Source: Candidatus Nitrosotenuis chungbukensis | GTDB lineage: Archaea; Thermoproteota; Nitrososphaeria; Nitrososphaerales; Nitrosopumilaceae | Length of the DNA: 64,000 nt | Assembly (NCBI RefSeq): GCF_000685395.1 | Contig: NZ_AVSQ01000015.1 | Span: forward strand, 1-64,000 | Direction of reading: 5' to 3' | In this document: positions 1-64,000 of the stretch, one piece after another | How the letters are laid out: each line of letters starts with the position of its first letter | Position numbering within the stretch: the stretch's first letter is position 1 | Position numbers and translations under genes: made by a program | The notes under the pieces: model-generated | The model's database searches: none | What the model was told of the DNA's origin: nothing | The model's input: only the letters and a program-made list of their open reading frames with translations

Positions 1-84
1 CCTTCTGGCGTCCATTCTTAAGGTATTGAATTCAATAATGTGGAATTTAGAGATTGATCTCTGATACTAATAGACCAGTTGATC

Positions 85-136
85 ACACTGACAGATCTGT
101 CAATAAAACTGACACGAATGTAAGCGCGACTTAATA
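85..136 (+). promoter_or_regulatory. Promoter with palindromic operator shared with 56.9 kb
   Basis: Positions 89-102 are a perfect 14-bp palindrome, TGACAGATCTGTCA. Positions 120-136 read GTAAGCGCGACTTAATA, ending in a TATA-like TTAATA about 39 bp before the ATG at 175. Both elements recur in the same order before the gene at 56958. A BRE/TATA promoter with an upstream operator is inferred; the regulator is unknown. Confidence 0.55.
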
Positions 137-174
137 ACAATACCAACATCAGATTGTTAGTGTTAACTATTACA

Positions 175-2163
175 ATGAAAAAAATTCTTCTACTACCGGT
201 GCTCGTCGCCATGATTTCTATTGCGTTTTTCTCTATCCAAACTGTCACTGCAGCTGGTCCACTAGACCTTACCGGACTAGATAACTTTGGTATTCTTGCT
301 AATACATATACCAACTCCATCAATCCAAATACTCTTACTGGCGATCTTGGATATACTGTACCAAACGCAACTCCACTTACAACACATAATGGTGTGACCT
401 ATGTGGGTACTGATGCTATCTATATTAACGCATTAGTAAAACAAGCCGCTCTTTATACGGCCGGCTGGAGCTCAGGACAATCTGGAGCTTGTACAACAAC
501 AACGGCTGGAGCAACTGTCTTGGATAATGTAATACCTACTGGCGGATCCATCCCTGGAACTCTAATACCTGGGGTCTATTGTATCAATGGTGCCGCTACT
601 ATAGGCACAGCAGGAATCACTCTTAGCGGAAATGGAGTTTACATCTTTAGAATAAACGGCACGTTGGGTACTACCCTCAACTCACAAGTTACACTACTCG
701 GCGCAAATGCTAATGATGTATTCTGGCTACCAATAGGTGGAACAACACTTGCAAGTAACACTGGTTTTGCAGGTAACATAGTGACTCATGCAGCTACTAC
801 CTTGGGTGGCACTGTGACTATGAATGGAAGAATCCTGTCCAATGACGCAGTTACTACAACCGGACCAAATGTTGTAATTACAACTCCAACTGCAAGTTCA
901 GTGCCAGTACCAACCATAATTACGAGCAACGACTGTACGTTTGACTGTTTTCCACCGACAATAGGAGTTGGCAGCAATAATGAGGACTTCGTGGATCAAG
1001 GATTTTCATATAACGGAATCACATCAGATGTTGATACATTTTCGACATCATATCCAGTATTAACAACCAAAGTTGGAGTTGTCAACAAGGCAGTTTTCAA
1101 GATATATGAGGACGGCGGACCTGACGAAGTAAGGCATCTTGAATTGGCCTTTGGTTTGGCTCCAGGACAAATATTTGGCGATAGCGAGGTTGTAGTGGAA
1201 TGGGACAAGACTTGGAATGGAATAGAGACAACCAAAGTAAAGGATCCAAAAAATGCCTTGAAAGATGTTAGTGTAGTGACATCGGAAGGACCATGCAAGC
1301 CAAACTCTATCAAAAATGATTGCCTGATTGTAACGATTTACCACACATTCGAAAAACCACTTGCGTTTAACGGCGTTGCAGTGAACGTATGGGATGACAG
1401 TCGAAATGCATGGCAAAACAGACTTACTAATGGCGTCCTAATACTAGGAGACACAACCAGACCAGCTGCTAAACACGTTGTAGCCGATTCAGCAGGACAT
1501 GTGAGCGTAATAACTGAATTAACTTCACACATCGCAGTTGACAAACTTGGTAAATATTGGAGTTTAGACAAGAATGGATTTTGGGTTAGCGCATTTGTAG
1601 CAGATAAGAATCCAAGCGTTTTGTCGTATTGGAGCGGTTATGATAGAAACGATCTGGTGTCATTTGCACAGATGAAGAAAGGTCAAGCATTGATAGCAAA
1701 GGGTTCATGGGACAGCTCTAAAATTCAAACCAGCCCGCTTCACATAATCGATAGAATACAAAATTTTGTCGATGATAGAGACACCATAAACTTTGACAAT
1801 CTGAAGAAAAGTCAAAATCTGTTAGCAAAGAAAAAGTGGGACAGCTCTGCAATCCAAAACCAAGGGCCTGGCATAACAGACAAGACGTATACCGATAAAA
1901 GAGACACTCTGGCGTTTGAAAATCTAAAGAAAGCCCAAGCATTGAAAGCAAAGGGATACTTTGACAGCTCTGAAATTCAAAACCTAGGTACTCCAGAAAA
2001 ATCTGTAAGCCCTGCAACCATGCACTGCCTTGATAACGGCGGAAAAATAAAGGTGCAAGGGACTGGCAAGTTCATGCAAAGCATCTGCGTGTTTCCAAAC
2101 GGTTCACAGTGTGAAGAAGGGAAATACTTTAGAGGCGAATGCAGTCCAAAGAAGTCTCAATAA
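175..2163 (+). CDS. Secreted DUF3494 (ice-binding-like) protein with C-terminal repeats and DUF333-like tail
   Basis: A predicted exported protein of 662 residues. I use the ATG at 175 rather than a TTG at 154 because it starts directly with a signal peptide (MKKILLLPVLVAMISIAFF) ending near TAAG. Residues about 30-250 resemble the DUF3494 ice-binding/adhesin beta-solenoid family, with the FGILA opening and a Thr/Gly-rich body. A middle beta-rich domain follows (about 275-470). Then come three repeats of about 38 residues of the pattern R-D-x(5)-F-x-N-L-K-K-x-Q ending in W/F-D-S-S-x-I-Q. The last 45 residues hold four Cys in a DUF333-like pattern (CVFPNGSQCEEGKYFRGEC). Ice binding is not implied; an extracellular surface or adhesion role is as likely. 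The promoter is shared with the gene at 56958. Confidence 0.8.
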   Translation: MKKILLLPVLVAMISIAFFSIQTVTAAGPLDLTGLDNFGILANTYTNSINPNTLTGDLGYTVPNATPLTTHNGVTYVGTDAIYINALVKQAALYTAGWSSGQSGACTTTTAGATVLDNVIPTGGSIPGTLIPGVYCINGAATIGTAGITLSGNGVYIFRINGTLGTTLNSQVTLLGANANDVFWLPIGGTTLASNTGFAGNIVTHAATTLGGTVTMNGRILSNDAVTTTGPNVVITTPTASSVPVPTIITSNDCTFDCFPPTIGVGSNNEDFVDQGFSYNGITSDVDTFSTSYPVLTTKVGVVNKAVFKIYEDGGPDEVRHLELAFGLAPGQIFGDSEVVVEWDKTWNGIETTKVKDPKNALKDVSVVTSEGPCKPNSIKNDCLIVTIYHTFEKPLAFNGVAVNVWDDSRNAWQNRLTNGVLILGDTTRPAAKHVVADSAGHVSVITELTSHIAVDKLGKYWSLDKNGFWVSAFVADKNPSVLSYWSGYDRNDLVSFAQMKKGQALIAKGSWDSSKIQTSPLHIIDRIQNFVDDRDTINFDNLKKSQNLLAKKKWDSSAIQNQGPGITDKTYTDKRDTLAFENLKKAQALKAKGYFDSSEIQNLGTPEKSVSPATMHCLDNGGKIKVQGTGKFMQSICVFPNGSQCEEGKYFRGECSPKKSQ

Positions 2164-2327
2164 TCAAGAATTTTTTATTTTTCTAAAAATTATCTAGCAC
2201 AACAAACTGCCGTTTGTTTTTCTCGCTTATTAGAAAAAACAGTGATGCCTGATGATGACCAAATTATAAAATAATTATTTTTGCCATTCTGCAAAGTCAT
2301 CACGTGGGAATTTAAAACAAGGTGTGG

Positions 2328-2450
2328 TCCCGAGTGAAGGAGTTGAACCTTCGACAACCCGGTTTCTGTGTATGCCTAGGTAGGCTGACTTCGGTTAGCC
2401 GATGGCCAACCACTACAGCCGGAAGCTCTACCAGGCTGAGCTAACTCGGG
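2328..2450 (-). tRNA. tRNA-Tyr(GTA) with a 49-nt intron
   Basis: Read on the minus strand, CCCGAGT (2450-2444) pairs with ACTCGGG (2335-2329), followed by discriminator A at 2328. The D arm is GCTC/GAGC, the T arm GAAGG-TTCAACT-CCTTC. The anticodon stem TCCGG/CCGGG is interrupted by an intron at 2412-2364, just after position 37, the canonical archaeal site. The loop begins CTGTAG, giving anticodon GTA. The intron contains its own hairpin (GGTTGGCC/GGCTAACC). The mature tRNA would be 74 nt without CCA, which is not encoded. Confidence 0.93.
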
Positions 2451-2521
2451 ACAAAAAATGTCGGAGCATTACTATTAAATAATTATCGATGTGGCGCCGT
2501 TCCAAGTGGAAATCCACAAAT

Positions 2522-2641
2522 CTAGTGTTTGTGTGTCTTGATGCAAGAACTGCAAAATTCATCCCCGCATTTGTCGCATGATACCAGCTGACCTGGTCTG
2601 TAGCCTGTAAAACACTTGTCGCAACTAGTGCCGTTCAACAC
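2522..2641 (-). CDS. 39-residue zinc-finger protein
   Basis: A very short minus-strand reading frame that begins with GTG at 2641 (or TTG at 2638), right after an in-frame TGA at 2644-2642. It has six Cys in three CxxC pairs (CDKC, CDKC, CSSC) followed by a His-rich end (KTHKH). The spacing suggests one or two zinc sites, as in a treble-clef or B-box-like finger. Almost every residue outside the Cys pairs is polar. Such micro zinc proteins are common in Nitrososphaerota and often of unknown function; a role in nucleic-acid or protein binding is only a guess. It is divergent from the gene at 2728. Confidence 0.6.
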   Translation of the reverse strand: MLNGTSCDKCFTGYRPGQLVSCDKCGDEFCSSCIKTHKH

Positions 2642-2727
2642 TCAGTCACAAAACACGGATCTTTTATCTTGATCGATGATCATGGGATCAAAAAAATATT
2701 AAATAATCTAGGCAAATCAAATTCTAC

Positions 2728-3333
2728 ATGTCCGAGGCCTTGCTTGATGGGTATGCCTGTATCCCATACACGCACGACCACAAATCCATCGAAATCAAGG
2801 ATTCTTGGCAGGCCTCCAAAAACGTGGAAAACATGTACTTTGTAACTGCCACCTTTTCTCAGGACAGCAAACCCTATTTCCCGTCACACGCAAACCATTA
2901 TCTCCTTGTCAAATTTGCCAATGATGCAAAAATCGTCAAGGAGCTAGAAAAACGCCAGCAGGACAAAACCTCGTTTGTCTTTAACATGGACAGCGAATTT
3001 TTCGAGCGAGAGGTGGATGGAAACATGAATTTTGTATCTGTATATTATCTGGAATATTCAAAATCCGACGACGATATGACTGATCTGGCGTCTGTGGTTT
3101 CAAAGAATGATCGAGTAAAAAAAGCGTCTAGTGGGAGCATGACTGCCTATTCTAACGCGCCGCCAAAGTTTACCTTCCCATACAGCAACAGTATAGTGGT
3201 GTTAGAAGTATCTAGCCAGAAGAGCCATCAGAGCGTAAACAAGTACTGTGAACAAACGCGCCGCAACGTGTGTCGAAAGGGCATCACGATGATAAATCTC
3301 GTCGGACTCTCAATCCTTGAAAAATTAAAGTAA
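2728..3333 (+). CDS. Conserved hypothetical protein, 201 aa
   Basis: I do not recognise this family. The protein is soluble, with no signal peptide or membrane segment, and has two Cys near its C-terminus (KYCEQTRRNVC). The first two-thirds read as an alpha/beta domain with aromatic strands (MYFVTATF, HYLLVKF, FVSVYYLEY). Codon use and composition match the surrounding core genes. An AT-rich block (AAAAAAATATTAAATAAT) about 25-35 bp before the ATG would serve as a TATA box for a leaderless transcript. It stands alone, divergent from the zinc-finger gene and just upstream of aIF5A. Confidence 0.6.
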   Translation: MSEALLDGYACIPYTHDHKSIEIKDSWQASKNVENMYFVTATFSQDSKPYFPSHANHYLLVKFANDAKIVKELEKRQQDKTSFVFNMDSEFFEREVDGNMNFVSVYYLEYSKSDDDMTDLASVVSKNDRVKKASSGSMTAYSNAPPKFTFPYSNSIVVLEVSSQKSHQSVNKYCEQTRRNVCRKGITMINLVGLSILEKLK

Positions 3334-3366
3334 AAAAGATCCTAGATCCGACAAGCCGTCATAAAT

Positions 3367-3376
3367 CTTAAATATT
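3367..3376 (+). promoter_or_regulatory. TATA-like box of aIF5A
   Basis: CTTAAATATT lies 21-30 bp before the ATG at 3397, the spacing expected of an archaeal TATA box driving a leaderless or near-leaderless transcript. This supports the chosen aIF5A start. Confidence 0.45.
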
Positions 3377-3396
3377 GAACAAAAATTGGTTTTGAT

Positions 3397-3807
3397 ATGA
3401 GTAAACCCGCAGAATTGGGATCGTTGAAAATCGGCTCATACATTCTACTGCCAGTTGGGGATCAACCGACCGGTGAGCCATGCAGAATTTCAGAATACGA
3501 TACAAGCAAACCTGGAAAGCACGGAGCTGCAAAAGCAAGAATTGTAGGAGTGGGGGTTTTTGATAATCAAAAGCGTCCACATGTTGGCCCAGTTAGCATG
3601 CAGGTACACGTTCCACTGATCGACAAGAGAGGCGGTCAAATCATCTCCATCACCGGAGACCAGATACAGCTTATGGATAGCGAGACATTTGAAACAATTG
3701 ATGCACAAATGATAGATGACGAAGTCCAGGGCAAACTAGAACAAGGCCAAACTGTCGAATACTGGAATGTAATGGGCAGAACTAAAATAATGCGCATCAA
3801 GTCTTAA
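3397..3807 (+). CDS. Translation initiation factor aIF5A
   Basis: The archaeal homologue of eIF5A/EF-P binds between the ribosomal P and E sites and helps peptide-bond formation at stalling sequences. It has the two-domain architecture of the family: an N-terminal SH3-like domain carrying the hypusination loop (S-K-P-G-K-H-G, modified lysine expected at K41) and a C-terminal OB fold. At 136 residues it has the usual archaeal length. No deoxyhypusine synthase gene is in this window. A candidate C/D box RNA follows immediately. Confidence 0.95.
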   Translation: MSKPAELGSLKIGSYILLPVGDQPTGEPCRISEYDTSKPGKHGAAKARIVGVGVFDNQKRPHVGPVSMQVHVPLIDKRGGQIISITGDQIQLMDSETFETIDAQMIDDEVQGKLEQGQTVEYWNVMGRTKIMRIKS

Positions 3808-3810
3808 TTC

Positions 3811-3875
3811 GGATGCTGATGATGAGTGGAAAAGCCATCTGATTTTTGATGACGATTATGAGTATTGAGGCATCC
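3811..3875 (+). ncRNA. Candidate C/D box sRNA
   Basis: In the gap between aIF5A and the next gene, a terminal stem GGATGC/GCATCC (3811-3816/3870-3875) encloses a C box (TGATGA, 3816-3824 region), a D' CTGA (3839-3842), a C' TGATGA (3847-3852) and a weak D-like TTGA (3865-3868). The order and the guide spacers of about 12 nt match archaeal 2'-O-methylation guides. The last box is not a consensus CTGA, so confidence is moderate; rRNA targets were not searched. Confidence 0.45.
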
Positions 3876-3911
3876 ACTCTTTAATTATACCGGACGCCAA
3901 ATCCATACCAA

Positions 3912-4604
3912 ATGAATCTTGCCGCATTGTTTTCTGGGGGAAAAGACAGCACCTATTCTGTATTTGAGGCGCAAAACAGAGGGCACGCAGTAAAATGCTT
4001 GGTGACAATACTTGCAAGTTCTGACGACAGCCATCTACTGCATCACCCAAATATCGGACTTGCCAGCCTGCAGGCAAAATCCATGAAAATCCCTCAAATC
4101 ACAATTGCCGCAAAATCAAGTAACACCGAATCCGAACTTGAAAGCCTCAGAGAGGCGCTGTCCACTGCAAAAAAAGATTACCAAATTGAAGGAATCGTAC
4201 ACGGCGGAATACTTAGTGAGTTCCAAAAAACAAAATTCGAAGGCGTAGCAAAGGACTTGGGACTGCACGTCATATCGCCGCTCTGGAAGAAAAACCAGAC
4301 GCAATACATGCACCTGCTGCTTGATTCTGGGTTTGAATTCATAATAACTTCGGTTTCTGCTGACGGCCTTGACAAATCGTGGCTCGGCAAAAAAATAACG
4401 AAGGACGATCTTGGCAAACTAGAACAGCTGTCTGAAAAACACAAGTTCAATCTGAGTTTTGAAGGTGGCGAAGCTGAAACGTTTGTAGTGAACTGTCCTC
4501 TGTTTTCAGGCCCAATCGAAATTCAGGATTCTTCAATATTCTGGGATGGATACCGAGGAAGGTTTGAAATAGTGCGTGCAAAAATAAAAGACAATGCTGG
4601 ATAA
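3912..4604 (+). CDS. dph6: Diphthine-ammonia ligase family ATP pyrophosphatase (Dph6-like)
   Basis: A PP-loop ATPase of the MJ0570/Dph6 family, which amidates diphthine in the last step of diphthamide synthesis on elongation factor 2. The PP-loop SGGKDS is at residues 8-13. The family signature continues with a GIVHGG-type block near residue 94 and a C-terminal EGGEAETFV motif. Its 230 residues are typical for the archaeal single-domain form. The stop codon overlaps the start of srp54 by 11 bp, so the two are co-transcribed and probably translationally coupled. Confidence 0.82.
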   Translation: MNLAALFSGGKDSTYSVFEAQNRGHAVKCLVTILASSDDSHLLHHPNIGLASLQAKSMKIPQITIAAKSSNTESELESLREALSTAKKDYQIEGIVHGGILSEFQKTKFEGVAKDLGLHVISPLWKKNQTQYMHLLLDSGFEFIITSVSADGLDKSWLGKKITKDDLGKLEQLSEKHKFNLSFEGGEAETFVVNCPLFSGPIEIQDSSIFWDGYRGRFEIVRAKIKDNAG

Positions 4605-5919
4605 CCTAAAGACTAGCCTTCGTGCAGCAATCAAGAAAATCGTAAACTCTTCTGGAATAGATGAGCAGTTAATCAACGAGCTATCACGCGACGTGCAAAA
4701 GGCTTTGCTTCAAGCAGACGTAAATGTAAAACTTGTACTGCAGATAACGGAGAACCTAAAACACCGCTCGCTAAACGAGACCCCTCCGCCTGGACTGTCC
4801 AGAAAGGATCACATCGTAAAAATACTATACGATGAACTGGCAAGCCTCCTTGGCAAGGAAAACGAGTTTTCCTTCAAGCCCGGCAAGCTAAACAAGGTGC
4901 TGATGCTTGGAATCCAGGGCAGCGGAAAGACCACCATATCGTCCAAGCTGGCAAAATTCCTGACAAAACAAGGCTACAAGGTGGGAGTAATCGGGGCCGA
5001 CACGTTTCGACCTGGGGCATTGGTTCAGCTCAGAACAATGTGCGAAAAGGCAAACGTCGAGGTATATGGCGAGGAAAACAACCGAGACTCGCCTGCAATT
5101 GTAAAGGCAGGACTGAAGCATTTTGAGAATTCAAATCTTGATATCATACTAATAGATACTGCGGGGCGACACAAAGAAGAAAAAGACCTGCTTGATGAAA
5201 TGCGAGAGATTGGCAAAATTGCAGACCCTGATCTTGCATTGCTGGTAATTGATGGAACAATAGGGCAGCAGTGCTACAGTCAGGCAGAGTCGTTCCACAA
5301 AACGGTGCCTGTTGGCGGAATCGTAATCACAAAGCTTGACAGCTCTGCAAAGGGAGGAGGCGCACTGGCAGCGTCTGCTGCAACGGGTGCCAAGATAATG
5401 TATGTCGGAACTGGAGAGAGAATAGACGACCTGGAGATATTTTCCCCGACTAGGTTTGTCGGGAGGCTGCTTGGCATGGGGGACATACAAGCGCTGCTTG
5501 ATCTTGCAAAGAGGCTTGAAAACGAGGCAGACGATGTTAGGCTCAAACGAATCTCTAGCGGGAAAATGAACATGGATGACTTTTACTATCAGCTAGAAGA
5601 GGTGACCAAGGTTGGCTCGCTAAAGGGATTTTTGGATAACATGCCGGGACTGTCTGGAATGGTAAAAGATGATCAGCTAGACCAAATGGAAGGCAGAATC
5701 TCAAAGTGGAGGTTCATCATACAGAGCATGACAAAACAGGAAAAGGCAGACCCTGATCTACTAAACGCATCTAGGATCAAAAGAATAGCGCGCGGTTCTG
5801 GCTGGCCTGAACACGAAGTAAAGGAGCTCTTGAAGAACTACAAAAATTCCAAAAGCATGATGAAGGCATCAAAAGGAAGGCAGATGCAGGGATTCCTCCG
5901 CAAAATGGGTATGGGCTAA
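4594..5919 (+). CDS. srp54: Signal recognition particle GTPase SRP54
   Basis: The SRP subunit that recognises signal sequences and targets ribosomes to the membrane. The N domain helices occupy residues 1-95. The G domain follows with G1 GIQGSGKTT (106-114), the DTAGR motif and TKLD. The C-terminal methionine-rich M domain (about 300-441) carries the RNA and signal-peptide binding groove. Its length of 441 residues is standard. The start overlaps the end of the Dph6-like gene. The 7S RNA and SRP19 are not in the window. Confidence 0.97.
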
Positions 5920-5966
5920 GCGCCGTACCAGTAAATTACTAATAGCATGATTGCCGATTTTTTTCT

Positions 5967-7133
5967 GTGGGAAAAAACAGCAAGCCGTTTGAAGGCGTAC
6001 TGCGATTATCGCAAAAAATACTAAAAGAATACGATCTGTGCGACGTGTGCCTTGGGAGGCTGTTTGCAAAAAAGCTCGGCCTTGCATCAAATAAAAAGCT
6101 GGGAGAAAAGATTCACCGCGCCCTAAAAATAAAAAGCGCAAAATGCTACGTCTGTAAAAACATCTTTGACGGCGTTAGCTCGCAGGTGGCAAAAATGCTT
6201 GACGCCTCCTCTGACTATGATTTTGCGACATTTCTTGTCGGCACCAAGCTAAAGCCGTCCATTCTTGACAGGGACGATCACATGCGCTCAAGATTTAGGC
6301 TAAGGGGAATTGACGGAATAAAGACAAACATTACTCGGGAGCTGGCAAAGCAGTTCTCTCGCAAGGCAAAAAAGAAAGCCGAGTCGTCTGAGCCGGACCT
6401 TGTCTTCATGATTGACTTTAAGGCAGACTCGTGCACCCTCCAGACAAAGCCCGTCTTTCTTTGGGGGAGGTACACAAAGTCTGAGCGTAACATCCCACAA
6501 AAACAAAAACCGTGCGCCACATGTCTTGGCAAGGGGTGCATTGACTGCAATCATCACGGCATATCTGAATTTGATAGTGTGGAGGGGCTGATGAGCAAAT
6601 ACCTCTTTGAGAAATTTGACGCGCTGCAAACAAAAATAACGTGGATTGGGGGCGAGGACAGCACAAGTCTGGTTCTTGGCTCGGGGCGCCCGTTCTTTGT
6701 AAAACTGCTCAATCCAAAAAAGCGCTACCTGAGGCTGCCAAAAAAAATAGTACTTGGGAAAATCACAATACATGATCTAAAGCCTATCGGCAAAACGCCG
6801 TCAGGCCCTGTACAGTTTACCTCAAAAGTAAAGCTATACATCACATGCGAAAACAAAATCGAACCAAGTTCCCTCTCAAAACTTGATCAACTTGAGAATA
6901 ACACGATCGCAGTTTATGAAAAATCGGGAAGAAGAACGGAAAAACTAATCCGCAACGTGCGGTACAAGCCATCTGCTGAGAACTCTTTTTACCTTTCAAT
7001 GACTGCAGGCGGGGGCCTGCCGCTCAAACGATTTGTCAGCGGCGATGATGCGTTTCCGAACATCTCGGACATTTTGGAAAACAAGTGCAGGTGCGAGACG
7101 TTTGATTTTGAGGCAGTAAAAATCACACACTGA
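5967..7133 (+). CDS. pus10: tRNA pseudouridine synthase Pus10
   Basis: Archaeal Pus10 makes pseudouridine 54 and/or 55 in the T-loop of tRNA. The N-terminal region has zinc-binding Cys pairs (CDVC near 25, CYVC near 60, CATC and CIDC near 183-194) within the THUMP-like accessory domain. The catalytic domain begins near residue 200; the motif GGEDSTSLVLGSGRPF places the likely catalytic Asp at D231. Translation starts with GTG at 5967. The C-terminus is intact, ending with the conserved KRFVSGD block. The surrounding genes are also translation related. Confidence 0.92.
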   Translation: MGKNSKPFEGVLRLSQKILKEYDLCDVCLGRLFAKKLGLASNKKLGEKIHRALKIKSAKCYVCKNIFDGVSSQVAKMLDASSDYDFATFLVGTKLKPSILDRDDHMRSRFRLRGIDGIKTNITRELAKQFSRKAKKKAESSEPDLVFMIDFKADSCTLQTKPVFLWGRYTKSERNIPQKQKPCATCLGKGCIDCNHHGISEFDSVEGLMSKYLFEKFDALQTKITWIGGEDSTSLVLGSGRPFFVKLLNPKKRYLRLPKKIVLGKITIHDLKPIGKTPSGPVQFTSKVKLYITCENKIEPSSLSKLDQLENNTIAVYEKSGRRTEKLIRNVRYKPSAENSFYLSMTAGGGLPLKRFVSGDDAFPNISDILENKCRCETFDFEAVKITH

Positions 7134-7188
7134 CTTGGCCTGAGTCTAAACTAACATTTTTTACACCTAGCTTGAAGAGATAATTCCG

Positions 7189-7896
7189 TTGGATCATCTG
7201 GTAAAAGTACGAGAGGCGCACGAAAAAGGACTTTTGCCGCAAGACATGCTTGATCTGATCAAAGAAAGATTCAATCTGGTGGAATCTGGAATAAAGAGAA
7301 TCGAAGCTGCGTCTGGAACTCCTTACCCAATATCATACGTGGAGCCGTCTGCCATCTTGTCAAATTCTGGCAACATGTCATTTGAGTACGGCGTGCTTTT
7401 TGCAAGAACGCTTCCGGTGTTCTTTGAAGAAAAGTTCCAAGTCGTAATTCAGATTTCTGCACCGCTTGTGGCCTTTGGACTCAAGGGTACCATTCACGCA
7501 ATACTTGCACACGAGTTTCTCCATTATCTGGAACTTGTAAGAAAGATATCTAAAATGGAACTCTTATCTGACGAAATATCTGGAAACCTTTTTGAAAATG
7601 TGTATGCCGACAGTACGCGGCTCTTTGAGCCGCGCGCAGTGTTTGACGACAAGACCCTTCTGACGCACATTACGAAAAAATTCCCGACTGGCTTTAAGGA
7701 CTATAAGCTTGAGGACAAAACCGAAAAGCTCTGGATAGCACGGGGCCTGCCTGTCACAAACATCACACTTGACACAAACACGGTAAAACTTTCCGCCGAG
7801 TCATTATCAAAGGTAGTCTTGGATCCTGCACTGCTGGGAAAAATAAAAGAATTCGAAGAAAGAGAATCTAAGCTGAGAAAAAGAAAACTCTACTGA
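7189..7896 (+). CDS. HExxH-containing protein of unknown function
   Basis: A soluble 235-residue protein starting with TTG. A helical segment near residue 108 contains HEFLHYLE, which has the HExxH arrangement of zinc metallopeptidases, with a possible third ligand among downstream acidic residues (SDEISGN). No signal peptide or membrane helix is present, so any peptidase activity would be cytoplasmic. I cannot assign a family. The gene converges with S27ae and overlaps its stop region by 7 bp (7890-7896). Confidence 0.6.
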   Translation: MDHLVKVREAHEKGLLPQDMLDLIKERFNLVESGIKRIEAASGTPYPISYVEPSAILSNSGNMSFEYGVLFARTLPVFFEEKFQVVIQISAPLVAFGLKGTIHAILAHEFLHYLELVRKISKMELLSDEISGNLFENVYADSTRLFEPRAVFDDKTLLTHITKKFPTGFKDYKLEDKTEKLWIARGLPVTNITLDTNTVKLSAESLSKVVLDPALLGKIKEFEERESKLRKRKLY

Positions 7897-8072
7897 TTAA
7901 ATTCAGTCAGGCCGCACTTGCCGCACGTTCGTCTGTTTTTGTGCTCTGACATAAAGACGCCTTTGCCGCATCGCGAGCACAGTCTGTGAAGTCTTGTTAT
8001 TTTATCGCCAGTTATCTTGTAGTATTTGTGGATTGAATCCGACGCCTTTGCCGCTGCCTTTTTTCCTGCCAT
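7890..8072 (-). CDS. rps27ae: 30S ribosomal protein S27ae
   Basis: The small zinc-ribbon protein of the archaeal 30S subunit. Sixty residues, Lys-rich start, then the ribbon C-S-R-C-G (near 32-36) and C-G-K-C-G (near 50-54). Its ATG overlaps the TAA of rps24e by one base, giving the common archaeal S24e-S27ae operon. Confidence 0.95.
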   Translation of the reverse strand: MAGKKAAAKASDSIHKYYKITGDKITRLHRLCSRCGKGVFMSEHKNRRTCGKCGLTEFNQ

Positions 8073-8446
8073 TATGCTGCAGGCTCCTCTTTGGTCTCCG
8101 GAGGCGGTGCGTTTGCAGCCTTTGCCTTGTCAAGTCTTGTAAAAATAACTGGATTGACCTGTCTTTTTGCCAAACCTTCGTCGTCATATATGTAGAAGAC
8201 TCCCGTGATTTCTGGTCTGCCGCTGTGGTTTTTCATGTTTATTGGAATTACCACTTTGCCGTCAAGCTTGAACTGTTTTGAAATCATGTCTACTGCCTCT
8301 AGTTTCTTGAGCTTTCCGCCAAGACCTTTGAACGTGCATGTTATCTCCCTTCTTGAGAGAAACGTGTTGTTTACATCGCTTAGTGTTTCAATCATTGACA
8401 TGTATTCCAACTCGTTTTTCTTTTTCATATAAACTTTGATTGCCAT
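8072..8446 (-). CDS. rps24e: 30S ribosomal protein S24e
   Basis: A 124-residue archaeal small-subunit protein. It has the family opening with mixed beta strands (EITCTFKG), the block PINMKNHSGRPEITGVFYIYDD and a charged Ala/Pro/Glu-rich C-terminal tail typical of Nitrososphaerota. First gene of the two-gene S24e-S27ae operon, transcribed leftward. Confidence 0.95.
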   Translation of the reverse strand: MAIKVYMKKKNELEYMSMIETLSDVNNTFLSRREITCTFKGLGGKLKKLEAVDMISKQFKLDGKVVIPINMKNHSGRPEITGVFYIYDDEGLAKRQVNPVIFTRLDKAKAANAPPPETKEEPAA

Positions 8447-8538
8447 GGTACTGTGTAATCTAAGAGACCTAAACCTAAGATGTCATTCCGAGGTCAACAT
8501 TCAACACAACGGATCGTTTTAATCCTAAAATCAACCAT

Positions 8539-9733
8539 ATGTTCCCATTGCCTGTCAAGTCAGTGCGGCAAAACTTTGATCCTAATTCAGAACTACTATC
8601 GATGATGGAGGTATTCCGCCAGATGGTGAATCACTGCATAAGAATCGGTCTTGGAAACAACTGCTATGCGCTAAAAAGACTATCCAATCTATCATACCGC
8701 ACTGCAGGATTATGACATAATGTCGTACTACAAGCTGACTGTAATCTCACAAGCATGCGGAAGACTGTCCCAGATGAAAAGGGACATCAAAAAAGGCAAA
8801 AATCCGAAATCACCGTTTGTGCAAAAACCATATCTCGTATCGTGCTATGGATTCAAGGTCAACGGAATGCTGCTATCGTTTCCAGTACGTAACAGGGAAT
8901 TTGCAAACATTCTGCTAAATGAACACACAGTCAAAATTTTATCCGACCAGTCCGTCACGCCGAGATCGTTTACCATGACGCCCCAATCCATATCAATATC
9001 GATTGCCAAGGATGTTGAGCCAATCCAGACGGAATCCGCAATAGGAGTCGACAGGAACCTGAGAAACATCACATTCGGGAACGGCAAAGAAATAATCCAG
9101 GTAAACACGTCTGAGATGCTCAAAATCAAGGAAAACTATTCCCATGTCAAATCTACATGCACACGAAACGATCATAGGATCAGAAAAAAGGTTTACGGCA
9201 AACTTGGAAAAAGGCAGACAGACAGGATAAAGCAGAGAATCCACAGAATGTCAAAATCATTAGTAAACTATGCCAAGAAAAACAAAGCTGCGATAATATT
9301 TGAGGATCTAAACGGAATCAGAAAATTATACCAAAGAGGGAACGGCCAGGGAAACAGATACCGAAGAAAGCTAAACTCGTGGTCTCATTACGAACTGGAA
9401 AGGCAGGTATCATACAAGGCAGCATGGGATGGAGTTCCGTTCTATAAGGAAGACCCAAGGCGCACCAGCACGCTCTGTCCTATATGCGGAGGGGGACTCC
9501 AAGGGGACAGGCAGAGACATCGGGATTTGTGGTGCGGTATTTGCAAGCGATGGTACGACAGGGATGTCGTTGCCGCAATGAATATCGCCTGCAAGGGGTT
9601 GCACAGGTTTTGCAATCCTCAAGGTGATGCAGGTGAAGCGATGAGGGGGAACCTGAATCCAGCAATCCTCAGAGTCGATGTGTCAAAGTTGGTCACGGAC
9701 TGGAGCGATGCGTGCATTGTTCAGGTCTCATAG
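8539..9733 (+). pseudogene. tnpB: tnpB (IS200/IS605-type RNA-guided nuclease), frameshifted
   Basis: The reading frame starts at ATG 8539 (MFPLPVKSVRQNFDPN), runs to a TGA near 8714, and resumes one frame over at about 8700, continuing from MSYYKLTV (8720) to 9733. Reading CGC-ACT-GCAGGAT as CGC-ACT-CTG-CAG-GAT restores a continuous family sequence, so a 2-bp CT loss in a CTCT run is the likely lesion. The downstream part keeps the RuvC residues (GVDRN, FEDLNG, DRDVVAAMN) and the CPIC/CGIC zinc ribbon. No tnpA accompanies it. An internal start at 8720 would give a 337-residue protein lacking the N-terminal wedge region. The guide RNA would overlap the 3' end. Confidence 0.8.
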
Positions 9734-9794
9734 ATTACACAGAACCAGAAGGGATTTAAGAAAAAAGACCCGCCGACAAACTGTGGACAGATTC

Positions 9795-10343
9795 ATGCTG
9801 CATTTGAAAAACACTAGATTTGTACCAGAAGACTCGGGTCATTTGCTTGCAAAGGCAAGGCAAGTCTGCGTTGGGACAAATACCGTGATCCGAGACTCGC
9901 GGGTTTCAAGCAAGTATGTTGAATTTGATGTCTCCATTGACAAGTCAAAGCTGGACGAATTGGTGTCTCACCTAAATCCGATTGCCCCACTAGATCACGC
10001 AAAACACGTAGTGGAAGAGCACATGGAAAAAGAAGACGCAATCAAGCTTGGAATTTCATATTTTAATGACGAGCGCTTTTGGGAGTGCCACGAGGTCCTC
10101 GAAGGCGTGTGGAAAAAATGCTACGAGGGGGAACGCGACCTAGTCCAGGGGATAATCCTGGTTGCGGCCGCACTCGTCCATTATCAAAAGTTCGAAAATA
10201 ACATCTGCCTTTCAGTGCTAGGCCGGGGGCTGGACAAGCTTGCCAAGTCAAGTGGGATGTATCACGGCATAGACATAGATGCGCTAAGAAACAAGGTCCA
10301 AATGATAATAAACTCTGGAAAAATTTCGCGATTTACTATTTGA
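9795..10343 (+). CDS. DUF309 family protein
   Basis: I place the start at ATG 9795; the longer frame back to 9678 only reads through the end of tnpB. The 182-residue product ends in a DUF309 helical domain (about 75-150) with its hallmark FNDERFWECHEVLEGVW, in which His and Glu residues line a helical groove. The biochemical role of DUF309 is unknown. The first 75 residues form a separate small domain. The gene converges with apgM, overlapping its stop by 8 bp. Confidence 0.8.
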   Translation: MLHLKNTRFVPEDSGHLLAKARQVCVGTNTVIRDSRVSSKYVEFDVSIDKSKLDELVSHLNPIAPLDHAKHVVEEHMEKEDAIKLGISYFNDERFWECHEVLEGVWKKCYEGERDLVQGIILVAAALVHYQKFENNICLSVLGRGLDKLAKSSGMYHGIDIDALRNKVQMIINSGKISRFTI

Positions 10344-11598
10344 TTAGCTGTATGGCAGTCTTCAACACCTGGGCCCCCTCTAAAAGCCCGATGCTTCCTA
10401 TCTTTGCATTCATTTCGGTATATCTGATGCTTCCGTCCTTTTTTACCGAGTCTCCGGAAACAAGAACCGGCACTGGATCATCACTGTGCCCTTTGTTGAT
10501 GCACGGTGTGGAGTGATCAGCTGACACCACGACTGCCACCTTGCCAGTGTCTATGTTGTCCAGAATTGTCCCAAAGAATCTCCTGTCTATCTCCTCGATG
10601 TTTTTCATTTTCCCAATTGCGTCCCCGTCATGACCAAATTCGTCGGGGCCCTTGAGGTGCACGTATATGGCGTTTTCAGTTTCCATCGCCCTTGCCGCGA
10701 CCTGCGCCTTTTCCTCATAGTCTGTCAGCCCGCCTGCGTTAAACGTCTTCATTTTTAGAATTTCCGCAATTCCGATTTCAACTGGCATGTCAACGATGCA
10801 TGAAAATCTCATGGAATACAGGTCGTTTATTGGAACTACCTTCGGGTAGTGGTTTCCGGCGTCGCGCAAAAGGATGCTGTTTAGCAACTTTTTTCCATCC
10901 TGTTTTCTCTTCTGGTTGGTCGCACTTTCCTTCATTATTTTCAGGGACTGCTCTGTGAACTCGTTTACCAGTGTTGCGGTAAGTGCCGCATTTGGAATGT
11001 CTTTTAGCGGCAGGCAGCGTTCTATCTTAAAGTAATCCCCGACTGCCTTTGCAATTCCCATTCCGTCAACACGCGCATATGCCGGGTCGGTATTTGTGAT
11101 TTCAGAAGAAAGCGACTTTCCCTCGCACCGTATTCTGACGACAACTCTGTGGCCTATTGTCGGCGCCACCACTACTGATACGCCCGGCTCTGAAAACTTT
11201 ACCTTGTTTTCAATTTCCTTTGATATTGCAAGTGCGTCTTCTTTCTCTATTTTCCTTCCGGCCCTTCGGTCTACGATGATTCCAGAATCATCCAATGTGG
11301 CAAAGTTTCCTCGCAGGGCCAAATCCCCGTCCTTAAAATCAATGCCCGTTCCTATGGCCTCAATTACTCCGCGCCCCGCATATTCTGCGTGCTGGAACTT
11401 GTATCCTAGCATGTTAAAGACCGCAATGTCTGATTCTGGCGCTATTCCCTTTCCTACGGAAATCACCTCTCCCATCGCCCCGTTCTTTGTCATCTTGTCA
11501 AGGTTTGGGGTGTGGGCAAAATCAAGCGGGGTCTTTCCATTTAGATCCGGATGCGGAAGATCTCCTACTCCGTCAAGTAAAACATAGATAATTTTCAC
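10336..11598 (-). CDS. apgM: 2,3-bisphosphoglycerate-independent phosphoglycerate mutase (archaeal type)
   Basis: Interconverts 3- and 2-phosphoglycerate in gluconeogenesis. A member of the alkaline phosphatase superfamily with two-metal ligands: LLDGVGD at residues 7-13, the nucleophile-type PESDIA near 54-59, and the late motifs HLKGPDEFGHDGD and SADHSTPC. Its 420 residues fit the archaeal apgM family. Translation begins with GTG. It stands alone on the minus strand. Confidence 0.93.
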   Translation of the reverse strand: MKIIYVLLDGVGDLPHPDLNGKTPLDFAHTPNLDKMTKNGAMGEVISVGKGIAPESDIAVFNMLGYKFQHAEYAGRGVIEAIGTGIDFKDGDLALRGNFATLDDSGIIVDRRAGRKIEKEDALAISKEIENKVKFSEPGVSVVVAPTIGHRVVVRIRCEGKSLSSEITNTDPAYARVDGMGIAKAVGDYFKIERCLPLKDIPNAALTATLVNEFTEQSLKIMKESATNQKRKQDGKKLLNSILLRDAGNHYPKVVPINDLYSMRFSCIVDMPVEIGIAEILKMKTFNAGGLTDYEEKAQVAARAMETENAIYVHLKGPDEFGHDGDAIGKMKNIEEIDRRFFGTILDNIDTGKVAVVVSADHSTPCINKGHSDDPVPVLVSGDSVKKDGSIRYTEMNAKIGSIGLLEGAQVLKTAIQLIK

Positions 11599-11737
11599 AT
11601 TGCTGCCAGCTATTGTAATCCCCTTGTCTTGGTGCTGATCCAGATCACTTTAAACTTTGCATGATGTGATCGAACCCTGTTGTCAAAATCGCGATCGTTG
11701 AAAAGGTTTTAACTCGCACATATTCATAATATCGATT

Positions 11738-12754
11738 ATGGGGAGCATGAGAAAAGACTATGTCTCAGAAAGATTTGTCATCGTCTCCCAAAATGAAGAG
11801 CAAAACGAAGAGTCAAAAAAATGCCCCTTCTGTCCTGGCAACGAAGCCATGACAAACCCGTCGCTGCTGTCCCTTGTTGCAAAGGACGGCATGCTGCAAA
11901 GACTGCAGGACAGCGAGGACAATTACGTGAAGGATTGGACAGTCAGGGTTTTTGAAAGCAAGGTCCCGGCAGTGTCAGTTTCTGCGGAAAACTCGTACTC
12001 TGACAGGCCGCTTTACAGCGAGCCGGCATACGGGTACCATTATGTCGTTGTCGCATCCGAGCGGCACAAGGATTCGCTGTCGACCATCTCGTCTGAGCAG
12101 TGGTCAAACATACTTGTGGTGATTCAGGACAGGCTCAGGTGGCTCTACACGCAAAGGGGCGTCACGTACGTGTCTATCTACATAAACAACGGAAAAGACG
12201 CCGGAAGCCTCGTATCTCATCCTCACATCAACATGGTTACGTTTTCTACGATTCCTCCGCTAATAGAGCAAGAAGCCGAATCGTCGCACAGGATTGTCAA
12301 TGAAAAAGGCGCATGCCCGCTGTGCCAGACAGTAAATACCGAGACTGGGGGGCCAAGGCAAGTGCTGCAAACCGAGGGCTTTTTGGCGTTTTGCCCGTGG
12401 GCCCCGTCGTACCCGTACGAGTTTTGGATTTGTCCAAAAAAACACACGACTAGTTTTTCCAAAATAACACAAAAAGAAATCAACGATCTGTCATTGATTC
12501 TGCGAGCTACGCTTGGGGGCCTGACAAACAGCCTAAAGAACGTCTCTTACAATTTGGTTTTCCACCTGTCACCTGAAAAGAAAAACAGCAGACAGATTCA
12601 CTGGCACATCGAAGTCTACCCTCTGACCTCTGCATGGTCCGGGCTGGAACGCGGATATGGGATATTTCTCAACTCAATTCCTCCAGAAAAGGCAGCAGAG
12701 CAGCTTGGCGCCGCGTGCCGAAAGGAACTTGCAGGCCTTGTCGGCATAATTTAG
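11738..12754 (+). CDS. galT: Galactose-1-phosphate uridylyltransferase family protein
   Basis: A HIT-superfamily nucleotidyltransferase that moves a nucleotide between sugar phosphates. It has a zinc Cys pair near residue 29 (CPFC), the HIT-like block SLVSHPHINMV (near 150-160) whose central His is the predicted nucleotidylated residue, a second CPLC pair near 195 and a late QIHWHIEVYP motif. At 338 residues it is close to GalT length. The sugar substrate cannot be told from sequence; neighbouring sugar-nucleotide genes at 13.2-14.4 kb suggest a role in glycan precursor synthesis. Promoter AT-rich block at 11715-11735. Confidence 0.82.
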   Translation: MGSMRKDYVSERFVIVSQNEEQNEESKKCPFCPGNEAMTNPSLLSLVAKDGMLQRLQDSEDNYVKDWTVRVFESKVPAVSVSAENSYSDRPLYSEPAYGYHYVVVASERHKDSLSTISSEQWSNILVVIQDRLRWLYTQRGVTYVSIYINNGKDAGSLVSHPHINMVTFSTIPPLIEQEAESSHRIVNEKGACPLCQTVNTETGGPRQVLQTEGFLAFCPWAPSYPYEFWICPKKHTTSFSKITQKEINDLSLILRATLGGLTNSLKNVSYNLVFHLSPEKKNSRQIHWHIEVYPLTSAWSGLERGYGIFLNSIPPEKAAEQLGAACRKELAGLVGII

Positions 12755-12823
12755 CATTGCGTCAGACGCGATAAAAAGCCGGCTTTCATACCGTTTATTT
12801 ATCTAAAACTAGTCGTGTAGTTT

Positions 12824-13243
12824 GTGGCAGTTGAAAAATATCTGGCAGTTGCAAGCCTTGGGCTGTTTGTCATGTTTAGCGCGGAGATCATTACCTTTTA
12901 CACTTTCCTGACTGCGCCGGTAATCGAGGTGGAGCCAGAGCCGCAAATTCTAATGTACATCTCAATTGGCGTTGCACCTGCAATGTGCATTGCGGGAACT
13001 GTCTTCATTTTGTCAAAAAGATACGGCTCAAGGCCTGTTGGCAGCATCATAATAGCCGGCGGCGTAGTCTTGCTAATTGGAATGTTTTACGCGCACACAC
13101 TGATTCCAAAAATAGACAAAAACTATTTGGTGTTTGCAGTAACGACGGTGCCGCAACTGTTCATGGCAGTGTCGATCCCAATCATGGCAACTGGCGCATT
13201 TCTGCTTAGGACAAAAAAAAGACCAATCAAGGAATATTTCTAA
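12824..13243 (+). CDS. Four-helix membrane protein of unknown function
   Basis: A 139-residue integral membrane protein starting at GTG 12824. Four hydrophobic segments are visible, near residues 6-28, 45-63, 72-90 and 102-122, with a short basic C-terminus (RTKKRPIKEYF) expected in the cytoplasm. I do not recognise the family. It converges on the acetyltransferase gene, with stop codons overlapping by 4 bp. Confidence 0.6.
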   Translation: MAVEKYLAVASLGLFVMFSAEIITFYTFLTAPVIEVEPEPQILMYISIGVAPAMCIAGTVFILSKRYGSRPVGSIIIAGGVVLLIGMFYAHTLIPKIDKNYLVFAVTTVPQLFMAVSIPIMATGAFLLRTKKRPIKEYF

Positions 13244-13674
13244 TGGTCAAACCTCATTCCGTTTGAGTGTCGCTTAAAGCCGAGCCTTTCATAAAACGGC
13301 TTGACCTTGTCATCGCAGTCCAAAATTGTCTTGTAGCATCCCTGGGCCCTGGCGTATTCTAGGGCAGCCTGCATTATTTTAAAGCCGATTCCCCTTCCCT
13401 CGTGCTCCTTTGAGACAACCACGTCCTCAATGTGCCCTACCAGCCCGCCGTCGTGGATGAATTTCTGCTCTATGAGAATTGTGGTGGATCCAACTATCCT
13501 GCCATTTAGCACTGCGACAAAAATCACGTGATCCGGGTTTGCCTTTATCTTTTTTAGGATTTCTTTTGCCTTTTCGCTGCTCAGGCTGCTTGCTGTTTTT
13601 AGGCTATCAAGTGACTCTAAAAAACCGCTGCCCAGATCACCTTCCTCGATTTTTCTAATTGTGATATCTGTCAT
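13240..13674 (-). CDS. GNAT acetyltransferase, GNA1-like
   Basis: A 144-residue GNAT protein. The acetyl-CoA binding motif A is visible as VVSKEHEGRGIGFKIMQ (about 90-106), followed by the YKTILDCDDKVKPFYERLGF block typical of glucosamine-6-phosphate N-acetyltransferases (GNA1). The start is ATG 13674; the longer open frame to 14265 only runs through the upstream gene. It lies 5 bp behind the nucleotidyltransferase, and together the pair could make UDP-GlcNAc or a related activated amino sugar for N-glycans. The specific substrate is inferred. Confidence 0.8.
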   Translation of the reverse strand: MTDITIRKIEEGDLGSGFLESLDSLKTASSLSSEKAKEILKKIKANPDHVIFVAVLNGRIVGSTTILIEQKFIHDGGLVGHIEDVVVSKEHEGRGIGFKIMQAALEYARAQGCYKTILDCDDKVKPFYERLGFKRHSNGMRFDH

Positions 13675-13679
13675 TTGCT

Positions 13680-14381
13680 CTAGATCTTGCCGAGTTTTTC
13701 TCTGAATTCCTGGTATGCTTTTTTGTATGAGGCCTTGTCGCCTATGTCGATAAAGCCGTTCTTTATTATGAAGCTGTTGACCTCTTTCTTTTTTGCAAGC
13801 GCTTTTTTGATTACGTCGTCCATTCCATACGGGACGTTGCTTGGAATGAGCCCGAACACCTGGGGCTCCATCACATAGCATCCGATGTTTATGTTTGCGC
13901 TGATCTCCGGCTTTTCGTTCCACGCCGTCACCCTGCCGCTTTTTGACGTCTCGATGACGCCGTACTTTATTGTAGTCTTGTACTGGTGCAGGCTCATTGT
14001 GATAAATGATTTTTTTGCCTTGTGCTGGTTTACCATCTTTCTCAAGTTGAAATTGAAAATAGAATCGCCGTATATGCAAACAAACGTGTCGTCGATGAGT
14101 GACTCGGCAGTCTTGAGCTGGCCTGCAGTAGCAAGAGGTCTGTTTGCCACCGCATACTCTATTTTTACTCCCAGTCTGCTGCCGTCCTCGAAATAGTCCT
14201 CGATTGTTTTTCTCAGATAGCTCACACAAAGAACAATGTCTGTTATTTTGTTGCTTCTTACCCAATCTATTAGGTGTTCAAGCAGGGGCTTCTCGCCAAG
14301 TGGGAGCATCGGCTTTGGAAGAAACGTGGTGTATGGTTGCAACCTTGTGCCAAGGCCGCCGGCAAGTATTACTGCCTTCAT
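13680..14381 (-). CDS. Sugar-1-phosphate nucleotidyltransferase
   Basis: A 233-residue NTP-transferase of the RmlA/GlmU/GMP type. Residues 1-25 contain the signature LAGGLGTRLQPYTTFLPKPMLP, here with the nucleotide-binding GGxGTRL and the catalytic-site KP; a metal-binding YGDSIF follows near 108. It lacks the left-handed beta-helix domain of bifunctional GlmU; the acetyltransferase function is instead supplied by the adjacent GNA1-like gene. The nucleotide and sugar specificity is not decidable by eye. Confidence 0.85.
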   Translation of the reverse strand: MKAVILAGGLGTRLQPYTTFLPKPMLPLGEKPLLEHLIDWVRSNKITDIVLCVSYLRKTIEDYFEDGSRLGVKIEYAVANRPLATAGQLKTAESLIDDTFVCIYGDSIFNFNLRKMVNQHKAKKSFITMSLHQYKTTIKYGVIETSKSGRVTAWNEKPEISANINIGCYVMEPQVFGLIPSNVPYGMDDVIKKALAKKKEVNSFIIKNGFIDIGDKASYKKAYQEFREKLGKI

Positions 14382-14438
14382 GCCTTTAATTGAAAATATA
14401 GAGTATTTATGTTGATTTACGAAATCTTTCTGTTCGTT

Positions 14439-15752
14439 TTATAGAATCTTGGAAATTTTTGCCACTACTTGTTTTGGGTTTTTTCCAAATACGATTATCA
14501 TTGGCTCTTTTCCGATGTCGCCAGTATGGTATATGGCGTCTGGCGCTGATCTTAAATTCCTAATGGCACGCTCCACCCCCCAGGAAATCGAAGAGTTCTC
14601 CTTGTTCTTTGTAGATGCGGGCTCGTCTGTTCTGTCATAGCTTGAAATTTTGTTTTTTGCTCTTTGAAGTTTTTCAACCGTATTTTGATCATACTTGATG
14701 TTTATCGCAGCCCTGATTTTTGGGAATTTTTTTTGCATTGTAAGGACTGCAGTTGCAACATGCTTGGAGCCGCCGTACTCCAAGTCTCCTGCAACGACTA
14801 GCCTTCTTCCGGCCTTTACGATTCTGCCTGAAACGCCCAAAACATCTGAGACTGACTTTGGGTCCTGCTTTGAATATACGAAATTTGTCTGGCACTCTGG
14901 AATCAGCCCGTACGAGTCCCTGAGATTCCCGAACTCTGCAATGGCAGAGCTCAGGTCTTTTCTAATTCTGTCATGTCCTGGATTTGTGATCTTGACTCCG
15001 CGCCCTGATTTCTGGGAGTTTTCTATGGACTGATACGTAAAGTGCTTTGCAAATTTCACCGCGCCATCAAACGTGTTTTTTGAGGCAACTGCGTACGCTA
15101 GTGCAAAAGAAAAAGTGCAGCCGCTCCCGTGGGTCTCGTAGTTTATTCTGTCTCCTGAAATGGTCCGGCCTTTCTTATTTTCAAAAATAAAGTCAGAAAT
15201 TTTGTTTTTGGCAAATTTGTGGCCTGTTATCACTATTTTTTTTGCGCCAAGACTGGACAGTTTCCTTGCAGCGCGTGCAAGGTCTGACTCTTTTGCGATC
15301 CTGACTCCGGACAATGCCTCCGCCTCGGACACGTTTGGGGTAATGGCGTGGCACAACGGAATGAGCAGTTTTCTAAATGGCTCTAGTGCGGATTTTTTTA
15401 GCAAGACCCCGCCGGTTGTGGACTCTATGACTGGGTCTAGTATGATTGGAATTTTTTCCCCCCTCAGCTTTGAGTGGATGGCCCGTATCGTGTCTGAATC
15501 GTAAACCATTCCTATCGTGATGGCGTCAATCTTGAAGTCAGAAAGTATGGCATCAATTTGCATTTCAATCGTTTTTGGAGAAACCGGTTCGACCCCTAAA
15601 AACTTGGCAGAGTTTTGACTCGTTATTGCGGTAATTGCGCTAAAACAGTTCACTCCAAGTGCCGATGCCGCCCTGACGTCTCCCTGAACTCCTGCACCCG
15701 ATGACGGATCAGATCCCCCAATTGAGAGTATGTTCACGGTATGTCTAGGCAA
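14439..15752 (-). CDS. thiDN: Bifunctional HMP(-P) kinase / thiamine-phosphate synthase ThiDN
   Basis: An N-terminal ThiD ribokinase-like domain (residues 1-265; SIGGSDPSSGAGVQGD at the start and the anion hole GSGCTFSFALA near 212) phosphorylates the pyrimidine HMP to HMP-PP. A C-terminal ThiN domain (about 268-437) joins it to the thiazole phosphate, replacing ThiE. This fusion is typical of archaea. Translation starts with TTG at 15752, or GTG five codons in. It is divergent from thiC, and the 120-bp gap must hold both promoters. Confidence 0.93.
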   Translation of the reverse strand: MPRHTVNILSIGGSDPSSGAGVQGDVRAASALGVNCFSAITAITSQNSAKFLGVEPVSPKTIEMQIDAILSDFKIDAITIGMVYDSDTIRAIHSKLRGEKIPIILDPVIESTTGGVLLKKSALEPFRKLLIPLCHAITPNVSEAEALSGVRIAKESDLARAARKLSSLGAKKIVITGHKFAKNKISDFIFENKKGRTISGDRINYETHGSGCTFSFALAYAVASKNTFDGAVKFAKHFTYQSIENSQKSGRGVKITNPGHDRIRKDLSSAIAEFGNLRDSYGLIPECQTNFVYSKQDPKSVSDVLGVSGRIVKAGRRLVVAGDLEYGGSKHVATAVLTMQKKFPKIRAAINIKYDQNTVEKLQRAKNKISSYDRTDEPASTKNKENSSISWGVERAIRNLRSAPDAIYHTGDIGKEPMIIVFGKNPKQVVAKISKIL

Positions 15753-15873
15753 GTATGTCGTAATAGTGTTTTTGCAAAATTATCCGTTCCAATGATTTTC
15801 TATTTAATGAAATTCCCAAGCGCTGATTGCTTTTCTGCTATTGTTTAAATCTGGATACGGCGTACTAGAACGC

Positions 15874-17202
15874 ATGGGAACGCAAATGAGTGCTGCAAGA
15901 CGTGGCATGATAACTGACGAGATGAAACAAGTTGCTCGCGATGAGGATGTCTCACTTGACTGGCTACGATCAAAAATTGCAAGCGGCTCTATCATAATCC
16001 CAAGCAATAATGTCCGGCCGCAAAAGGTACACCGCGTCGGAATAGGAAAGGGGCTGAAAACAAAGGTAAACGTGAACATTGGCACGTCTACACTCAAGGT
16101 GGACCTGAACGAGGAAATCGAAAAGGCCCAAGTTGCAGTAAAGCATCATGCTGATACCATAATGGACCTAAGTGATGGCGGTGACGTTGGCGCAATAAGG
16201 AGGGCATTGCTTGAGGCGGCGCCGATAACGTTTGGCACGGTCCCGATTTACGAGGCATACAACCACGGAGTTGAAAAGCACAAAAACCCGCTGGACATAA
16301 CGGAGGACGACTTTCTAAACGCGTTTGAAAACAATGCAAAGGACGGCGTCGATTACACCACGATTCACTCTGGCATATCAAAGGAAATAGCAAAAAGAAT
16401 TCTCAAGGTGCAGCGATACGGGGGAGTGGTAAGCAAGGGCGGGACAATCACTGCCGCATGGATGCTAAAATACGACAAGGAAAACCCCTACATTACTCAT
16501 TATGATTATCTGATGGAAATTGCAAAAAAATACGACGTTACGTTTAGTCTTGGCGACGCGCTAAGGCCTGGCTCAATTCTTGACTCTCACGACGAACTCC
16601 AAGTCCAAGAAATGATAAACATATCGAGGCTGACAAAGCAGGCGCATGAAAAAGACATCCAAGTGATGGTTGAAGGACCTGGGCACGTGCCGCTAAACGA
16701 GGTAGCCGCAAATGTAAGGCTTGCCAAGTCTCTGATTGGCGATGTTCCGTACTATGTACTAGGACCGCTTGTCACCGATATTGCGTCAGGCTATGATCAC
16801 ATTTCAAGCGCTATAGGAGCTGCGATTGCGGCAAGCGAGGGGGTTGACCTACTGTGCTATCTTACACCTGCCGAACACCTGGCCCTTCCAAACGCGGCAG
16901 AGGTGCGGGCAGGACTTGTTGCGTATAGGATTGCAGCGCATGCTGGCGACCTGGTGAAACTAAGGGAAAAGGCCATAGTCTGGGACATGAAAATGACAGA
17001 GGCCAGGCGCACACTTGACTGGGAAAGACAGATAGCGCTGTCAATAGATCCAGAAGAAGCAGCTAGGATCCACAACCGAACCGGACAGCGGGACGGAAAC
17101 AACGTCCCGTGTACGATGTGCGGAGGCGCATGCGTCTATGTGATGCTGCCTCAGCAAAGAAAGTATGTAAAAGAAAACGAGAACCTACAGCAGGTTGAAT
17201 AA
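15874..17202 (+). CDS. thiC: Phosphomethylpyrimidine synthase ThiC
   Basis: A radical SAM enzyme that rearranges aminoimidazole ribotide to HMP-phosphate for thiamine. I prefer ATG 15874 (MGTQMSAARRG) over a TTG at 15841. The core TIM barrel carries the family blocks TIHSGI, GGTITAAWM, SLGDALRPGS and VEGPGHVP. The C-terminal 4Fe-4S motif reads CTMCGGAC, that is C-x2-C-x3-C, one residue shorter in the second gap than the textbook bacterial C-x2-C-x4-C. Divergent from thiDN. Confidence 0.95.
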   Translation: MGTQMSAARRGMITDEMKQVARDEDVSLDWLRSKIASGSIIIPSNNVRPQKVHRVGIGKGLKTKVNVNIGTSTLKVDLNEEIEKAQVAVKHHADTIMDLSDGGDVGAIRRALLEAAPITFGTVPIYEAYNHGVEKHKNPLDITEDDFLNAFENNAKDGVDYTTIHSGISKEIAKRILKVQRYGGVVSKGGTITAAWMLKYDKENPYITHYDYLMEIAKKYDVTFSLGDALRPGSILDSHDELQVQEMINISRLTKQAHEKDIQVMVEGPGHVPLNEVAANVRLAKSLIGDVPYYVLGPLVTDIASGYDHISSAIGAAIAASEGVDLLCYLTPAEHLALPNAAEVRAGLVAYRIAAHAGDLVKLREKAIVWDMKMTEARRTLDWERQIALSIDPEEAARIHNRTGQRDGNNVPCTMCGGACVYVMLPQQRKYVKENENLQQVE

Positions 17203-17589
17203 CACGTCAGACAATCTAGGGACTGTCTCGTACCTGTGAATTTCCTGAGGCTCTATCCACACGTATGACGAGTTCTCCCAGTTTAGCGAAATTTTTTGCT
17301 CCCTTGTCGAAAACAGAAACGGAAACACCGTCCACTGGTGATCCGGGTACTGCGGCGAAGAGATTGTCATTTCCCGGCCTGCCTTTAACAGCTGGATCTG
17401 GCTGCTTTCTATGCCTATCTCCTCAAAAATTTCGATTTCTGCCCGCCTGAGTGGCTCTTCTCCCTTCTCGATAATTCCGCTTACTGCCCCCCAGAGGCCC
17501 CTCATGCTCTTTACGCGCTCGCTTCTCTTTAGGAGAAGAAGTTTATCGCTGCTTGTTACAAACGATGTTACAATTTTTGTGGAACGCAT
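17185..17589 (-). CDS. Nudix hydrolase
   Basis: A 134-residue single-domain Nudix protein. The Nudix box is present from the Gly of GIIEKGEE to EIFEEIGI, with both metal-binding Glu of the EExG end; the usual Arg of the R-E-U-x-E-E segment is Ile here. A preceding GLWGAVSG block is typical of the (di)nucleoside polyphosphate/NADH type. The substrate is unknown. It converges on thiC (18 bp overlap) and lies 6 bp behind tyrA's stop-side neighbour, so it may belong to the end of the aromatic operon. Confidence 0.8.
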   Translation of the reverse strand: MRSTKIVTSFVTSSDKLLLLKRSERVKSMRGLWGAVSGIIEKGEEPLRRAEIEIFEEIGIESSQIQLLKAGREMTISSPQYPDHQWTVFPFLFSTREQKISLNWENSSYVWIEPQEIHRYETVPRLSDVLFNLL

Positions 17590-17595
17590 GACTGG

Positions 17596-18450
17596 TTATT
17601 TTTCAATTGCGTTTATCATCACGTTGAGCTTTTTGTAAGAGTCTTCCAAGTTTACGTTCTTTGCCAGTCCTTGTTGGACCGTTCTGATGTAGTTTGTAAT
17701 GTCTTCTGACTTGTTCTCCTGTATGTCTGTTAGCAGTCTTCCTATGTCCTTCCATAGCTCCTCTGCGGCCCTTCTGATTTCTGGATTTGCGATTATTGTT
17801 TCAATTAGCTCAGTAGACTCTGTCATTATGCTTTCTGCCAGTATTTTTTGGATCTTAAAAGTAGTGCCGGACATTCGCTCTGTCAGTGAAATCTTGTCGT
17901 CCTTTGCAAGTATGTTTGCAAATGCCAAGTTGACAAGATGCGTTAATCCCAAAATGATTGCAATCTTTTTGTCGTGCTCGATTGCATCAATTGTGACAAA
18001 GTTAGCTCCTTCGAAAAGCGTTTTTACCAAATTAAGCTCTTTTTTTGCATCCTTGATTGGAATTGAAATTATGTTCTGACCCTTGATCTTCTTTGCTCCT
18101 GGGCCGAACATCGGATGGATGCAAACCGGGTTTATCTTTGCCGGAATTTTGAGCAGGGCTGCGGCCGTCTTTGCCTTTTGTGAAGAGATCTCGATTAGAT
18201 ATGATCCGCGCTTCATCTCCTTTGCAATTAGTCTGATTATTTCTGGAGTGCGTCTAGTTGGCGTGCACAACAAAACGATGTCTGCACTCAAAACTGCGCC
18301 AACGAGGGATTCTGACTTTTTCACCGTCTTGTCAGTTATCGGCACCTCGGAATCATAGCCCATCACCTGATGGCCATTTGAGGTAAAATACTTGGCAAAC
18401 CACTGCCCCATCTTGCCTCCAGCTCCGATTATTGTGATACTTTCTTTCAT
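17596..18450 (-). CDS. tyrA: Prephenate dehydrogenase family protein TyrA
   Basis: Oxidises prephenate (or arogenate) on the tyrosine branch. An N-terminal Rossmann domain with IIGAGGKMGQWFAKY (residues 6-20) binds NAD(P); the helical dimer domain follows from about 160. The block HPMFGPG, with the catalytic-site His, is near residue 112. Its ATG overlaps the stop of the chorismate mutase-aminotransferase gene (ATGA), so translation is coupled to the step that makes and transaminates prephenate. Confidence 0.9.
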   Translation of the reverse strand: MKESITIIGAGGKMGQWFAKYFTSNGHQVMGYDSEVPITDKTVKKSESLVGAVLSADIVLLCTPTRRTPEIIRLIAKEMKRGSYLIEISSQKAKTAAALLKIPAKINPVCIHPMFGPGAKKIKGQNIISIPIKDAKKELNLVKTLFEGANFVTIDAIEHDKKIAIILGLTHLVNLAFANILAKDDKISLTERMSGTTFKIQKILAESIMTESTELIETIIANPEIRRAAEELWKDIGRLLTDIQENKSEDITNYIRTVQQGLAKNVNLEDSYKKLNVMINAIEK

Positions 18451-19817
18451 TTTGACTTGTTCAGAACCTCATCTAATATCTTCATTCCGTCCATTAGTTT
18501 CTTTTCGTCCTGGCAGGCAGAAATGCGGATAAATCCCTTATAATTGCCAAATCCGTCGCCTGGGGCGACTGCAACCCCGTGATCAAGTAACAGGTTGGAG
18601 AACTCTACCCCGTCAAACCCCTGCTTGTTTACCCTTGCAAATAGATACATCGCGCCGTCCGGGACGGCAAACTCCAAACCCATCTTCCTTGCCTCGTTGA
18701 CCACGGTGTCGATTTTTGATCTAACGTTTTTTGCATTTGGTGTGACGTCTGCATCAAGTGCCTTTAATGCCGCATACTGGATCGGCTCTGCCACGTTTGT
18801 CAAACAAAGGGCCTGAAGCTTTGCCATTTTTTCAATTATCTTTGGGTCAGCTACGGCGTACCCGATTCTAAACCCTGTCATTGCGTGGGACTTTGAAAAC
18901 GACTGCGTTACGATGCTTTTCTTGTATCTGTATGACAGAACGCTCTTCCAGTCTGAAAATGAATACGATGAGTAAATTTCATCGCTTAGCACGTAGAGAT
19001 CATTTTTTTCTGCAATTCTGATTATTTCCTCCTGGAGTTTTGGGGGGAGAATTTTTCCCGTAGGATTGTTTGGGTAGTTTAGGATGATCATCTTTGTGTT
19101 TTCGTTTATTGTCTTTTCAATCTGTGAGACGGTCGGCTCCCACCTGGACTCTAGCGTTGTCGGAATGGTTCTGACCTTGACTCCTGCATTTATTGCGCAG
19201 TCCCTGTATGCTGGCCATGCCGGCTCTATTACGATCATCTCATCACCCGGGTTGAGGAGTGTGTTGATTGCAAGATAAATTGAAAATCGAGCGCCAGGTG
19301 ACACCAGTATGTTTTCAGGCGTTATCGCCGCTCCGAATTTTTCTGTCGCGTACTTTGCAAGCGCTGATCTGAACTGCGGTATGCCAGCTGCCGGCCCGTA
19401 CCTTACAAACCCCTTGTCAAATGCCTCGCCTAGGGCGTCCCTGACTGTTTTTGGCGGAGCAAAGTCTGGCTCGCCTACCTCCATGTGAATTATTTTTTTC
19501 CCCTGCTGCTCGAGGCTTTTTGCTTTCAAAAACACCGTGAGGTGTGTCTGCTTCCCGTCTGACTGGACTTTTATGGACTCGTTTAAGAGAAAGTTTAGGA
19601 GTTTTTTCCCAAGCGATTCGTCAAGCCCCGTGCGCTTGCAAAACTCGCTTACCTCCTTTCTGAGCTGCTCCTCTCTGGCTTCGTCAGTTACGTTAAGCCC
19701 GCTGCTCTTTTTTAGTTCGCCAATCTGCTTTGCGATGTCGGTTCTTTCTTTTAGAAGCGTGAGCATCTCCAGTGTGATGCTGTCTATTTTGTTTCGTAAC
19801 TGATCTATGTTTGACAT
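18447..19817 (-). CDS. Chorismate mutase fused to class I aminotransferase
   Basis: Residues 1-85 form an AroQ-type chorismate mutase (LRNKIDSITLEMLTLLKERT, three-helix pattern). From about 90 to 456 runs a fold-type I PLP aminotransferase with NYPNNPTG and the PLP lysine in SQSFSKSHAMTGFRIGY. The fusion would convert chorismate to prephenate and transaminate prephenate or the aromatic keto acids. It is 1 bp downstream of aroC and overlaps tyrA by 4 bp, within the aromatic operon. Confidence 0.92.
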   Translation of the reverse strand: MSNIDQLRNKIDSITLEMLTLLKERTDIAKQIGELKKSSGLNVTDEAREEQLRKEVSEFCKRTGLDESLGKKLLNFLLNESIKVQSDGKQTHLTVFLKAKSLEQQGKKIIHMEVGEPDFAPPKTVRDALGEAFDKGFVRYGPAAGIPQFRSALAKYATEKFGAAITPENILVSPGARFSIYLAINTLLNPGDEMIVIEPAWPAYRDCAINAGVKVRTIPTTLESRWEPTVSQIEKTINENTKMIILNYPNNPTGKILPPKLQEEIIRIAEKNDLYVLSDEIYSSYSFSDWKSVLSYRYKKSIVTQSFSKSHAMTGFRIGYAVADPKIIEKMAKLQALCLTNVAEPIQYAALKALDADVTPNAKNVRSKIDTVVNEARKMGLEFAVPDGAMYLFARVNKQGFDGVEFSNLLLDHGVAVAPGDGFGNYKGFIRISACQDEKKLMDGMKILDEVLNKSK

Positions 19818-19818
19818 T

Positions 19819-20913
19819 TTACAGTGTTGGTTTTATGAAACCGCCCAAGAGTGCATGATCTGCAAGTACTAGTGAAACAAGTGAATCTACTACCGGCGGC
19901 GCTCGCGGGACCACGCATGGATCGTGCCTCCCGTGTACCTGTAGCGTGACTGGCCTTTTTGTCTTGATGTCAATAGTGGTTTGTTTTTTTGCAATCGACG
20001 ATGCCGGCTTGAACGCGACTCTCATGACAATCGGCATCCCGTTTGACAGCCCTCCTAGTATTCCGCCTGCGTTGTTTGTCTTTGTGACTATCTTGCCGCC
20101 CCTGACGATGTAGGGATCGTTGTTTTCTGAGCCAAACAGCTCGGAGCCTGCAAAGCCTGAGCCAAACTCGACTCCTTTTACGGACGGGATGGAAAAGATT
20201 GCCTTGCTGATGTCTGACTCTAAAGAGCCAAAGATTGGCTCGCCTAGGCCAACTGGTATGTTGACTGTCGTTGATTCTATCACTCCGCCTAGCGAGTCGC
20301 TGTTTTTTCTCGCATCTAGGATTGCCTTTTTCATTTTTTCTGCAGTTTTTTTATTGGGGCACCTGACCTCGTTGTCATAAATCTGGCTTTTCATTTTTGC
20401 CTCAAATTTTTCAGTCATTGATATTTTGCCTATCTTTACCGTGTAGGAATTGGTCTCGACTCCAAGCGTGACTTTGAGCAGCTTTCTTGCAATTGCTCCG
20501 CCCATGACGTGGGTCGCAGTAAGCCTTCCTGAAAATCTGCCGCCGCCCCTGTGATCATTGAATTTGTTGTATTTTACAAAAGCAGGATAATCAGAATGTC
20601 CCGGCCTGAGCTTTGTCGTTAGCTCATCATACGCCCTTGAATTCTGATCCTGGTTCCAAATTATCATTGTGATTGGCGCGCCAGTGGTGTACCCTCTAAA
20701 AACGCCAGAAATTATCTCCACCTTGTCTCCCTCCTTTCTTTGTGTGGATACAAGCGACTGCCCCGGCTTTCTGTAGTCGAGCATTTTTTGAATGTCTTTT
20801 TCCTGTATCTCAAGTCCTGCCGGACACCCGTCTAACACTGCGCCTACGCATTTTCCATGACTCTCACCAAAACTAGTCAGAACAAGTCTCTGACCGATGG
20901 AACTGCCAGACAT
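19819..20913 (-). CDS. aroC: Chorismate synthase
   Basis: Forms chorismate from EPSP with reduced FMN. The family signatures are clear: FGESHGKCVGAVLDGCPAG at residues 15-33, the RPGHSDYPAF block near 100 and the HDRGGGRFSGR-like HRGGGRFSGRLTATHV near 118; the late GRHDPCVVPRAPPV motif is complete. I use ATG 20913 rather than a TTG one codon earlier. Part of the minus-strand aromatic operon, 33 bp behind aroA. Confidence 0.96.
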   Translation of the reverse strand: MSGSSIGQRLVLTSFGESHGKCVGAVLDGCPAGLEIQEKDIQKMLDYRKPGQSLVSTQRKEGDKVEIISGVFRGYTTGAPITMIIWNQDQNSRAYDELTTKLRPGHSDYPAFVKYNKFNDHRGGGRFSGRLTATHVMGGAIARKLLKVTLGVETNSYTVKIGKISMTEKFEAKMKSQIYDNEVRCPNKKTAEKMKKAILDARKNSDSLGGVIESTTVNIPVGLGEPIFGSLESDISKAIFSIPSVKGVEFGSGFAGSELFGSENNDPYIVRGGKIVTKTNNAGGILGGLSNGMPIVMRVAFKPASSIAKKQTTIDIKTKRPVTLQVHGRHDPCVVPRAPPVVDSLVSLVLADHALLGGFIKPTL

Positions 20914-20946
20914 CAAATAAAAACCACCATCTGAAGCATATAACCC

Positions 20947-22221
20947 TTATACAGTTGTGATTTTTGCCCCGACATGATTCATGTCGGAAATAAAGCTTGG
21001 ATAAGACACGTCGACTGACTCTGGGTTGGAAACCGTGCAGTCCCCAACATACATTCCTGCTATGCAAAACGCCATGAACAGCCGGTGGTCATCCTCTGAA
21101 TTTAGCTTTGCACCGCTTACTTTGTCTGGGGGGCCTAGGATCAAACCGTCTTCTTTTTCGGTAACCTTGATTCCAATCTTTTGCAGTTCGCGCGCCAGGA
21201 TGGCGATTCTGTCAGTTTCCTTGTATCTTGCGTGCTTGACATTGTACAATTCTATTGGGAATCCTGACTTGAGCGCAAGTATTGAAAGCGGTGGCAAAAG
21301 ATCAGGAGTGTTTGAGAGGTCAAATCTGCCGCCAAGCAGCCTCTCGGGGGCCTTTACCTTGATTGTGTTGTTGTGCATTGAGATGTTTACTCCGAGTTTT
21401 TCTAACATGTCAATTATCGCCTCGTCCCCCTGCGCCAAATCTCCAATTGAAATCTTGACTGTGAACCCGTCCCCTACTAGCACCGCAGCTGACAACAGTA
21501 ACGCGACACTTGAAAAGTCAGACGGAATGGTCACCGTTCCATGCTTGTATTCCTGAGGCTCGATCCTGTATTTTTTGTACGGCTCGATTACTTCGACTTC
21601 TACTCCGAATTTTTTCATAGTTGAAATGGTTGCATCAAGATATGGCTTTGATACCAGATCAGAACTGATGTTTACCGTAATTCCGATTTCAGTTCGTGGA
21701 GCCACGATGAAAAGGGCAGATATGAACTGGCTTGAAATGTTGCCTGGAATTGTTATTTCTCCGCCCTTGATTTTTCCGATTACTGTAAGTGGGGGCCTGC
21801 CGTCATTTGATTCGCATTTTGCCCCGAGCGACTCTAGTGCGTCTGTCAGCTGCTTCATGGGTCTTTTCCTAAGGCTCTCGTCTCCAGTTAGAATTGTTTT
21901 CCCGTCGCGCACTGCAGAAATCGCGGCGGCGATTCTTATCGTCGTTCCAGAATTTGACGCGTCAAGTGTAAGGTCTTCGCTATCAAACTTGTCTATTCCC
22001 TTTACTTTGAGATTGCTTCCGGCCTCTTGAATTTCCGCGCCAAGACTTTTGCAGATTTCAATTGTGGCGTTTGTATCCCTTGATCGTAACACGTTTTTGA
22101 TGATGCTTTTTCCGTTTACAAGCGACGCCAAAAATATTGCCCTGTGCGTATAGCTTTTGTTTGGGGGGCACACGAGTACGCCGCTTAATTTTGATTTTTC
22201 TACCTTACAGTTCATGGGCAT
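20947..22221 (-). CDS. aroA: 3-phosphoshikimate 1-carboxyvinyltransferase (EPSP synthase)
   Basis: Transfers enolpyruvate from PEP to shikimate-3-phosphate. The N-terminal PPNKSYTHRAIFLASL (19-34), LDASNSGTTIR, LTGDESLRKRPM and late KETDRIAILARELQKIG blocks are all typical, with catalytic Lys, Asp and Arg positions kept. At 424 residues it is full length. It overlaps the end of the archaeal shikimate kinase by 17 bp. Confidence 0.96.
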   Translation of the reverse strand: MPMNCKVEKSKLSGVLVCPPNKSYTHRAIFLASLVNGKSIIKNVLRSRDTNATIEICKSLGAEIQEAGSNLKVKGIDKFDSEDLTLDASNSGTTIRIAAAISAVRDGKTILTGDESLRKRPMKQLTDALESLGAKCESNDGRPPLTVIGKIKGGEITIPGNISSQFISALFIVAPRTEIGITVNISSDLVSKPYLDATISTMKKFGVEVEVIEPYKKYRIEPQEYKHGTVTIPSDFSSVALLLSAAVLVGDGFTVKISIGDLAQGDEAIIDMLEKLGVNISMHNNTIKVKAPERLLGGRFDLSNTPDLLPPLSILALKSGFPIELYNVKHARYKETDRIAILARELQKIGIKVTEKEDGLILGPPDKVSGAKLNSEDDHRLFMAFCIAGMYVGDCTVSNPESVDVSYPSFISDMNHVGAKITTV

Positions 22222-23059
22222 CTGCCTTTTTGTTGTTTATTTCAGAAACGAATATCTTTCCTTCGAGTTCTGAGAAGACCTTTTTAATGTTTGACGTCTT
22301 GTCTTTTTTTACTATTGCTGCAATGGCCGGCCCGTTTCCGGAAACCGATGCGCCAAGTGCCCCGTTTTCAACTAAATTTGAGATTATTTTTGGATCCGAG
22401 TTCAGTATTGTGGACGTGGCAAGCCCGTTTAGCACCATTGCGTTCCAGTAGTCGCCGTCTTTTGCAAAATTCCATGCCTTTTCAAAGACCTCCTTGATGC
22501 TTCTTAGGTTTTTGACGTTTCCCCGTTTGCGCGACTTTGGGACAAACACGACTGCCACAAGGTTGGTTGGTGTCTTCTGCATTTTTATGATTCGTCGCTT
22601 GTAGTTGTCGGTGACTACGGTTCCTCCAAAGTAACAGGCGCACGCATCGTCGTACGCGCCAGTTATGCTGACCTTTGTGGCAATTGACGCCTCCACCCCT
22701 GGAATCAAGACCTGACTGTCGCTAAACTTTGATCTGAACATCTTGTTGCATGCAAGTGACACCACAGACGAAATGGCACTTGAGCTCTTCAGCCCATACC
22801 CTGTCGGGATTTCCGATCTTAGGGAAATTTGTATTTTATTTTTCTCAAGATCTTTTTTTGGAACCGTGTACTCTACTACCTTGCTGATGAGCCTTGAGCT
22901 CATGTTGTGATTGTCGACTTCGATTTCTATTCCGTGTCCGTCAGAGGCTTCTACTGTTGCCTCCACCTTTGCCGCAATGCCAAGCGTTGCGCCCTTTCCG
23001 GTGGCAATTGCGTTTACTATCGAGACTGCGCCGTGAACTGTTGCCTTTACCTGCGCCAT
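22205..23059 (-). CDS. aroK: Archaeal shikimate kinase (GHMP type)
   Basis: The archaeal GHMP-fold kinase that phosphorylates shikimate, unrelated to bacterial AroK. The glycine/serine-rich phosphate loop is PTGYGLKSSSAISSV (about 87-101). The N-terminal motif GAVSIVNAIATGKGA and the late GNGPAIAAI block match the family. Its ATG shares one base with the stop of aroE and its 3' end overlaps aroA, so the three are translated as a coupled set. Confidence 0.93.
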   Translation of the reverse strand: MAQVKATVHGAVSIVNAIATGKGATLGIAAKVEATVEASDGHGIEIEVDNHNMSSRLISKVVEYTVPKKDLEKNKIQISLRSEIPTGYGLKSSSAISSVVSLACNKMFRSKFSDSQVLIPGVEASIATKVSITGAYDDACACYFGGTVVTDNYKRRIIKMQKTPTNLVAVVFVPKSRKRGNVKNLRSIKEVFEKAWNFAKDGDYWNAMVLNGLATSTILNSDPKIISNLVENGALGASVSGNGPAIAAIVKKDKTSNIKKVFSELEGKIFVSEINNKKADAHEL

Positions 23060-23880
23060 CAGAATCCCCCAAGCAAAACTCTTCTCATTGCGTCATATGG
23101 TGCCCCTACCTTGTGCCATATCTCAAATGCAAGGCATGCCTGTCCTAGCAGCATCTCGTATCCGTAGATGACTGTGGCCGATTTCTTCTTGCTTTGCGTG
23201 ATAAGATCCGTATTCATTGGCATGTACACTATATCGTATACGACACTCTGTGAATTTATGGCATTAGTTGAAATCGGGCTTGGCTCGTTTTTTAGGCCAA
23301 CTGCGGTTGCGTTAACTATGAACTTGTAATTTCCTGCGTTTTGCCCTGCCTCCTCTAGTGTGATTTCGTTTGACTCTGCCCCCAAACTGGCTGCAAATTT
23401 TGCTAGTTCCTGCCCTTTCTCCTTTGTTCTGTTTGCAATTGTTATCCTGCGGGCCTTTTCCTTTGCAAATCCTGCTGCTATTGCCCTTGCGGCCCCGCCT
23501 GCACCGAGAAGCAAAACATCCTCCCCTTTTATCGCAATGTTTCTTTTCTTGATTGGCTCCAAGAACCCGTCCATGTCCGTATTGTATCCGACCAGCCTGT
23601 CATTTTCGTTTGTGACAGTGTTTGCGGCGCCAATTATCTTGCATTCCTCGCTTGACTCGTCAAGATACTTCATCATCTCTATTTTGTGCGGTATGGTTAC
23701 ATTAAATCCTGAAATCTTGATCTGCTTGAGTGACTCTATTCCCTCTTTTAGCTCGCCCCTTGGAACCCTGTATGCGATGTATGTGCAGTCCATGCCAAGT
23801 GCCTTGAACGCGGCATTGTGGATGTTTGGGGAAAGTGAGTGATCTATTGGATCACCAATCACTGCGAAAGTCTTTGTCAT
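23059..23880 (-). CDS. aroE: Shikimate dehydrogenase
   Basis: Reduces 3-dehydroshikimate with NADPH. Residues 7-20 carry IGDPIDHSLSPNIHN, with the shikimate-binding Ser pair. The catalytic Lys lies in NVTIPHK and the Asp in GYNTDMDGF; the Rossmann loop is GAGGAARAI (about 125-133). Full length at 273 residues. Two bases separate it from aroD. Confidence 0.95.
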   Translation of the reverse strand: MTKTFAVIGDPIDHSLSPNIHNAAFKALGMDCTYIAYRVPRGELKEGIESLKQIKISGFNVTIPHKIEMMKYLDESSEECKIIGAANTVTNENDRLVGYNTDMDGFLEPIKKRNIAIKGEDVLLLGAGGAARAIAAGFAKEKARRITIANRTKEKGQELAKFAASLGAESNEITLEEAGQNAGNYKFIVNATAVGLKNEPSPISTNAINSQSVVYDIVYMPMNTDLITQSKKKSATVIYGYEMLLGQACLAFEIWHKVGAPYDAMRRVLLGGF

Positions 23881-23882
23881 CT

Positions 23883-24551
23883 TTATTTTTGCAGACGTAT
23901 GATTGATTTAACTTCATCTACACTGAACTGACCTGGAGCAACTGGCTTTCCAAGTGAGACATACGTAAAAGGGCTGCCAAGGGCCATGCACAAAATGCGC
24001 GACACTCTTCCGTAATCGCCCATCGAAAACGCAATCAGTTCTGCGTCTTGCTTTCTGTAAAGTGACAGTACGGTTGTTGCGTCGCTAATTGAGTTTGCCA
24101 TGGTTACTATCTTTATGCTCTTTGAGAGTTTTTTCATCTTTTGCATTCTGGCGTGCAGTGTGGAAAAACTTGGAGTCTTTTTGAAGTCGTGCCAAGACAC
24201 AAGAACGCGGGTTCCGGTCTTTCTTACATATTCTAGCAGGGATTTGTTTTTTGAAATCGCTGAGAACTCCAAGTCCAGCAGGTACGGTCTGTACTCTGCA
24301 ATTAGTTTTAGAATCGATATTCTGTTTTGCTCCGTTCCGTCAAACTTGCCGCCCTCCGATCTCGGCCTGAGCGTGCATACGCATCGCTTGAGGTGACTTT
24401 GTACAAGGTGCAGTGCCTCTGGAACCTGCTCCGGCCTCAGAAAGTCAAGTCTGATTTCGGCATAATCTGATTTTTGCAGTGCCCGCCTTAGGGTGGAGTG
24501 GATCTTTTTCGGGGTTGTCTCGGCTATGCTGACGCACGTTTTGTATGCCAT
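23883..24551 (-). CDS. aroD: 3-dehydroquinate dehydratase, type I
   Basis: The Schiff-base (class I) dehydratase. The Glu of YAEIRLDFL (near 31-39), the catalytic His in LVSWHDF (near 140) and the Lys in IKIVTMAN (near 170) are present. Its 222 residues match the TIM-barrel enzyme. It lies 2 bp behind the stop of the dehydroquinate synthase II gene and directly before aroE, in pathway order. Confidence 0.93.
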   Translation of the reverse strand: MAYKTCVSIAETTPKKIHSTLRRALQKSDYAEIRLDFLRPEQVPEALHLVQSHLKRCVCTLRPRSEGGKFDGTEQNRISILKLIAEYRPYLLDLEFSAISKNKSLLEYVRKTGTRVLVSWHDFKKTPSFSTLHARMQKMKKLSKSIKIVTMANSISDATTVLSLYRKQDAELIAFSMGDYGRVSRILCMALGSPFTYVSLGKPVAPGQFSVDEVKSIIRLQK

Positions 24552-24553
24552 TT

Positions 24554-25636
24554 CTATTTTTCAAGAATGTACTCGTCGGAGACTTCCATGCCAAAATGTC
24601 TTCCAGTTGCCGATTTTGCATGAACCATGACGATGTCGCCTTTTTTTAGATGGGTGACTGAAACTAGGTGCCCTCCAGGCTTTACAAATCTGATGGTCTC
24701 TGCATCCTGAGCTATTATTCCGCCCACCTCGTCGCCAATCTGCGCCTTTATCATTAGCATCGGCCTTCTCTCGATCTTTGAGCGGCCGACAGTTGCGCGC
24801 CTTGCCTTTCCCTTGGAATCTAAAATCAGGACCTCTGAGCCCGTCTCAAGTTCTGATAGGTACTTTGTGGTGCCGTCTGGCGCGATGGTGTAGCAGTGGA
24901 CTGCCCCCGCATTTACTCGGAACGGTCGCGGTGATGTAAACGATGATCCTACGGATTCGTTGTGAACCAAAAACAAAAAGTTTGACCTGCTGCCAATTAG
25001 CATCCCCTCGCCTCTGTGCAGCATTGATGCGGTATCGACGCACACCCGCTCGCCGTCCCCTACCTCTTTTATGTCAATTATCTTTGCCTCTTGTAGCTCA
25101 AAACTGCTGCTCCCAAGATACACCAGTGCCTCTCTTGCCTCGTTGATTGAGCTTGCCTCAAATATCACGCCGTCTACGCCTATTTCTAAAATGGAGAACA
25201 TCTTTCTTACCTCCTCCGGGCTTCGGGCAGTCGCGTAAATCTCGGTGTGGATTTTATGCAGTTTTGCAATAATGTTTTCTAGCGGAATTATTTTCCAGTC
25301 CTTTACCTCTATTATGACAAAGTCAAGTCCCTTCTTTGCCTCGTCAAGAATTTTTTCTATGTCTGTGTTTGACAGCACCGTGAATTTTTTTCCGACCTTT
25401 TTGCCCTTTGGTTTGGGCGAGTCCTTTTCAAGAACAACGTATTTTGCGCTTTGCGATGGGTATATCGACACAAGCTTTGATTTTCCGAGAAGTTTTGGAT
25501 CCAAGTACACTGTTTTGATTCCCTCGCTTTCAAGTGATGCCAAAAACTTGCCAAGGTGAGACTTGGAAACCTTTGGTAAGATTACCAGTTCCTTACTTTT
25601 TTCCAATTTGCTTCTCTGCTTCTTTTGCCGACTCAT
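24554..25636 (-). CDS. 3-dehydroquinate synthase II
   Basis: The archaeal enzyme that oxidatively deaminates and cyclises 2-amino-3,7-dideoxyheptulosonate to dehydroquinate, replacing AroB. The C-terminal half contains the conserved NAGAVHCYTIAPDGTT-type block (near 245) and the HLVSVTHLKKGD segment. I use ATG 25636; a longer frame to 25693 would overlap the upstream gene by 100 bp, while a TTG at 25606 would shorten the overlap to 14 bp and is also plausible. Second gene of the operon. Confidence 0.9.
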   Translation of the reverse strand: MSRQKKQRSKLEKSKELVILPKVSKSHLGKFLASLESEGIKTVYLDPKLLGKSKLVSIYPSQSAKYVVLEKDSPKPKGKKVGKKFTVLSNTDIEKILDEAKKGLDFVIIEVKDWKIIPLENIIAKLHKIHTEIYATARSPEEVRKMFSILEIGVDGVIFEASSINEAREALVYLGSSSFELQEAKIIDIKEVGDGERVCVDTASMLHRGEGMLIGSRSNFLFLVHNESVGSSFTSPRPFRVNAGAVHCYTIAPDGTTKYLSELETGSEVLILDSKGKARRATVGRSKIERRPMLMIKAQIGDEVGGIIAQDAETIRFVKPGGHLVSVTHLKKGDIVMVHAKSATGRHFGMEVSDEYILEK

Positions 25637-26396
25637 TTCTGAAAATGATTCCAGCCAGTGCCTTGACCATTTGTTCTGGCGCATTATGAGCAAAAATGTT
25701 GCGGCCGTACGTCACCCCTTTCGCTCCTGCCTTCATCGCGTCCTCCGTCATTTGCAAAACGTCTGAGTCTGTCTTTGCCTTTGGACCACCCGCGATTACT
25801 ACTGGAACTGGAATCGCCTTTACTATTTTTGAAAATGAATCGATATCGCCAGTGTATAGCGTCTTTACAATGTCCGCTCCAAGCTCCGCGCCAATTCTTG
25901 CAACGTGGCCTACTATCTCCGGGTCGTGTGGGTTCTTGACGTTCTCCCCTCTTGGATACATCATTGCAAGCAGTGGGACTTGCCACTTGTGGCATTCTTC
26001 TGAAATCTTTCCAAGCTGCTCTAGCATTTCTGGCTCTTCTTTTCCTCCTACGTTGATGTGAAGTGATACTCCGTCTGCCCCAAGCCTTAGCGCTTCTTCC
26101 ACGCTGCCTGTCAGCATCTTTCTGTTTGGAGACATTGAAAGAGACGTGCTTGCAGAATAATGAACTAAAATGCCAATGCGCAATGATTTTGGTAGCGACT
26201 TTATGATTCCCTTGTTTATTATGATGCTAGTCAACCCGTGGTGCTCGCATTTTTGAATTACATCTGATGGGTTTTCTAATCCCTCTACTGGGCCGCTTGA
26301 AATCCCGTGGTCCATCGGAATGCAAAGCATCTTGCCCTTGCGCAAAATCCTGTCCATTCTTATCTGGAATCCGCTGACCATATCGGATCTCCCCAA
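25593..26396 (-). CDS. 2-amino-3,7-dideoxy-D-threo-hept-6-ulosonate synthase
   Basis: A class I aldolase-fold enzyme (FBA/DhnA family) opening the archaeal shikimate route from aspartate semialdehyde and a deoxy-ketohexose phosphate. Visible marks are IPMDHGISSGP near residue 26, the Schiff-base Lys region IVKTLYTGD and a phosphate-binding VVIAGGPK. The start is TTG 26396 or ATG 26381. It is the first gene of the aromatic operon. The gap to the divergent mqnC-like gene is only 26 bp, so promoters must overlap coding sequence. Confidence 0.88.
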   Translation of the reverse strand: MGRSDMVSGFQIRMDRILRKGKMLCIPMDHGISSGPVEGLENPSDVIQKCEHHGLTSIIINKGIIKSLPKSLRIGILVHYSASTSLSMSPNRKMLTGSVEEALRLGADGVSLHINVGGKEEPEMLEQLGKISEECHKWQVPLLAMMYPRGENVKNPHDPEIVGHVARIGAELGADIVKTLYTGDIDSFSKIVKAIPVPVVIAGGPKAKTDSDVLQMTEDAMKAGAKGVTYGRNIFAHNAPEQMVKALAGIIFRNESAKEAEKQIGKK

Positions 26397-26422
26397 TGTG
26401 CCCTAATTAAAAATAACGTGCT

Positions 26423-27625
26423 GTGATCAATCTTGGAATTGAGTGCCAGCATCAAAAAAACCCGTCAGGATTAAATAATATTGAAAAGCCAATAAAATCA
26501 GATCCCTTGAGCCAAATCACTGAGCAAATCTATTCAAGCGATGTTGGCGATATTTTAGAAAATTCGTTGCGCAATATCCAACCGTCCTTTGATGACACCC
26601 TGAGACTGCTAAAGTCAGAAGACGTGCACTTGATGGGCATGGTTGCAGGACACATCACACAAAAAAAGTTTGGGAAAAAGGCATCATTTGTGAACAATAT
26701 CATTTTGAATTATACAAACGTCTGCATAACTGACTGCAAGTTTTGCGCATTTTACCGCTCTCCTGGGGATGCCGAGTCCTACACTTTGTCACTTGACCAA
26801 ATTGAGGCTCGTGTAAAGACATCGTGGGATCTCTTCAAGATTAGGCAAGTGCTGATTCAGGGAGGACACAACCCGAACCTTGGAATTGAATACTATGAGG
26901 ACGCATTTAGAATGATTAGGAAAAAATTCCCGGAAATAGGGGTGCACGGACTATCTGCATCCGAAATTGACATGATATCTAGGATAGAAAAGACATCGAC
27001 AAAAGAAGTCCTCTCAAGACTCAAGGACGCAGGACTGCAATCAATTCCGGGAGCCGGCGCAGAGATTCTAGTTGACAGTGTAAAAGACGTGATCAGCCCA
27101 AAAAAGATCACAAGCAATGAGTGGCTTAGAATAATGGAAGAGGCGCACTCGCTCGGACTGCCGGCCTCTGCAACTATGATGTATGGCCACGTCGAGTCGC
27201 TAAGCGATATCGCAAAGCACTTTGAGAAAATTGTAAAACTGCAGGAAAAGACCAAAGGGTTCATGGCGTTCATTCCTTGGAGCTTTGAGCCAAACAACAC
27301 CCTGATGCAAAAAGAAAACCTTGTACTGTATGGAGTTGGAGGAATGCATCTTTTGAAAATGATTGCAATATCGCGACTTGTCTTTAACGGCCTGATTCCT
27401 CACATCCAGTCGTCTTGGCTTACAAACGGCGTTGGCATGGCACAGATAGCACTGCAGTACGGCGCAGATGATTTTGGAGGAACTCTGATAGGCGAAGAAG
27501 TGGTGTCCTGTACAGGTGCGCGCTCAACTGAGCTAACCGGGCAGAAAATCATCGATGCGATTCATCAGATTGGGTACCAAGTAGAAGAGCGCGACAATTT
27601 CTACAACCCAGTTCAGATGCACTAG
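26423..27625 (+). CDS. mqnC: Radical SAM cyclase, MqnC-like (menaquinone, futalosine route)
   Basis: A CofH/MqnC-family radical SAM enzyme. Its cluster motif CITDCKFCAFYR (C101, C105, C108) with the AFYR ending, plus PGAGAEIL and PWSFEPNNT, fit dehypoxanthine futalosine cyclase better than CofH. GTG 26423 is the longest start; a TATA-like TTAAATAATA at 26471-26480 makes a leaderless TTG start at 26507 (372 residues) attractive. It converges on a UbiD-family gene with a 4-bp stop overlap, and menaquinone synthesis by the futalosine route also needs a UbiD-type decarboxylase. Confidence 0.82.
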   Translation: MINLGIECQHQKNPSGLNNIEKPIKSDPLSQITEQIYSSDVGDILENSLRNIQPSFDDTLRLLKSEDVHLMGMVAGHITQKKFGKKASFVNNIILNYTNVCITDCKFCAFYRSPGDAESYTLSLDQIEARVKTSWDLFKIRQVLIQGGHNPNLGIEYYEDAFRMIRKKFPEIGVHGLSASEIDMISRIEKTSTKEVLSRLKDAGLQSIPGAGAEILVDSVKDVISPKKITSNEWLRIMEEAHSLGLPASATMMYGHVESLSDIAKHFEKIVKLQEKTKGFMAFIPWSFEPNNTLMQKENLVLYGVGGMHLLKMIAISRLVFNGLIPHIQSSWLTNGVGMAQIALQYGADDFGGTLIGEEVVSCTGARSTELTGQKIIDAIHQIGYQVEERDNFYNPVQMH

Positions 27626-29082
27626 AGCCCGTAACTGGACCATCTGGAATCGACAAGTTTCTTTGTTGTCTCGTCCACTTCGACTTTTTCCTGGATTTCC
27701 CGCTCGAATCCTTCCTCTTTTGTCTTTTGCGTGGCATCGATTCCCATCTTTGAGCCAAGGTTCACAAGCGGGGACGCTGGGTCAAGCGTATCTGTTGGAG
27801 TGTTGTTGATGATTACTGTGTCGCGTGCAGGGTCTGAGCGCGTCGTTATTGCCCAAATCACATCGTCCATGCTGTGAACGTTGACGTCCTCGTCTACTAC
27901 GACAAAAATTTTGGTCAGCGCAAGCTGCCCAAGACCCCAAAGCCCCATCATGACTTTTTTTGCCTGTCCTGGATATCGCTTTTTGATTGAAATGATTGCC
28001 ATCCCCTGGAACCATCCTGCTGCTGGCATTGCAAAGTCTACCACCTCTGGCTGGAACATTCGGATCAGGGGGAGAAACGACTGCTCTATCACCTTGCCGA
28101 TGTATGCATCCTCTAAAATGGGCTTGCCGACAACCGTTGTGAGGTAGACTGGCTTTTGCCTTCTCATCATCCCAGTCAGGGTAAATGTCGGGTATGGCTC
28201 CCTTGGGGTATAGTATCCCGTATGATCCCCAAATGGGCCTTCCTCTCTTATGTCGTTTGGATCCACATACCCTTCCAGAATAATTTCTGCATTTGCGGGA
28301 ACCTCAAGATCAATAGTCTTGCACTTTACTGTCTTGATTCCCTTTTGGCGAGTGATTCCTGCAAAGAGATACTTGTCTAGGCCCTCTGGGACTGGCGCTA
28401 TTGCGGAAAAGACAGTAGCCGGATCCGCCCCAATTATTATTGCAACCTCGATTCTTTCTCCTTTTTCTTTTGAAATGTCGTGGTGATGCGCTCCGCGTTT
28501 GTGCTTTTGCCAGTGCATCAGCGCGTGTTTGTCGTCTACTATCTGCATCCTGTATACCCCGAGGTTTCTAATTCCCGTCTCGGGATGTTTTGTTGCGACA
28601 AGGCCCAGCGTTATGAACCGGCCGGCATCCTTGTGCCACGTCTTTAGAATTGGAATTTTGCCAAACGATGGGGACTCGTCAACGACCTCTGTCACGGGTC
28701 CGCTTTTTTCGAGCTTTGGGAAAATTTCCCCCATCTTTGATAACTCTGGAAGTTTTTTTAGCTTGTTTAGTATTCCTGTCGGGATTTCCATTTTTGTCAT
28801 GTCTACGATTCTCTGCCCTATTTCAGTAAAGTCTGACATCTCCAGACCTATCTGCAGCCTCTTCATAGAACCAAACGCGTTTGCCAAGACTGGCATGTCG
28901 TAATTTTTTACATTCTCAAATAATATCGCAGGACCGTTTGCATACATTGTCCTCCTTAGGATTTCTGCAATTTCTAAATCTGCATCAACCTGTGTCTTGA
29001 TTCGTTTTAGCTCCCCTGCATCCTCCAGTGCTTTGATGAACTCTGCTGTGTCCTCTATTGTCACACCTGCTGGTCTGTCCAA
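27622..29082 (-). CDS. UbiD family decarboxylase
   Basis: A 486-residue prenylated-FMN dependent decarboxylase. The family marks are MQIVDDKHALMHWQKHKRG near 165, the E-x-P-F-G-D-H-T-G-Y motif (REEGPFGDHTGYY, near 285) with the catalytic Glu/Asp set, and the C-terminal DARDT-like DPARDTVIINNTPTDTLDP block. Start is TTG 29082 or GTG six codons in. Next to an mqnC-like gene, a role in decarboxylating a naphthoate intermediate (MqnP/UbiD type) is the best inference. A UbiX partner is not in the window. Confidence 0.88.
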   Translation of the reverse strand: MDRPAGVTIEDTAEFIKALEDAGELKRIKTQVDADLEIAEILRRTMYANGPAILFENVKNYDMPVLANAFGSMKRLQIGLEMSDFTEIGQRIVDMTKMEIPTGILNKLKKLPELSKMGEIFPKLEKSGPVTEVVDESPSFGKIPILKTWHKDAGRFITLGLVATKHPETGIRNLGVYRMQIVDDKHALMHWQKHKRGAHHHDISKEKGERIEVAIIIGADPATVFSAIAPVPEGLDKYLFAGITRQKGIKTVKCKTIDLEVPANAEIILEGYVDPNDIREEGPFGDHTGYYTPREPYPTFTLTGMMRRQKPVYLTTVVGKPILEDAYIGKVIEQSFLPLIRMFQPEVVDFAMPAAGWFQGMAIISIKKRYPGQAKKVMMGLWGLGQLALTKIFVVVDEDVNVHSMDDVIWAITTRSDPARDTVIINNTPTDTLDPASPLVNLGSKMGIDATQKTKEEGFEREIQEKVEVDETTKKLVDSRWSSYGL

Positions 29083-29164
29083 ATATTGTATAAAGCTTGA
29101 CTAGGCAGATACCTACACAATGTCTGACAAAGGCATTTTAATTGCAGGGGCTAAATCCTGATAG

Positions 29165-29395
29165 TTGAGCACGGAAAAGTGTGTTGTTTGCAAGGGCGGC
29201 GGGACAATTGAACTTCTTGGCGCGCAGTGCCCTTTTTGCAATGGGACAGGCGAGTACACAAAGACTGGGGAGAGCTATCTAAAGTCGCACATCTGCCAGT
29301 GCATTTTTTTGGACAGAAAAACATGCCCTCTTTGCGGAAAAAAATGCCATCATGATACGCCGAACAAGCCGAAAATTCTGATTGGACCTGTCTAG
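29165..29395 (+). CDS. Small Cys-rich zinc-finger protein
   Basis: A 76-residue protein starting with TTG. It has four Cys pairs: CVVC and CPFC separated by 13 residues with C-x-x-C-x-G-x-G spacing like a DnaJ central zinc domain (CPFCNGTG), then CQC and CPLC, ending CHH. Two zinc sites are likely. No J domain accompanies it. Function unknown; it may act in protein folding or redox, which is only suggested by the DnaJ-type CxxCxGxG. Confidence 0.65.
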   Translation: MSTEKCVVCKGGGTIELLGAQCPFCNGTGEYTKTGESYLKSHICQCIFLDRKTCPLCGKKCHHDTPNKPKILIGPV

Positions 29396-29407
29396 AATAA
29401 TTTTAGA

Positions 29408-29803
29408 TCATTGGATTGGTGGGAGCTCTGATCTTTTTCCATGTCCGCCTGAGCCGAACTTGCAGTAAAAGCAAAGGTCTGACTGCATATGTGTCAGCTT
29501 TTCAAGCTGGATTGCGCCAATCTTTAGCGCAATCTTTGTCAGAATCTTGTATTTTAGAGGCATTGATGGTATGACCTCTTCCATGTACACCTTGTAGTGC
29601 TCTGGGCAAAACTTGAGCGTGACTCTTGCGGACTCTTTGCTTGACTGGTTTACAGTCTTTGCAAAGTTAATCTGCTCCCTGATGTATTCGTGTTTTGGAC
29701 ACGGGCAGTCCTTTCCTCCAGGATGCTTGTATGCAGGTGTGTTCTTCCAGTCAAAGTCTGGAAATTCTCGCTCAAAATCGTCCAACGCATGGTATAGTCT
29801 CAT
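29408..29803 (-). CDS. Conserved hypothetical protein with Cys/His clusters
   Basis: A 131-residue soluble protein I do not recognise. It contains a possible metal site from CPCPKH (near 33), CPEHY (near 69) and CFYC (near 113). Composition matches core genes. Convergent with the small zinc-finger gene, 12 bp apart. No signal peptide. Confidence 0.6.
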   Translation of the reverse strand: MRLYHALDDFEREFPDFDWKNTPAYKHPGGKDCPCPKHEYIREQINFAKTVNQSSKESARVTLKFCPEHYKVYMEEVIPSMPLKYKILTKIALKIGAIQLEKLTHMQSDLCFYCKFGSGGHGKRSELPPIQ

Positions 29804-29882
29804 GCATCTATTAAATTTGATCCAGTGTCAAAGCCGGGATTTACCCAAATGTAAATAAACCCCGCTTCTTGTGTTAGTTCAA

Positions 29883-30524
29883 ATGTCTAGTGCTAAACCC
29901 ACTAAAAAGGATCTAGAAACCAAGATTGCTGAATTGGAAGAAAAACTTACCAAATTAGCAAGTCAGCTTGAAGCAAAGCCTGTAACTACACCTCCGCCAG
30001 CGCCAAAGCCAGCACCGACAACAACTGCACCGCCGCCAAAACCAGCTCCGGCACCTGCCTCACCAAAAGGCTCACTGCCAGCAGGATTCAAACCGGCGCC
30101 AGCACCAGCACCAAAGCAAGAGGCTCCAAAACCAGCACCAAAACCTGAAGCTCAGGCAGCTACGGAATTGGCCATATGGGAACAATGGAAGCTTGCACCA
30201 ATGACAGACACACACGCATACAAGGCAAAGGTAACTGGATACATACCGGCACCAAACCGATACTATGCATCACTTCACACGACAAACGTTGATGTTCCTA
30301 CATCTGACTGGAACTTGCAAAAAGTCAAAATCACGGGATACACTCAGCCTTCAAACAAGTACTTTGCAACAAGACAGCGAATGGCATACCATCCTGCAAA
30401 CAAATCGTTCACAGGCTATGGCGCCCGATTGACAGGAACTGCAGCACAAACAACAACTGCACCTCCACCAAAGCCGGCACCAAAACCAAACCCAACACGT
30501 GGCAGCTTGCCAAAAGGTTTCTAA
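29883..30524 (+). CDS. Pro/Ala-rich repeat protein with coiled-coil start, copy 1
   Basis: I use ATG 29883 (213 residues), not GTG 29871, because AAATGTAAATAAAC lies about 25-35 bp upstream, as it does for the sister gene, giving matching leaderless starts. Residues 5-30 form a coiled coil (KKDLETKIAELEEKLTKLAS). A Pro/Ala/Lys-rich linker follows. The central block has three variants of K-V/I-T-G-Y-x-P-x-x-N-x-Y-A/F. The motif GSLP-A/K-GF occurs near 65 and again as the last residues. There is no signal peptide, so it should be intracellular. Function unknown. It shares a 503-bp identical stretch with the next gene. Confidence 0.8.
   Translation: MSSAKPTKKDLETKIAELEEKLTKLASQLEAKPVTTPPPAPKPAPTTTAPPPKPAPAPASPKGSLPAGFKPAPAPAPKQEAPKPAPKPEAQAATELAIWEQWKLAPMTDTHAYKAKVTGYIPAPNRYYASLHTTNVDVPTSDWNLQKVKITGYTQPSNKYFATRQRMAYHPANKSFTGYGARLTGTAAQTTTAPPPKPAPKPNPTRGSLPKGF
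29986..30488 (+). repeat. 503-bp direct repeat, copy A
   Basis: By eye every base matches the copy at 30813-31315 (offset 827). The repeat lies wholly inside coding sequence, in the same frame. The flanking coding DNA on both sides is clearly diverged. Confidence 0.9.
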
Positions 30525-30715
30525 CGAATTTCCAATTTTATTATCTATTTTTCATTTAGTCTAGTCTGATCGCTGTATCCAAATTTGGAAACTTGGAATT
30601 TCGGCAATCCTGTGGCGTTTTTTGCAATAATTCCAAAATTGTGGGAAAATAATTCAATTGTTATCCTGCATCAGAACAAAATGTAAATAAACTATTATTG
30701 TATCAGGAAATTCAC

Positions 30716-31570
30716 ATGGCTGGAACTAAAGCTAATAAAAAAGATCTTGAAAATAAAATTGCCGAGCTAGAAGAAAAGCTCACAAAACTAGCAGCACAGT
30801 TTGAAACCAAATCTACACCTCCGCCAGCGCCAAAGCCAGCACCGACAACAACTGCACCGCCGCCAAAACCAGCTCCGGCACCTGCCTCACCAAAAGGCTC
30901 ACTGCCAGCAGGATTCAAACCGGCGCCAGCACCAGCACCAAAGCAAGAGGCTCCAAAACCAGCACCAAAACCTGAAGCTCAGGCAGCTACGGAATTGGCC
31001 ATATGGGAACAATGGAAGCTTGCACCAATGACAGACACACACGCATACAAGGCAAAGGTAACTGGATACATACCGGCACCAAACCGATACTATGCATCAC
31101 TTCACACGACAAACGTTGATGTTCCTACATCTGACTGGAACTTGCAAAAAGTCAAAATCACGGGATACACTCAGCCTTCAAACAAGTACTTTGCAACAAG
31201 ACAGCGAATGGCATACCATCCTGCAAACAAATCGTTCACAGGCTATGGCGCCCGATTGACAGGAACTGCAGCACAAACAACAACTGCACCTCCACCAAAG
31301 CCGGCACCAAAACCAGAGACAAAACCAACAACACAAATTTCAGAAACAGAGGCACAACAAAGATCAAGAAAAGCACAGCTAGAGGCATATGAACAAGAAT
31401 ACCTGGCAAGAGTGCAGCAAGCTGAAAAACAAAGACAGGAAAAACCGGCACCAAAACCAGCAGGATCTACAAGAGGATCTCTTCCAAAAGGATTTGAGCC
31501 AAAACCAGTAGAGGCACCAAAGCCAAAACCAAACACTGGCTCAATGCCAAAAGGTTGGAAACCCTCCTAG
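30716..31570 (+). CDS. Pro/Ala-rich repeat protein with coiled-coil start, copy 2
   Basis: The sister of the preceding gene, 284 residues from ATG 30716. The coiled-coil start (KKDLENKIAELEEKLTKLAA) is similar in protein but differs at many synonymous positions. The middle, about 168 residues, is identical at the DNA level. Copy 2 then extends by about 85 residues with a second charged helix (TEAQQRSRKAQLEAYEQEYL) and three closing motifs of the GSLPKGF / GSMPKGW kind. TATA-like ATGTAAATAAAC at 30681-30692 indicates its own leaderless promoter. A scaffold or cell-structure role is possible but unsupported. Confidence 0.8.
   Translation: MAGTKANKKDLENKIAELEEKLTKLAAQFETKSTPPPAPKPAPTTTAPPPKPAPAPASPKGSLPAGFKPAPAPAPKQEAPKPAPKPEAQAATELAIWEQWKLAPMTDTHAYKAKVTGYIPAPNRYYASLHTTNVDVPTSDWNLQKVKITGYTQPSNKYFATRQRMAYHPANKSFTGYGARLTGTAAQTTTAPPPKPAPKPETKPTTQISETEAQQRSRKAQLEAYEQEYLARVQQAEKQRQEKPAPKPAGSTRGSLPKGFEPKPVEAPKPKPNTGSMPKGWKPS
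30813..31315 (+). repeat. 503-bp direct repeat, copy B
   Basis: Identical partner of 29986-30488. Identity ends abruptly: at the 5' side just before CTACACCTCCGCC and at the 3' side after CAAAACCA, where one gene continues AACCC and the other GAGAC. Confidence 0.9.
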
Positions 31571-31587
31571 AACTTTTTCTTTCTTTT

Positions 31588-32046
31588 CTAATTTGTTAAT
31601 ATCTGCAGGACTTCGTCTGCATGACCCTTTGGTTTTACAGCTGGGAACGCTTTGAAAATTTTGCCCTTTTCATCTACCAAAAAGGTGCTCCTCTGAACGC
31701 CCATGTACTCTTTTCCCATGAACTGTTTTTTTCCCCAGACTCCGAATTTTTTGCAGACCTCTGCCTCTGGGTCTGATAATAACACATATGGGATGTTCAT
31801 CTTGTCGACAAATTTCTTGTGCGACTCCACATCGTCTGTGCTGATTCCGATGATTTCTATTCCGTGCTTTTGAAATTTCTTGTATTCTTTGGAAAACTCG
31901 TCTGCCTCTATCGTGCAGCCAGGCGTAAAGTCCCTTGGATAAAAGTAAATCACATGTTTTTTTCCTTTGAAATCAGATGATTTTACGCGCTTGCCGTCTG
32001 CGTCGTCCAGCTCAAACTTTGGCTCTTGATCGCCTTCTGTGATCAT
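31588..32046 (-). CDS. bcp: Peroxiredoxin, Bcp/PrxQ type
   Basis: A thiol peroxidase reducing hydrogen or alkyl peroxides. The active site is FYPRDFTPGCT with the peroxidatic Cys at C44. In classical Bcp a resolving Cys sits five residues later; here position 49 is Asp (CTIEAD), so the enzyme must use another Cys (for example the one in EAEVCKKFG) or an external thiol. Full length at 152 residues, cytoplasmic. Confidence 0.92.
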   Translation of the reverse strand: MITEGDQEPKFELDDADGKRVKSSDFKGKKHVIYFYPRDFTPGCTIEADEFSKEYKKFQKHGIEIIGISTDDVESHKKFVDKMNIPYVLLSDPEAEVCKKFGVWGKKQFMGKEYMGVQRSTFLVDEKGKIFKAFPAVKPKGHADEVLQILTN

Positions 32047-32144
32047 GATTTGCTGTATTTCAATCCATAATTAATTATTTTGAACTGTTTTGCCTCAAAA
32101 TTGACCCGCATATTTTATATTGAAAGCAAAAAGGCATTTTCTTA

Positions 32145-32855
32145 ATGGTAAACGGAAGATCCTGGTTTGCAGAGTCTATTGCAACATTTTGTCTAGTGTT
32201 CTTTGGACCACTGTCTGTCGTGATGGCAGCAGCTGCATTTGGAACAGGCCTTACAATCGAGGGAATTATCATGATTTCAATAGGACACGGAGCCGCAATA
32301 GGCTTGATGGTATATGCATTTGGCCACGTGTCTGGTGCGCACATCAACCCAGCAGTCACCATAGCCATGCTGGTAACAAGAAGAATTGGAATCAAAGATG
32401 GAATCGGATATATCGTATTTCAGATAATTGGCGCAATAATTGCCGCATTCTCGCTAAAAACTATCTTGCCAGAACTTGGGGCCAAGGTTAACTATGGAAC
32501 GCAGGGCGGACCTAGTGCACTATTGAACAATTCTGCAATGTCTGGTTTTGCAGTGGAAGTAATCTTGACCTTTTTCCTAGTTACTGTCATATTCATGACT
32601 GCAGTCCACAAAAAAGCAGCTGCTGGAATGCACGGGATTGCCATAGGCGGCATGATATTTCTGCTGCACCTAGTTGGCGTCCCGCTGACTGGCGCATCGA
32701 TGAATCCTGCAAGAACCCTGGGTCCTGCGATAGCATCCGGCTACTGGGACTTTCACTGGATTTACTGGGCAGGACCGATAATTGGCGCAATAATTGCAGG
32801 ACTGATTATGAATTATGTCTTTGTCAAAAAGGCAGAAACAGAGAAATCCGCTTAG
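32145..32855 (+). CDS. Aquaporin / MIP family channel
   Basis: A six-helix major intrinsic protein, 236 residues. Both NPA loops are present: AHINPAVT (NPA 68-70) and ASMNPAR (NPA 187-189). Aligning by eye to AqpZ puts H48, H175, A184 and R190 at the aromatic/arginine filter, so the first position is His rather than Phe. That is unlike orthodox water channels and closer in character to plant TIPs, which can pass ammonia, an attractive substrate in an ammonia oxidiser; the transport claim is inference. Last core gene before tRNA-Arg and the island. Confidence 0.92.
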   Translation: MVNGRSWFAESIATFCLVFFGPLSVVMAAAAFGTGLTIEGIIMISIGHGAAIGLMVYAFGHVSGAHINPAVTIAMLVTRRIGIKDGIGYIVFQIIGAIIAAFSLKTILPELGAKVNYGTQGGPSALLNNSAMSGFAVEVILTFFLVTVIFMTAVHKKAAAGMHGIAIGGMIFLLHLVGVPLTGASMNPARTLGPAIASGYWDFHWIYWAGPIIGAIIAGLIMNYVFVKKAETEKSA

Positions 32856-32875
32856 ATTTTTCAAACTACAAACAC

Positions 32876-32886
32876 TTTTAAAAATT
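32876..32886 (+). promoter_or_regulatory. TATA-like box of tRNA-Arg
   Basis: TTTTAAAAATT is centred about 25 bp before the first base of the tRNA at 32905, the usual archaeal TATA distance. Confidence 0.5.
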
Positions 32887-32904
32887 TGATTTAGTCTGGT
32901 TTAT

Positions 32905-32979
32905 GGGCTCGTTGCACAGCTTGGATAGTGCGAATGCTTGCGGAGCATTAGGTCGAGGGTTCGAGTCCCTTCGGGCCCG
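32905..32979 (+). tRNA. tRNA-Arg(GCG), intronless
   Basis: The acceptor GGGCTCG pairs with CGGGCCC (32972-32978), followed by discriminator G. The D arm is GCAC/GTGC, the anticodon arm AATGC-TTGCGGA-GCATT with anticodon GCG, and the T arm GAGGG-TTCGAGT-CCCTT. CCA is not encoded. The 3' end (CTTCGGGCCCG) is the sequence repeated through the island at 45.6-56.4 kb and is the presumed integration target. Confidence 0.96.
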
Positions 32980-32995
32980 TTTCTTTAGTGGTTCT
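32968..32995 (+). other. Presumed attachment site (attL) at tRNA-Arg 3' end
   Basis: CCCTTCGGGCCCG of the tRNA end is followed by GTTTCTTTAGTGGTTCT (32979-32995). The latter 17 bp recur exactly at 50407-50423. A tyrosine recombinase gene starts 33 bp further on. This is the standard layout of an element integrated into a tRNA 3' end; the crossover point is not known. Confidence 0.6.
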
Positions 32996-33027
32996 TAAAT
33001 TGGATTCCTACGTAATAGGAGTAAAAA

Positions 33028-34356
33028 ATGACCATAAACGAATCCGAACCAATGGGAATGTTCTTGTATGCTCTAAAGAGCCCAGTCTCTAAACAACGGT
33101 ATCAAAAAAGGCTGGAAAATTTCTTTGATTTTCTGGAATTACAAGGAAGTACCGAAGACAAGGCAAAAACGCTCATTTTGCAAATCAATGAGCACGGCCT
33201 TACTTGGCTAACTGCCAAAACCATGAATTATCTCAATTATCACAAAGAGAGGGCAGAACGGGGCGAAATCTCTGATGCTACAGTTCGCAACTATTACAAA
33301 CCGCTAAAACTCTTTTTGGAGATGAATGATGTTATTCTTCAATGGAAAAAAATAACCCGTGGGTTGCCGCGTGGCAGAAGATATGCGTCTGATCGAGCCC
33401 CAACAATAGATGAAATTCAAAAACTAGTGGAATATCCAGACCGAAGAATTAGGGCGATTGTCTTTACAATGTGTTCCAGCGGAATAAGGCTTGGCGCGTG
33501 GGATTATCTGAAATGGAAGGATATTACTCCTATATCACAAAATGATAAGATCATAGCTGCAAAGATTGTGGTTTATTCTGGTGATTCAGAACAATATTTT
33601 TCATTCATTTCCCCAGAAGCATATTCTGAATTGAAAAAATGGATTGACTTTAGATCCGAGTCTGGAGAAACAATAACTGGCGATTCTTGGCTAATGAGAG
33701 ATTTGTGGAATATAGAAAAATTTGCACGAGGTATGGTGACTGCCTCAAAAAAACTAAAAGCATCAGGTGTCAAACGTCTAATCGAACGAGCACTCAAGGC
33801 TCAGGGAATTAGAAAAACTCTACCTGCCGGCCAGAAAAGATACGAATTCCAAGCGGATCATGGATTTAGAAAATTCTTCAAGACTCATACTGAACAAGTC
33901 ATGAAACCAATCAACGTTGAGGTTTTGATGGGTCATTCCACTGGAATTTCTGACAGCTATTATCGTCCAAATGAGAACGAACTTCTAAAGGACTATCTTG
34001 GAGCAATACCTGAGATTACCATATCCAAAGAAAATAGAATGACTACTGATGCTGAAAAACTTCGAGTGAATAGCTCTGGAATTGAGGAAAACAAGAACGA
34101 AATCGCACAACTAAAGGAAGAAATTCGAAAAATCAAACTCAAAAACGAAATTAGTGCACTCATGAAAGAAAGTATGATTGAATGGGCAGAAAAACACCCT
34201 GATAAAATCACTCCACTGCAAGTAGCAAAAACTGATTGTGTAAAATTAAGAAATCTTGATGAAATAGTGGAGCATTATTTGATAGCACACGACGGTGATA
34301 TTTCTGGCCTAAGAGAAAGATTTGCTAATGCCAGAATCCACATAAAAGAAAACTAG
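33028..34356 (+). CDS. Tyrosine recombinase (integrase)
   Basis: An apparently intact 442-residue tyrosine recombinase next to its presumed tRNA target. The N-terminal SAM-like core-binding domain covers about 1-105. The catalytic domain has Arg I in SSGIRLGAWDYLKW (R154), the H-x-x-R pair HGFRKF (H278, R281), the third His in MGHST (H303) and the nucleophile in DSYY (Y312 by spacing to H303). A C-terminal extension of about 120 residues, partly coiled coil (NKNEIAQLKEEIRKIKLKNE), is unusual compared with XerC/D and could drive multimerisation. It is the only complete recombinase in the island and the leading candidate to act on the repeated sites. Confidence 0.93.
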   Translation: MTINESEPMGMFLYALKSPVSKQRYQKRLENFFDFLELQGSTEDKAKTLILQINEHGLTWLTAKTMNYLNYHKERAERGEISDATVRNYYKPLKLFLEMNDVILQWKKITRGLPRGRRYASDRAPTIDEIQKLVEYPDRRIRAIVFTMCSSGIRLGAWDYLKWKDITPISQNDKIIAAKIVVYSGDSEQYFSFISPEAYSELKKWIDFRSESGETITGDSWLMRDLWNIEKFARGMVTASKKLKASGVKRLIERALKAQGIRKTLPAGQKRYEFQADHGFRKFFKTHTEQVMKPINVEVLMGHSTGISDSYYRPNENELLKDYLGAIPEITISKENRMTTDAEKLRVNSSGIEENKNEIAQLKEEIRKIKLKNEISALMKESMIEWAEKHPDKITPLQVAKTDCVKLRNLDEIVEHYLIAHDGDISGLRERFANARIHIKEN

Positions 34357-34384
34357 TCTTAAGATACTTTCAAATTTTAAGCGG

Positions 34385-34523
34385 TTATCAAATCTATCAT
34401 AACTGTGTCCGACCTCACATGAGTTTAGAGGGAAAAACGCCTAGTGAGAAAGCAGGTATTGGGATTAAGGGAAATAACAAATGGATCACAGTGATTCAGA
34501 ATGCTCAAGCCGAAATTCGTTAA
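34385..34523 (+). pseudogene. Transposase C-terminal remnant
   Basis: Only the last 43 or so codons remain, ending at TAA 34521. The peptide includes RPHMSLEGKTPSEKAGIGI and NNKWITVIQNA, the characteristic end of DDE (rve-fold) transposases of IS6-like families. No upstream catalytic part is seen, so this is insertion-sequence debris just behind the integrase. Confidence 0.75.
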
Positions 34524-34541
34524 AATTTACTCAAAATCCAT

Positions 34542-34567
34542 CTAAACATTTTGTTACTAATGTTTAG
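34542..34567 (+). repeat. Palindromic repeat, copy 1
   Basis: CTAAACATT and AATGTTTAG form a 9-bp inverted repeat around TTGTTACT. A 24-bp part recurs at 34747-34770. Within the 530-bp gap 34357-34886, which otherwise holds only the transposase remnant. Confidence 0.75.
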
Positions 34568-34746
34568 TTGGCTTCAAATCTTGATGAATTTTATTGAATA
34601 TTCACAGTTAGAGTGTTGTAAAACTGTCAACACGTTAATCTATATTTTTCATTTAGGTTTAAAATCATTCATAATCATCAGGAAATTTTTAAAATCTGGA
34701 AATACTAAAGACAAGATAGAAATGAAAAAAGAATCTCATAGCGAAA

Positions 34747-34770
34747 TAAACATTTTGTTACTAATGTTTA
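34747..34770 (+). repeat. Palindromic repeat, copy 2
   Basis: The same 24 bases as 34543-34566, 204 bp downstream in direct orientation. Possible operator pair, terminator hairpins or small-element ends. Confidence 0.75.
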
Positions 34771-34886
34771 GATTACCGCAAAATCGTTGATAAAAATCTG
34801 ATTTTCGTTTTAATAATAAATACAAGCGATCAAATTCATCAAAAAACAAGAGAATCTTTTTTAATATTAAAACACGATTTTTATCA

Positions 34887-35045
34887 ATGAAAGTTGCAAT
34901 CGAAGCCAATCAAAATCATATTTGGTTGGAAGAATGGATAAATCAGCAAATAGACGGCAAAAATGTCAAGGACATCAAACTGACTTGTGGTACTGATGAC
35001 AATAAAAAATTGACGTATTCTGCCATGATAATGTTCAATGATTAA
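34887..35045 (+). CDS. Small hypothetical protein, 52 aa
   Basis: ATG 34887 to TAA 35045, just below common length limits. The product starts MKVAIEANQNHIWLEEWINQ and has alternating hydrophobic/polar residues consistent with a small alpha/beta fold. A TATA-like TTTTTAATATTAAAA block lies about 20-30 bp upstream, supporting a leaderless transcript. Function unknown. Confidence 0.5.
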   Translation: MKVAIEANQNHIWLEEWINQQIDGKNVKDIKLTCGTDDNKKLTYSAMIMFND

Positions 35046-35112
35046 AGACTAAGATCTACATTACCAACTGAGGATAACGCCTAGTAAATCGACCTAAGAA
35101 TGAACAGTGTCA

Positions 35113-35991
35113 TTATTTGGGTTCTTTATTTCTTAATGTGATGTTTGCACATTGGGTAGTTACAACAGCTCTTAACACAGATCCTAAATCAGAGTCTTTG
35201 TCGAATTTTGGTGAATATGCACCAGTTACTCTTTTTGGCATCAGATATTCTTGTAAAGCCTGTTTCGCAGATTTTGGTTTTGTAGAATCAAAAACCGCAA
35301 AAGCAAATCCGTTACCTGCATGGTCAGAACTAGCTTTGGTTATCAATGAAAAACAAGGAATATCAGTCAAACCATCTCCAATGTAAATCATGTTTGAGAG
35401 GGGTATCCGTCTAGATGTTACAGGAACATCTTTGTTAACAAGATATGCGTTTTCTTTCACCTCGTCTTGTGTTATACCTTTATTAATTTCAAAAATATAA
35501 CGTGTTTTCTCCGTAAAAGTGATTGCACGTTTTACATATTTCAAATAATCATCTTCAGTGTCCCCAGCAAGATCACATCCATATACAGATGTGAAGTTAT
35601 TTTTTACCACATCACTACCTATGATTATTTCTCTTAATCCGCCCGATATAATGTAAAATTCTATGTCGATGTCTTTATACTGTTTTACCTTTTCTTTAAG
35701 TTCTGTAAAAACTTCTGGAATCCCTTTAGAAAATTTATCGTCAAATGTTTTACCAAATGCTCGAAGATCCTTATTTGTTAGTTTTCCAAAAGGTTTACCT
35801 TCCCCTATGTTATTCAAAATTAATTTTAGGTAGGCATGAGTGGGATCATAGCCTTCTAGAAGAAGTTGTTTTACATCTTCTCCCCAAAATTTTTCATGAT
35901 CTATTCCATATTTTTTCAAAAGTTCAGTAGCTGTATCAGGAACTAATGTATCGTCATAATCAAAAATTACACCTATTTTAGAACCGACCAT
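35113..35991 (-). CDS. HAD superfamily hydrolase
   Basis: A 292-residue haloacid dehalogenase-type phosphatase. Motif I is DYDDTLV (D11 nucleophile, D13 acid/base), motif II the Ser in YIISGGL, and motif IV GDGLTDIP with the Mg-binding Asp pair. A helical cap is inserted between motifs I and II. The C-terminus extends beyond the core by about 60 residues. Substrate unknown. The gene sits inside the AT-rich island and faces leftward, opposite to the integrase. Confidence 0.82.
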   Translation of the reverse strand: MVGSKIGVIFDYDDTLVPDTATELLKKYGIDHEKFWGEDVKQLLLEGYDPTHAYLKLILNNIGEGKPFGKLTNKDLRAFGKTFDDKFSKGIPEVFTELKEKVKQYKDIDIEFYIISGGLREIIIGSDVVKNNFTSVYGCDLAGDTEDDYLKYVKRAITFTEKTRYIFEINKGITQDEVKENAYLVNKDVPVTSRRIPLSNMIYIGDGLTDIPCFSLITKASSDHAGNGFAFAVFDSTKPKSAKQALQEYLMPKRVTGAYSPKFDKDSDLGSVLRAVVTTQCANITLRNKEPK

Positions 35992-36039
35992 CAGTTCTAT
36001 AGAGAAATTGTTCTATTTAAAAAAGCACTAAACAAAAAA

Positions 36040-36361
36040 TTAGTTAGTCTTCTTAGAAGACTCAAGTCGAGTAGTTAGCTTTAACAAATCTTCTGTTATA
36101 GCATTCCACTCTTTAGGCGTAAGATCTTTTTCATTGCTTGCCATGACCGATTTAATCTGATTAGGTATCTGAATTGTAATAAGGATTCTTGAGTCAAAAA
36201 ATGTTACAGTTACGTAACAAGAATTAACACTGGGATTTTTACTCTCTTGATCGCTAGATGTATTTTTACAATCCTGACCATCAACCGAAGGTAACAGTTT
36301 GATTTCAACCGATAAGGGAACAGCACCTAAAATAATAATAGATAATAGTTTGCTGTGCCAT
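36040..36361 (-). pseudogene. Possible exported small protein with a frame break at its start
   Basis: On the minus strand an open frame of about 105 codons ends at TAA 36040 and begins with a hydrophobic segment (SKLLSIIILGAVPLSVEIKL) typical of a signal peptide, followed by two Cys and a helical end. No ATG, GTG or TTG precedes the hydrophobic part in frame; the ATG at 36361, 10 bp after the upstream gene, is in the neighbouring frame and stops after 18 codons. A single indel after the start codon, or a non-standard start, would explain this. Confidence 0.35.
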
Positions 36362-36370
36362 ACGTTGTTT

Positions 36371-36613
36371 TCAGTTTATTTTTTGGTGTTTTTCTAATTG
36401 CTTTTTATTTTCCTCTAACTCATCCATTAATTCATCGCCAAAGTCAAAATCAACAGAACCGTTTATTGCAAATTCGATTGCAGCTTTAACAAAATCACTA
36501 ATTGATTCTCCTAACAAATTACAACGCTCTCTTAACTCCTCATGAAGTTCTGTCGGTATACGTGAAGATACAGTTCTAGACACTTGTTTACACCTGTTTA
36601 CGATATGAATCAA
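36371..36613 (-). CDS. Ribbon-helix-helix DNA-binding protein
   Basis: An 80-residue CopG/MetJ-type regulator. The beta strand VSRTVSSRIP is followed by two helices (TELHEELRERCNLLG, ISDFVKAAIEFAIN), the RHH pattern used by transcriptional regulators and antitoxins. The acidic/Lys C-terminal tail is long for a bare regulator. It precedes the broken exported gene by 10 bp, so the two may have been a pair. Confidence 0.7.
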   Translation of the reverse strand: MIHIVNRCKQVSRTVSSRIPTELHEELRERCNLLGESISDFVKAAIEFAINGSVDFDFGDELMDELEENKKQLEKHQKIN

Positions 36614-36769
36614 AATGATTTAAGATTGGATAAGTGAGCGAGTCTATTTGGATTCGCACTATGGCTATCATCAATTGAATATTGCTACGGATGACATTAA
36701 TAATTACGTTACATTCTGTGACTATAATTCACCGGAATCTTTTTCAGTTTTGTCTTATCTTAATTTTTA

Positions 36770-37303
36770 ATGACATGGTTAAGTGAGATCCTTTTCCCTT
36801 TAGCAATAGCTTATGTTGGTGTAATGTCTATAGGGGGAGAAATTATTTTGAGGGGATATTTATCACGAAATCTTATTGCTAATAAACCGATAGAGATACA
36901 ACTTGAGCTGATCAAATGGAAGGCAAAGGCTGAGGAAACATCATTTGTTCTAACTGGATTTGCAATTGTTTCACTCGTTTTCATAATTTCAACATTTCAA
37001 AAAAATCTCGGTGATGTAGAGCACATCATATTATTTTTTTCATTAGCCTTTATTTTCGAAGTAATTTCTGCTTTTATACATCATGATTTTGAAAAAGAAA
37101 GAGCAGGTTACCACGGAACTGTCTTTCAATATGGTGGCATTCTAGCAATTCTCTGTGGCTTTTTAACATATTTTGATAAAGTAATGCCATGGTCTAGTGG
37201 CATGTATGTGATTTACATTGTGGGAATAATTGTATTTATTGGGCTGACGTTTAGAGAAGTAAATGTCTGGCAAAGGGCAGCTATGACAACCGATGAGACT
37301 TGA
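36770..37303 (+). CDS. Four-helix membrane protein, unknown
   Basis: A 177-residue membrane protein. Hydrophobic segments lie near residues 5-27, 58-78, 84-104 and 118-160 (two close helices). A cytoplasmic-type charged loop (FEKERAGYHG) separates the pairs. I do not recognise the family. AT-rich codon use like the rest of the island. Confidence 0.55.
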   Translation: MTWLSEILFPLAIAYVGVMSIGGEIILRGYLSRNLIANKPIEIQLELIKWKAKAEETSFVLTGFAIVSLVFIISTFQKNLGDVEHIILFFSLAFIFEVISAFIHHDFEKERAGYHGTVFQYGGILAILCGFLTYFDKVMPWSSGMYVIYIVGIIVFIGLTFREVNVWQRAAMTTDET

Positions 37304-37361
37304 CTGCATCGAACTCTTTATTTTCCTAAATCCTTAAGTTTATACAAAATTTAGAGAATTA

Positions 37362-37874
37362 TTGAATGCATTTAGATTTTCAATTGGAATTATTCTTTTG
37401 TTAGTTGCTATTGGGATGTTTTTCTATATTGAAGACATCAAAGATGACCGAGTAGGATTCTTTGGAACCACGACAGTTGAAAACATAACACAAATGTGCA
37501 ATGCAGGATGGGGAGATGCCTTTAATCTGACCGGTCAATGTCTGAAGATTCAACTATTCTATTATTCTCCATGGATCTCTGGATTTTTTGGAATAATTTT
37601 ATTGGCAAAAGCGGGCCCATACAGAGGGTATAGTGGACATGGAGGATATGGAAGCCATAATCGACGCATAAGATTAAGACCAAAAACAAAGAAAAGACTT
37701 GTCATAATCATTTCTGCAAGTATTGTAATCGTAGTTGGAATTTACATGTATGGAAATTATGACATTACTATTGGCAATCAAAAAATTGATGACATAATAC
37801 CGCCAGAATCTGTTGAAAAAACTCTTAAATCAATATCTGATAACATGCCTGTGAAAATAAAAGAAAGACCATAA
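37362..37874 (+). CDS. Small membrane protein with Gly-rich loop, unknown
   Basis: A 170-residue protein starting with TTG. Three hydrophobic segments are visible (about 5-21, 66-82 and 107-124). Between the second and third is a Gly/Tyr/His-rich stretch (GYSGHGGYGSHNRRIRLR) with basic residues. Its end is hydrophilic. Function unknown; it lies in the same direction as its neighbours, 58 bp behind the preceding gene. Confidence 0.5.
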   Translation: MNAFRFSIGIILLLVAIGMFFYIEDIKDDRVGFFGTTTVENITQMCNAGWGDAFNLTGQCLKIQLFYYSPWISGFFGIILLAKAGPYRGYSGHGGYGSHNRRIRLRPKTKKRLVIIISASIVIVVGIYMYGNYDITIGNQKIDDIIPPESVEKTLKSISDNMPVKIKERP

Positions 37875-37979
37875 AGAATACAAGTTTTTGTTAATGCATG
37901 ATGGTATATCCTTATGAAGCAAGGTTGTGTTCACAAATGGATTTAGAAAAAATCTTTATGCTTCCAAGTAAATCTTATC

Positions 37980-38717
37980 GTGTTGGGAATATTTGACAGA
38001 TCTAAAGGAACCCGAGATTATAATATCCGTAAATTAGAAAAACAAAAACGTGAAGATGCTAAAGAATTAAAAAAATTAGAAGAACGAAGAGCAAAAATAA
38101 AGCAAGATGAAACAGCTAACAAAACCAATCTTTTTGGAAGAATTTTCAGCAGAAATCAACAAAGAGACAATTCTACTACTGTCGGATATCCTAATGATGG
38201 TATTTCTGAAAATATTGAAGAATATGTATCTGAATCTGAAGATCCATACCAAGTCATCGGCGTAAGTAAAAATGATACTTTCGAGAAAATTTCTGAAGTC
38301 TATAAAAAACTTCAAAAAGAATATCTGGATATTGACCTTCGTAATAAAACTCCAGACGAAAGAAAAAGCATTAACACCATTCTAATTAAGATAGATCGAG
38401 CATATGCCAAAATCAGGAGCTCACATCATGCGAGTTTGAATAGACAACATAATTTAACAAGAGTCGATTCAAGAAGTGTAAAATTTAATTCTGAAGAAGA
38501 GCGAATATTGAATTCTACAGATCCTTTTCAAATATTGAATGTACTTCCAAACTCTACGAAAGATCAAATCAAGAAAAACTACAAAGAATTACAATTAAAA
38601 TACAAACTAACTGGAATGATGAATAAATCCGAAGACGAGATATTGCGACTTACGAATCTACTCAAAAAGATAAACTGGGCTTATACCGAAATTAAAAAAA
38701 TCGGCGGCTTTGGTTAA
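37980..38717 (+). CDS. Protein with two degenerate J-like domains
   Basis: A 245-residue protein beginning with GTG. After a basic, coiled-coil N-terminus (EDAKELKKLEERRAKIKQ) come two tandem segments that read like J domains: DPYQVIGVSKNDTFEKISEVYKKLQ (from about 89) and DPFQILNVLPNSTKDQIKKNY (from about 182), each followed by a long helix ending A-Y-x-x-I. Neither has the HPD tripeptide that normally stimulates Hsp70 ATPase. It ends 3 bp before the Hsp70-peptidase gene, so the two form an operon and presumably a chaperone pair. Confidence 0.75.
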   Translation: MLGIFDRSKGTRDYNIRKLEKQKREDAKELKKLEERRAKIKQDETANKTNLFGRIFSRNQQRDNSTTVGYPNDGISENIEEYVSESEDPYQVIGVSKNDTFEKISEVYKKLQKEYLDIDLRNKTPDERKSINTILIKIDRAYAKIRSSHHASLNRQHNLTRVDSRSVKFNSEEERILNSTDPFQILNVLPNSTKDQIKKNYKELQLKYKLTGMMNKSEDEILRLTNLLKKINWAYTEIKKIGGFG

Positions 38718-38720
38718 AAC

Positions 38721-40763
38721 ATGAAGGTATTAGGAATAGATCTAGGTACGAGCAGTTCCTCTGCTGCCATCATGTTGGATGGAGAAATCAAGATTATTCC
38801 TTCCTCGGAAAAAAAGACAACGACTGTCAAACCATTTCCATCTGTAGTGACTTTTTTTGAGGATGGTAGTTGTCTGATAGGAGAGTCTGCACTAGAGCAA
38901 TCCCTCTACAATCCTAGAGGTACAGTGTTTAATGCAAAAAGACTTATTGGCTCTTATAATCGAGTTGAAGTCTTTGGCAAACAACATTTGCCACAATTCA
39001 TCTCGGCATTAATCTTGATGAAGATCAAACTAAATGCTGAAAAGTTTCTTGGTGAACAGGTGACAAAGGCGGTAGTGACAGTTCCAGCATATTTCAACGA
39101 CGCACAAAGACAAGCTACTCGAGATGCAGGAAAGATAGCTGGATTAGATGTCATACATATACTGACTGAGCCAGTTGCAGCAGCCATTGCATACGGTGCC
39201 AAAGTACTCAAGGGAAGAATGAAAATTTTGGTATTTGATATGGGTGCTGGAACACTAGATGTATCGATTATAGAATTTTCTGATGGATTATTCGAGGTTT
39301 TAGCTACATCTGGAAATACTACTTTAGGTGGCATTGATATGGACAGAGAAATTGAGCTTTTCCTCATAAATGAAACACGGAAGCAAAATGGTGAATTTAC
39401 AAAACTTGACGACGAAATAATCGAAATTCAAATAAAAAAACTAGCAGAAGAAATAAAGATCAAATTAGCCTCAATTGACTTTGTTGAAATTAATCAAATA
39501 TTCTCAAACTCCAATCTTGAGTATAGACTCACTACAAAAATAACACAGACACAGTTTAAGAAAATGATTGAAGGTATTTTAGAAAAATCTGAATCATGTG
39601 TTTACGATGCTCTCAAAGGGGCAAAACTAACTCCCGATGAGATTGACAAAGTAATTCTTGTTGGAGGACCAACAAAGCTACCAATAATCAAAGAACTATT
39701 GACAAATGTCATCCGAGTGCCAGAAGAGGGAGTTGACCCATACTTTGTTGTAGCCAGTGGTGCTGCAATAGAAGGTGCAATCTTGGGGGATGAGAGAAAT
39801 TTACCAATCCTTTATCAGGGAATTACAATTGTTAATGTGACTCCTCTTGATCTTGGCACGGATGTGGGGAAAAATACTCCTAACTACAGAATTAAACTCA
39901 TGATTCCGAAAAACACTCCATATCCAACTGAATATACCGAACGATTTTATGTCAAGCCTTCAGTTGACAAATGTCCAGTTGAGATCTGGCAGGGGGATTT
40001 TGATAAAAACCCCAGTTTTCACGGTAATGCCAAACTTGGCGAATTCATGTTGGAAGGACTAACACCCATGGATGAAAAGTATGTTGATGTAACATACAAT
40101 CTTGATGCTGATGGGATTCTTCGAGTAACTGCAAAAGAAATCATATCTAAGATAAAAAAGGAACTTCTAATTACCAGAATGGGAGATCAAATCACACCAC
40201 CTCCCGAACTTGAATATTATGAGAAAGAAGTCATAAAAACTGAAAATCGTCATCGAAGAGACATTCTAAGTCCATACGAAATCCCAGTTTCTAGATATGA
40301 TGAAATATTGTCCAATACTGAAAGTAACGAGTATAGTTGGATGTGTGAATGTCTTAGCGATGCAAAAAACATCATAAACACACATCATGGTTTTGATTGC
40401 ACTGATTTTTTCAGAAACTCGTCTTTTATCTTGTTTTTACAACTAGACAAACAATACACATATGCGTACATAGGAATGACTGGCGGACCTGTTTATCACA
40501 TTGGAATTCATAATGCCTTGAGTGAATATAATGAAAGAAACAAACGAATGCTTACAATAGTTTTGGTACATGAGTTATTACACGCTATTCATCCTGACTG
40601 GGGTCATGATAGAATAAATCCAGAAGAGAGAAGGTTGGCAAACCTAGCAAACCATTATGATGCTTTACATGAAATGGAAATTTTATTTTTGAGTGGAAAA
40701 ATGGCGATGTGCAATAATCATTATGGAGAATCAGGAAAATGCATTCAAATTCATTGTAGATAA
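38721..40763 (+). CDS. Hsp70 (DnaK-like) fused to a metallopeptidase-like domain
   Basis: A 680-residue protein. Residues 1-375 are an Hsp70 nucleotide-binding domain (IDLGTSSSSAAIML, AKRLIGSY, TVPAYFNDAQRQATRDAG, DMGAGTLDVS, VGGPTKLP). About 385-500 are a beta substrate-binding domain after a linker (TPLDLGTDVG). The usual helical lid is absent; instead a new domain of about 170 residues contains LVHELLHAIHPDWGHD (H617, E618, H621 and further His), a zinc HExxH signature. ATP-driven capture joined to proteolysis is the obvious inference. AT-rich, in the island, coupled to the J-like gene upstream. Confidence 0.85.
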   Translation: MKVLGIDLGTSSSSAAIMLDGEIKIIPSSEKKTTTVKPFPSVVTFFEDGSCLIGESALEQSLYNPRGTVFNAKRLIGSYNRVEVFGKQHLPQFISALILMKIKLNAEKFLGEQVTKAVVTVPAYFNDAQRQATRDAGKIAGLDVIHILTEPVAAAIAYGAKVLKGRMKILVFDMGAGTLDVSIIEFSDGLFEVLATSGNTTLGGIDMDREIELFLINETRKQNGEFTKLDDEIIEIQIKKLAEEIKIKLASIDFVEINQIFSNSNLEYRLTTKITQTQFKKMIEGILEKSESCVYDALKGAKLTPDEIDKVILVGGPTKLPIIKELLTNVIRVPEEGVDPYFVVASGAAIEGAILGDERNLPILYQGITIVNVTPLDLGTDVGKNTPNYRIKLMIPKNTPYPTEYTERFYVKPSVDKCPVEIWQGDFDKNPSFHGNAKLGEFMLEGLTPMDEKYVDVTYNLDADGILRVTAKEIISKIKKELLITRMGDQITPPPELEYYEKEVIKTENRHRRDILSPYEIPVSRYDEILSNTESNEYSWMCECLSDAKNIINTHHGFDCTDFFRNSSFILFLQLDKQYTYAYIGMTGGPVYHIGIHNALSEYNERNKRMLTIVLVHELLHAIHPDWGHDRINPEERRLANLANHYDALHEMEILFLSGKMAMCNNHYGESGKCIQIHCR

Positions 40764-41167
40764 TAGAATGAATCAAACTAATTACGCGGCCCCTCGTGGG
40801 AATCTACTTTTGCTGCTGTTTCACACTTTTAGAGTCAAATCCATCTCCTGTTTTGTATTGACAAATAGTGGAACCTAAAATAGAACTATGTGGTATGAAT
40901 CCAGATAGATTCGCACTTTACAAAGCTGGAACCTTTAGGATTAGAAATGTAACCTTTTATTGTAATTATGTTTTATAGATGAAGTGGCACAAAACCGTCT
41001 CTGCTTTTTCAGGAATCGATCAGATCACCACATACAAGAAAGCAGGCGTTAATTTTTTATAGATTATTAATTGTGATTCCATCAAAATCGATTTCGAGGC
41101 ATAATTACTACTGTGATGTTATGGAAATTAATCGTTCTAGATGATAAATAAATGATTTTTTTAACTA
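40764..41167. other. 404-bp gap with island repeat family B
   Basis: No convincing gene. Positions 40868-40916 match 45490-45539 closely (26 bp identical at the start, then a diverged ATGAATCCA...TTCGCAC part). Positions 40924-40942 (AGCTGGAACCTTTAGGATT) recur exactly at 43503-43521. A 27-codon ATG frame near 40980 is too weak to call. Confidence 0.6.
40868..40943 (+). repeat. Repeat family B, copy 1 (both halves)
   Basis: First half shared with 45490-45539, second half (AGCTGGAACCTTTAGGATT) with 43503-43521. Lies at a gene boundary in the island. Confidence 0.7.
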
Positions 41168-41848
41168 ATGAGCTCTAAATCCGCTGTGTCTAGACTTATT
41201 CAAAAATTGATTTCGTTGAGAAACCATTTTGATAAAACTATGACTGAAATTGAGAAACAACATCCTGATTGGAATGAAAAAGACACACGGTTATCCGTAT
41301 ATGGTAGAACCATTAACGTCATTAATTCTGTTTTATTTAGTGTGATGTTCAAAGAAGAAGAACTTGTAAATCCTGCTTGGTTCAAAAAAGTCTTTTCTGA
41401 TGAATTAACACTTAAAGAACATGGATATTATTTGGCAAATTATACCTCGTTCTTACGATTATCTTATGTTACAATACTGTTTTCTGCATTTGAGGTTTTT
41501 TTCCGAGATATTTTAAGAGTAGTTTATCCAAACTATTCTAAAAATGATAACATTGGTACAATAATACAATTCATTCTTAATGATAATGATCTCTCAAAAT
41601 ATTGTCATGTTTTTGACATTCTTCGTATTTTAAGAAATTCATTGCATAATGGAGGCATTTATAATGAAAGAAAGGGGAAAACAATTTTTTACACTGGTAA
41701 ACAATATGTTTTTAAAAAAAATCAAATTATCTCTGTAAATTGGGAATTATTAATTGAAATCATTTTTGATGTTGAATCTTGTCTTGCCCAACTAATCTGC
41801 TCAGAAAAAATTTCATCCAAAAGCGAAATCCATGATTTTACTGATTAG
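41168..41848 (+). CDS. HEPN-like helical protein
   Basis: A 226-residue mainly helical protein. Near residues 153-163 it has RILRNSLHNGG; RNSLHNxG-type motifs mark HEPN-like proteins, many of which are RNases in toxin-antitoxin or antiviral systems. The spacing fits R-x6-H from R153, not the commoner R-x4-H, so nuclease activity is uncertain. A stretch YVTILFSAFEVFFRDILR forms a hydrophobic helix in the bundle. A 53-residue open frame overlaps its end, as a partner gene often does. Confidence 0.55.
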   Translation: MSSKSAVSRLIQKLISLRNHFDKTMTEIEKQHPDWNEKDTRLSVYGRTINVINSVLFSVMFKEEELVNPAWFKKVFSDELTLKEHGYYLANYTSFLRLSYVTILFSAFEVFFRDILRVVYPNYSKNDNIGTIIQFILNDNDLSKYCHVFDILRILRNSLHNGGIYNERKGKTIFYTGKQYVFKKNQIISVNWELLIEIIFDVESCLAQLICSEKISSKSEIHDFTD

Positions 41849-41858
41849 ATTTACTTGT

Positions 41859-42020
41859 ATGGGATATGTATTGATCGTTAGTAATCTAACTGAATCAGCT
41901 AATTTGGAAGGTGTAATTCTAATTGGTAAAACTGAGATTGAAAACCTTCTAGATTTGATTGAAGGTGGAAATAATGATCTTGCCAGAGAATACATTGCAA
42001 GAGAAAGAATAATTTTCTAG
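41859..42020 (+). CDS. Small hypothetical protein, 53 aa
   Basis: ATG 41859 (MGYVLIVSNLTESANLEG) to TAG 42020, starting 11 bp after the HEPN-like gene's stop; a longer frame from 41832 overlaps that stop. Composition is protein-like, with a beta start and an acidic helix (KTEIENLLDLIEGG). It could be the partner of the HEPN-like protein. Family not recognised. Confidence 0.45.
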   Translation: MGYVLIVSNLTESANLEGVILIGKTEIENLLDLIEGGNNDLAREYIARERIIF

Positions 42021-42078
42021 CAACACACTGATAAAAAAATTAACAATTGTTAATTAGCTGATTGAATATCTTCATTAG

Positions 42079-43362
42079 ATGTCAAATGTGGAAAAAAGTT
42101 CTAGTCCTTGGTTGACTCAAGATAAGTTCGAGGATTTTTTACAAGCGGTTCCACTAATTACTGAATTACAGACTAAGAAAAAAATTACCAAGCCATATTG
42201 GCCACTTTCCCCAGAAGAATTTCAAATGTTGTATAAAATGACATATTATTGTGCGTTAGGAATAGTTGAAACTTTGGAATTGGTTGCATCGGATATTGAT
42301 TTAGAGAAAAAAATTGTGAACATACGAAAAGAGGGAGGTAAGTTGGAACAAGCAACTATCCCACCAATCATAGCAGATGAAATTAAACAGTATTTGAAAA
42401 CGCATAAGAAAAGATTGTTTGTGGTAAATAGGGATAGTCCGTGGAGATATGCTATAGCTGCAGCCAAGATTGCTAAATTAAATTTTTATGAAGAAAAAAA
42501 GATAAAATCTGTTCACGGCATGTCCTTTCTTTTTTTCAAAAAATCTTGGGAACAACAAATGGTCCATGATGGGTTTCCTGCAAAATTAATTGCAATCAAA
42601 ATGAGAAAGAAATCGCTGTTATCTAAAAAATGGTCAGCAGTGGACATCAATCAATTAATAGATTTAGAGGGAGAAAAATACCCTGCCAAGAAAAAAGGAG
42701 TGGTTGTTTTACTTGATGCATTGGGAATTAAGGGGATATGGAAAAGTAATAGTCCGACTAATGTTCAAAAAAATTGGAACGCTGTTATTGCTAAATGTAG
42801 ATTATTGACTAATGATTTAAAATCAGATGATATTTCTCCAACTCTTAATGCATTTTCTGATACGGTAATAATCACTGTAACTGGTTCTGATATGAAAAAT
42901 CTCATAACTAAGACTGCTGAAGCACTAATTCACATAATGGGATTTGCAATTAGGCAAAATATTTTTTTCAGAGGTTGTATTAGTATTGGAGATTTTTTTC
43001 CTGATCCTAACATTGTTATTGGAAAAGCAATTGATGATGCGGCACAATATTATCAGATGCCAGAATGGATTGGAGTTTCAATTACCCCCAGCTCTCATAA
43101 ATCTATATCTTCTATCAATTCTATCCTAGATGAACAAAAATTATTTGTTGAATATGATATTCCATTAAAGAATACTATTGAGAAACATGGTTTAGCTTTG
43201 AATTGGCCAAATGATTTTGCGAATATGGATGAAAAACTAGAAAATTCTACAGAAGAACCTAGTCAGACATTAATTGAATTAGTGGAGAATAACATAGAAA
43301 ATTCTGACGACATAACAGTATCTTTCAAATGGCATAACACATTAAATTTCATAAAACGATGA
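42079..43362 (+). CDS. Inactive tyrosine-recombinase-like domain fused to nucleotide-cyclase-like domain
   Basis: A 427-residue protein. Residues about 40-200 resemble the catalytic half of a tyrosine recombinase (PLSPEEFQMLYKMTYYCALG, then DIDLEKKIVNIRKEGGK), but the first catalytic Arg (G-L-R) reads A-L-G-I and the H-x-x-R box reads HGMSF, so it should be inactive. Residues about 208-360 resemble class III cyclase folds: VVVLLDALGIKG, then FSDTVIITV, RGCISIGDFF and IGKAIDDAAQYYQMPEWIGV. The tail is acidic. A signalling role such as cyclic nucleotide synthesis is inferred from the fold pattern only. Confidence 0.65.
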   Translation: MSNVEKSSSPWLTQDKFEDFLQAVPLITELQTKKKITKPYWPLSPEEFQMLYKMTYYCALGIVETLELVASDIDLEKKIVNIRKEGGKLEQATIPPIIADEIKQYLKTHKKRLFVVNRDSPWRYAIAAAKIAKLNFYEEKKIKSVHGMSFLFFKKSWEQQMVHDGFPAKLIAIKMRKKSLLSKKWSAVDINQLIDLEGEKYPAKKKGVVVLLDALGIKGIWKSNSPTNVQKNWNAVIAKCRLLTNDLKSDDISPTLNAFSDTVIITVTGSDMKNLITKTAEALIHIMGFAIRQNIFFRGCISIGDFFPDPNIVIGKAIDDAAQYYQMPEWIGVSITPSSHKSISSINSILDEQKLFVEYDIPLKNTIEKHGLALNWPNDFANMDEKLENSTEEPSQTLIELVENNIENSDDITVSFKWHNTLNFIKR

Positions 43363-43494
43363 TTTCAAATTAATTATTGAATTTACAACTAATCAGCAAT
43401 GAATCGTTTTGAATCAAAAACAATATCTGTACACGTATCAGGTTTGCTGGTCTGTAATCTCGTAGTAATTACAGTATTGTAATAGTAATTAGAA

Positions 43495-43527
43495 CTCTAC
43501 AGAGCTGGAACCTTTAGGATTCGTACG
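43495..43527 (+). repeat. Repeat family B, second-half copy
   Basis: Contains AGCTGGAACCTTTAGGATT (43503-43521), identical to 40924-40942, with similar flanks (CTCTACAG / CTTTACAA). Lies in the gap between two island genes. Confidence 0.7.
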
Positions 43528-43583
43528 TGATTTTTTTGTAAAACTCTTTCAGATATCATATGTGTTAGCAAATTTATCATGTT

Positions 43584-44891
43584 TTATTGGTTATCAGTTT
43601 CATCATTTCTGGGAATTAAAAATCCAGATTCAAAACCTCTCTGTGGGTTAAATGAAAAAACCGCCAAAGGTATTTTATCATCAGTTTGTTGTCTTAATCT
43701 CTTCAACTCTTTTACAATTTTTTCTTGTTGATATTCTTTTGTTGCGTGAGGAGTAACCATAAATGTCATCCACAAAGAATTAGATGTGAATGTAAATTGT
43801 TCATCTTTTTGGAGAATTCCTGACATTCTAATAGTAGCTAATATTGATATATGCAGTTTATCAGATTCTTCTTTTGACAAATCTGCTATTTTGTCTGCAA
43901 TCTGCCTTGTACTCCATTTATTAAACTGATTTTTTGCTTTGTCAAGATTCGGGTTATCAATAGCTGGTCTGATTATTTCCTCCACTAAACCTATTACCGA
44001 TTCTGGCATTTTCTCCATCTTCTTTTTTCTTAGTAAATCTTTTTCTACTATCATAGAACGAAGTGTATTAGATTCAAGAAATTTCTTAGGATCTTTTTTT
44101 ATTACACCAATCAGCCTTTTTTGAGCAACTTCAGGGGTTGGACCAGATGAACTATAAAGAGCAAGCGAGGCTCTATCTAAAAGAAATTGAGTGAATCCTC
44201 CATCATTGATTGATTGATAGTTTGTAATTTTTCCATTTTTTTTGATAATTGTTCCACTCCATCCATCTAAGGATGTGGGGTGTATAGATGTCACAAAAAT
44301 CATCCAAGGAAGTTTTACATATACAAATACTCTTTTATCATCTGTAACTATTGTAAAATCCACAGAATGAAGTGTATACCAATGAAATTTTGGATCTATC
44401 GTTGAATTTTTGTTATCATCTACATAGTCTAGGAATACAAGATGATTTTCATATTTATCAATAGATTCTTCTGTTCCATTTAGGTATTCTCTCCAATGAA
44501 CTTCTGCTTTATCTACAAATGAGTTTAAATGAGAATTGGGGTTTTCTTCCTTGAAATCTTCTCCTATGATCTTCAAGGCTCTCCAGCTTAATGAAATAAT
44601 AAATTTTTCAAAATTTTCATCATAATCGAATGTTCTAATTTTGTCATTGTGGAAAGGGAAAAAGATGTTATCTGCAAAATATTTCTCTAACTTTGAAAAC
44701 TTTTCTTCACAGTTCCCACAAAGTAAATGGAGTTTAGTAATGTCTTGAACACGTTTTGCACCATCTTCAGCACTAACTAAATAACCAGTACCTGTTTCTT
44801 TAATCCATTTTCCAACAAATTTTGGAATAATGTGACTTTCTCTTAATGTACCTTCTTGCAAACATAATGCACATGTGGAGATTTCAGACAT
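43584..44891 (-). CDS. HNH/treble-clef nuclease-like protein
   Basis: A 435-residue protein. Residues 7-60 have CALC, SHIIPKFVGKW and LLCGNCEEKFS, the C-x2-C...H...C-x2-C order of HNH/treble-clef nucleases. The remaining 370 residues are a large alpha/beta region with no motif I recognise, ending in a helical segment rich in Lys/Glu and a final beta part (PLAVFSFNPQRG). It may be a defence or restriction-type effector; nuclease activity is unproven. Leftward, AT-rich. Confidence 0.6.
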   Translation of the reverse strand: MSEISTCALCLQEGTLRESHIIPKFVGKWIKETGTGYLVSAEDGAKRVQDITKLHLLCGNCEEKFSKLEKYFADNIFFPFHNDKIRTFDYDENFEKFIISLSWRALKIIGEDFKEENPNSHLNSFVDKAEVHWREYLNGTEESIDKYENHLVFLDYVDDNKNSTIDPKFHWYTLHSVDFTIVTDDKRVFVYVKLPWMIFVTSIHPTSLDGWSGTIIKKNGKITNYQSINDGGFTQFLLDRASLALYSSSGPTPEVAQKRLIGVIKKDPKKFLESNTLRSMIVEKDLLRKKKMEKMPESVIGLVEEIIRPAIDNPNLDKAKNQFNKWSTRQIADKIADLSKEESDKLHISILATIRMSGILQKDEQFTFTSNSLWMTFMVTPHATKEYQQEKIVKELKRLRQQTDDKIPLAVFSFNPQRGFESGFLIPRNDETDNQ

Positions 44892-45024
44892 ATCATCAAG
44901 AAGTAATTATAATATAATAAATATCAAAATATCTATTGGATCTTAAAGTATACTTTCTAAGGATAGTCCATCACCATCCTATAGAAAAATAGACTTTAAA
45001 CCGCAGATTTTACAGAATTCGTTT

Positions 45025-45474
45025 ATGCGGTACAATGAAGAATATGAGGAATTTCGTAAGGATGTGGAACAGATCCAAAGAGGAGAAATGGAACCTGATA
45101 GTTGGTTAATATATCAAGATAAACCTCTAATTCAAGTTGATGACAAGGATTTGCTTGCAATCATTAAAGGTTACAAAGCTATTCGACTCAGAGATTTTTT
45201 TAATAGGCATGATACAGAAGTAGAATCATTTTTCATTAATTTTCTAGAGGTTACTGCATTTATTGATGCAGAAAGAATTTGGAGTTTTATTCGGATTGAT
45301 GAGGATTTTCTTCTATCTCTTGAAAAACACAAAGCCATTAGATTTGGAAATCCTGATAACTTTAAAGAATTACCCATTCATGAAATTTCTGATCTGGAAA
45401 GTATCCGACGCAATTGGAATTTTTATCGAAATGATGATGAATGGTTTAAAAGTCAAAAAGATAATTCTTTTTAA
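45025..45474 (+). CDS. Hypothetical protein, 149 aa
   Basis: An acidic, helical soluble protein I do not recognise. No motif, signal peptide or membrane segment. It is rich in Asp/Glu and aromatic residues (IRRNWNFYRNDDEWF). Placed between repeat families just before the cassette array. Confidence 0.5.
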   Translation: MRYNEEYEEFRKDVEQIQRGEMEPDSWLIYQDKPLIQVDDKDLLAIIKGYKAIRLRDFFNRHDTEVESFFINFLEVTAFIDAERIWSFIRIDEDFLLSLEKHKAIRFGNPDNFKELPIHEISDLESIRRNWNFYRNDDEWFKSQKDNSF

Positions 45475-45489
45475 ACGAAACTGACGAAT

Positions 45490-45539
45490 GTGGAACCTAA
45501 AATAGAACTATGTGGGCATGAATCCATTTCGTTCCGCAC
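45490..45539 (+). repeat. Repeat family B, first-half copy
   Basis: Matches 40868-40916: 26 identical bases, then ATGAATCCA and CCGCAC-type ends. It abuts site R1. Confidence 0.7.
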
Positions 45540-45540
45540 A

Positions 45541-45675
45541 TTTATCAAAAATTAATAATCAGTATTGCATACACTAACTAGGATCTAATTTTCAGAAAAC
45601 CGCTAGTAGCACACAGACCTTCGGGCCCGTTTTAACTGTCAGTCCGAATCTTACAGGACTCAACCCTTCAGAGAT
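45541..45675 (+). repeat. Array site R1 (left arm type II)
   Basis: The core TTCGGGCCCG...AGTCCGAA spans 45620-45648; TTCGG pairs perfectly with CCGAA. A left arm of about 78 bp (45541-45618) matches that of R7 closely. Core bases equal the tRNA-Arg end. First of nine direct repeats bounding the modules. Confidence 0.85.
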
Positions 45676-45696
45676 TCAGACAGTAGCCAATTCAAA

Positions 45697-46551
45697 CTAG
45701 ATTATCGGATCCATAATAATTACGGTTTTGTATAAAATAAGAACAGATGGAGAGTTTTCTACCATGAGTTTCACGGTACATTTTACCGGATAGTTTCCCG
45801 TGTCTACATATTCATGTTGTACTTGTTTTCCGGGTTTCCCAGGTTTTCCGTCGCCAAAGTCCCAAAAAACATCATAAACCTTAGATTCTCCCAGTTGGCC
45901 AATATTTGCTAAAAAAGTTAATTTCCTTTTTGTTGCGTATGCCCCGTCAGGTATGCCTGGATGATTATCATCCTTTGGTTGAATATCTATTGAACCGGAA
46001 ATATCATTTGAACAAACAAGCACATTAAAGTCCTGTGTATCGATATACTTGACATCCCCATTAAAACCACTAATCTCAACTTTTCCTCGGTATGAGGATG
46101 ATCTTGCTTTTTCGTATCTGAACCAGTGATTTAAGTTCTTAGGCGTCCACTTAGTAATCTGTTCATCTCCAGATGAGTATCTTTCTTGATCTCCTGTTAA
46201 TGTAGTTGAAAGAGATATCCCTACATGATTCTTCTTGTATATGATGGCTGCCGTCTGAGACACACGGAATTTCGGTTTTTGTGGATATACGGTGATTGGG
46301 ACAGTATTACTCGATCCAATTACAGATAATTTTCCATCAGGTCCTATTATTACTATGTCCACACGAACATTATGAGAGCCTTCTGAAAAGTCATCATAAT
46401 TATAAATGAGATTATGGACTGGACCAATAACTTTTTTCCCAAAATGCCACATCTTTAACGGCTTAATATTAACGCCCGTCAGATAGAATCCAAACATTGG
46501 CTTAGGCAAATAAGCAGTGGTGGAACTTTCTTGAAGGTGTAGTTGAGACAT
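45697..46551 (-). CDS. PKD-domain protein
   Basis: A 284-residue beta-rich protein. The C-terminal 80 residues contain VFWDFGDG, QHEYVDTGNYPVKCTV, the hallmark of a PKD (immunoglobulin-like) domain found in archaeal surface proteins. The first 200 residues read as one or two further beta sandwiches. There is no signal peptide, unusual for a PKD protein, so it may be truncated at the N-terminus or exported otherwise. It is the cargo of module R1-R2; its stop lies 48 bp beyond the R1 core. Confidence 0.75.
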   Translation of the reverse strand: MSQLHLQESSTTAYLPKPMFGFYLTGVNIKPLKMWHFGKKVIGPVHNLIYNYDDFSEGSHNVRVDIVIIGPDGKLSVIGSSNTVPITVYPQKPKFRVSQTAAIIYKKNHVGISLSTTLTGDQERYSSGDEQITKWTPKNLNHWFRYEKARSSSYRGKVEISGFNGDVKYIDTQDFNVLVCSNDISGSIDIQPKDDNHPGIPDGAYATKRKLTFLANIGQLGESKVYDVFWDFGDGKPGKPGKQVQHEYVDTGNYPVKCTVKLMVENSPSVLILYKTVIIMDPII

Positions 46552-46640
46552 GTATAGTGAATTGTTCTACTAGATTAAAAAGAAATCCATAAGGTTGCCG
46601 ATTAAATACAAATTTGTTTTCCATTACATGATATGTGAGA

Positions 46641-46841
46641 ATGTGGTTGGACGTTGAAGATTTCGTACCTTCCTTTCAAAAATATGAAGATTAGATTAAA
46701 GAATCGGTAGAATGCTTTGAGTTATTTATACTCAAACTTTTTGAATTAATTTTGTTTAATGTTACAATACTTGTCTGTTTGATGCTTTTGATAATTCTCG
46801 CTATTCCTACATCTACTTATTCACAGAAGATATGGGTCTAA
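46641..46841 (+). pseudogene. Short membrane peptide gene with in-frame TAG
   Basis: From ATG 46641 the frame reads MWLDVEDFVPSFQKYED, then TAG (46692-46694), and continues in the same frame with IKESVECFELF and a hydrophobic helix (VTILVCLMLLIILAIP) to TAA 46841. The continuity of hydrophilic then membrane segments suggests one 66-codon gene with an amber mutation. It fills the 350-bp gap between the PKD gene and R2. Confidence 0.4.
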
Positions 46842-46901
46842 TATCTTGACTGAATGATTTCAAATCTACTCCCAAATCATCAAAAATAAAAAAATTAGAA
46901 A

Positions 46902-47015
46902 GGAGTTTTGTAGCTACTCCGATGAGCTTACTGCATGTTTTGTGCACGAGACATGCTGAACTTGCACTGACTGTTCCTCAGAGAACCTTCGGGCCCGTTT
47001 TAACTGTCAGTCCGA
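46902..47015 (+). repeat. Array site R2 (left arm type I, full)
   Basis: Starts with hairpin GGAGTTTTGTAGCTACTCC, then GCATGT...ACATGC, then GTTC...GAAC, then the core TTCGG (46987-46991) to CCGAG (47011-47015). ACTGAC before the core can pair with GTCAGT inside it. Clearly the same 114-nt family as R5, R8 and R9. Confidence 0.88.
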
Positions 47016-47042
47016 GTTCCACTTGCTTCATTTTCTTAACCT

Positions 47043-47267
47043 CTACAGCAGAGACAAAAACTCGTCTCTTGTCATGTCTGCATCTTCGATTATGGCATTT
47101 AACGTACCCCTTGCGATTTCTTTATGGTTTGGTATTGTGAGTCTTCGAAAAGGCGCCTTGTTATTTCTTAATATGATATGGCTTCCAGTTTGATGATCTG
47201 TATAATATCCTAATTTTGATAATATTTTGATTAGTTTTGATGCAGATATGACTGGAAGTTTAGACAT
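47043..47267 (-). CDS. hicA: HicA-family mRNA interferase toxin
   Basis: A 74-residue double-stranded-RNA-binding-like toxin that cleaves mRNA independently of ribosomes. The catalytic His lies in QTGSHIILRN; the N-terminal SASKLIKILSKLGY and the end NAIIEDADMTRDEFLSLL are typical. It overlaps the HicB gene by 8 bp. The stop is 27 bp from the R2 core, so with HicB it makes up module R2-R3, the smallest in the array. Confidence 0.92.
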   Translation of the reverse strand: MSKLPVISASKLIKILSKLGYYTDHQTGSHIILRNNKAPFRRLTIPNHKEIARGTLNAIIEDADMTRDEFLSLL

Positions 47268-47469
47268 TGATTTCTACCAACTCCTCATCTACTGGAGGAA
47301 TCGGCTCACCGTGTTTTTTCAGGCTTTGAAGATAGCCTTCTATTGCATCTTTGATGTTGCTCAACGCTTCGTTTCTTGTCTTTCCCTGTGAGATGCAGCC
47401 TGGTAATGCTGGACATTTTACAACATACATTTCATCTTCGTCTTTTTGCAGTGTTATTCTGTACTTCAT
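47260..47469 (-). CDS. hicB: HicB-family antitoxin
   Basis: A 69-residue HicB with the partial RNase H fold: YRITLQKDEDEMYVVKCPALPGC (strands 1-2), then GKTRNEALSNIKDAIEGYL. It lacks a C-terminal DNA-binding domain, as many short HicB do. It is the first gene of the pair, upstream of hicA, unlike the commoner hicA-first order. Confidence 0.92.
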   Translation of the reverse strand: MKYRITLQKDEDEMYVVKCPALPGCISQGKTRNEALSNIKDAIEGYLQSLKKHGEPIPPVDEELVEINV

Positions 47470-47541
47470 CTGAGTCAGATACGGTGTTTTCTTATTTAAG
47501 CCCTCTTAAGCTTACGGATGAAATCTGACGAACAATTTCTA

Positions 47542-47599
47542 GGGTGCGAGTAAATTTTTACCTGCACCCCCTCGGGCCCGTTTTAACTGTCAGTCCGAG
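47542..47599 (+). repeat. Array site R3
   Basis: A hairpin GGGTGC...GCACCC (47542-47568 region) runs straight into the core CTCGG (47571-47575) ... CCGAG (47595-47599), whose ends pair perfectly as C-G at the outer position. Left arm is unlike types I and II. Confidence 0.85.
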
Positions 47600-47665
47600 C
47601 CCTGCTGATTTTTGATGACAATTTTGAATAAATAAATTCTGATCTGGATAAAAAAGAAAGAATGA

Positions 47666-48214
47666 TTATGGTGTTAAAACACTAACACCTAATCCACTTG
47701 TACATGCTGTTTCTGGATCAATTACAAAACCTACTGCACCATCTACATCAGATATAGAAAATGGAAGATCAGATTGTTTTGCATTGATGCTTATTGTGTC
47801 ACCTTTAATTGAAATTCCAGCAGTTGGTGTGGAGTCAATCGATGCAACACAAAAGTCAGCAGAGCCTGCTCCACCTGTGAGTGTAGCAGCATGTGTATGC
47901 CATGAATCTGGATTTTGATTAGAGTCTCTTCCTAATGTTGGGTGGATTGTAGCAACAAATACTTTACCCGTATTTAGATCAACCCAAGCGATTCCAGCTA
48001 CTGTGTGTGAGCTAATGAAGCTTGTTGATTTTCTTGGAATGTCGCCGCCAGTAGTCGCACTAAGTTTTGCTAGATTGCTATTTTGTGAATCTGCAGAGTA
48101 GGCACTAACTACTAGATAAGACGGGCCGGGTATTGTAGCCATGGCAGTGTTGAGTCCTACGAGCGAGACTACAACGATTGCGATTAAAGCTCCAATCATT
48201 TGTTTGGAAGTCAT
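47666..48214 (-). CDS. Exported small protein, unknown
   Basis: A 182-residue predicted secreted protein with signal peptide (MTSKQMIGALIAIVVVSLVGLNTAMA). The mature part is Ser/Thr/Ala-rich and beta-like, with two Cys (ADFCVAS, ETACTSG) that could form a disulphide, and HTHAATLTGGAGSADFC, a His-containing motif. I recognise no family. Its stop lies 66 bp beyond R3. Confidence 0.65.
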   Translation of the reverse strand: MTSKQMIGALIAIVVVSLVGLNTAMATIPGPSYLVVSAYSADSQNSNLAKLSATTGGDIPRKSTSFISSHTVAGIAWVDLNTGKVFVATIHPTLGRDSNQNPDSWHTHAATLTGGAGSADFCVASIDSTPTAGISIKGDTISINAKQSDLPFSISDVDGAVGFVIDPETACTSGLGVSVLTP

Positions 48215-48342
48215 TATGTTTGAAACACTGTTGTAATTTATAATGTTTATAAAATTTTCTTGGAAAATTTCAAATTAATTATATAACCTTTCTCTAGATA
48301 GTCTCTGCATTTTTATTAAAAACAATATCAGTTAAATGTCAA

Positions 48343-48500
48343 TTACGATGTGATTGGAAGATCCATTGTAAATGTAGTCTGATTATTCTTTACCGGTGTT
48401 GTTCCATAATACTGCTCCACGATATTTTTGCAAGTAATGGCCCACGACCAGTTTCTTTTTGCTTTGTTGTGAAAAGTGGCTCAAAAATCTTTATCTGGTT
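48343..48500 (-). pseudogene. Histidine kinase C-terminal remnant
   Basis: On the minus strand the end of a HATPase_c domain is readable in two frames: PEDNQIKIFEPLFTTKQKE, then after a frame change CKNIVEQYYGTTPVKNNQTT and FTMDLPITS before TAA at 48345-48343. IFEPLFTTK is the F box of sensor kinases; the G box (normally GTGLGL) is spoiled. Upstream coding cannot be followed. The rest of the 48215-48740 gap shows nothing else. Confidence 0.7.
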
Positions 48501-48740
48501 ATCTTCTGGATGCTGGACTTGTTGATTTTTGATGACAGTTTTGCCGTTTGGCAATGTCCCGAGGTACTGCTGACCTTAGTGTTTTTTATTAAATTGATTT
48601 TGTGTAATGATCAAAATCAGGCTGGGAATTATGCCCATTTGCTCAACTAATTACAAATGCACATTCTATATGAATTAGATAAATTTTAATTCAAATAATG
48701 AGTACTTTTTATATTATACTGTGGTATAGAGTGGTATACT

Positions 48741-48974
48741 ATGGAACAAAGCACAATAAAGCTTTCTAAAAAAATCAAAAATGATCTCAGAAAGCAAATG
48801 AATCACCCTGGAGAAACCTATGAATCAGTAATTGCCAGACTCTTAAAAATTACCCAGGAAGACGATATCCTGAGCAAGGCAGTAATCAAAAACATTGAGG
48901 AAGGTATTGCCGATATCAAAGCAGGGCGTGTGTATACCTCAGAACAAGTCAAAAAGAAATTAGGATTAAAATAG
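48741..48974 (+). CDS. RelB/VapB-like antitoxin
   Basis: A 77-residue protein that opens with a short strand (STIKLSKKIKNDLRKQ) as in ribbon-helix-helix antitoxins, then helices ending in KAGRVYTSEQVKKKLGLK, a toxin-wrapping tail. It precedes the RelE-like toxin by 1 bp. A TATA-like TTTTTATATTATA block sits about 25-35 bp upstream. Part of module R3-R4, in opposite orientation to the exported protein. Confidence 0.8.
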   Translation: MEQSTIKLSKKIKNDLRKQMNHPGETYESVIARLLKITQEDDILSKAVIKNIEEGIADIKAGRVYTSEQVKKKLGLK

Positions 48975-48975
48975 A

Positions 48976-49236
48976 ATGACATGGCAAGTCATTTGGTCTG
49001 AGAAATCTGTCAAACAATTAGAAAAAATTGATACAAAAAACGTACAAAAGATTTATGATTCGGTATTAGACTGCGTAGAAGATCCGTTCAAAGCAATAAC
49101 CAGACTAACAAACTCACCGTTTTACCGATTACGGGTAGGTAATTACAGAGTTATTCTGGATTTACAGCAAAGCAAAATGATAATCTTTGTCATAGAAACT
49201 GATCATAGGGGAAAAATTTACAAGAAATACCGGTAA
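48976..49236 (+). CDS. relE: RelE/ParE superfamily toxin
   Basis: An 86-residue toxin with the RelE fold order: VIWSEKSVKQLEKIDTKNVQKIYDSV, LTNSPFYRLRVGNYRVILDL and a final strand IFVIETDHRGKIYKKYR. The RLRVGNYRVI block and final basic residues match ribosome-dependent mRNA interferases. It is directly downstream of its antitoxin. Confidence 0.88.
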   Translation: MTWQVIWSEKSVKQLEKIDTKNVQKIYDSVLDCVEDPFKAITRLTNSPFYRLRVGNYRVILDLQQSKMIIFVIETDHRGKIYKKYR

Positions 49237-49340
49237 AGTGTGAAAATTGATTCTCTTTATTTACAAAACCTGGGGAATCAATTATTGGACAAAACTCCTT
49301 TAAAGAATAGAACTGCCTCTAGTCCAAATTGTTAATATCT

Positions 49341-49370
49341 CTTCGGGCCCGTTTTAACTGTCAGTCCGAG
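49341..49370 (+). repeat. Array site R4 (core with type III left arm)
   Basis: Core TTCGGGCCCG (from 49342) to AGTCCGAG (ending 49370). The left flank (TAGTCCAAATTGTTA) resembles that of R6. Its outer pair is T-G wobble. Confidence 0.85.
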
Positions 49371-49388
49371 TCCCGAACCGAAAATCAG

Positions 49389-50225
49389 TTAGCTCTCACA
49401 ACCTATGCCGTCTTTATCTCCATCAAACCTGTGTGGGTCTGGTGGCAATACTCTAAAATTCCTATATGAAGTTTCGCCACAATTCAAGTCAGGTGGATAA
49501 GGAGGAATACAAACATCGGGATAGGAAGGATCACATTTGTTTTCTTTTGTAGGTGTGGGTACTGGCGTTGGTGTGGTGGATGGTTGGCTAACCTTTGGTA
49601 CTTGTTGTTTTATTTCTGGAGATTTCATCTCACAACCGTATTTTTTAGCCCATGCTTCTCCTGAAAACTCGCTTGTTGAGCAATATTGAGTCAAAATGTT
49701 TGCATGTCCGTTGTATAGCAATTCAGAATTGAGCAATTTTCCATCACAATACGCTTTTCCAAGCAATCTACCATATGCGTCGTATGGTTGCATGTCGTCC
49801 TGATCAATAACTACAGTTGAGCCTATTGGGCACAATTTCTTTGTAAATTCTGATGCCTCAAAAAACCCCGCCTCACCTATCTCAGGGGTGTTTGTCAAAG
49901 AAAGTCTAACCTTGTATCCTTGGATGTATATTGTATCTCCATCTACAATTCTTTCAACTCTGGCAGATAGGCACAGGCCATTGCCAAGGCAGGACAACTT
50001 TGGTTGTTGTATTGTTTGTTCGCTCACAGTTAGAATTTTTTTGTCAATAAGATATTGAATTGCACTAAGAAATTCCTTATCGGTGATTTTGTCTTCAACC
50101 CAAAACTTTGCCGTGTTCTTTATCCATGATGGAATTAGCACTTCTTCACTAAAAGCGAATAGAGATGAACCGATAGTGATTCCTACTGCTAAGAATAATG
50201 TGGAAATTAGAATATCCTTCCGCAT
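49389..50225 (-). CDS. Exported thermonuclease (SNase) with excalibur domain
   Basis: A 278-residue secreted nuclease. A signal peptide/anchor (residues 1-26) is followed by a helical segment common in thaumarchaeal exported proteins (WIKNTAKFWVEDKITDKEF). The SNase domain (about 88-195) keeps VDGDT, R107, E115 and R153; the position of the Ca ligand Asp40 of staphylococcal nuclease is Asn112. A Pro/Thr linker leads to an excalibur motif DGDKDGIGCES (calcium-binding-like) at the very end. Its stop is 18 bp from R4, so the gene plus R4 make one module. Confidence 0.88.
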   Translation of the reverse strand: MRKDILISTLFLAVGITIGSSLFAFSEEVLIPSWIKNTAKFWVEDKITDKEFLSAIQYLIDKKILTVSEQTIQQPKLSCLGNGLCLSARVERIVDGDTIYIQGYKVRLSLTNTPEIGEAGFFEASEFTKKLCPIGSTVVIDQDDMQPYDAYGRLLGKAYCDGKLLNSELLYNGHANILTQYCSTSEFSGEAWAKKYGCEMKSPEIKQQVPKVSQPSTTPTPVPTPTKENKCDPSYPDVCIPPYPPDLNCGETSYRNFRVLPPDPHRFDGDKDGIGCES

Positions 50226-50312
50226 TGGTTTTTGAACAGTTAATTTCCTTATAATGATTCTTCAATAAATCCTGATTAACTCCTTTGACTATTTTAAATA
50301 AAAAATTTAGAA

Positions 50313-50423
50313 AAGATTTTTGTAGCTACTCCGATGATCTTACTGCATGTTTTGTTAACGAGACCTGCCGGACTTGCGCTGACTGTTCCTCGGAGAACCT
50401 GGGCCAGTTTCTTTAGTGGTTCT
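50313..50423 (+). repeat. Array site R5 (type I left arm, tRNA-flank right end)
   Basis: Left arm is type I (TTTTGTAGCTACTCC, CATGTTTTGTTAACGAG, GCGCTGACTGTTCC). The core is changed to CCTGGGCCA and its right side is GTTTCTTTAGTGGTTCT (50407-50423), identical to the 17 bp after tRNA-Arg. It is the only site with this right end, so it looks like attR to the tRNA's attL. Confidence 0.85.
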
Positions 50424-50493
50424 GCCCTATATTCGACGTCTGTTCATACTGATCATACGTCATCATATGCGATTACGTCAACATACAAAACTG

Positions 50494-51210
50494 ATGGCTT
50501 TTGTTAGAAGCGGATGTAGCATATCCCATCGGGGGATATTGGGTGTAGAGTCTGCAATATTTCTAATAGCGGTCATGATAATATCGGCAGCTTTGGCAGT
50601 TGTAGTTGTGAACATGGGTTTGTCTACAACACAAAATACAAAAACTGTATCACAATCCGGGTTGAATAGTGCAGGCAGCGGATTACAACTCTCAGGTATC
50701 GTAACTGGAACTGGCTGCACGTCCAGCTCAAAAGGATGCTCAACACCATACTTGAATGCAACTGTTGTCCCGTTTAAGATAGTGCCTGGTGGTAATTCTA
50801 TGAATCTGCAACTTTCGTCTGCTTCTGTAAAGTACAGTAGTAACTCCAAGTCGTTTGATAATATCTACGAAGGACAGTTACCTGCTAGCACTACATATGT
50901 TGATGCAACAGAGGCGTTCACCGCAGCTGGCGCCGCAGGAATCACTGGATTTACTAACGGCGTTACAAATCCTGTGACCAAGTCATTACCGTCTCAAACA
51001 GTTGCAATTGTTTATTGGACTGTTAGTAAAAACACTGATGCTGTGTTAGATACAGACGAACGTGTAGAGCTTGCAATCGCATATGGCGCTGACGATAGGC
51101 CTACAACACAGGACCGAATCCGAGTAGAAATTATTACTCCGACAGGTGCAACACTTACTGTAGAAAGATATGTTCCGGACATAGTCAATACTGTGGTAAA
51201 CCTAAATTAA
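50494..51210 (+). CDS. Archaellin (flagellin)-like protein
   Basis: I place the start at ATG 50494 (MAFVRSGCSISHRG), giving a class III signal peptide cut after HRG; the longer frame to 50416 begins inside R5. The mature N-terminus ILGVESAIFLIAVMIISAALAVVV is the archaellin polymerisation helix. The rest (238 residues in total) is a Ser/Thr/Gly-rich beta domain, as in FlaB/ArlB. It is followed by a FlaF/FlaG-like gene. An archaellum-operon relative carried as cargo is unusual. Confidence 0.85.
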   Translation: MAFVRSGCSISHRGILGVESAIFLIAVMIISAALAVVVVNMGLSTTQNTKTVSQSGLNSAGSGLQLSGIVTGTGCTSSSKGCSTPYLNATVVPFKIVPGGNSMNLQLSSASVKYSSNSKSFDNIYEGQLPASTTYVDATEAFTAAGAAGITGFTNGVTNPVTKSLPSQTVAIVYWTVSKNTDAVLDTDERVELAIAYGADDRPTTQDRIRVEIITPTGATLTVERYVPDIVNTVVNLN

Positions 51211-51469
51211 AAAACAAGTATTTTGCGAATGCCGATCCCTTCAAATTTAACAAAATGCGGAATACTGCGCTAACTATCAGCAAGAGATCCACGAAGAATC
51301 CCTCTTTGAATTTAAATCGTTTGAATATGGAAGAAAACAGAATCTGTGTTTTATACTAAAACTCATTTTCACGTTAACCTGTGGCACAGTATATGATCCT
51401 GAAATCACATCTATCTCATAATTTTTTTAAACTTAAAACTTCATTAGTGATTAACGCTTTTTCATTAAA

Positions 51470-52543
51470 ATGGGTCTGAGTATCGCAATTGCAGGCGGCA
51501 TAGCGTCAATTGCACTGTTTGCTGTGTTATTCAGTTATAGCTTCATTGGTAATTCAATTTATAGTGATTATTTGTCGAGATCAGAATCCGTAAAAACTGA
51601 TGACTCTATCTCAAAAACTATTATAGATATCAAATATCAAAACGCGACGTCTGGAAGTAGTTTTGTTAGTTTCAGCTTGGCAGAAAATGGAACTGAAAAA
51701 CTGTGGAGTTTTGATAAATTTACAATACTCGTTACATATGATGCCGATATCGGTGGAATCTCGACATCAACAACAGAAGAATTCATCTACAACAGTGCAC
51801 AGGCTTTTGCACAGTCTGGATTCAGTACTGGCAGTCTGCAATTTGCAAGGCCAAATTCGGATGTCTCACCGGGAAATTGGGAGGATGCGTCGGGAGGAGA
51901 TAATGACACATTTCTGTATGATGAGATCAACGAGTCTGTAAGAAACGACGTTAATTATGCGCGATCCTTGAGTCTAATCCCGCCTGTTACCACGACTGAT
52001 ATCTGGACTGCCGGATTATCAAGTGTAATTGATCCTGAAACATCAAGCAATCACATAGTTAGCTATGTTTACAGAAAGAGTGGTAGCACATCCGATATAG
52101 ATATTACAACCCGATTAATGCAGGGTGTGACTCTCATAGATAGTTGGAAACATAGCACCGTTGCTTCATCTTTTACGCTGGCACAACATACCCTGAATGC
52201 TACGGCAGCTAACTCCATTACAGATTATTCTAATCTAAGACTCGAGTTTACCGCAACAGCGCGCAACGTTGGTCTTGGAACATCTGGTGATATTTCTTGG
52301 GCACAGCTTCAGGTTCCTCCACAACCTGGCGCAGTTTATGATTGTTCTAGTACAAGCATTTCTTCTGGCCAGTGGACGATAGATAGAATTACCTCTGATA
52401 ATTTGGATCCTAAGATACTAAACAGCGGCGAGCTTGGAAAAGTTTGCATAAAACTAACAAATAATGTTATTTCAGGGGGAAATGTGAAAATTGTAATTTC
52501 TACAGATAATGGTAAAACCGATACGCAGTCATTGACTGTGTAA
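51470..52543 (+). CDS. FlaF/FlaG-like archaellum stator protein with insert
   Basis: A 357-residue protein. An N-terminal membrane helix (MGLSIAIAGGIASIALFAVLF) and first strand (DDSISKTIIDIKYQNAT) match ArlF/ArlG stators of the archaellum. The last 70 residues resemble the C-terminal beta strands (SGELGKVCIKLTNNVISGGNVKIVISTDNG). About 180 residues of Thr/Ser-rich beta sequence are inserted between. It is codirectional with the archaellin, 259 bp downstream; the gap holds an AT-rich promoter-like stretch and nothing else I can name. Confidence 0.65.
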   Translation: MGLSIAIAGGIASIALFAVLFSYSFIGNSIYSDYLSRSESVKTDDSISKTIIDIKYQNATSGSSFVSFSLAENGTEKLWSFDKFTILVTYDADIGGISTSTTEEFIYNSAQAFAQSGFSTGSLQFARPNSDVSPGNWEDASGGDNDTFLYDEINESVRNDVNYARSLSLIPPVTTTDIWTAGLSSVIDPETSSNHIVSYVYRKSGSTSDIDITTRLMQGVTLIDSWKHSTVASSFTLAQHTLNATAANSITDYSNLRLEFTATARNVGLGTSGDISWAQLQVPPQPGAVYDCSSTSISSGQWTIDRITSDNLDPKILNSGELGKVCIKLTNNVISGGNVKIVISTDNGKTDTQSLTV

Positions 52544-52617
52544 TGAATTTGTCTATCTTTTTCACCGAAAATCATGCTGATAGAATCTGAAATTAGTCCA
52601 ATATTGTTACCAATCCC

Positions 52618-52644
52618 CTCGGGCCCGTTTTAACTTAGTCCGAA
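52618..52644 (+). repeat. Array site R6 (shortened core)
   Basis: CTCGGGCCCGTTTTAACT then TAGTCCGAA: three bases shorter than the consensus loop (the GTC of ACTGTCAG is lost). The left flank TTAGTCCAATATTGTTA resembles R4's. The outer C-A pair no longer matches. Confidence 0.8.
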
Positions 52645-52738
52645 TCACATGAAGCTCAAATCTCAACTCATTCACAAAAAAATATTAGAAATAATAAAAA
52701 GAAATGAAGGAAAAGACATTAAACTTTAACTACATAAC

Positions 52739-53722
52739 TTAGAAGACATAGTTGGTTCCTACACTGTTCTGAATTAGTGCAGTTGGCATTCTTTTGGCTA
52801 TTTCATTTGTAACTTTCAAACCTGAACAATGACAGGGAATAATGAATTTTGGTTTATGTTTTTCCAACTCATCAACTGTTTTGGGAATTATCTGTTCGAA
52901 GATTCCACCTGTCAGGTGCATTCCACCCATAACCGCATAGATTCTATCTTCATCGGTTAGTTTCTTTGCATAGTTCAAGGTGTTTACTATTCCAGCATGC
53001 CCGCAACCTGTAACGATCACAAGTCCCTTGTCTTTTATGTTCAAAATAATGGCTTGATCATCTTTGATTAGCGGATCCGATTCCATTTTTCCATCCTTTT
53101 CTGAATAGTGATCGGGAAGTCCGTTTTCAAAATTATTGGTTCTTGGAATTTCACCAGTAACAAGAATACGATCATCGATCCACAAGCTAGGATGGTTTTT
53201 TTCAACGATTTGATATCCTGCCTGAACAAGAAGGGGTTTATTCGGTGTCGGCAAATTCAGTATCTTGCCGTCTGGAAATTTGAATAACCTGCTTCTGAAT
53301 GCATGTTCGTGAGCAATCAATGGAATACTTTGTGCCGTCATTTTTTTTCTGATCATTAGTAAACCGCCTGCATGATCAACATGTCCATGACTTAGGATCA
53401 CTGCTTCACAATAGGACAAATCAAAGTCTAATGCGTCAACATTGTAATTGGCAGTCCACGGGCTTTGACCTGAATCAAACAGTATTCGGCGCTTTGTTCC
53501 GCTAATTTCGAGTGTCACAGATACCGAAAAACCATGTTCTGCTATTGGTGGTCGTTCATACCAACTCTCCCTCATGGATGGACGGTGTGCCACTTGGGTG
53601 TTTGCTAACAGTAAATCTACCTGATTATCAACCAGACAAGTAACTTCAACTCTATCTGTCTCCCTCAATATCACATCTGCTATTATCCTCATTCTGATAT
53701 TAAATGGCAACAAGGTTCTCAC
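52739..53722 (-). CDS. MBL-fold metallohydrolase
   Basis: A 327-residue metallo-beta-lactamase-fold enzyme. The metal motif is ILSHGHVDHAGG (near 110-121), with later His in TGCGHAG and PCHCSG and the Asp in the strand before. It resembles the subgroup of RFA-P (DHPMP) synthase-like proteins used near methanopterin synthesis, though function is not settled. Start is GTG 53722; ATG 53692 is an alternative. Module R6-R7 cargo, its stop 94 bp beyond R6. Confidence 0.85.
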   Translation of the reverse strand: MRTLLPFNIRMRIIADVILRETDRVEVTCLVDNQVDLLLANTQVAHRPSMRESWYERPPIAEHGFSVSVTLEISGTKRRILFDSGQSPWTANYNVDALDFDLSYCEAVILSHGHVDHAGGLLMIRKKMTAQSIPLIAHEHAFRSRLFKFPDGKILNLPTPNKPLLVQAGYQIVEKNHPSLWIDDRILVTGEIPRTNNFENGLPDHYSEKDGKMESDPLIKDDQAIILNIKDKGLVIVTGCGHAGIVNTLNYAKKLTDEDRIYAVMGGMHLTGGIFEQIIPKTVDELEKHKPKFIIPCHCSGLKVTNEIAKRMPTALIQNSVGTNYVF

Positions 53723-53850
53723 AGTTGAAAACTAAAATTGACCTGGATATTTTGCGTTAGATTCAGTATACAAAATTCTGAAAGGCGAAATTAACAATAA
53801 ACTCTAATTGTGTTTAGGAAATCTGATGGGTTCAAACTCATTGCAGTCAG

Positions 53851-53940
53851 CACCTTTATCAAAAATTAATAATCAGTATAACACACTAACTAGGATCTAA
53901 CTTTCAGAAAACCGCTAGCAGCACCAGACCTTCGGACTCA
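53851..53940 (+). repeat. Array site R7 (type II, internally deleted)
   Basis: The left arm matches R1 almost base for base (TTTATCAAAAATTAATAATC..., ACCGCTAGCAGC). The core stops at CCTTCGG and jumps straight to ACTCAAACC. In R1 that right part (GGACTCAACCC) lies 36 bp further on, so R7 looks like an R1-type site with an internal deletion between two GG. Confidence 0.8.
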
Positions 53941-53988
53941 AACCTCGAGAACGATGTGTGATCTGGGTTAGGATTTGTAGGAGAATGT

Positions 53989-54432
53989 TTAAGATAAGTA
54001 CGAAGGTATTGGCAGTACAATAAGAATCGCGGTAGCAATTACGGTTATGGTAACTGTTATGCATAGAAGAATCTGGCTGGCCTTCTTGTTAGGCGTTCTA
54101 CTAATTACACCGTCAAGAAATAATGCACTTGAATAAATTACTGATAAAAATACATAATCGCTTGCATTTTTATTGGCTTTACGTGCTTTCTCTAATTCCA
54201 AGACTGCCTTCTCTTCAAACTGTTGAGCCAGCAAAACATGTGTTTTGCTGTATTCTTTCATGGTAAATGGAGATGCTGGGGCATCTGGGTTTTTCAAAGG
54301 ATCAGTTTGAAGCCACATATCTACTGCTGCCCTCATCTCTGGGCTAAATCGTTCATAGTAGAAATTACTGAGGCTCTGCTCATCTACAATTAATGCATCA
54401 TAATATCGATTGAATAAGGGCATCTGAGACAT
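53989..54432 (-). CDS. Membrane protein, unknown
   Basis: A 147-residue protein with a soluble N-terminal half (long helix QQFEEKAVLELEKARKANK) and two C-terminal membrane helices (about 92-108 and 122-143). It is 1 bp downstream of a small membrane protein on the same strand. Family not recognised. Its stop is 48 bp beyond R7. Confidence 0.55.
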   Translation of the reverse strand: MSQMPLFNRYYDALIVDEQSLSNFYYERFSPEMRAAVDMWLQTDPLKNPDAPASPFTMKEYSKTHVLLAQQFEEKAVLELEKARKANKNASDYVFLSVIYSSALFLDGVISRTPNKKASQILLCITVTITVIATAILIVLPIPSYLS

Positions 54433-54433
54433 A

Positions 54434-54574
54434 TTACCGCCCTTGTTTTAACTCCTCATTTGAAGTCTCTATACTATACTTACTCACATTCGAAAGAAAA
54501 AATTCTTGTTGTGCATCCCATTGAGCGGCCGCGTAATAACTATACGCGAGCGCAATCATAATGACTCCTAACAT
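54434..54574 (-). CDS. Small membrane protein, 46 aa
   Basis: ATG 54574 (MLGVIMIALAYSYYAAAQWD) to TAA 54434, directly upstream of the 147-residue membrane gene with 1 bp between. One membrane helix then an acidic tail. The frame stays open further upstream (KNRIDIISVLMLGV) but lacks a standard start there, so the N-terminus may be longer. Confidence 0.45.
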   Translation of the reverse strand: MLGVIMIALAYSYYAAAQWDAQQEFFLSNVSKYSIETSNEELKQGR

Positions 54575-54816
54575 TAATACCGAAATAATATCGATCCTGT
54601 TTTTGATTCTTTTTTATTGCTAATATGTATCGTCGGTACTTTTTTTATTCATAGTTTTAGTTAGATGTGTGTTTTGCATCGTAGGCCAAAAATAATACTA
54701 GAATTGTTGGCAGTGGATTGGGATTTAAAAAGCGTCAATGATGGAAAGCTGATTGATTCTCAGCAGATTCAAATTTTATTAACAAACTTCAATAAAGACG
54801 ATTATGGAATAACTGC

Positions 54817-55053
54817 ATGGTATTCTCAAAGGAAGAGGCAAAGAAAATAGGTGACGAATTAGGAATAGACTGGTCAAAAATTGACTTTGAACAATTCCAA
54901 ATGGGTCTGGAAGTTGAGCTGGAACATGGAAAAACAAACCCAAAAACAAACGTGACCAATAATGATCCAATTCTAACCGGTAAGATTGCATGGGCACATC
55001 TGAATGAATTGCCTGACTACTATACTAGACTTAAGAAAATCGAAGATGAATAA
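54817..55053 (+). CDS. DUF5661 family protein
   Basis: A 78-residue soluble protein: FSKEEAKKIGDELGIDW, then QFQMGLEVELEHGK and a conserved end TGKIAWAHLNELPDYYTRL. This matches the DUF5661 family of small helical proteins found in bacteria, archaea and phages; its function is unknown. Oriented rightward, toward R8, opposite to the other cargo of module R7-R8. Confidence 0.75.
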   Translation: MVFSKEEAKKIGDELGIDWSKIDFEQFQMGLEVELEHGKTNPKTNVTNNDPILTGKIAWAHLNELPDYYTRLKKIEDE

Positions 55054-55105
55054 TATCAAATAAAATATAGAAAATAATTTAAATTTTTAAAATAAAAAAT
55101 TGGAA

Positions 55106-55229
55106 GGAGTTTTGTAGCTACTCCGATTATCTTGCTGCATGTTCTGTTCACGAGACCTGCCGAACTTGCGCTGGCTATTCCTCAGGGGATCTTTGGGCCC
55201 GCTTAATCCGTTAGTCCAAATCTTACCTG
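55106..55229 (+). repeat. Array site R8 (type I, covaried core)
   Basis: Hairpin GGAGTTTTGTAGCTACTCC, then TGCATGTTCTGTTCACGAG, then the core TTTGG (55192-55196) to CCAAA (55216-55220). Relative to R1 two bases changed on each side while keeping perfect pairing. The right end CTTACCTGATT is shared with R9. Confidence 0.87.
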
Positions 55230-55269
55230 ATTTGCCTTCCAAATTTCGATCTATTTGGATTTGAATGCA

Positions 55270-56208
55270 TTATCCACGCAGTCCTGAATTCAAAAGAATG
55301 GAATAGCATCCAAGACCGCAGTCTTCACATATTGGCTTGAGTGATTCTTTTTCAGCACTGCCAATGCAACATGGGTGCTTTTCTCGTCCACGATGATCTA
55401 AAGAAAGAATCCCCCAGGTGGGGCAATCAATCGGAGTAGTGCCTCTTCCTCCCCAACTCTTCCTCATCAATTCCAAGTTTTTTGGTGGGTTTACAACATA
55501 GTCTTTGTATTCTTTTTGCAGATCTAGAATCTCATCTATTACCTTGTTTCGGACATCACCAAATGGAAGCCAGAGCGGATCTTCTTTCATAAATGGGGTG
55601 TGGAACTGAAATCCAATCTTGTTAGAATAATCGTGCCAATCCTCAATCACATCTCGTATGGTGTGGTAGTTTTGCGAATTTACAGTCATTGAAATCCAAA
55701 TATCTTTCCATGCTTTTTCCCCGTTTTTTTTCACGTAATCAAGCACATTCTTTCTAGTTCTGTTCCACGCGCCATCACCGCGAATTTTATCGTGGACTGG
55801 CTGATTCCCATCAACTGATACCCAGTAAAAATACGTCTCCGGATAATGTGGAATTGGATATGTGCCGTTTGTAACAACACACACTCTCTTTGGGAATTCT
55901 TTTACAAACAATTCAACTATGTCTGGCCTCATCATTGGCTCACCGCCAACCAGAGTGATCACAAATATGTGCTGTTTTTTGAACTTTTCATCAATTATCT
56001 TTTTCCAGTCTTTGACGGTGAGTTCCGTATCCTCCTTTCTGTTTAGCCACCAATAACAATGTGTACAGTGCAAATTACAAACATTGATGATGTCAACTGA
56101 ACCAAAAATCGGACTGCGCTTATTGAAGATCTTATAGCCAAGATATTTTTTCAATAATTGGTAATATTGTGGTGTCTCTTGTATGATCTGTAAAGGACCT
56201 CTTCCCAT
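55270..56208 (-). CDS. Radical SAM enzyme
   Basis: A 312-residue radical SAM protein from ATG 56208 (a TTG three codons earlier is possible). The cluster motif is CNLHCTHCY (C44, C48, C51), with the GGEPMMRPD block after strand 2. The C-terminus has Cys in CPTWG, CCIG and CEDCGLGC, reminiscent of SPASM-type auxiliary clusters. It may modify a peptide or membrane component; no obvious peptide substrate lies beside it. Stop 49 bp beyond R8. Confidence 0.85.
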   Translation of the reverse strand: MGRGPLQIIQETPQYYQLLKKYLGYKIFNKRSPIFGSVDIINVCNLHCTHCYWWLNRKEDTELTVKDWKKIIDEKFKKQHIFVITLVGGEPMMRPDIVELFVKEFPKRVCVVTNGTYPIPHYPETYFYWVSVDGNQPVHDKIRGDGAWNRTRKNVLDYVKKNGEKAWKDIWISMTVNSQNYHTIRDVIEDWHDYSNKIGFQFHTPFMKEDPLWLPFGDVRNKVIDEILDLQKEYKDYVVNPPKNLELMRKSWGGRGTTPIDCPTWGILSLDHRGREKHPCCIGSAEKESLKPICEDCGLGCYSILLNSGLRG

Positions 56209-56313
56209 TATTTCCAATTATGATCTGACCAGTATGCTATGGGTCGCTTTCTATACTTAAACCATATTTTTAAGAAAATAGATTAATTTTATTGCGGAAA
56301 TAAAATAAAGAAA

Positions 56314-56437
56314 GGAGTTTTGTAGCTACTCCGATTATCTTGCTGCATGTTCTGTTCACGAGACCTGCCGAACTTGCGCTGACTATTCATCGGGGACCCT
56401 TCAGGCCCGCTTAATCTGTTAATCCAAACCTTACCTG
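56314..56437 (+). repeat. Array site R9 (type I, decayed core)
   Basis: Nearly identical to R8 in its left arm (GGAGTTTTGTAGCTACTCC onward). The core reads TCAGGCCCGCTTAATCTG to TTAATCCAAA, in which the end pairing is broken. It is the rightmost site of the array. Confidence 0.85.
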
Positions 56438-56538
56438 GTTCAAAGCTACAGTAATGATGATTTGATGAGAATATTTCATGTAAAACGTGGTTTGCATTTT
56501 GATTGTGATACCTTATATGTAATCGTCCCGTACAAGTA

Positions 56539-56838
56539 TTGAACTTGGCACTTAATACTAAGGTAATTGAAATCATAAAACACAAAAAATTAGAGCCTAA
56601 TTTTGATCCAAGCATGAAAACTCTGTCACGCATCATGAAAACCATGATAGAAAAAGGCGCTGAAGGCAAGACCCAGTTATCACTTGATGCCAATCTAAAT
56701 TATGCAAGACTTGCAAAGCATATTGTTTGGCTAGAGAAAAAAGGCCTTGCCGAATCAACAATTGAAAATAACAAAATTAATGTTGCCTTGACTGCAGATG
56801 GCAAGAAATTTGCGTCAACAATTTCAAAAATTATCTGA
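56539..56838 (+). CDS. Winged-helix DNA-binding protein
   Basis: A 99-residue archaeal winged-helix regulator, starting with TTG. A first helix segment is followed by KTQLSLDANLNYARLAKHIVWLEKKGL (helix-turn-helix and the recognition helix) and a wing with ALTADGKKFAST, the pattern of thaumarchaeal single-domain regulators. It sits between the array's last site and the palindromic operator at 56851, making it a candidate regulator of one or both. Confidence 0.75.
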   Translation: MNLALNTKVIEIIKHKKLEPNFDPSMKTLSRIMKTMIEKGAEGKTQLSLDANLNYARLAKHIVWLEKKGLAESTIENNKINVALTADGKKFASTISKII

Positions 56839-56850
56839 TGCGGCCCATAA

Positions 56851-56922
56851 CACTGACAAACTTGTCAGTGATACTAACACATTTGTCAATGAAAATAACT
56901 CAAACGTAAGCGCGGCTTAATA
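56851..56922 (+). promoter_or_regulatory. Promoter with palindromic operator shared with 0.1 kb
   Basis: CACTGACAAACTTGTCAGTG (56851-56870) has perfect 8-bp arms. GTAAGCGCGGCTTAATA (56906-56922) differs at one base from 120-136, with TTAATA as the TATA-like part, 35 bp before the ATG at 56958. A second partial site lies between them (TAACACATTTGTCA). Confidence 0.6.
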
Positions 56923-56957
56923 GTCTTGCCGGCAATACACTATCGAATGGTGATTAT

Positions 56958-57533
56958 ATGCAAACCTTCGTCAGTAACACATCTGAAAATCCGGAACCCT
57001 CGGTAATTATTTGGAATACGACTCGACTCTTAAAATGGAGTGATTTCAAAAAAAAACCTGATCTGGAAGATGCGGCATCAGCTAGCTTGGCAATAGGATT
57101 TGAATCAAAGCCACTTATTGAGCATGTTGTGACTGGAAACAAATTCAAATTTAAGATTAGAGATATGAAGCTTCGTGCAATTTTTATCCCTGAATTCTCC
57201 TGGGTAATGAAAAACATTAGTGATAAAAACCGCATATTGCTTTTAAAACACGAACAAGGACATTTTGATCTGGCAGAAGAAATTACTAGAAAAGCTAGGA
57301 TCAAAATAATCAAACGTTTTCAGAATAAAGTCTTTACCGTAAAAGGAAAAAATGAAAACGAGGCAAAAAACGATGCAATATTGCAGGTAACTAAAATAAG
57401 AAAAGAAATCGAAAGTGAATTACAAAAAGAATTCAAATATCAAGAAGCAAAATACGACGACAAAACCAATCATGGATTAATCCTGAAGTATCAAGAAGAA
57501 TACAACAAAAGATTCGAAAAGTTAAGGAAATGA
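56958..57533 (+). CDS. DUF922 family putative zinc peptidase
   Basis: A 191-residue protein with WNTTRLLKWSDFKKKPD and KHEQGHFDLAEE, the DUF922 signature; its HExxH-like H-E-Q-G-H suggests a zinc peptidase. No signal peptide, though DUF922 proteins are often exported. The C-terminal third is a charged helix (QNKVFTVKGKNENEAKND). It shares its promoter design with the exported gene at 175. Confidence 0.82.
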   Translation: MQTFVSNTSENPEPSVIIWNTTRLLKWSDFKKKPDLEDAASASLAIGFESKPLIEHVVTGNKFKFKIRDMKLRAIFIPEFSWVMKNISDKNRILLLKHEQGHFDLAEEITRKARIKIIKRFQNKVFTVKGKNENEAKNDAILQVTKIRKEIESELQKEFKYQEAKYDDKTNHGLILKYQEEYNKRFEKLRK

Positions 57534-57849
57534 ATATGTCTTTTAAAGGCCAAACAAATCACCACTAAAATTTCTCAAGGCTATGGTTTGCCGGCTTCTT
57601 ATGTTGAGATGAGTAACTAGTTCAATTCAAATGGATTCAAATAATGTTGATTTCAAGTTGAACAAGCAAGTCTTTACTTGGCAAAAATCATATCTGTGAC
57701 TGTGGAAATACAAACAAAATTTCCAAAATTCAAATGGGGCATGTTATCTGAGCAAAATTCTGGGCATACTCCCTCTGAATGGGGCTCAACCGAATAAAGA
57801 TTAGTTTCTTAAGAAAATAATCTGTTTTTATTATTGAAACAAAGTCTAG
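57534..57849. other. Gap without recognisable gene
   Basis: About 315 bp with stops in every frame. I see no repeat of the array families and no coding remnant that I can name. Confidence 0.5.
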
Positions 57850-58140
57850 CTAAAAAATTCTGTAGCAAGCCTGATTTGCCCCTGGAAATTCTTTAATTCT
57901 ATGCTTGATGTTCCGTTGTCAGATGTTGTCGAAAATCAGACATTGTTTAATTCTTCAAATATCAAGGGCACCCTTGTCGGTTTTTACTTTCCTGATTATG
58001 TGAGAGTGATCAACGTGACAAAATATCGCTTTCACTTTATTGCCGATGACCTGGATTTTGGAGTACACCTAATCGGTATGAGAATTACAAATGGAACTGT
58101 CCAAACCTCCAAAATCAACGAAATTCAAATCGTTCAGTGA
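57850..58140 (+). pseudogene. Acetolactate decarboxylase C-terminal fragment
   Basis: The readable part (from after TAG 57847, with ATG at 57901) carries QTLFNSSNIKGTLVGFYFP and YRFHFIADDLDFGVHLIG, the end of acetolactate decarboxylase (AlsD/BudA). The family's first zinc His of the H-x-H pair is Arg (YRFHF), and about two-thirds of the enzyme is missing, so it is almost certainly inactive. It marks the worn right border of the accessory region. Confidence 0.65.
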
Positions 58141-58278
58141 AACTTGTTTGCTGCCAAATGCGGCCGCTTTAGGCTGAAAAACCCATCTTTCATTCTAATT
58201 GGATTGCTGTGTATTGGCATTTTGCAAAACCATTAGGATTGGATTTGATATGTATACGGGAAAATACTGTGCCTTGAA

Positions 58279-58460
58279 ATCATTTTGGATGGCATTGATG
58301 TGAAACTTGGATTTGATGAATCTATATACGTGAGATTGAAATCTACGAACAAAAAGCCCAAAACCACTTCGATGTTTTGAGTTCCTTTGATCCTGCCAAG
58401 TTACATAATCTGGACAACATTTATTTCAACGATAAAGTCGGATCCAATACATGGCTTTAG
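58279..58460 (+). pseudogene. Unidentified coding remnant in two frames
   Basis: Readable as IILDGIDVKLGFDESIYVR, then after a one-base frame change EIEIYEQKAQNHFDVLSSF to TAG 58460, which overlaps the crotonase start. It reads like the end of a real protein but I cannot name it. The rest of 58141-58450 shows nothing. Confidence 0.4.
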
Positions 58461-59212
58461 TTACGACATCAAAATCTAACGGAATCTGTACTGTAAAGAT
58501 CAACAGGCCAGACAAGCTAAACGCAATGAACATGGATGTTGCAAAAGAACTAGTCCAAGTCTTTACGCAATTGGACACCGACTCAGAAGTCAAGGTGATA
58601 ATACTGACCGGTGAAGGTGAAAAAGCATTCTCCGCAGGTGCAGACATTGAATACATGTCAAAGATTACTGCAGACGAGTCAGTCGAATATGCAAAGCTTG
58701 GGCAGCTGGTAACTGCAACGGTTGAAAACGTGAGCAAGCCTACGATTGCAGCCGTAAATGGATTTGCGCTTGGAGGTGGATGCGAGCTTGCGATGTCATG
58801 CGACATCCGAATTGCTGCAGACACTGCAAAGCTTGGGCAGCCAGAAGTTACTATTGGCATTCCACCTGGATGGGGGGGAACCCAGCGACTGATGAGAATC
58901 GTCGGGATTGCAAAAGCAAAGGAGCTTGTGTATACTGGAAAAATGATCAAGGCAGACGAGGCAAAAGAAATCGGACTTGTAAATCACGTAGTTCCGCTTG
59001 CATCTCTGATGGAAGAAACAACAAAGATGGCACAGCAAATTGCGGCAAACTCTGTTTCCGGCGTAAGAATGTCAAAAATAGCAATCAACAAAGGACGGAA
59101 TGCAGACTTGGATACTGGTCTTGGCATCGAGCTTTTGGCTTGGAGAAACTGCTTTACAGATCCTGACAGGGCAGAGCGAATGACTGCTTTTGTAAACAAG
59201 TCAAAAAAATAA
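58451..59212 (+). CDS. Enoyl-CoA hydratase, crotonyl-/3-hydroxypropionyl-CoA hydratase type
   Basis: A 253-residue crotonase-fold enzyme. The oxyanion hole block [10 protein letters not shown], the first catalytic Glu in [11 protein letters not shown] and the second in [18 protein letters not shown] are all intact. In Nitrososphaerota the related enzyme (Nmar_1308) serves both as 3-hydroxypropionyl-CoA dehydratase and crotonyl-CoA hydratase in the 3HP/4HB carbon-fixation cycle; that role is assigned here by family likeness. First core gene right of the island. Confidence 0.92.
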
Positions 59213-59288
59213 GCTAAACCTAATTTCTTTTTATTCCTACTTGGTATGGTGTCAAAAGCTTATTATAATTTGGAGCAACACTAGCATC

Positions 59289-59639
59289 ATGGCAACTGAA
59301 CAAACACAAAAGCTTGTAACTGTCACGCCAAAAGCCGCAGAAAAAATCTTAGAATTCATGAAAGAAGAGGCAGAAAAGCCACAATTCCTAAGAGTCTATG
59401 TTCAAGGCGGAGGATGCTCAGGACTCTCGTATGGCATGGGATTTGAAGCCAAGCCAGAAGAGGACGACACCATAATTGAGGAGTCTGGTGTAAAACTTCT
59501 AGTAGACAGCTACAGTCAAGAACATCTGCAAGGAGCAAATATTGACTATATTGAAAGCCTGATGGGATCTGGATTTAAAATAAACAATCCAAATGTCACA
59601 AAATCATGCTCATGTGGTCACTCTTTTAACACAGAATAA
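59289..59639 (+). CDS. IscA/HesB-type iron-sulfur carrier
   Basis: A 116-residue A-type Fe-S carrier from ATG 59289. The three ligand Cys are in GGGCSGLSYG and the C-terminal KSCSCGHSF (C-x-C). It delivers clusters to apo-proteins in the cytoplasm. Alone, with AT-rich DNA upstream. Confidence 0.94.
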   Translation: MATEQTQKLVTVTPKAAEKILEFMKEEAEKPQFLRVYVQGGGCSGLSYGMGFEAKPEEDDTIIEESGVKLLVDSYSQEHLQGANIDYIESLMGSGFKINNPNVTKSCSCGHSFNTE

Positions 59640-59747
59640 ATCTTCAATTTTTATCATTTTTCAATTTTGTTTCTAGCGCACGCTATGGACAACTGATCTG
59701 TTGCTACAATGAAAAACTGTCTTAAAAAGTAAATTTTCTTTTACTCT

Positions 59748-60854
59748 GTGAAAAGTAATGTAGCACCTTTTACTGTCGCGGTTTTCATCACTGGAGTTCT
59801 AGCCCTGGCATCGTTCCAAGGCGTAGGTTCTGTGGAGATGGTTGGAAAAGAAAAGCAACCCTCTTGGAATTTCGGCGAAGGCCTCAAACCTGGTGATTAT
59901 TTTGAATACAAAATATGTGACTCTCTCCTGAGAATTCCCGAATCTCCAGATGTCTGCTATGTGATGGCGCTTGATGTTGTCGCTCTCTTGCCTGGCCCGC
60001 AGGGAAACACCTGGATCATGTCTGCACATGCTGATCACCGTACTAGGAGCGTGGATTTTATTTTACAAGTCTCAGATTCATCGTTTGAAATGATCACTGA
60101 CGGCTCAAGCATTCCATATGCCGATTCTCTTGAGCGAACATTGGAGTGGGCGATGAAATTTGCGCCAAATCACAAGCCCCAGCCACTTGTGATAGGCAAG
60201 TCATGGGGCGTGATTGCATCCGATACTGTTCCTGAAACAAAACTAACCGTCATGCAAGCAGATTCTGTGCAAATAGGACAAGAAGTCTTGCCCACATACA
60301 AAATTGGATACTCGCTTATCAAAGACAGCTTCTTGCAAATCAAAGATGGCTTCCCAATGCCAATTAAAGCCGTGATCTACAAGCCAGTCTCAGCCTTCAA
60401 AGACGTGCCCCTGGCAATGACGTTTGAGCTGATAAGATATGCTAATGGTGTTGAAAATTGCACCCCTCAAATACCGATCACATATGCGTATTCAATCCCT
60501 ATGTCTCCTGGCAAGTCGCCGGCACCAAACTTGCCGCCAGAAACGGATCTTCTCGTAAATCTTACTGGACTGGATAACGCTGCAAGTAAAGACACCGATC
60601 CCTCGGGCAATGAGAAATACCAACTGCTAGATGATCTCACTAATTCTTCCGGTAATTATTCTGGCATTGAAACCGAGTATTTTGACGAAACAAATTTTCG
60701 TGACGAATTAAAAAATTCTACGACTGACCAAGTCCTTAAGGATCTTTATGGCAAAGACTACGAGAAAATCATTACAAGTTTTGACAAATTCATAGAATTG
60801 CTGACAAACACAACGCACCGTGTAAAAAACCAACTTGACTCCGTGCTGCCTTGA
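59748..60854 (+). CDS. Exported protein of a thaumarchaeal-type family, unknown
   Basis: A 368-residue protein starting with GTG. An N-terminal signal peptide (about 1-25, FTVAVFITGVLALASF) is followed by FGEGLKPGDYFEYKICDSL, a phrase seen in several exported thaumarchaeal proteins. The body is beta-rich; the last 110 residues are acidic and Asn/Thr-rich with a final helix. No catalytic motif. First of four rightward genes for exported or membrane-anchored proteins. Confidence 0.65.
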   Translation: MKSNVAPFTVAVFITGVLALASFQGVGSVEMVGKEKQPSWNFGEGLKPGDYFEYKICDSLLRIPESPDVCYVMALDVVALLPGPQGNTWIMSAHADHRTRSVDFILQVSDSSFEMITDGSSIPYADSLERTLEWAMKFAPNHKPQPLVIGKSWGVIASDTVPETKLTVMQADSVQIGQEVLPTYKIGYSLIKDSFLQIKDGFPMPIKAVIYKPVSAFKDVPLAMTFELIRYANGVENCTPQIPITYAYSIPMSPGKSPAPNLPPETDLLVNLTGLDNAASKDTDPSGNEKYQLLDDLTNSSGNYSGIETEYFDETNFRDELKNSTTDQVLKDLYGKDYEKIITSFDKFIELLTNTTHRVKNQLDSVLP

Positions 60855-60869
60855 TGTGGGGCCCACATC

Positions 60870-61298
60870 ATGAAAAGACGCACAATCAGCCCAGCAATTG
60901 CGTCCATAGTTTTGATAGGAGTTGCCATTACTGGGTCTGTCGCCGCCGGCTCTGCAATGCTCAAACAAAACGAAATTGCAAGTATCATAACAAAGGTGGA
61001 TCTGATTGATGCCACACTTGTTAACATGAATGTTGCAAACAAGGCGTACTTTGCAACCGCCATAAAAAACTCAGGCACAACTAGTCTGAATTTTGTATCT
61101 GTTGGATTTCTTGACGATGATGGAAACTCTCAGAGCATGAGCAGCAACGAAGGCCTGAATCCAGGACAACAGTGGAGCAGCTATCTTGTGACTGGCGTTT
61201 CTGTCATCCCTGGCAAAAAATATGTTCTGCATGTGGACGCTACTACAAAATCCGGATCCCAGTTTCACTGGGCAGACACGGTTACTGCAAGAGGCTAG
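60870..61298 (+). CDS. Type IV pilin-like protein
   Basis: A 142-residue protein with a short basic leader and polymerisation-type helix (MKRRTISPAIASIVLIGVAI), the arrangement of archaeal type IV pilins processed by a PibD/PilD-type peptidase. The mature head is a small beta domain (LNFVSVGFLDDDG, YVLHVDATT). Its stop lies 1 bp before the next pilin-like gene. Confidence 0.78.
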   Translation: MKRRTISPAIASIVLIGVAITGSVAAGSAMLKQNEIASIITKVDLIDATLVNMNVANKAYFATAIKNSGTTSLNFVSVGFLDDDGNSQSMSSNEGLNPGQQWSSYLVTGVSVIPGKKYVLHVDATTKSGSQFHWADTVTARG

Positions 61299-61299
61299 C

Positions 61300-61722
61300 A
61301 TGGCAAAAAGACGAGCCGTAAGTGAGGTGATAGCGGCAACTCTTCTGATTGCAGTTGTTGCCACGGCATCTTTTTTGGCCATAAGCGGCGCATCAAAGAA
61401 AACCGCCGAGACTCAGCATTCGGTGGCAGATGCCTTGGAGTTAAAGGGAAGGCAAGTTCAGGAACTCTTGAGCATAATCTCAAAAAAATCAGCGGGGGAC
61501 ACAATCACAATTGAATTGCTAAACTATGGCCTCAAAGACATAATCATTACTGATGTTTTAGTGGATGGAACAGGCGCACCGTACACACTTGTAGATTCAA
61601 GCGGGGTAAATCAGGATGGCAAAATAATTAGAAACAAAATACTTGCGCTGCAACTCCAAAAAGGCGGGCAAACTGTCCAGATAATCACCGATACAAAAAA
61701 CATACTCAAAATTACAATCTGA
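61300..61722 (+). CDS. Type IV pilin-like protein
   Basis: A 140-residue partner of the preceding gene, from ATG 61300. Its leader and helix read MAKRRAVSEVIAATLLIAVV, close to the consensus for archaeal pilins of the DUF1628-like group. The head domain is beta (DTITIELLNYGLKDIIITDV). Together with the large protein that follows it probably builds an adhesive pilus or surface complex. Confidence 0.82.
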   Translation: MAKRRAVSEVIAATLLIAVVATASFLAISGASKKTAETQHSVADALELKGRQVQELLSIISKKSAGDTITIELLNYGLKDIIITDVLVDGTGAPYTLVDSSGVNQDGKIIRNKILALQLQKGGQTVQIITDTKNILKITI

Positions 61723-61750
61723 CCTTTTTAACGAACCCAATTTTTAAGAT

Positions 61751-63982
61751 ATGGCAAAAATTCTTGCCTCGGTGTCCGTTTTGATTATGTTTGTAGGACT
61801 GGTGATTCCTTTTGAAAAATCAGACGCTGACTCTGACGTTCTTTTCAGCTCATATGCGTCTGCCGGAGGGTCAGGGTCAAGCACTTCGAAAAGCTTCATT
61901 GCGTCGTGCAAGGTTTGGATTCATACTGCCATAACTAAGGCATATGCTGCCGGCTCTCAGAGGGTCAATCCTGATAAGACATTTTATCCGGGTGATGGGT
62001 TTGGCTACTCGTTTACCTATGGGATAACTGGAAGCTCAGGGTGTCAGGGACCGCTTCCAAAATGCCCCGTCGTTTTTATTCAAATTGCCGGCGTCTCGTC
62101 CTGCGGCAAATCATCTGCTTCGGGTAACGCCGAGATCACTCCTGACTGGAACGCATCTGATCATTTGATCAAACTCCAAGTCGATGCCAAACGATGGGAA
62201 TGCCATCTGGTAAAAGTGAAAAAAGGCACCAAATGGGTATGCGGCTGGCGCACGATTTCTACCGTTGGACAGTTTGCCCCGAGTGTAATAAAACCAAAAA
62301 TCGACGTAAACATCGCACAAGAATACCTAAATGACGCAGACGGCTACAAGTCTGGCAATTTGGACCGTACCTACTATGTGTGGGACGCAATCAACATAGT
62401 TCACAACCCCGTCTATCCTTGGAAAAATGACAGGGTTGGGACACTGTCTGTCAAAGTGACCAAAACACATGATTTGACTTTGGAAAAAGAATACCAGTGT
62501 GAATCAAAGTCCTGCGAGAACACTCTGTTCCATAAGGGCTTTGAGCCTTGGTTTCGAGTGTACGAATATGGCAGCGGATCAACAATTTACAATTCTACAC
62601 AAGATGACATTAGGAGGCATCTGCTGACGTACCAAGTTGAGCTCTTCAATTTAGGCAGGCTAGTGCACAAAGACGAAAACAAAACTCAACTGCTCGTCGT
62701 AACATATGATCCCGTTTATGAAAAATATCCGTACCTTGTACTGAAAGACGAATACTGGTGGAGCTGGGGAAACCGGCAGGGCGTTGCCCTGGAATACAAG
62801 GGATCAAATGGAGGCGGGCAAGATGATCCTCCAGGCCTGTATGAGACTAGGCGAAGTAAGATTAACCGGTACGACGCGTCTGGCTTTGCACTAAATCCTA
62901 TTGAAACAAGAAAACTGGACCGGGTCTTTTCTTGGGACTCTGCAAGTCCGATTCGCATTGAACAAGCAAAACAATGCCAAGACGTAACGATAGATCCAAG
63001 CTCATTTGAGGCCAAAAAGAACACTGCCATGTTTACCAAGTCCGGATATGGAAAAATTTCATTTGACTGGCCAATCACGGGAACGATGCTGCAAAAAAGA
63101 TACGTCAATGCAACAATTGATAATGTTTTGCAGTCTGCAAGTTTTGCAGGATTTGTAATCAAAAACCTTACAGAATATCGCTACGTTTACCCAGATGTGA
63201 AATTCAACAATCCTGTAAAAATCCTAACATATCATTCCGATGGCTCTGTGACTGACTATCCTGTTTCTGTCAAAATGGCTCCGGATATTTCGCGTGGAGC
63301 GGGATATCTGCAGGACTATGTGTGCGAGAAAATAGTTCACGATGGCTACAAAAAAGAGATAGCAAATATTGTCGTAGATGATATGTATGGTAGGAAAAAC
63401 GAAGGAAATGGAACCGGATTACTCAATTTGAGAACACTGCTCACGTCTGTCTGGTTCCCGCCGTTTTACAGGATGCTAGTTAACGACACGTTGGACCTGC
63501 ACCTTAACGAAATCTATGCGGCTCTGTCGCCATTTGAAATAACCATGTCTGTCGGGGAAAAAAACAGGACCATAAACAGGCTTGTGAACTTTTTGTTTCC
63601 ATTCGTACACACCGTAAACCTTGATTCAGATAATGTGTTAAACGTGACTGAATCGCTTGGATTTGTAAGAATTATCCCTGATCCTAAATTTGGAGACATT
63701 GTAAAAATTACAGTCAACGGGAATGAACTAAAGCAAGACTGTACTGGTGGCTGCACCACCGCTGTTTTTGCAAACCAAAATCTGCAAATCGAGGCTTGGA
63801 ATGTCTGGGGCGGTCGTGCCTCAAACCAACTGGAGAAATTCCAAGTAATCCAAAGTGAAGAGATTCACTGGCCAATAATCTACATTGGCATGTTTGTTGC
63901 GGCAACTGGCTTTGTGGCTTGGAAATTTAGTGAACAAATCCTAGGCTATGTGGGACTTGGGAACAAAAATCAAATTTCCTAA
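61751..63982 (+). CDS. Large exported protein with C-terminal membrane anchor
   Basis: A 743-residue protein. Signal peptide at 1-27 (ILASVSVLIMFVGLVIPF). A long beta-rich extracellular part with scattered Cys pairs (GCQGPLPKC, CESKSC, CTGGC) and many Asn-x-Ser/Thr sites. Near the end a membrane helix (IIYIGMFVAATGFVAWKF, about 710-727) precedes a short basic tail, so it is anchored in the cell membrane. No catalytic domain recognised; an adhesin or surface-layer partner of the pilins is the best inference. 28 bp after the second pilin gene. Confidence 0.7.
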   Translation: MAKILASVSVLIMFVGLVIPFEKSDADSDVLFSSYASAGGSGSSTSKSFIASCKVWIHTAITKAYAAGSQRVNPDKTFYPGDGFGYSFTYGITGSSGCQGPLPKCPVVFIQIAGVSSCGKSSASGNAEITPDWNASDHLIKLQVDAKRWECHLVKVKKGTKWVCGWRTISTVGQFAPSVIKPKIDVNIAQEYLNDADGYKSGNLDRTYYVWDAINIVHNPVYPWKNDRVGTLSVKVTKTHDLTLEKEYQCESKSCENTLFHKGFEPWFRVYEYGSGSTIYNSTQDDIRRHLLTYQVELFNLGRLVHKDENKTQLLVVTYDPVYEKYPYLVLKDEYWWSWGNRQGVALEYKGSNGGGQDDPPGLYETRRSKINRYDASGFALNPIETRKLDRVFSWDSASPIRIEQAKQCQDVTIDPSSFEAKKNTAMFTKSGYGKISFDWPITGTMLQKRYVNATIDNVLQSASFAGFVIKNLTEYRYVYPDVKFNNPVKILTYHSDGSVTDYPVSVKMAPDISRGAGYLQDYVCEKIVHDGYKKEIANIVVDDMYGRKNEGNGTGLLNLRTLLTSVWFPPFYRMLVNDTLDLHLNEIYAALSPFEITMSVGEKNRTINRLVNFLFPFVHTVNLDSDNVLNVTESLGFVRIIPDPKFGDIVKITVNGNELKQDCTGGCTTAVFANQNLQIEAWNVWGGRASNQLEKFQVIQSEEIHWPIIYIGMFVAATGFVAWKFSEQILGYVGLGNKNQIS

Positions 63983-64000
63983 TTGTGTCACTGATTTTCT

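Follow-up and report, generated by a model that had tools for sequence, protein, structure and literature searches.

A recombinase-cyclase fusion protein on an archaeal tRNA-Arg island as a possible DNA-reading switch

Results and discussion

We identified in the genome of Candidatus Nitrosotenuis chungbukensis (1.76 Mb, 24 contigs) a single gene that joins an inactivated tyrosine recombinase domain to a domain with the fold of class III nucleotide cyclases. The gene lies on a mobile island within the window, the 64-kb stretch of DNA analysed here. This two-part anatomy, proposed earlier in a sequence-only reading, is confirmed: AlphaFold modelling and Foldseek searches of each half, which had been set as the test, recovered both proposed folds. 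The folds are well supported while the fusion as a signalling system is not yet demonstrated. We consider that the protein may be a DNA-reading alarm switch, its DNA binding and its signal both being putative. How known nucleotide-signalling defences sense phage is largely unresolved, and our literature search returned no case of sequence-specific DNA recognition directly coupled to a cyclase-fold enzyme within a single polypeptide.

The fusion gene and its island

The gene is a single uninterrupted ORF of 427 amino acids (42079-43362, +) with a stop codon immediately 5′ of its ATG. It divides into an XerA-type recombinase domain at residues ~10-200 (42106-42678, +) and a C-terminal cyclase-fold domain at residues ~205-427 (42691-43362, +), the N-terminal half being basic (net charge +9) and the C-terminal half acidic (-6). 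Exactly this fusion was seen only once in the genomes, phage contigs and plasmid contigs searched. A frameshift or assembly artefact as its source could be ruled out since the reading frame has no break anywhere and the cyclase-like domain is independently fused to an Mrr_N domain elsewhere.

The ORF lies within an island of ~12.6 kb at a tRNA-Arg(GCG) gene (32904-32980, +), the integration site, where G+C content drops from about 0.46 to 0.31. The contigs compared came from relatives among the Nitrosopumilaceae and other Nitrososphaeria MAGs, and the island is absent from the closest of these, G009. The flanking sequence of G009 is 96 % identical to the window, with homology ending at 32982, the exact tRNA end, and resuming at 45519. 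This break, together with a separate insert carrying two GmrSD-type restriction genes at the tRNA-Arg of G009, identifies the region from 32.98 to 45.6 kb as an insertion specific to this strain, at a hot spot whose content varies. The left attachment repeat (32968-32981, +) comprises 14 nt of the tRNA 3′ end, CCTTCGGGCCCGTT, and a candidate right repeat lies at 45618-45631 (+), with further copies at 46986 and 49341 and imperfect ones at 47566 and 52613. An 18-nt repeat pattern gave seven matches at ≤ 3 mismatches compared with 0.01 in shuffled sequence. The island integrase (33028-34356, +) is an active-type tyrosine recombinase, and the island thus combines the integrase, tRNA target, flanking repeats and absence from relatives expected of an integrated element. 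Its cargo includes J-domain and DnaK-like proteins, a HEPN-like gene, the fusion gene and an HNH-like gene.

The N-terminal half is an inactivated recombinase

The N-terminal half is a genuine recombinase domain that has been inactivated. The NCBIfam XerA profile NF040815 matches residues 12-121 (E 1.9e-7, under the family's own cut-off) and PHROG integrase family 216 matches residues 9-134 (E 1e-5); a second PHROG integrase family matches at E 8.6e-5 and the PF00589 match is sub-threshold (E 0.0093). Alignment by hhalign of the dead-domain family, consisting of this half and one relative from genome G018, with nine active archaeal XerA domains scored 97.7 % (E 1.6e-12), and a profile built from the dead domain and its closest relative retrieved XerA-type recombinases from many genomes of the phylum. 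The AlphaFold2 model (pLDDT 81, pTM 0.78) placed archaeal XerA first in Foldseek (PDB 5hxy, E 2.8e-5), although its alignment was composed of active recombinases so that the model is not fully independent and leans on the HMM evidence. These results support the recombinase catalytic fold anticipated for this half.

The sequence-only reading had noted the loss of the first Arg and of the Arg of the H-x-x-R motif. Both are missing and the damage is wider than claimed, as all six catalytic positions are replaced. The columns R, K, H, R, H and Y, defined on viral XerA-like proteins in which each is conserved in 24/24, read R61G, K85E, H151L, R154K, H177K and Y186S in the fusion protein. The VHGM register earlier assigned to H-x-x-R was a few residues off, H aligning with L151 and R with K154. 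There is no N-terminal SAM-like core-binding domain, the ORF starting right before the catalytic domain with no PF02899-type match. Its nearest relative with an intact catalytic set is a minimal recombinase of 190 aa from genome G193, in which Arg, His-x-x-Arg, His and Tyr are present; no close viral relatives of the dead domain were found.

EVE domains, which occur in type IV restriction proteins and their relatives, recognise modified bases. The G018 protein carries an EVE domain (PF01878, E 1e-6) followed by the same recombinase domain at 35-36 % identity, and the first catalytic Arg is replaced in both dead domains, by Gly in the fusion protein and by Lys in the G018 protein. As the dead domain keeps 36 % identity across proteins of different genera, it is probably maintained as a module. 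The G018 gene (L026:1953-4730, at least 926 aa) runs off the end of its contig, and the missing C-terminus could carry an effector.

The C-terminal half has a class III cyclase fold

The 50 best Foldseek matches in the PDB to the AlphaFold2 model of the C-terminal half (pLDDT 84.8, pTM 0.84, 12-sequence alignment) were all class III cyclases (best E 4.4e-7, probability 1.00, TM-score by target up to 0.69), as expected from the cyclase-like fold first suggested by the order of its motifs. The top matches include soluble guanylate cyclase (E 4.4e-7), soluble adenylyl cyclase, Rv1900c and CyaC. The four motifs originally quoted (LLDALGIKG, FSDTVI, RGCISIGDFF and IGKAIDDA) are among the most conserved stretches of the family. 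Among 16 aligned members D213, L215, K218, D261, R298, G299, G304, G315, D319, K417 and N420 are invariant. These include the first metal-type Asp, D213 in LLDALGIKG (42715-42717, +), and the second, D261 in FSDTVI (42859-42861, +), both mapped by motif and hhalign register. The register sets D213 on the first metal Asp and GKAIDDAA on GSNVNFAN, with D319 (43033-43035, +) at the canonical transition-state Asn column (IGKAIDDAA vs VGSNVNFAN). The class III Arg column is variable with Arg in 0/16 members. K417-x-x-N420 in the last helix (43327-43338, +) are candidate replacement catalytic residues.

The sequence-only interpretation is therefore partly supported, standing for both folds and for the inactivation of the recombinase. 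The canonical class III transition-state Asn/Arg pair is not conserved. As modelled, the C-terminal half is class III by fold and metal site and not by transition-state residues. The nucleotide product, if any, is not predictable given the lack of conservation of this pair, while the invariance of D213, D261, K218, R298, D319, K417 and N420 in 16 divergent members argues for an enzymatic function.

A link to class III cyclases by sequence comparison failed, leaving the structure comparison and one weak profile match. Alignment by hhalign with class III cyclases of related archaea was not significant (probability 0.9 %, E 0.064), the fusion protein had no PF00211 match with one of six aligned family members reaching E 0.042, and no family in Pfam, NCBIfam or PADLOC matched this half as a cyclase. 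PHROG 23933, a family of unknown function, matches it at E 3.4e-6. The host genome has five PF00211 matches of its own, which are canonical class III cyclases, and no cNMP_binding (PF00027) protein. The genome thus yielded no conventional cAMP/CRP-type receptor of the PF00027 family, and an effector, if there is one, probably belongs to a different class.

A sporadic family with interchangeable heads

The cyclase-like domain is sporadic, being present in 5 of the 398 genomes surveyed from the phylum, no two of the same genus, with relatives in other archaea, Bacteroidota, Bacillota, Myxococcales, Fusobacterium and five distinct phage contigs. No close relatives were found in named phages, and plasmid matches were limited to distant ones from Fusobacterium (TPR + domain) and Hymenobacter. 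Most members are standalone proteins of about 240-260 aa. In genome G205 an Mrr_N domain (PF14338, E 1.7e-21) is placed where the fusion protein has its recombinase, and a TPR head precedes the cyclase-fold domain in Fusobacterium and one phage contig. Two of the three fused heads are thus DNA-recognition types, which is the main reason for reading the head as a DNA input. The C-terminal half represents a family that has not been described before and is non-canonical within the class III fold. It has an altered active site and exchangeable heads of DNA-recognition type, and spans archaea, bacteria, phages and a casposon. A more distant family on a Hymenobacter plasmid (L027:3371-4129) has the same motif order (VAFIDILGFKNFL...VSDCLIIS...CRGAIKVG...FGEAY), which by sequence suggests a wider undescribed class III-fold superfamily. 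The copy in genome G022 (L002:1197-1938, -) is split by a frameshift, reflecting a pseudogene or a sequence error.

The domain occurs in mobile, defence-like contexts including tRNA islands, a casposon, phage contigs and the vicinity of ABC-3C genes. The Mrr_N fusion gene (L138:7295-8371, -) lies in a Nitrosopumilaceae casposon-like element with Cas1 (PF01867, E 2.3e-47), DNA_pol_B_2 and a DNA methylase; thaumarchaeal casposons of such make-up have been described (PMC6563490). A further copy, in genome G389, is carried by a tRNA-Arg(TCG) element with a SLFN_AlbA_2 gene, PolB and an integrase 41 % identical to that of the window island. The copy on contig L012 adjoins DUF2326 and SMEK genes of the sort typical of ABC-3C systems. 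On two phage contigs, L019 (7968-9558) and L166 (4917-5816), the cyclase-fold gene is inserted among tail genes. In L019 a 2TM-like gene encoding two hydrophobic segments lies downstream at a distance of 10 bp, an arrangement reminiscent of a two-gene defence cassette, and in L017 (3873-5671) a neighbour with two hydrophobic segments overlaps the cyclase-fold gene; such direct neighbours occur only in these two of the five phage contigs, which is a raw count. In Sporosarcina (L013:7306-8714) the cyclase-fold gene shares a single base with an adjoining gene whose product has an M1E1E6-like integron-cassette domain (PF21648, E 1.7e-12) and could be its partner. The copies in G368, G022, L009 and L015 have no clear defence context. 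It had been suggested that the same fusion be sought near effectors: the search returned the exact fusion only in the window, and no effector is constant across loci, as neighbours differ and several members lie in ordinary chromosomal contexts.

Neighbouring genes and an upstream palindrome

The gene upstream of the fusion (41168-41848, +) is on the same strand across a 230 bp gap and had previously been described as HEPN-like. Its RN[SC]xH motif is conserved in 4 homologues, including three distant relatives, and is one residue shorter than the canonical HEPN Rx4-6H spacing. The gene had no family match in Pfam, NCBIfam, PADLOC or PHROG searches; from the motif a HEPN-like identity is possible. 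Downstream lies a convergent gene (43584-44891, -) with a weak HNH_5 start (CxxC...ESHIIPKF) and a strong match to the viral family phrog_26326. No TM, TIR, cNMP-binding or 2TM effector gene was recognised beside the fusion gene, and PADLOC gave no match.

A perfect 18-nt palindrome, AATTAACAATTGTTAATT (42038-42055), lies 23 bp before the fusion ATG and is a candidate operator. No other perfect palindrome of ≥ 18 nt occurs in the window, and the genome has no second copy at ≤ 2 mismatches. In simulated sequence such a palindrome turns up in 0.17 % of 230-bp stretches, a figure to be read with the fact that it was sought post hoc, after the hypothesis, in about 900 bp. As a candidate DNA site of the fusion protein it is suggestive only.

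Proposed mechanism and alternative explanations

Class III cyclases form dimers whose active site lies at the interface, and tyrosine recombinases dimerise on the inverted-repeat sites that they bind. We tentatively favour a reading, possible but short of probable, in which a head that binds a DNA site governs a non-canonical enzyme of cyclase fold as a two-part, defence-like switch borne on a mobile element. The dead recombinase domain would still recognise a specific DNA site, either a core- or attachment-like site of an invading element or the palindrome before its own gene. Whether the cyclase-fold domains form an active dimer would depend on two protomers binding to a palindromic site or coming off it. 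The dimer would make a signalling nucleotide, or a similar nucleotide product by a metal-dependent reaction, and this would trigger an effector in defence or mobile-element competition, for which the upstream HEPN-like gene is a candidate. Coupling of DNA sensing to a messenger fits the logic of the fusions, given the Mrr_N domain in the same place in one relative and the dead domain behind an EVE domain elsewhere. The mobile, defence-like contexts, the sporadic presence and the unique palindrome count for such a switch, while the absent Asn/Arg pair, the non-significant profile comparison, the single fusion and the want of a conserved effector count against it. The family forms a small testable system, since the input domain, a candidate DNA site and a candidate active site can each be read from the sequence.

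The palindrome also bears on a non-defence role, doubtful in our view but the strongest of the rivals, in which the protein is an autoregulated signalling or regulatory protein of the island. The head would bind its own operator or att site and the cyclase-fold domain would sense or report nucleotide state and so regulate excision, copy number or the expression of cargo genes. A unique perfect palindrome at that position, the carriage of the domain by different kinds of integrating elements and the host's own canonical class III cyclases are all consistent with this, whereas the same domain isolated in phage tail regions, with Mrr_N and beside ABC-3C genes fits conflict cargo better. A bolder form of the favoured switch makes the recombinase, stripped of catalysis, a sequence-specific sensor of DNA that, on binding as a dimer, activates a non-canonical cyclase-fold enzyme making a new nucleotide signal, the whole acting as a receptor in archaeal immunity or inter-element conflict with the Mrr_N and EVE relatives as variants of one plug-in design; in this full form we hold it to be rather unlikely.

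Information might also flow from nucleotide to DNA, with the cyclase-fold domain as a non-catalytic nucleotide or metal sensor (pseudo-cyclase) controlling the DNA-binding head. The change of the transition-state Asn to Asp and the loss of the Arg in all members, most of which are standalone and have no clear partner, would suit such a sensor. Both metal Asp residues and several charged residues are however invariant in 16/16 members across archaea, bacteria and phages, a degree of conservation unusual in a pseudo-enzyme, and we regard this explanation as unlikely. Less credible still is a chance fusion in which a decayed integrase fragment became joined to a standalone cyclase-like gene without the two halves working together. 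The exact fusion was seen once and several integrases are encoded in the genome and its mobile elements, but the ORF is intact, the dead domain is preserved in an unrelated EVE fusion and there is an independent Mrr_N fusion at the same position, making coincidence improbable.

Comparison with known systems

Pycsar (PMC11224242) and Panoptes (PMC12657218) both pair a nucleotide enzyme with a membrane effector, in the latter the OptS mCpol with the 2TM protein OptE, and HEPN genes are reported near some mCpol (PMC12657218). The two-part switch favoured here shares with Pycsar (PycC with PycTM or PycTIR) the class III fold and an MGE- or defence-like context, and differs in its DNA-recognition-type head, its active-site residues and the lack of a receptor/effector pair in the window. 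The nucleotide-enzyme palm fold and 2TM genes near some family loci are shared with Panoptes, whose mCpol is a Cas10-type minimal polymerase; the family instead matches class III cyclases in its 50 best structural matches, OptS being set apart by its description as a Cas10/GGDEF-type palm. That the window copy belongs to an already described Pycsar or Panoptes-like system is highly improbable and already contradicted, as the PycC-like fold and the two phage copies adjoining genes with two hydrophobic segments are outweighed by a non-canonical active site, those structural matches and a window copy with no adjacent TM/TIR effector, PF00027 receptor or PADLOC match.

Compared with class III nucleotide cyclases (PF00211; sGC, sAC, Rv1900c, CyaC) the family shares the fold, the motif order and both metal Asp residues but has Asp in place of Asn, no Arg, new invariant residues K218, R298, K417 and N420 and extra C-terminal helices. 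The N-terminal half shares fold and sequence similarity with archaeal XerA (NF040815; PDB 5hxy, 4a8e), from which the fusion protein differs by the loss of all six catalytic residues and of the SAM-like core-binding domain and by its union with a cyclase-fold domain. Heads known from type IV restriction occur in relatives of both halves, Mrr_N on the C-terminal and EVE on the N-terminal side; unlike in type IV restriction the Mrr_N protein has no nuclease, the cyclase-fold domain standing in its place. We found no literature on a recombinase-cyclase or EVE-integrase fusion.

Other features of the window

Repeats resembling the tRNA-Arg 3′ end occur at 45618, 46986, 47566, 49341, 52613 and 56395, three of them sharing downstream sequence (TTTTAACTGTCAGTCCGA); the series is perhaps the remnant of serial integrations or a dispersed repeat. 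Within the island a gene for a protein with two J-type domains (37980-38717, +) precedes one for a DnaK-like protein (38721-40763, +; HSP70, E 4.7e-113) whose C-terminal tail has a HELLHAIH zincin-type motif, a chaperone-peptidase pair that looks unusual as island cargo. A 123-nt tRNA gene at 2328-2450 (-), probably containing an intron, was found by Rfam and missed by ARAGORN. A TnpB-like ORF at 8720-9733 (+) with a zinc ribbon (CPICGG...CGIC) and a RuvC-like end looks like an IS605-type remnant.
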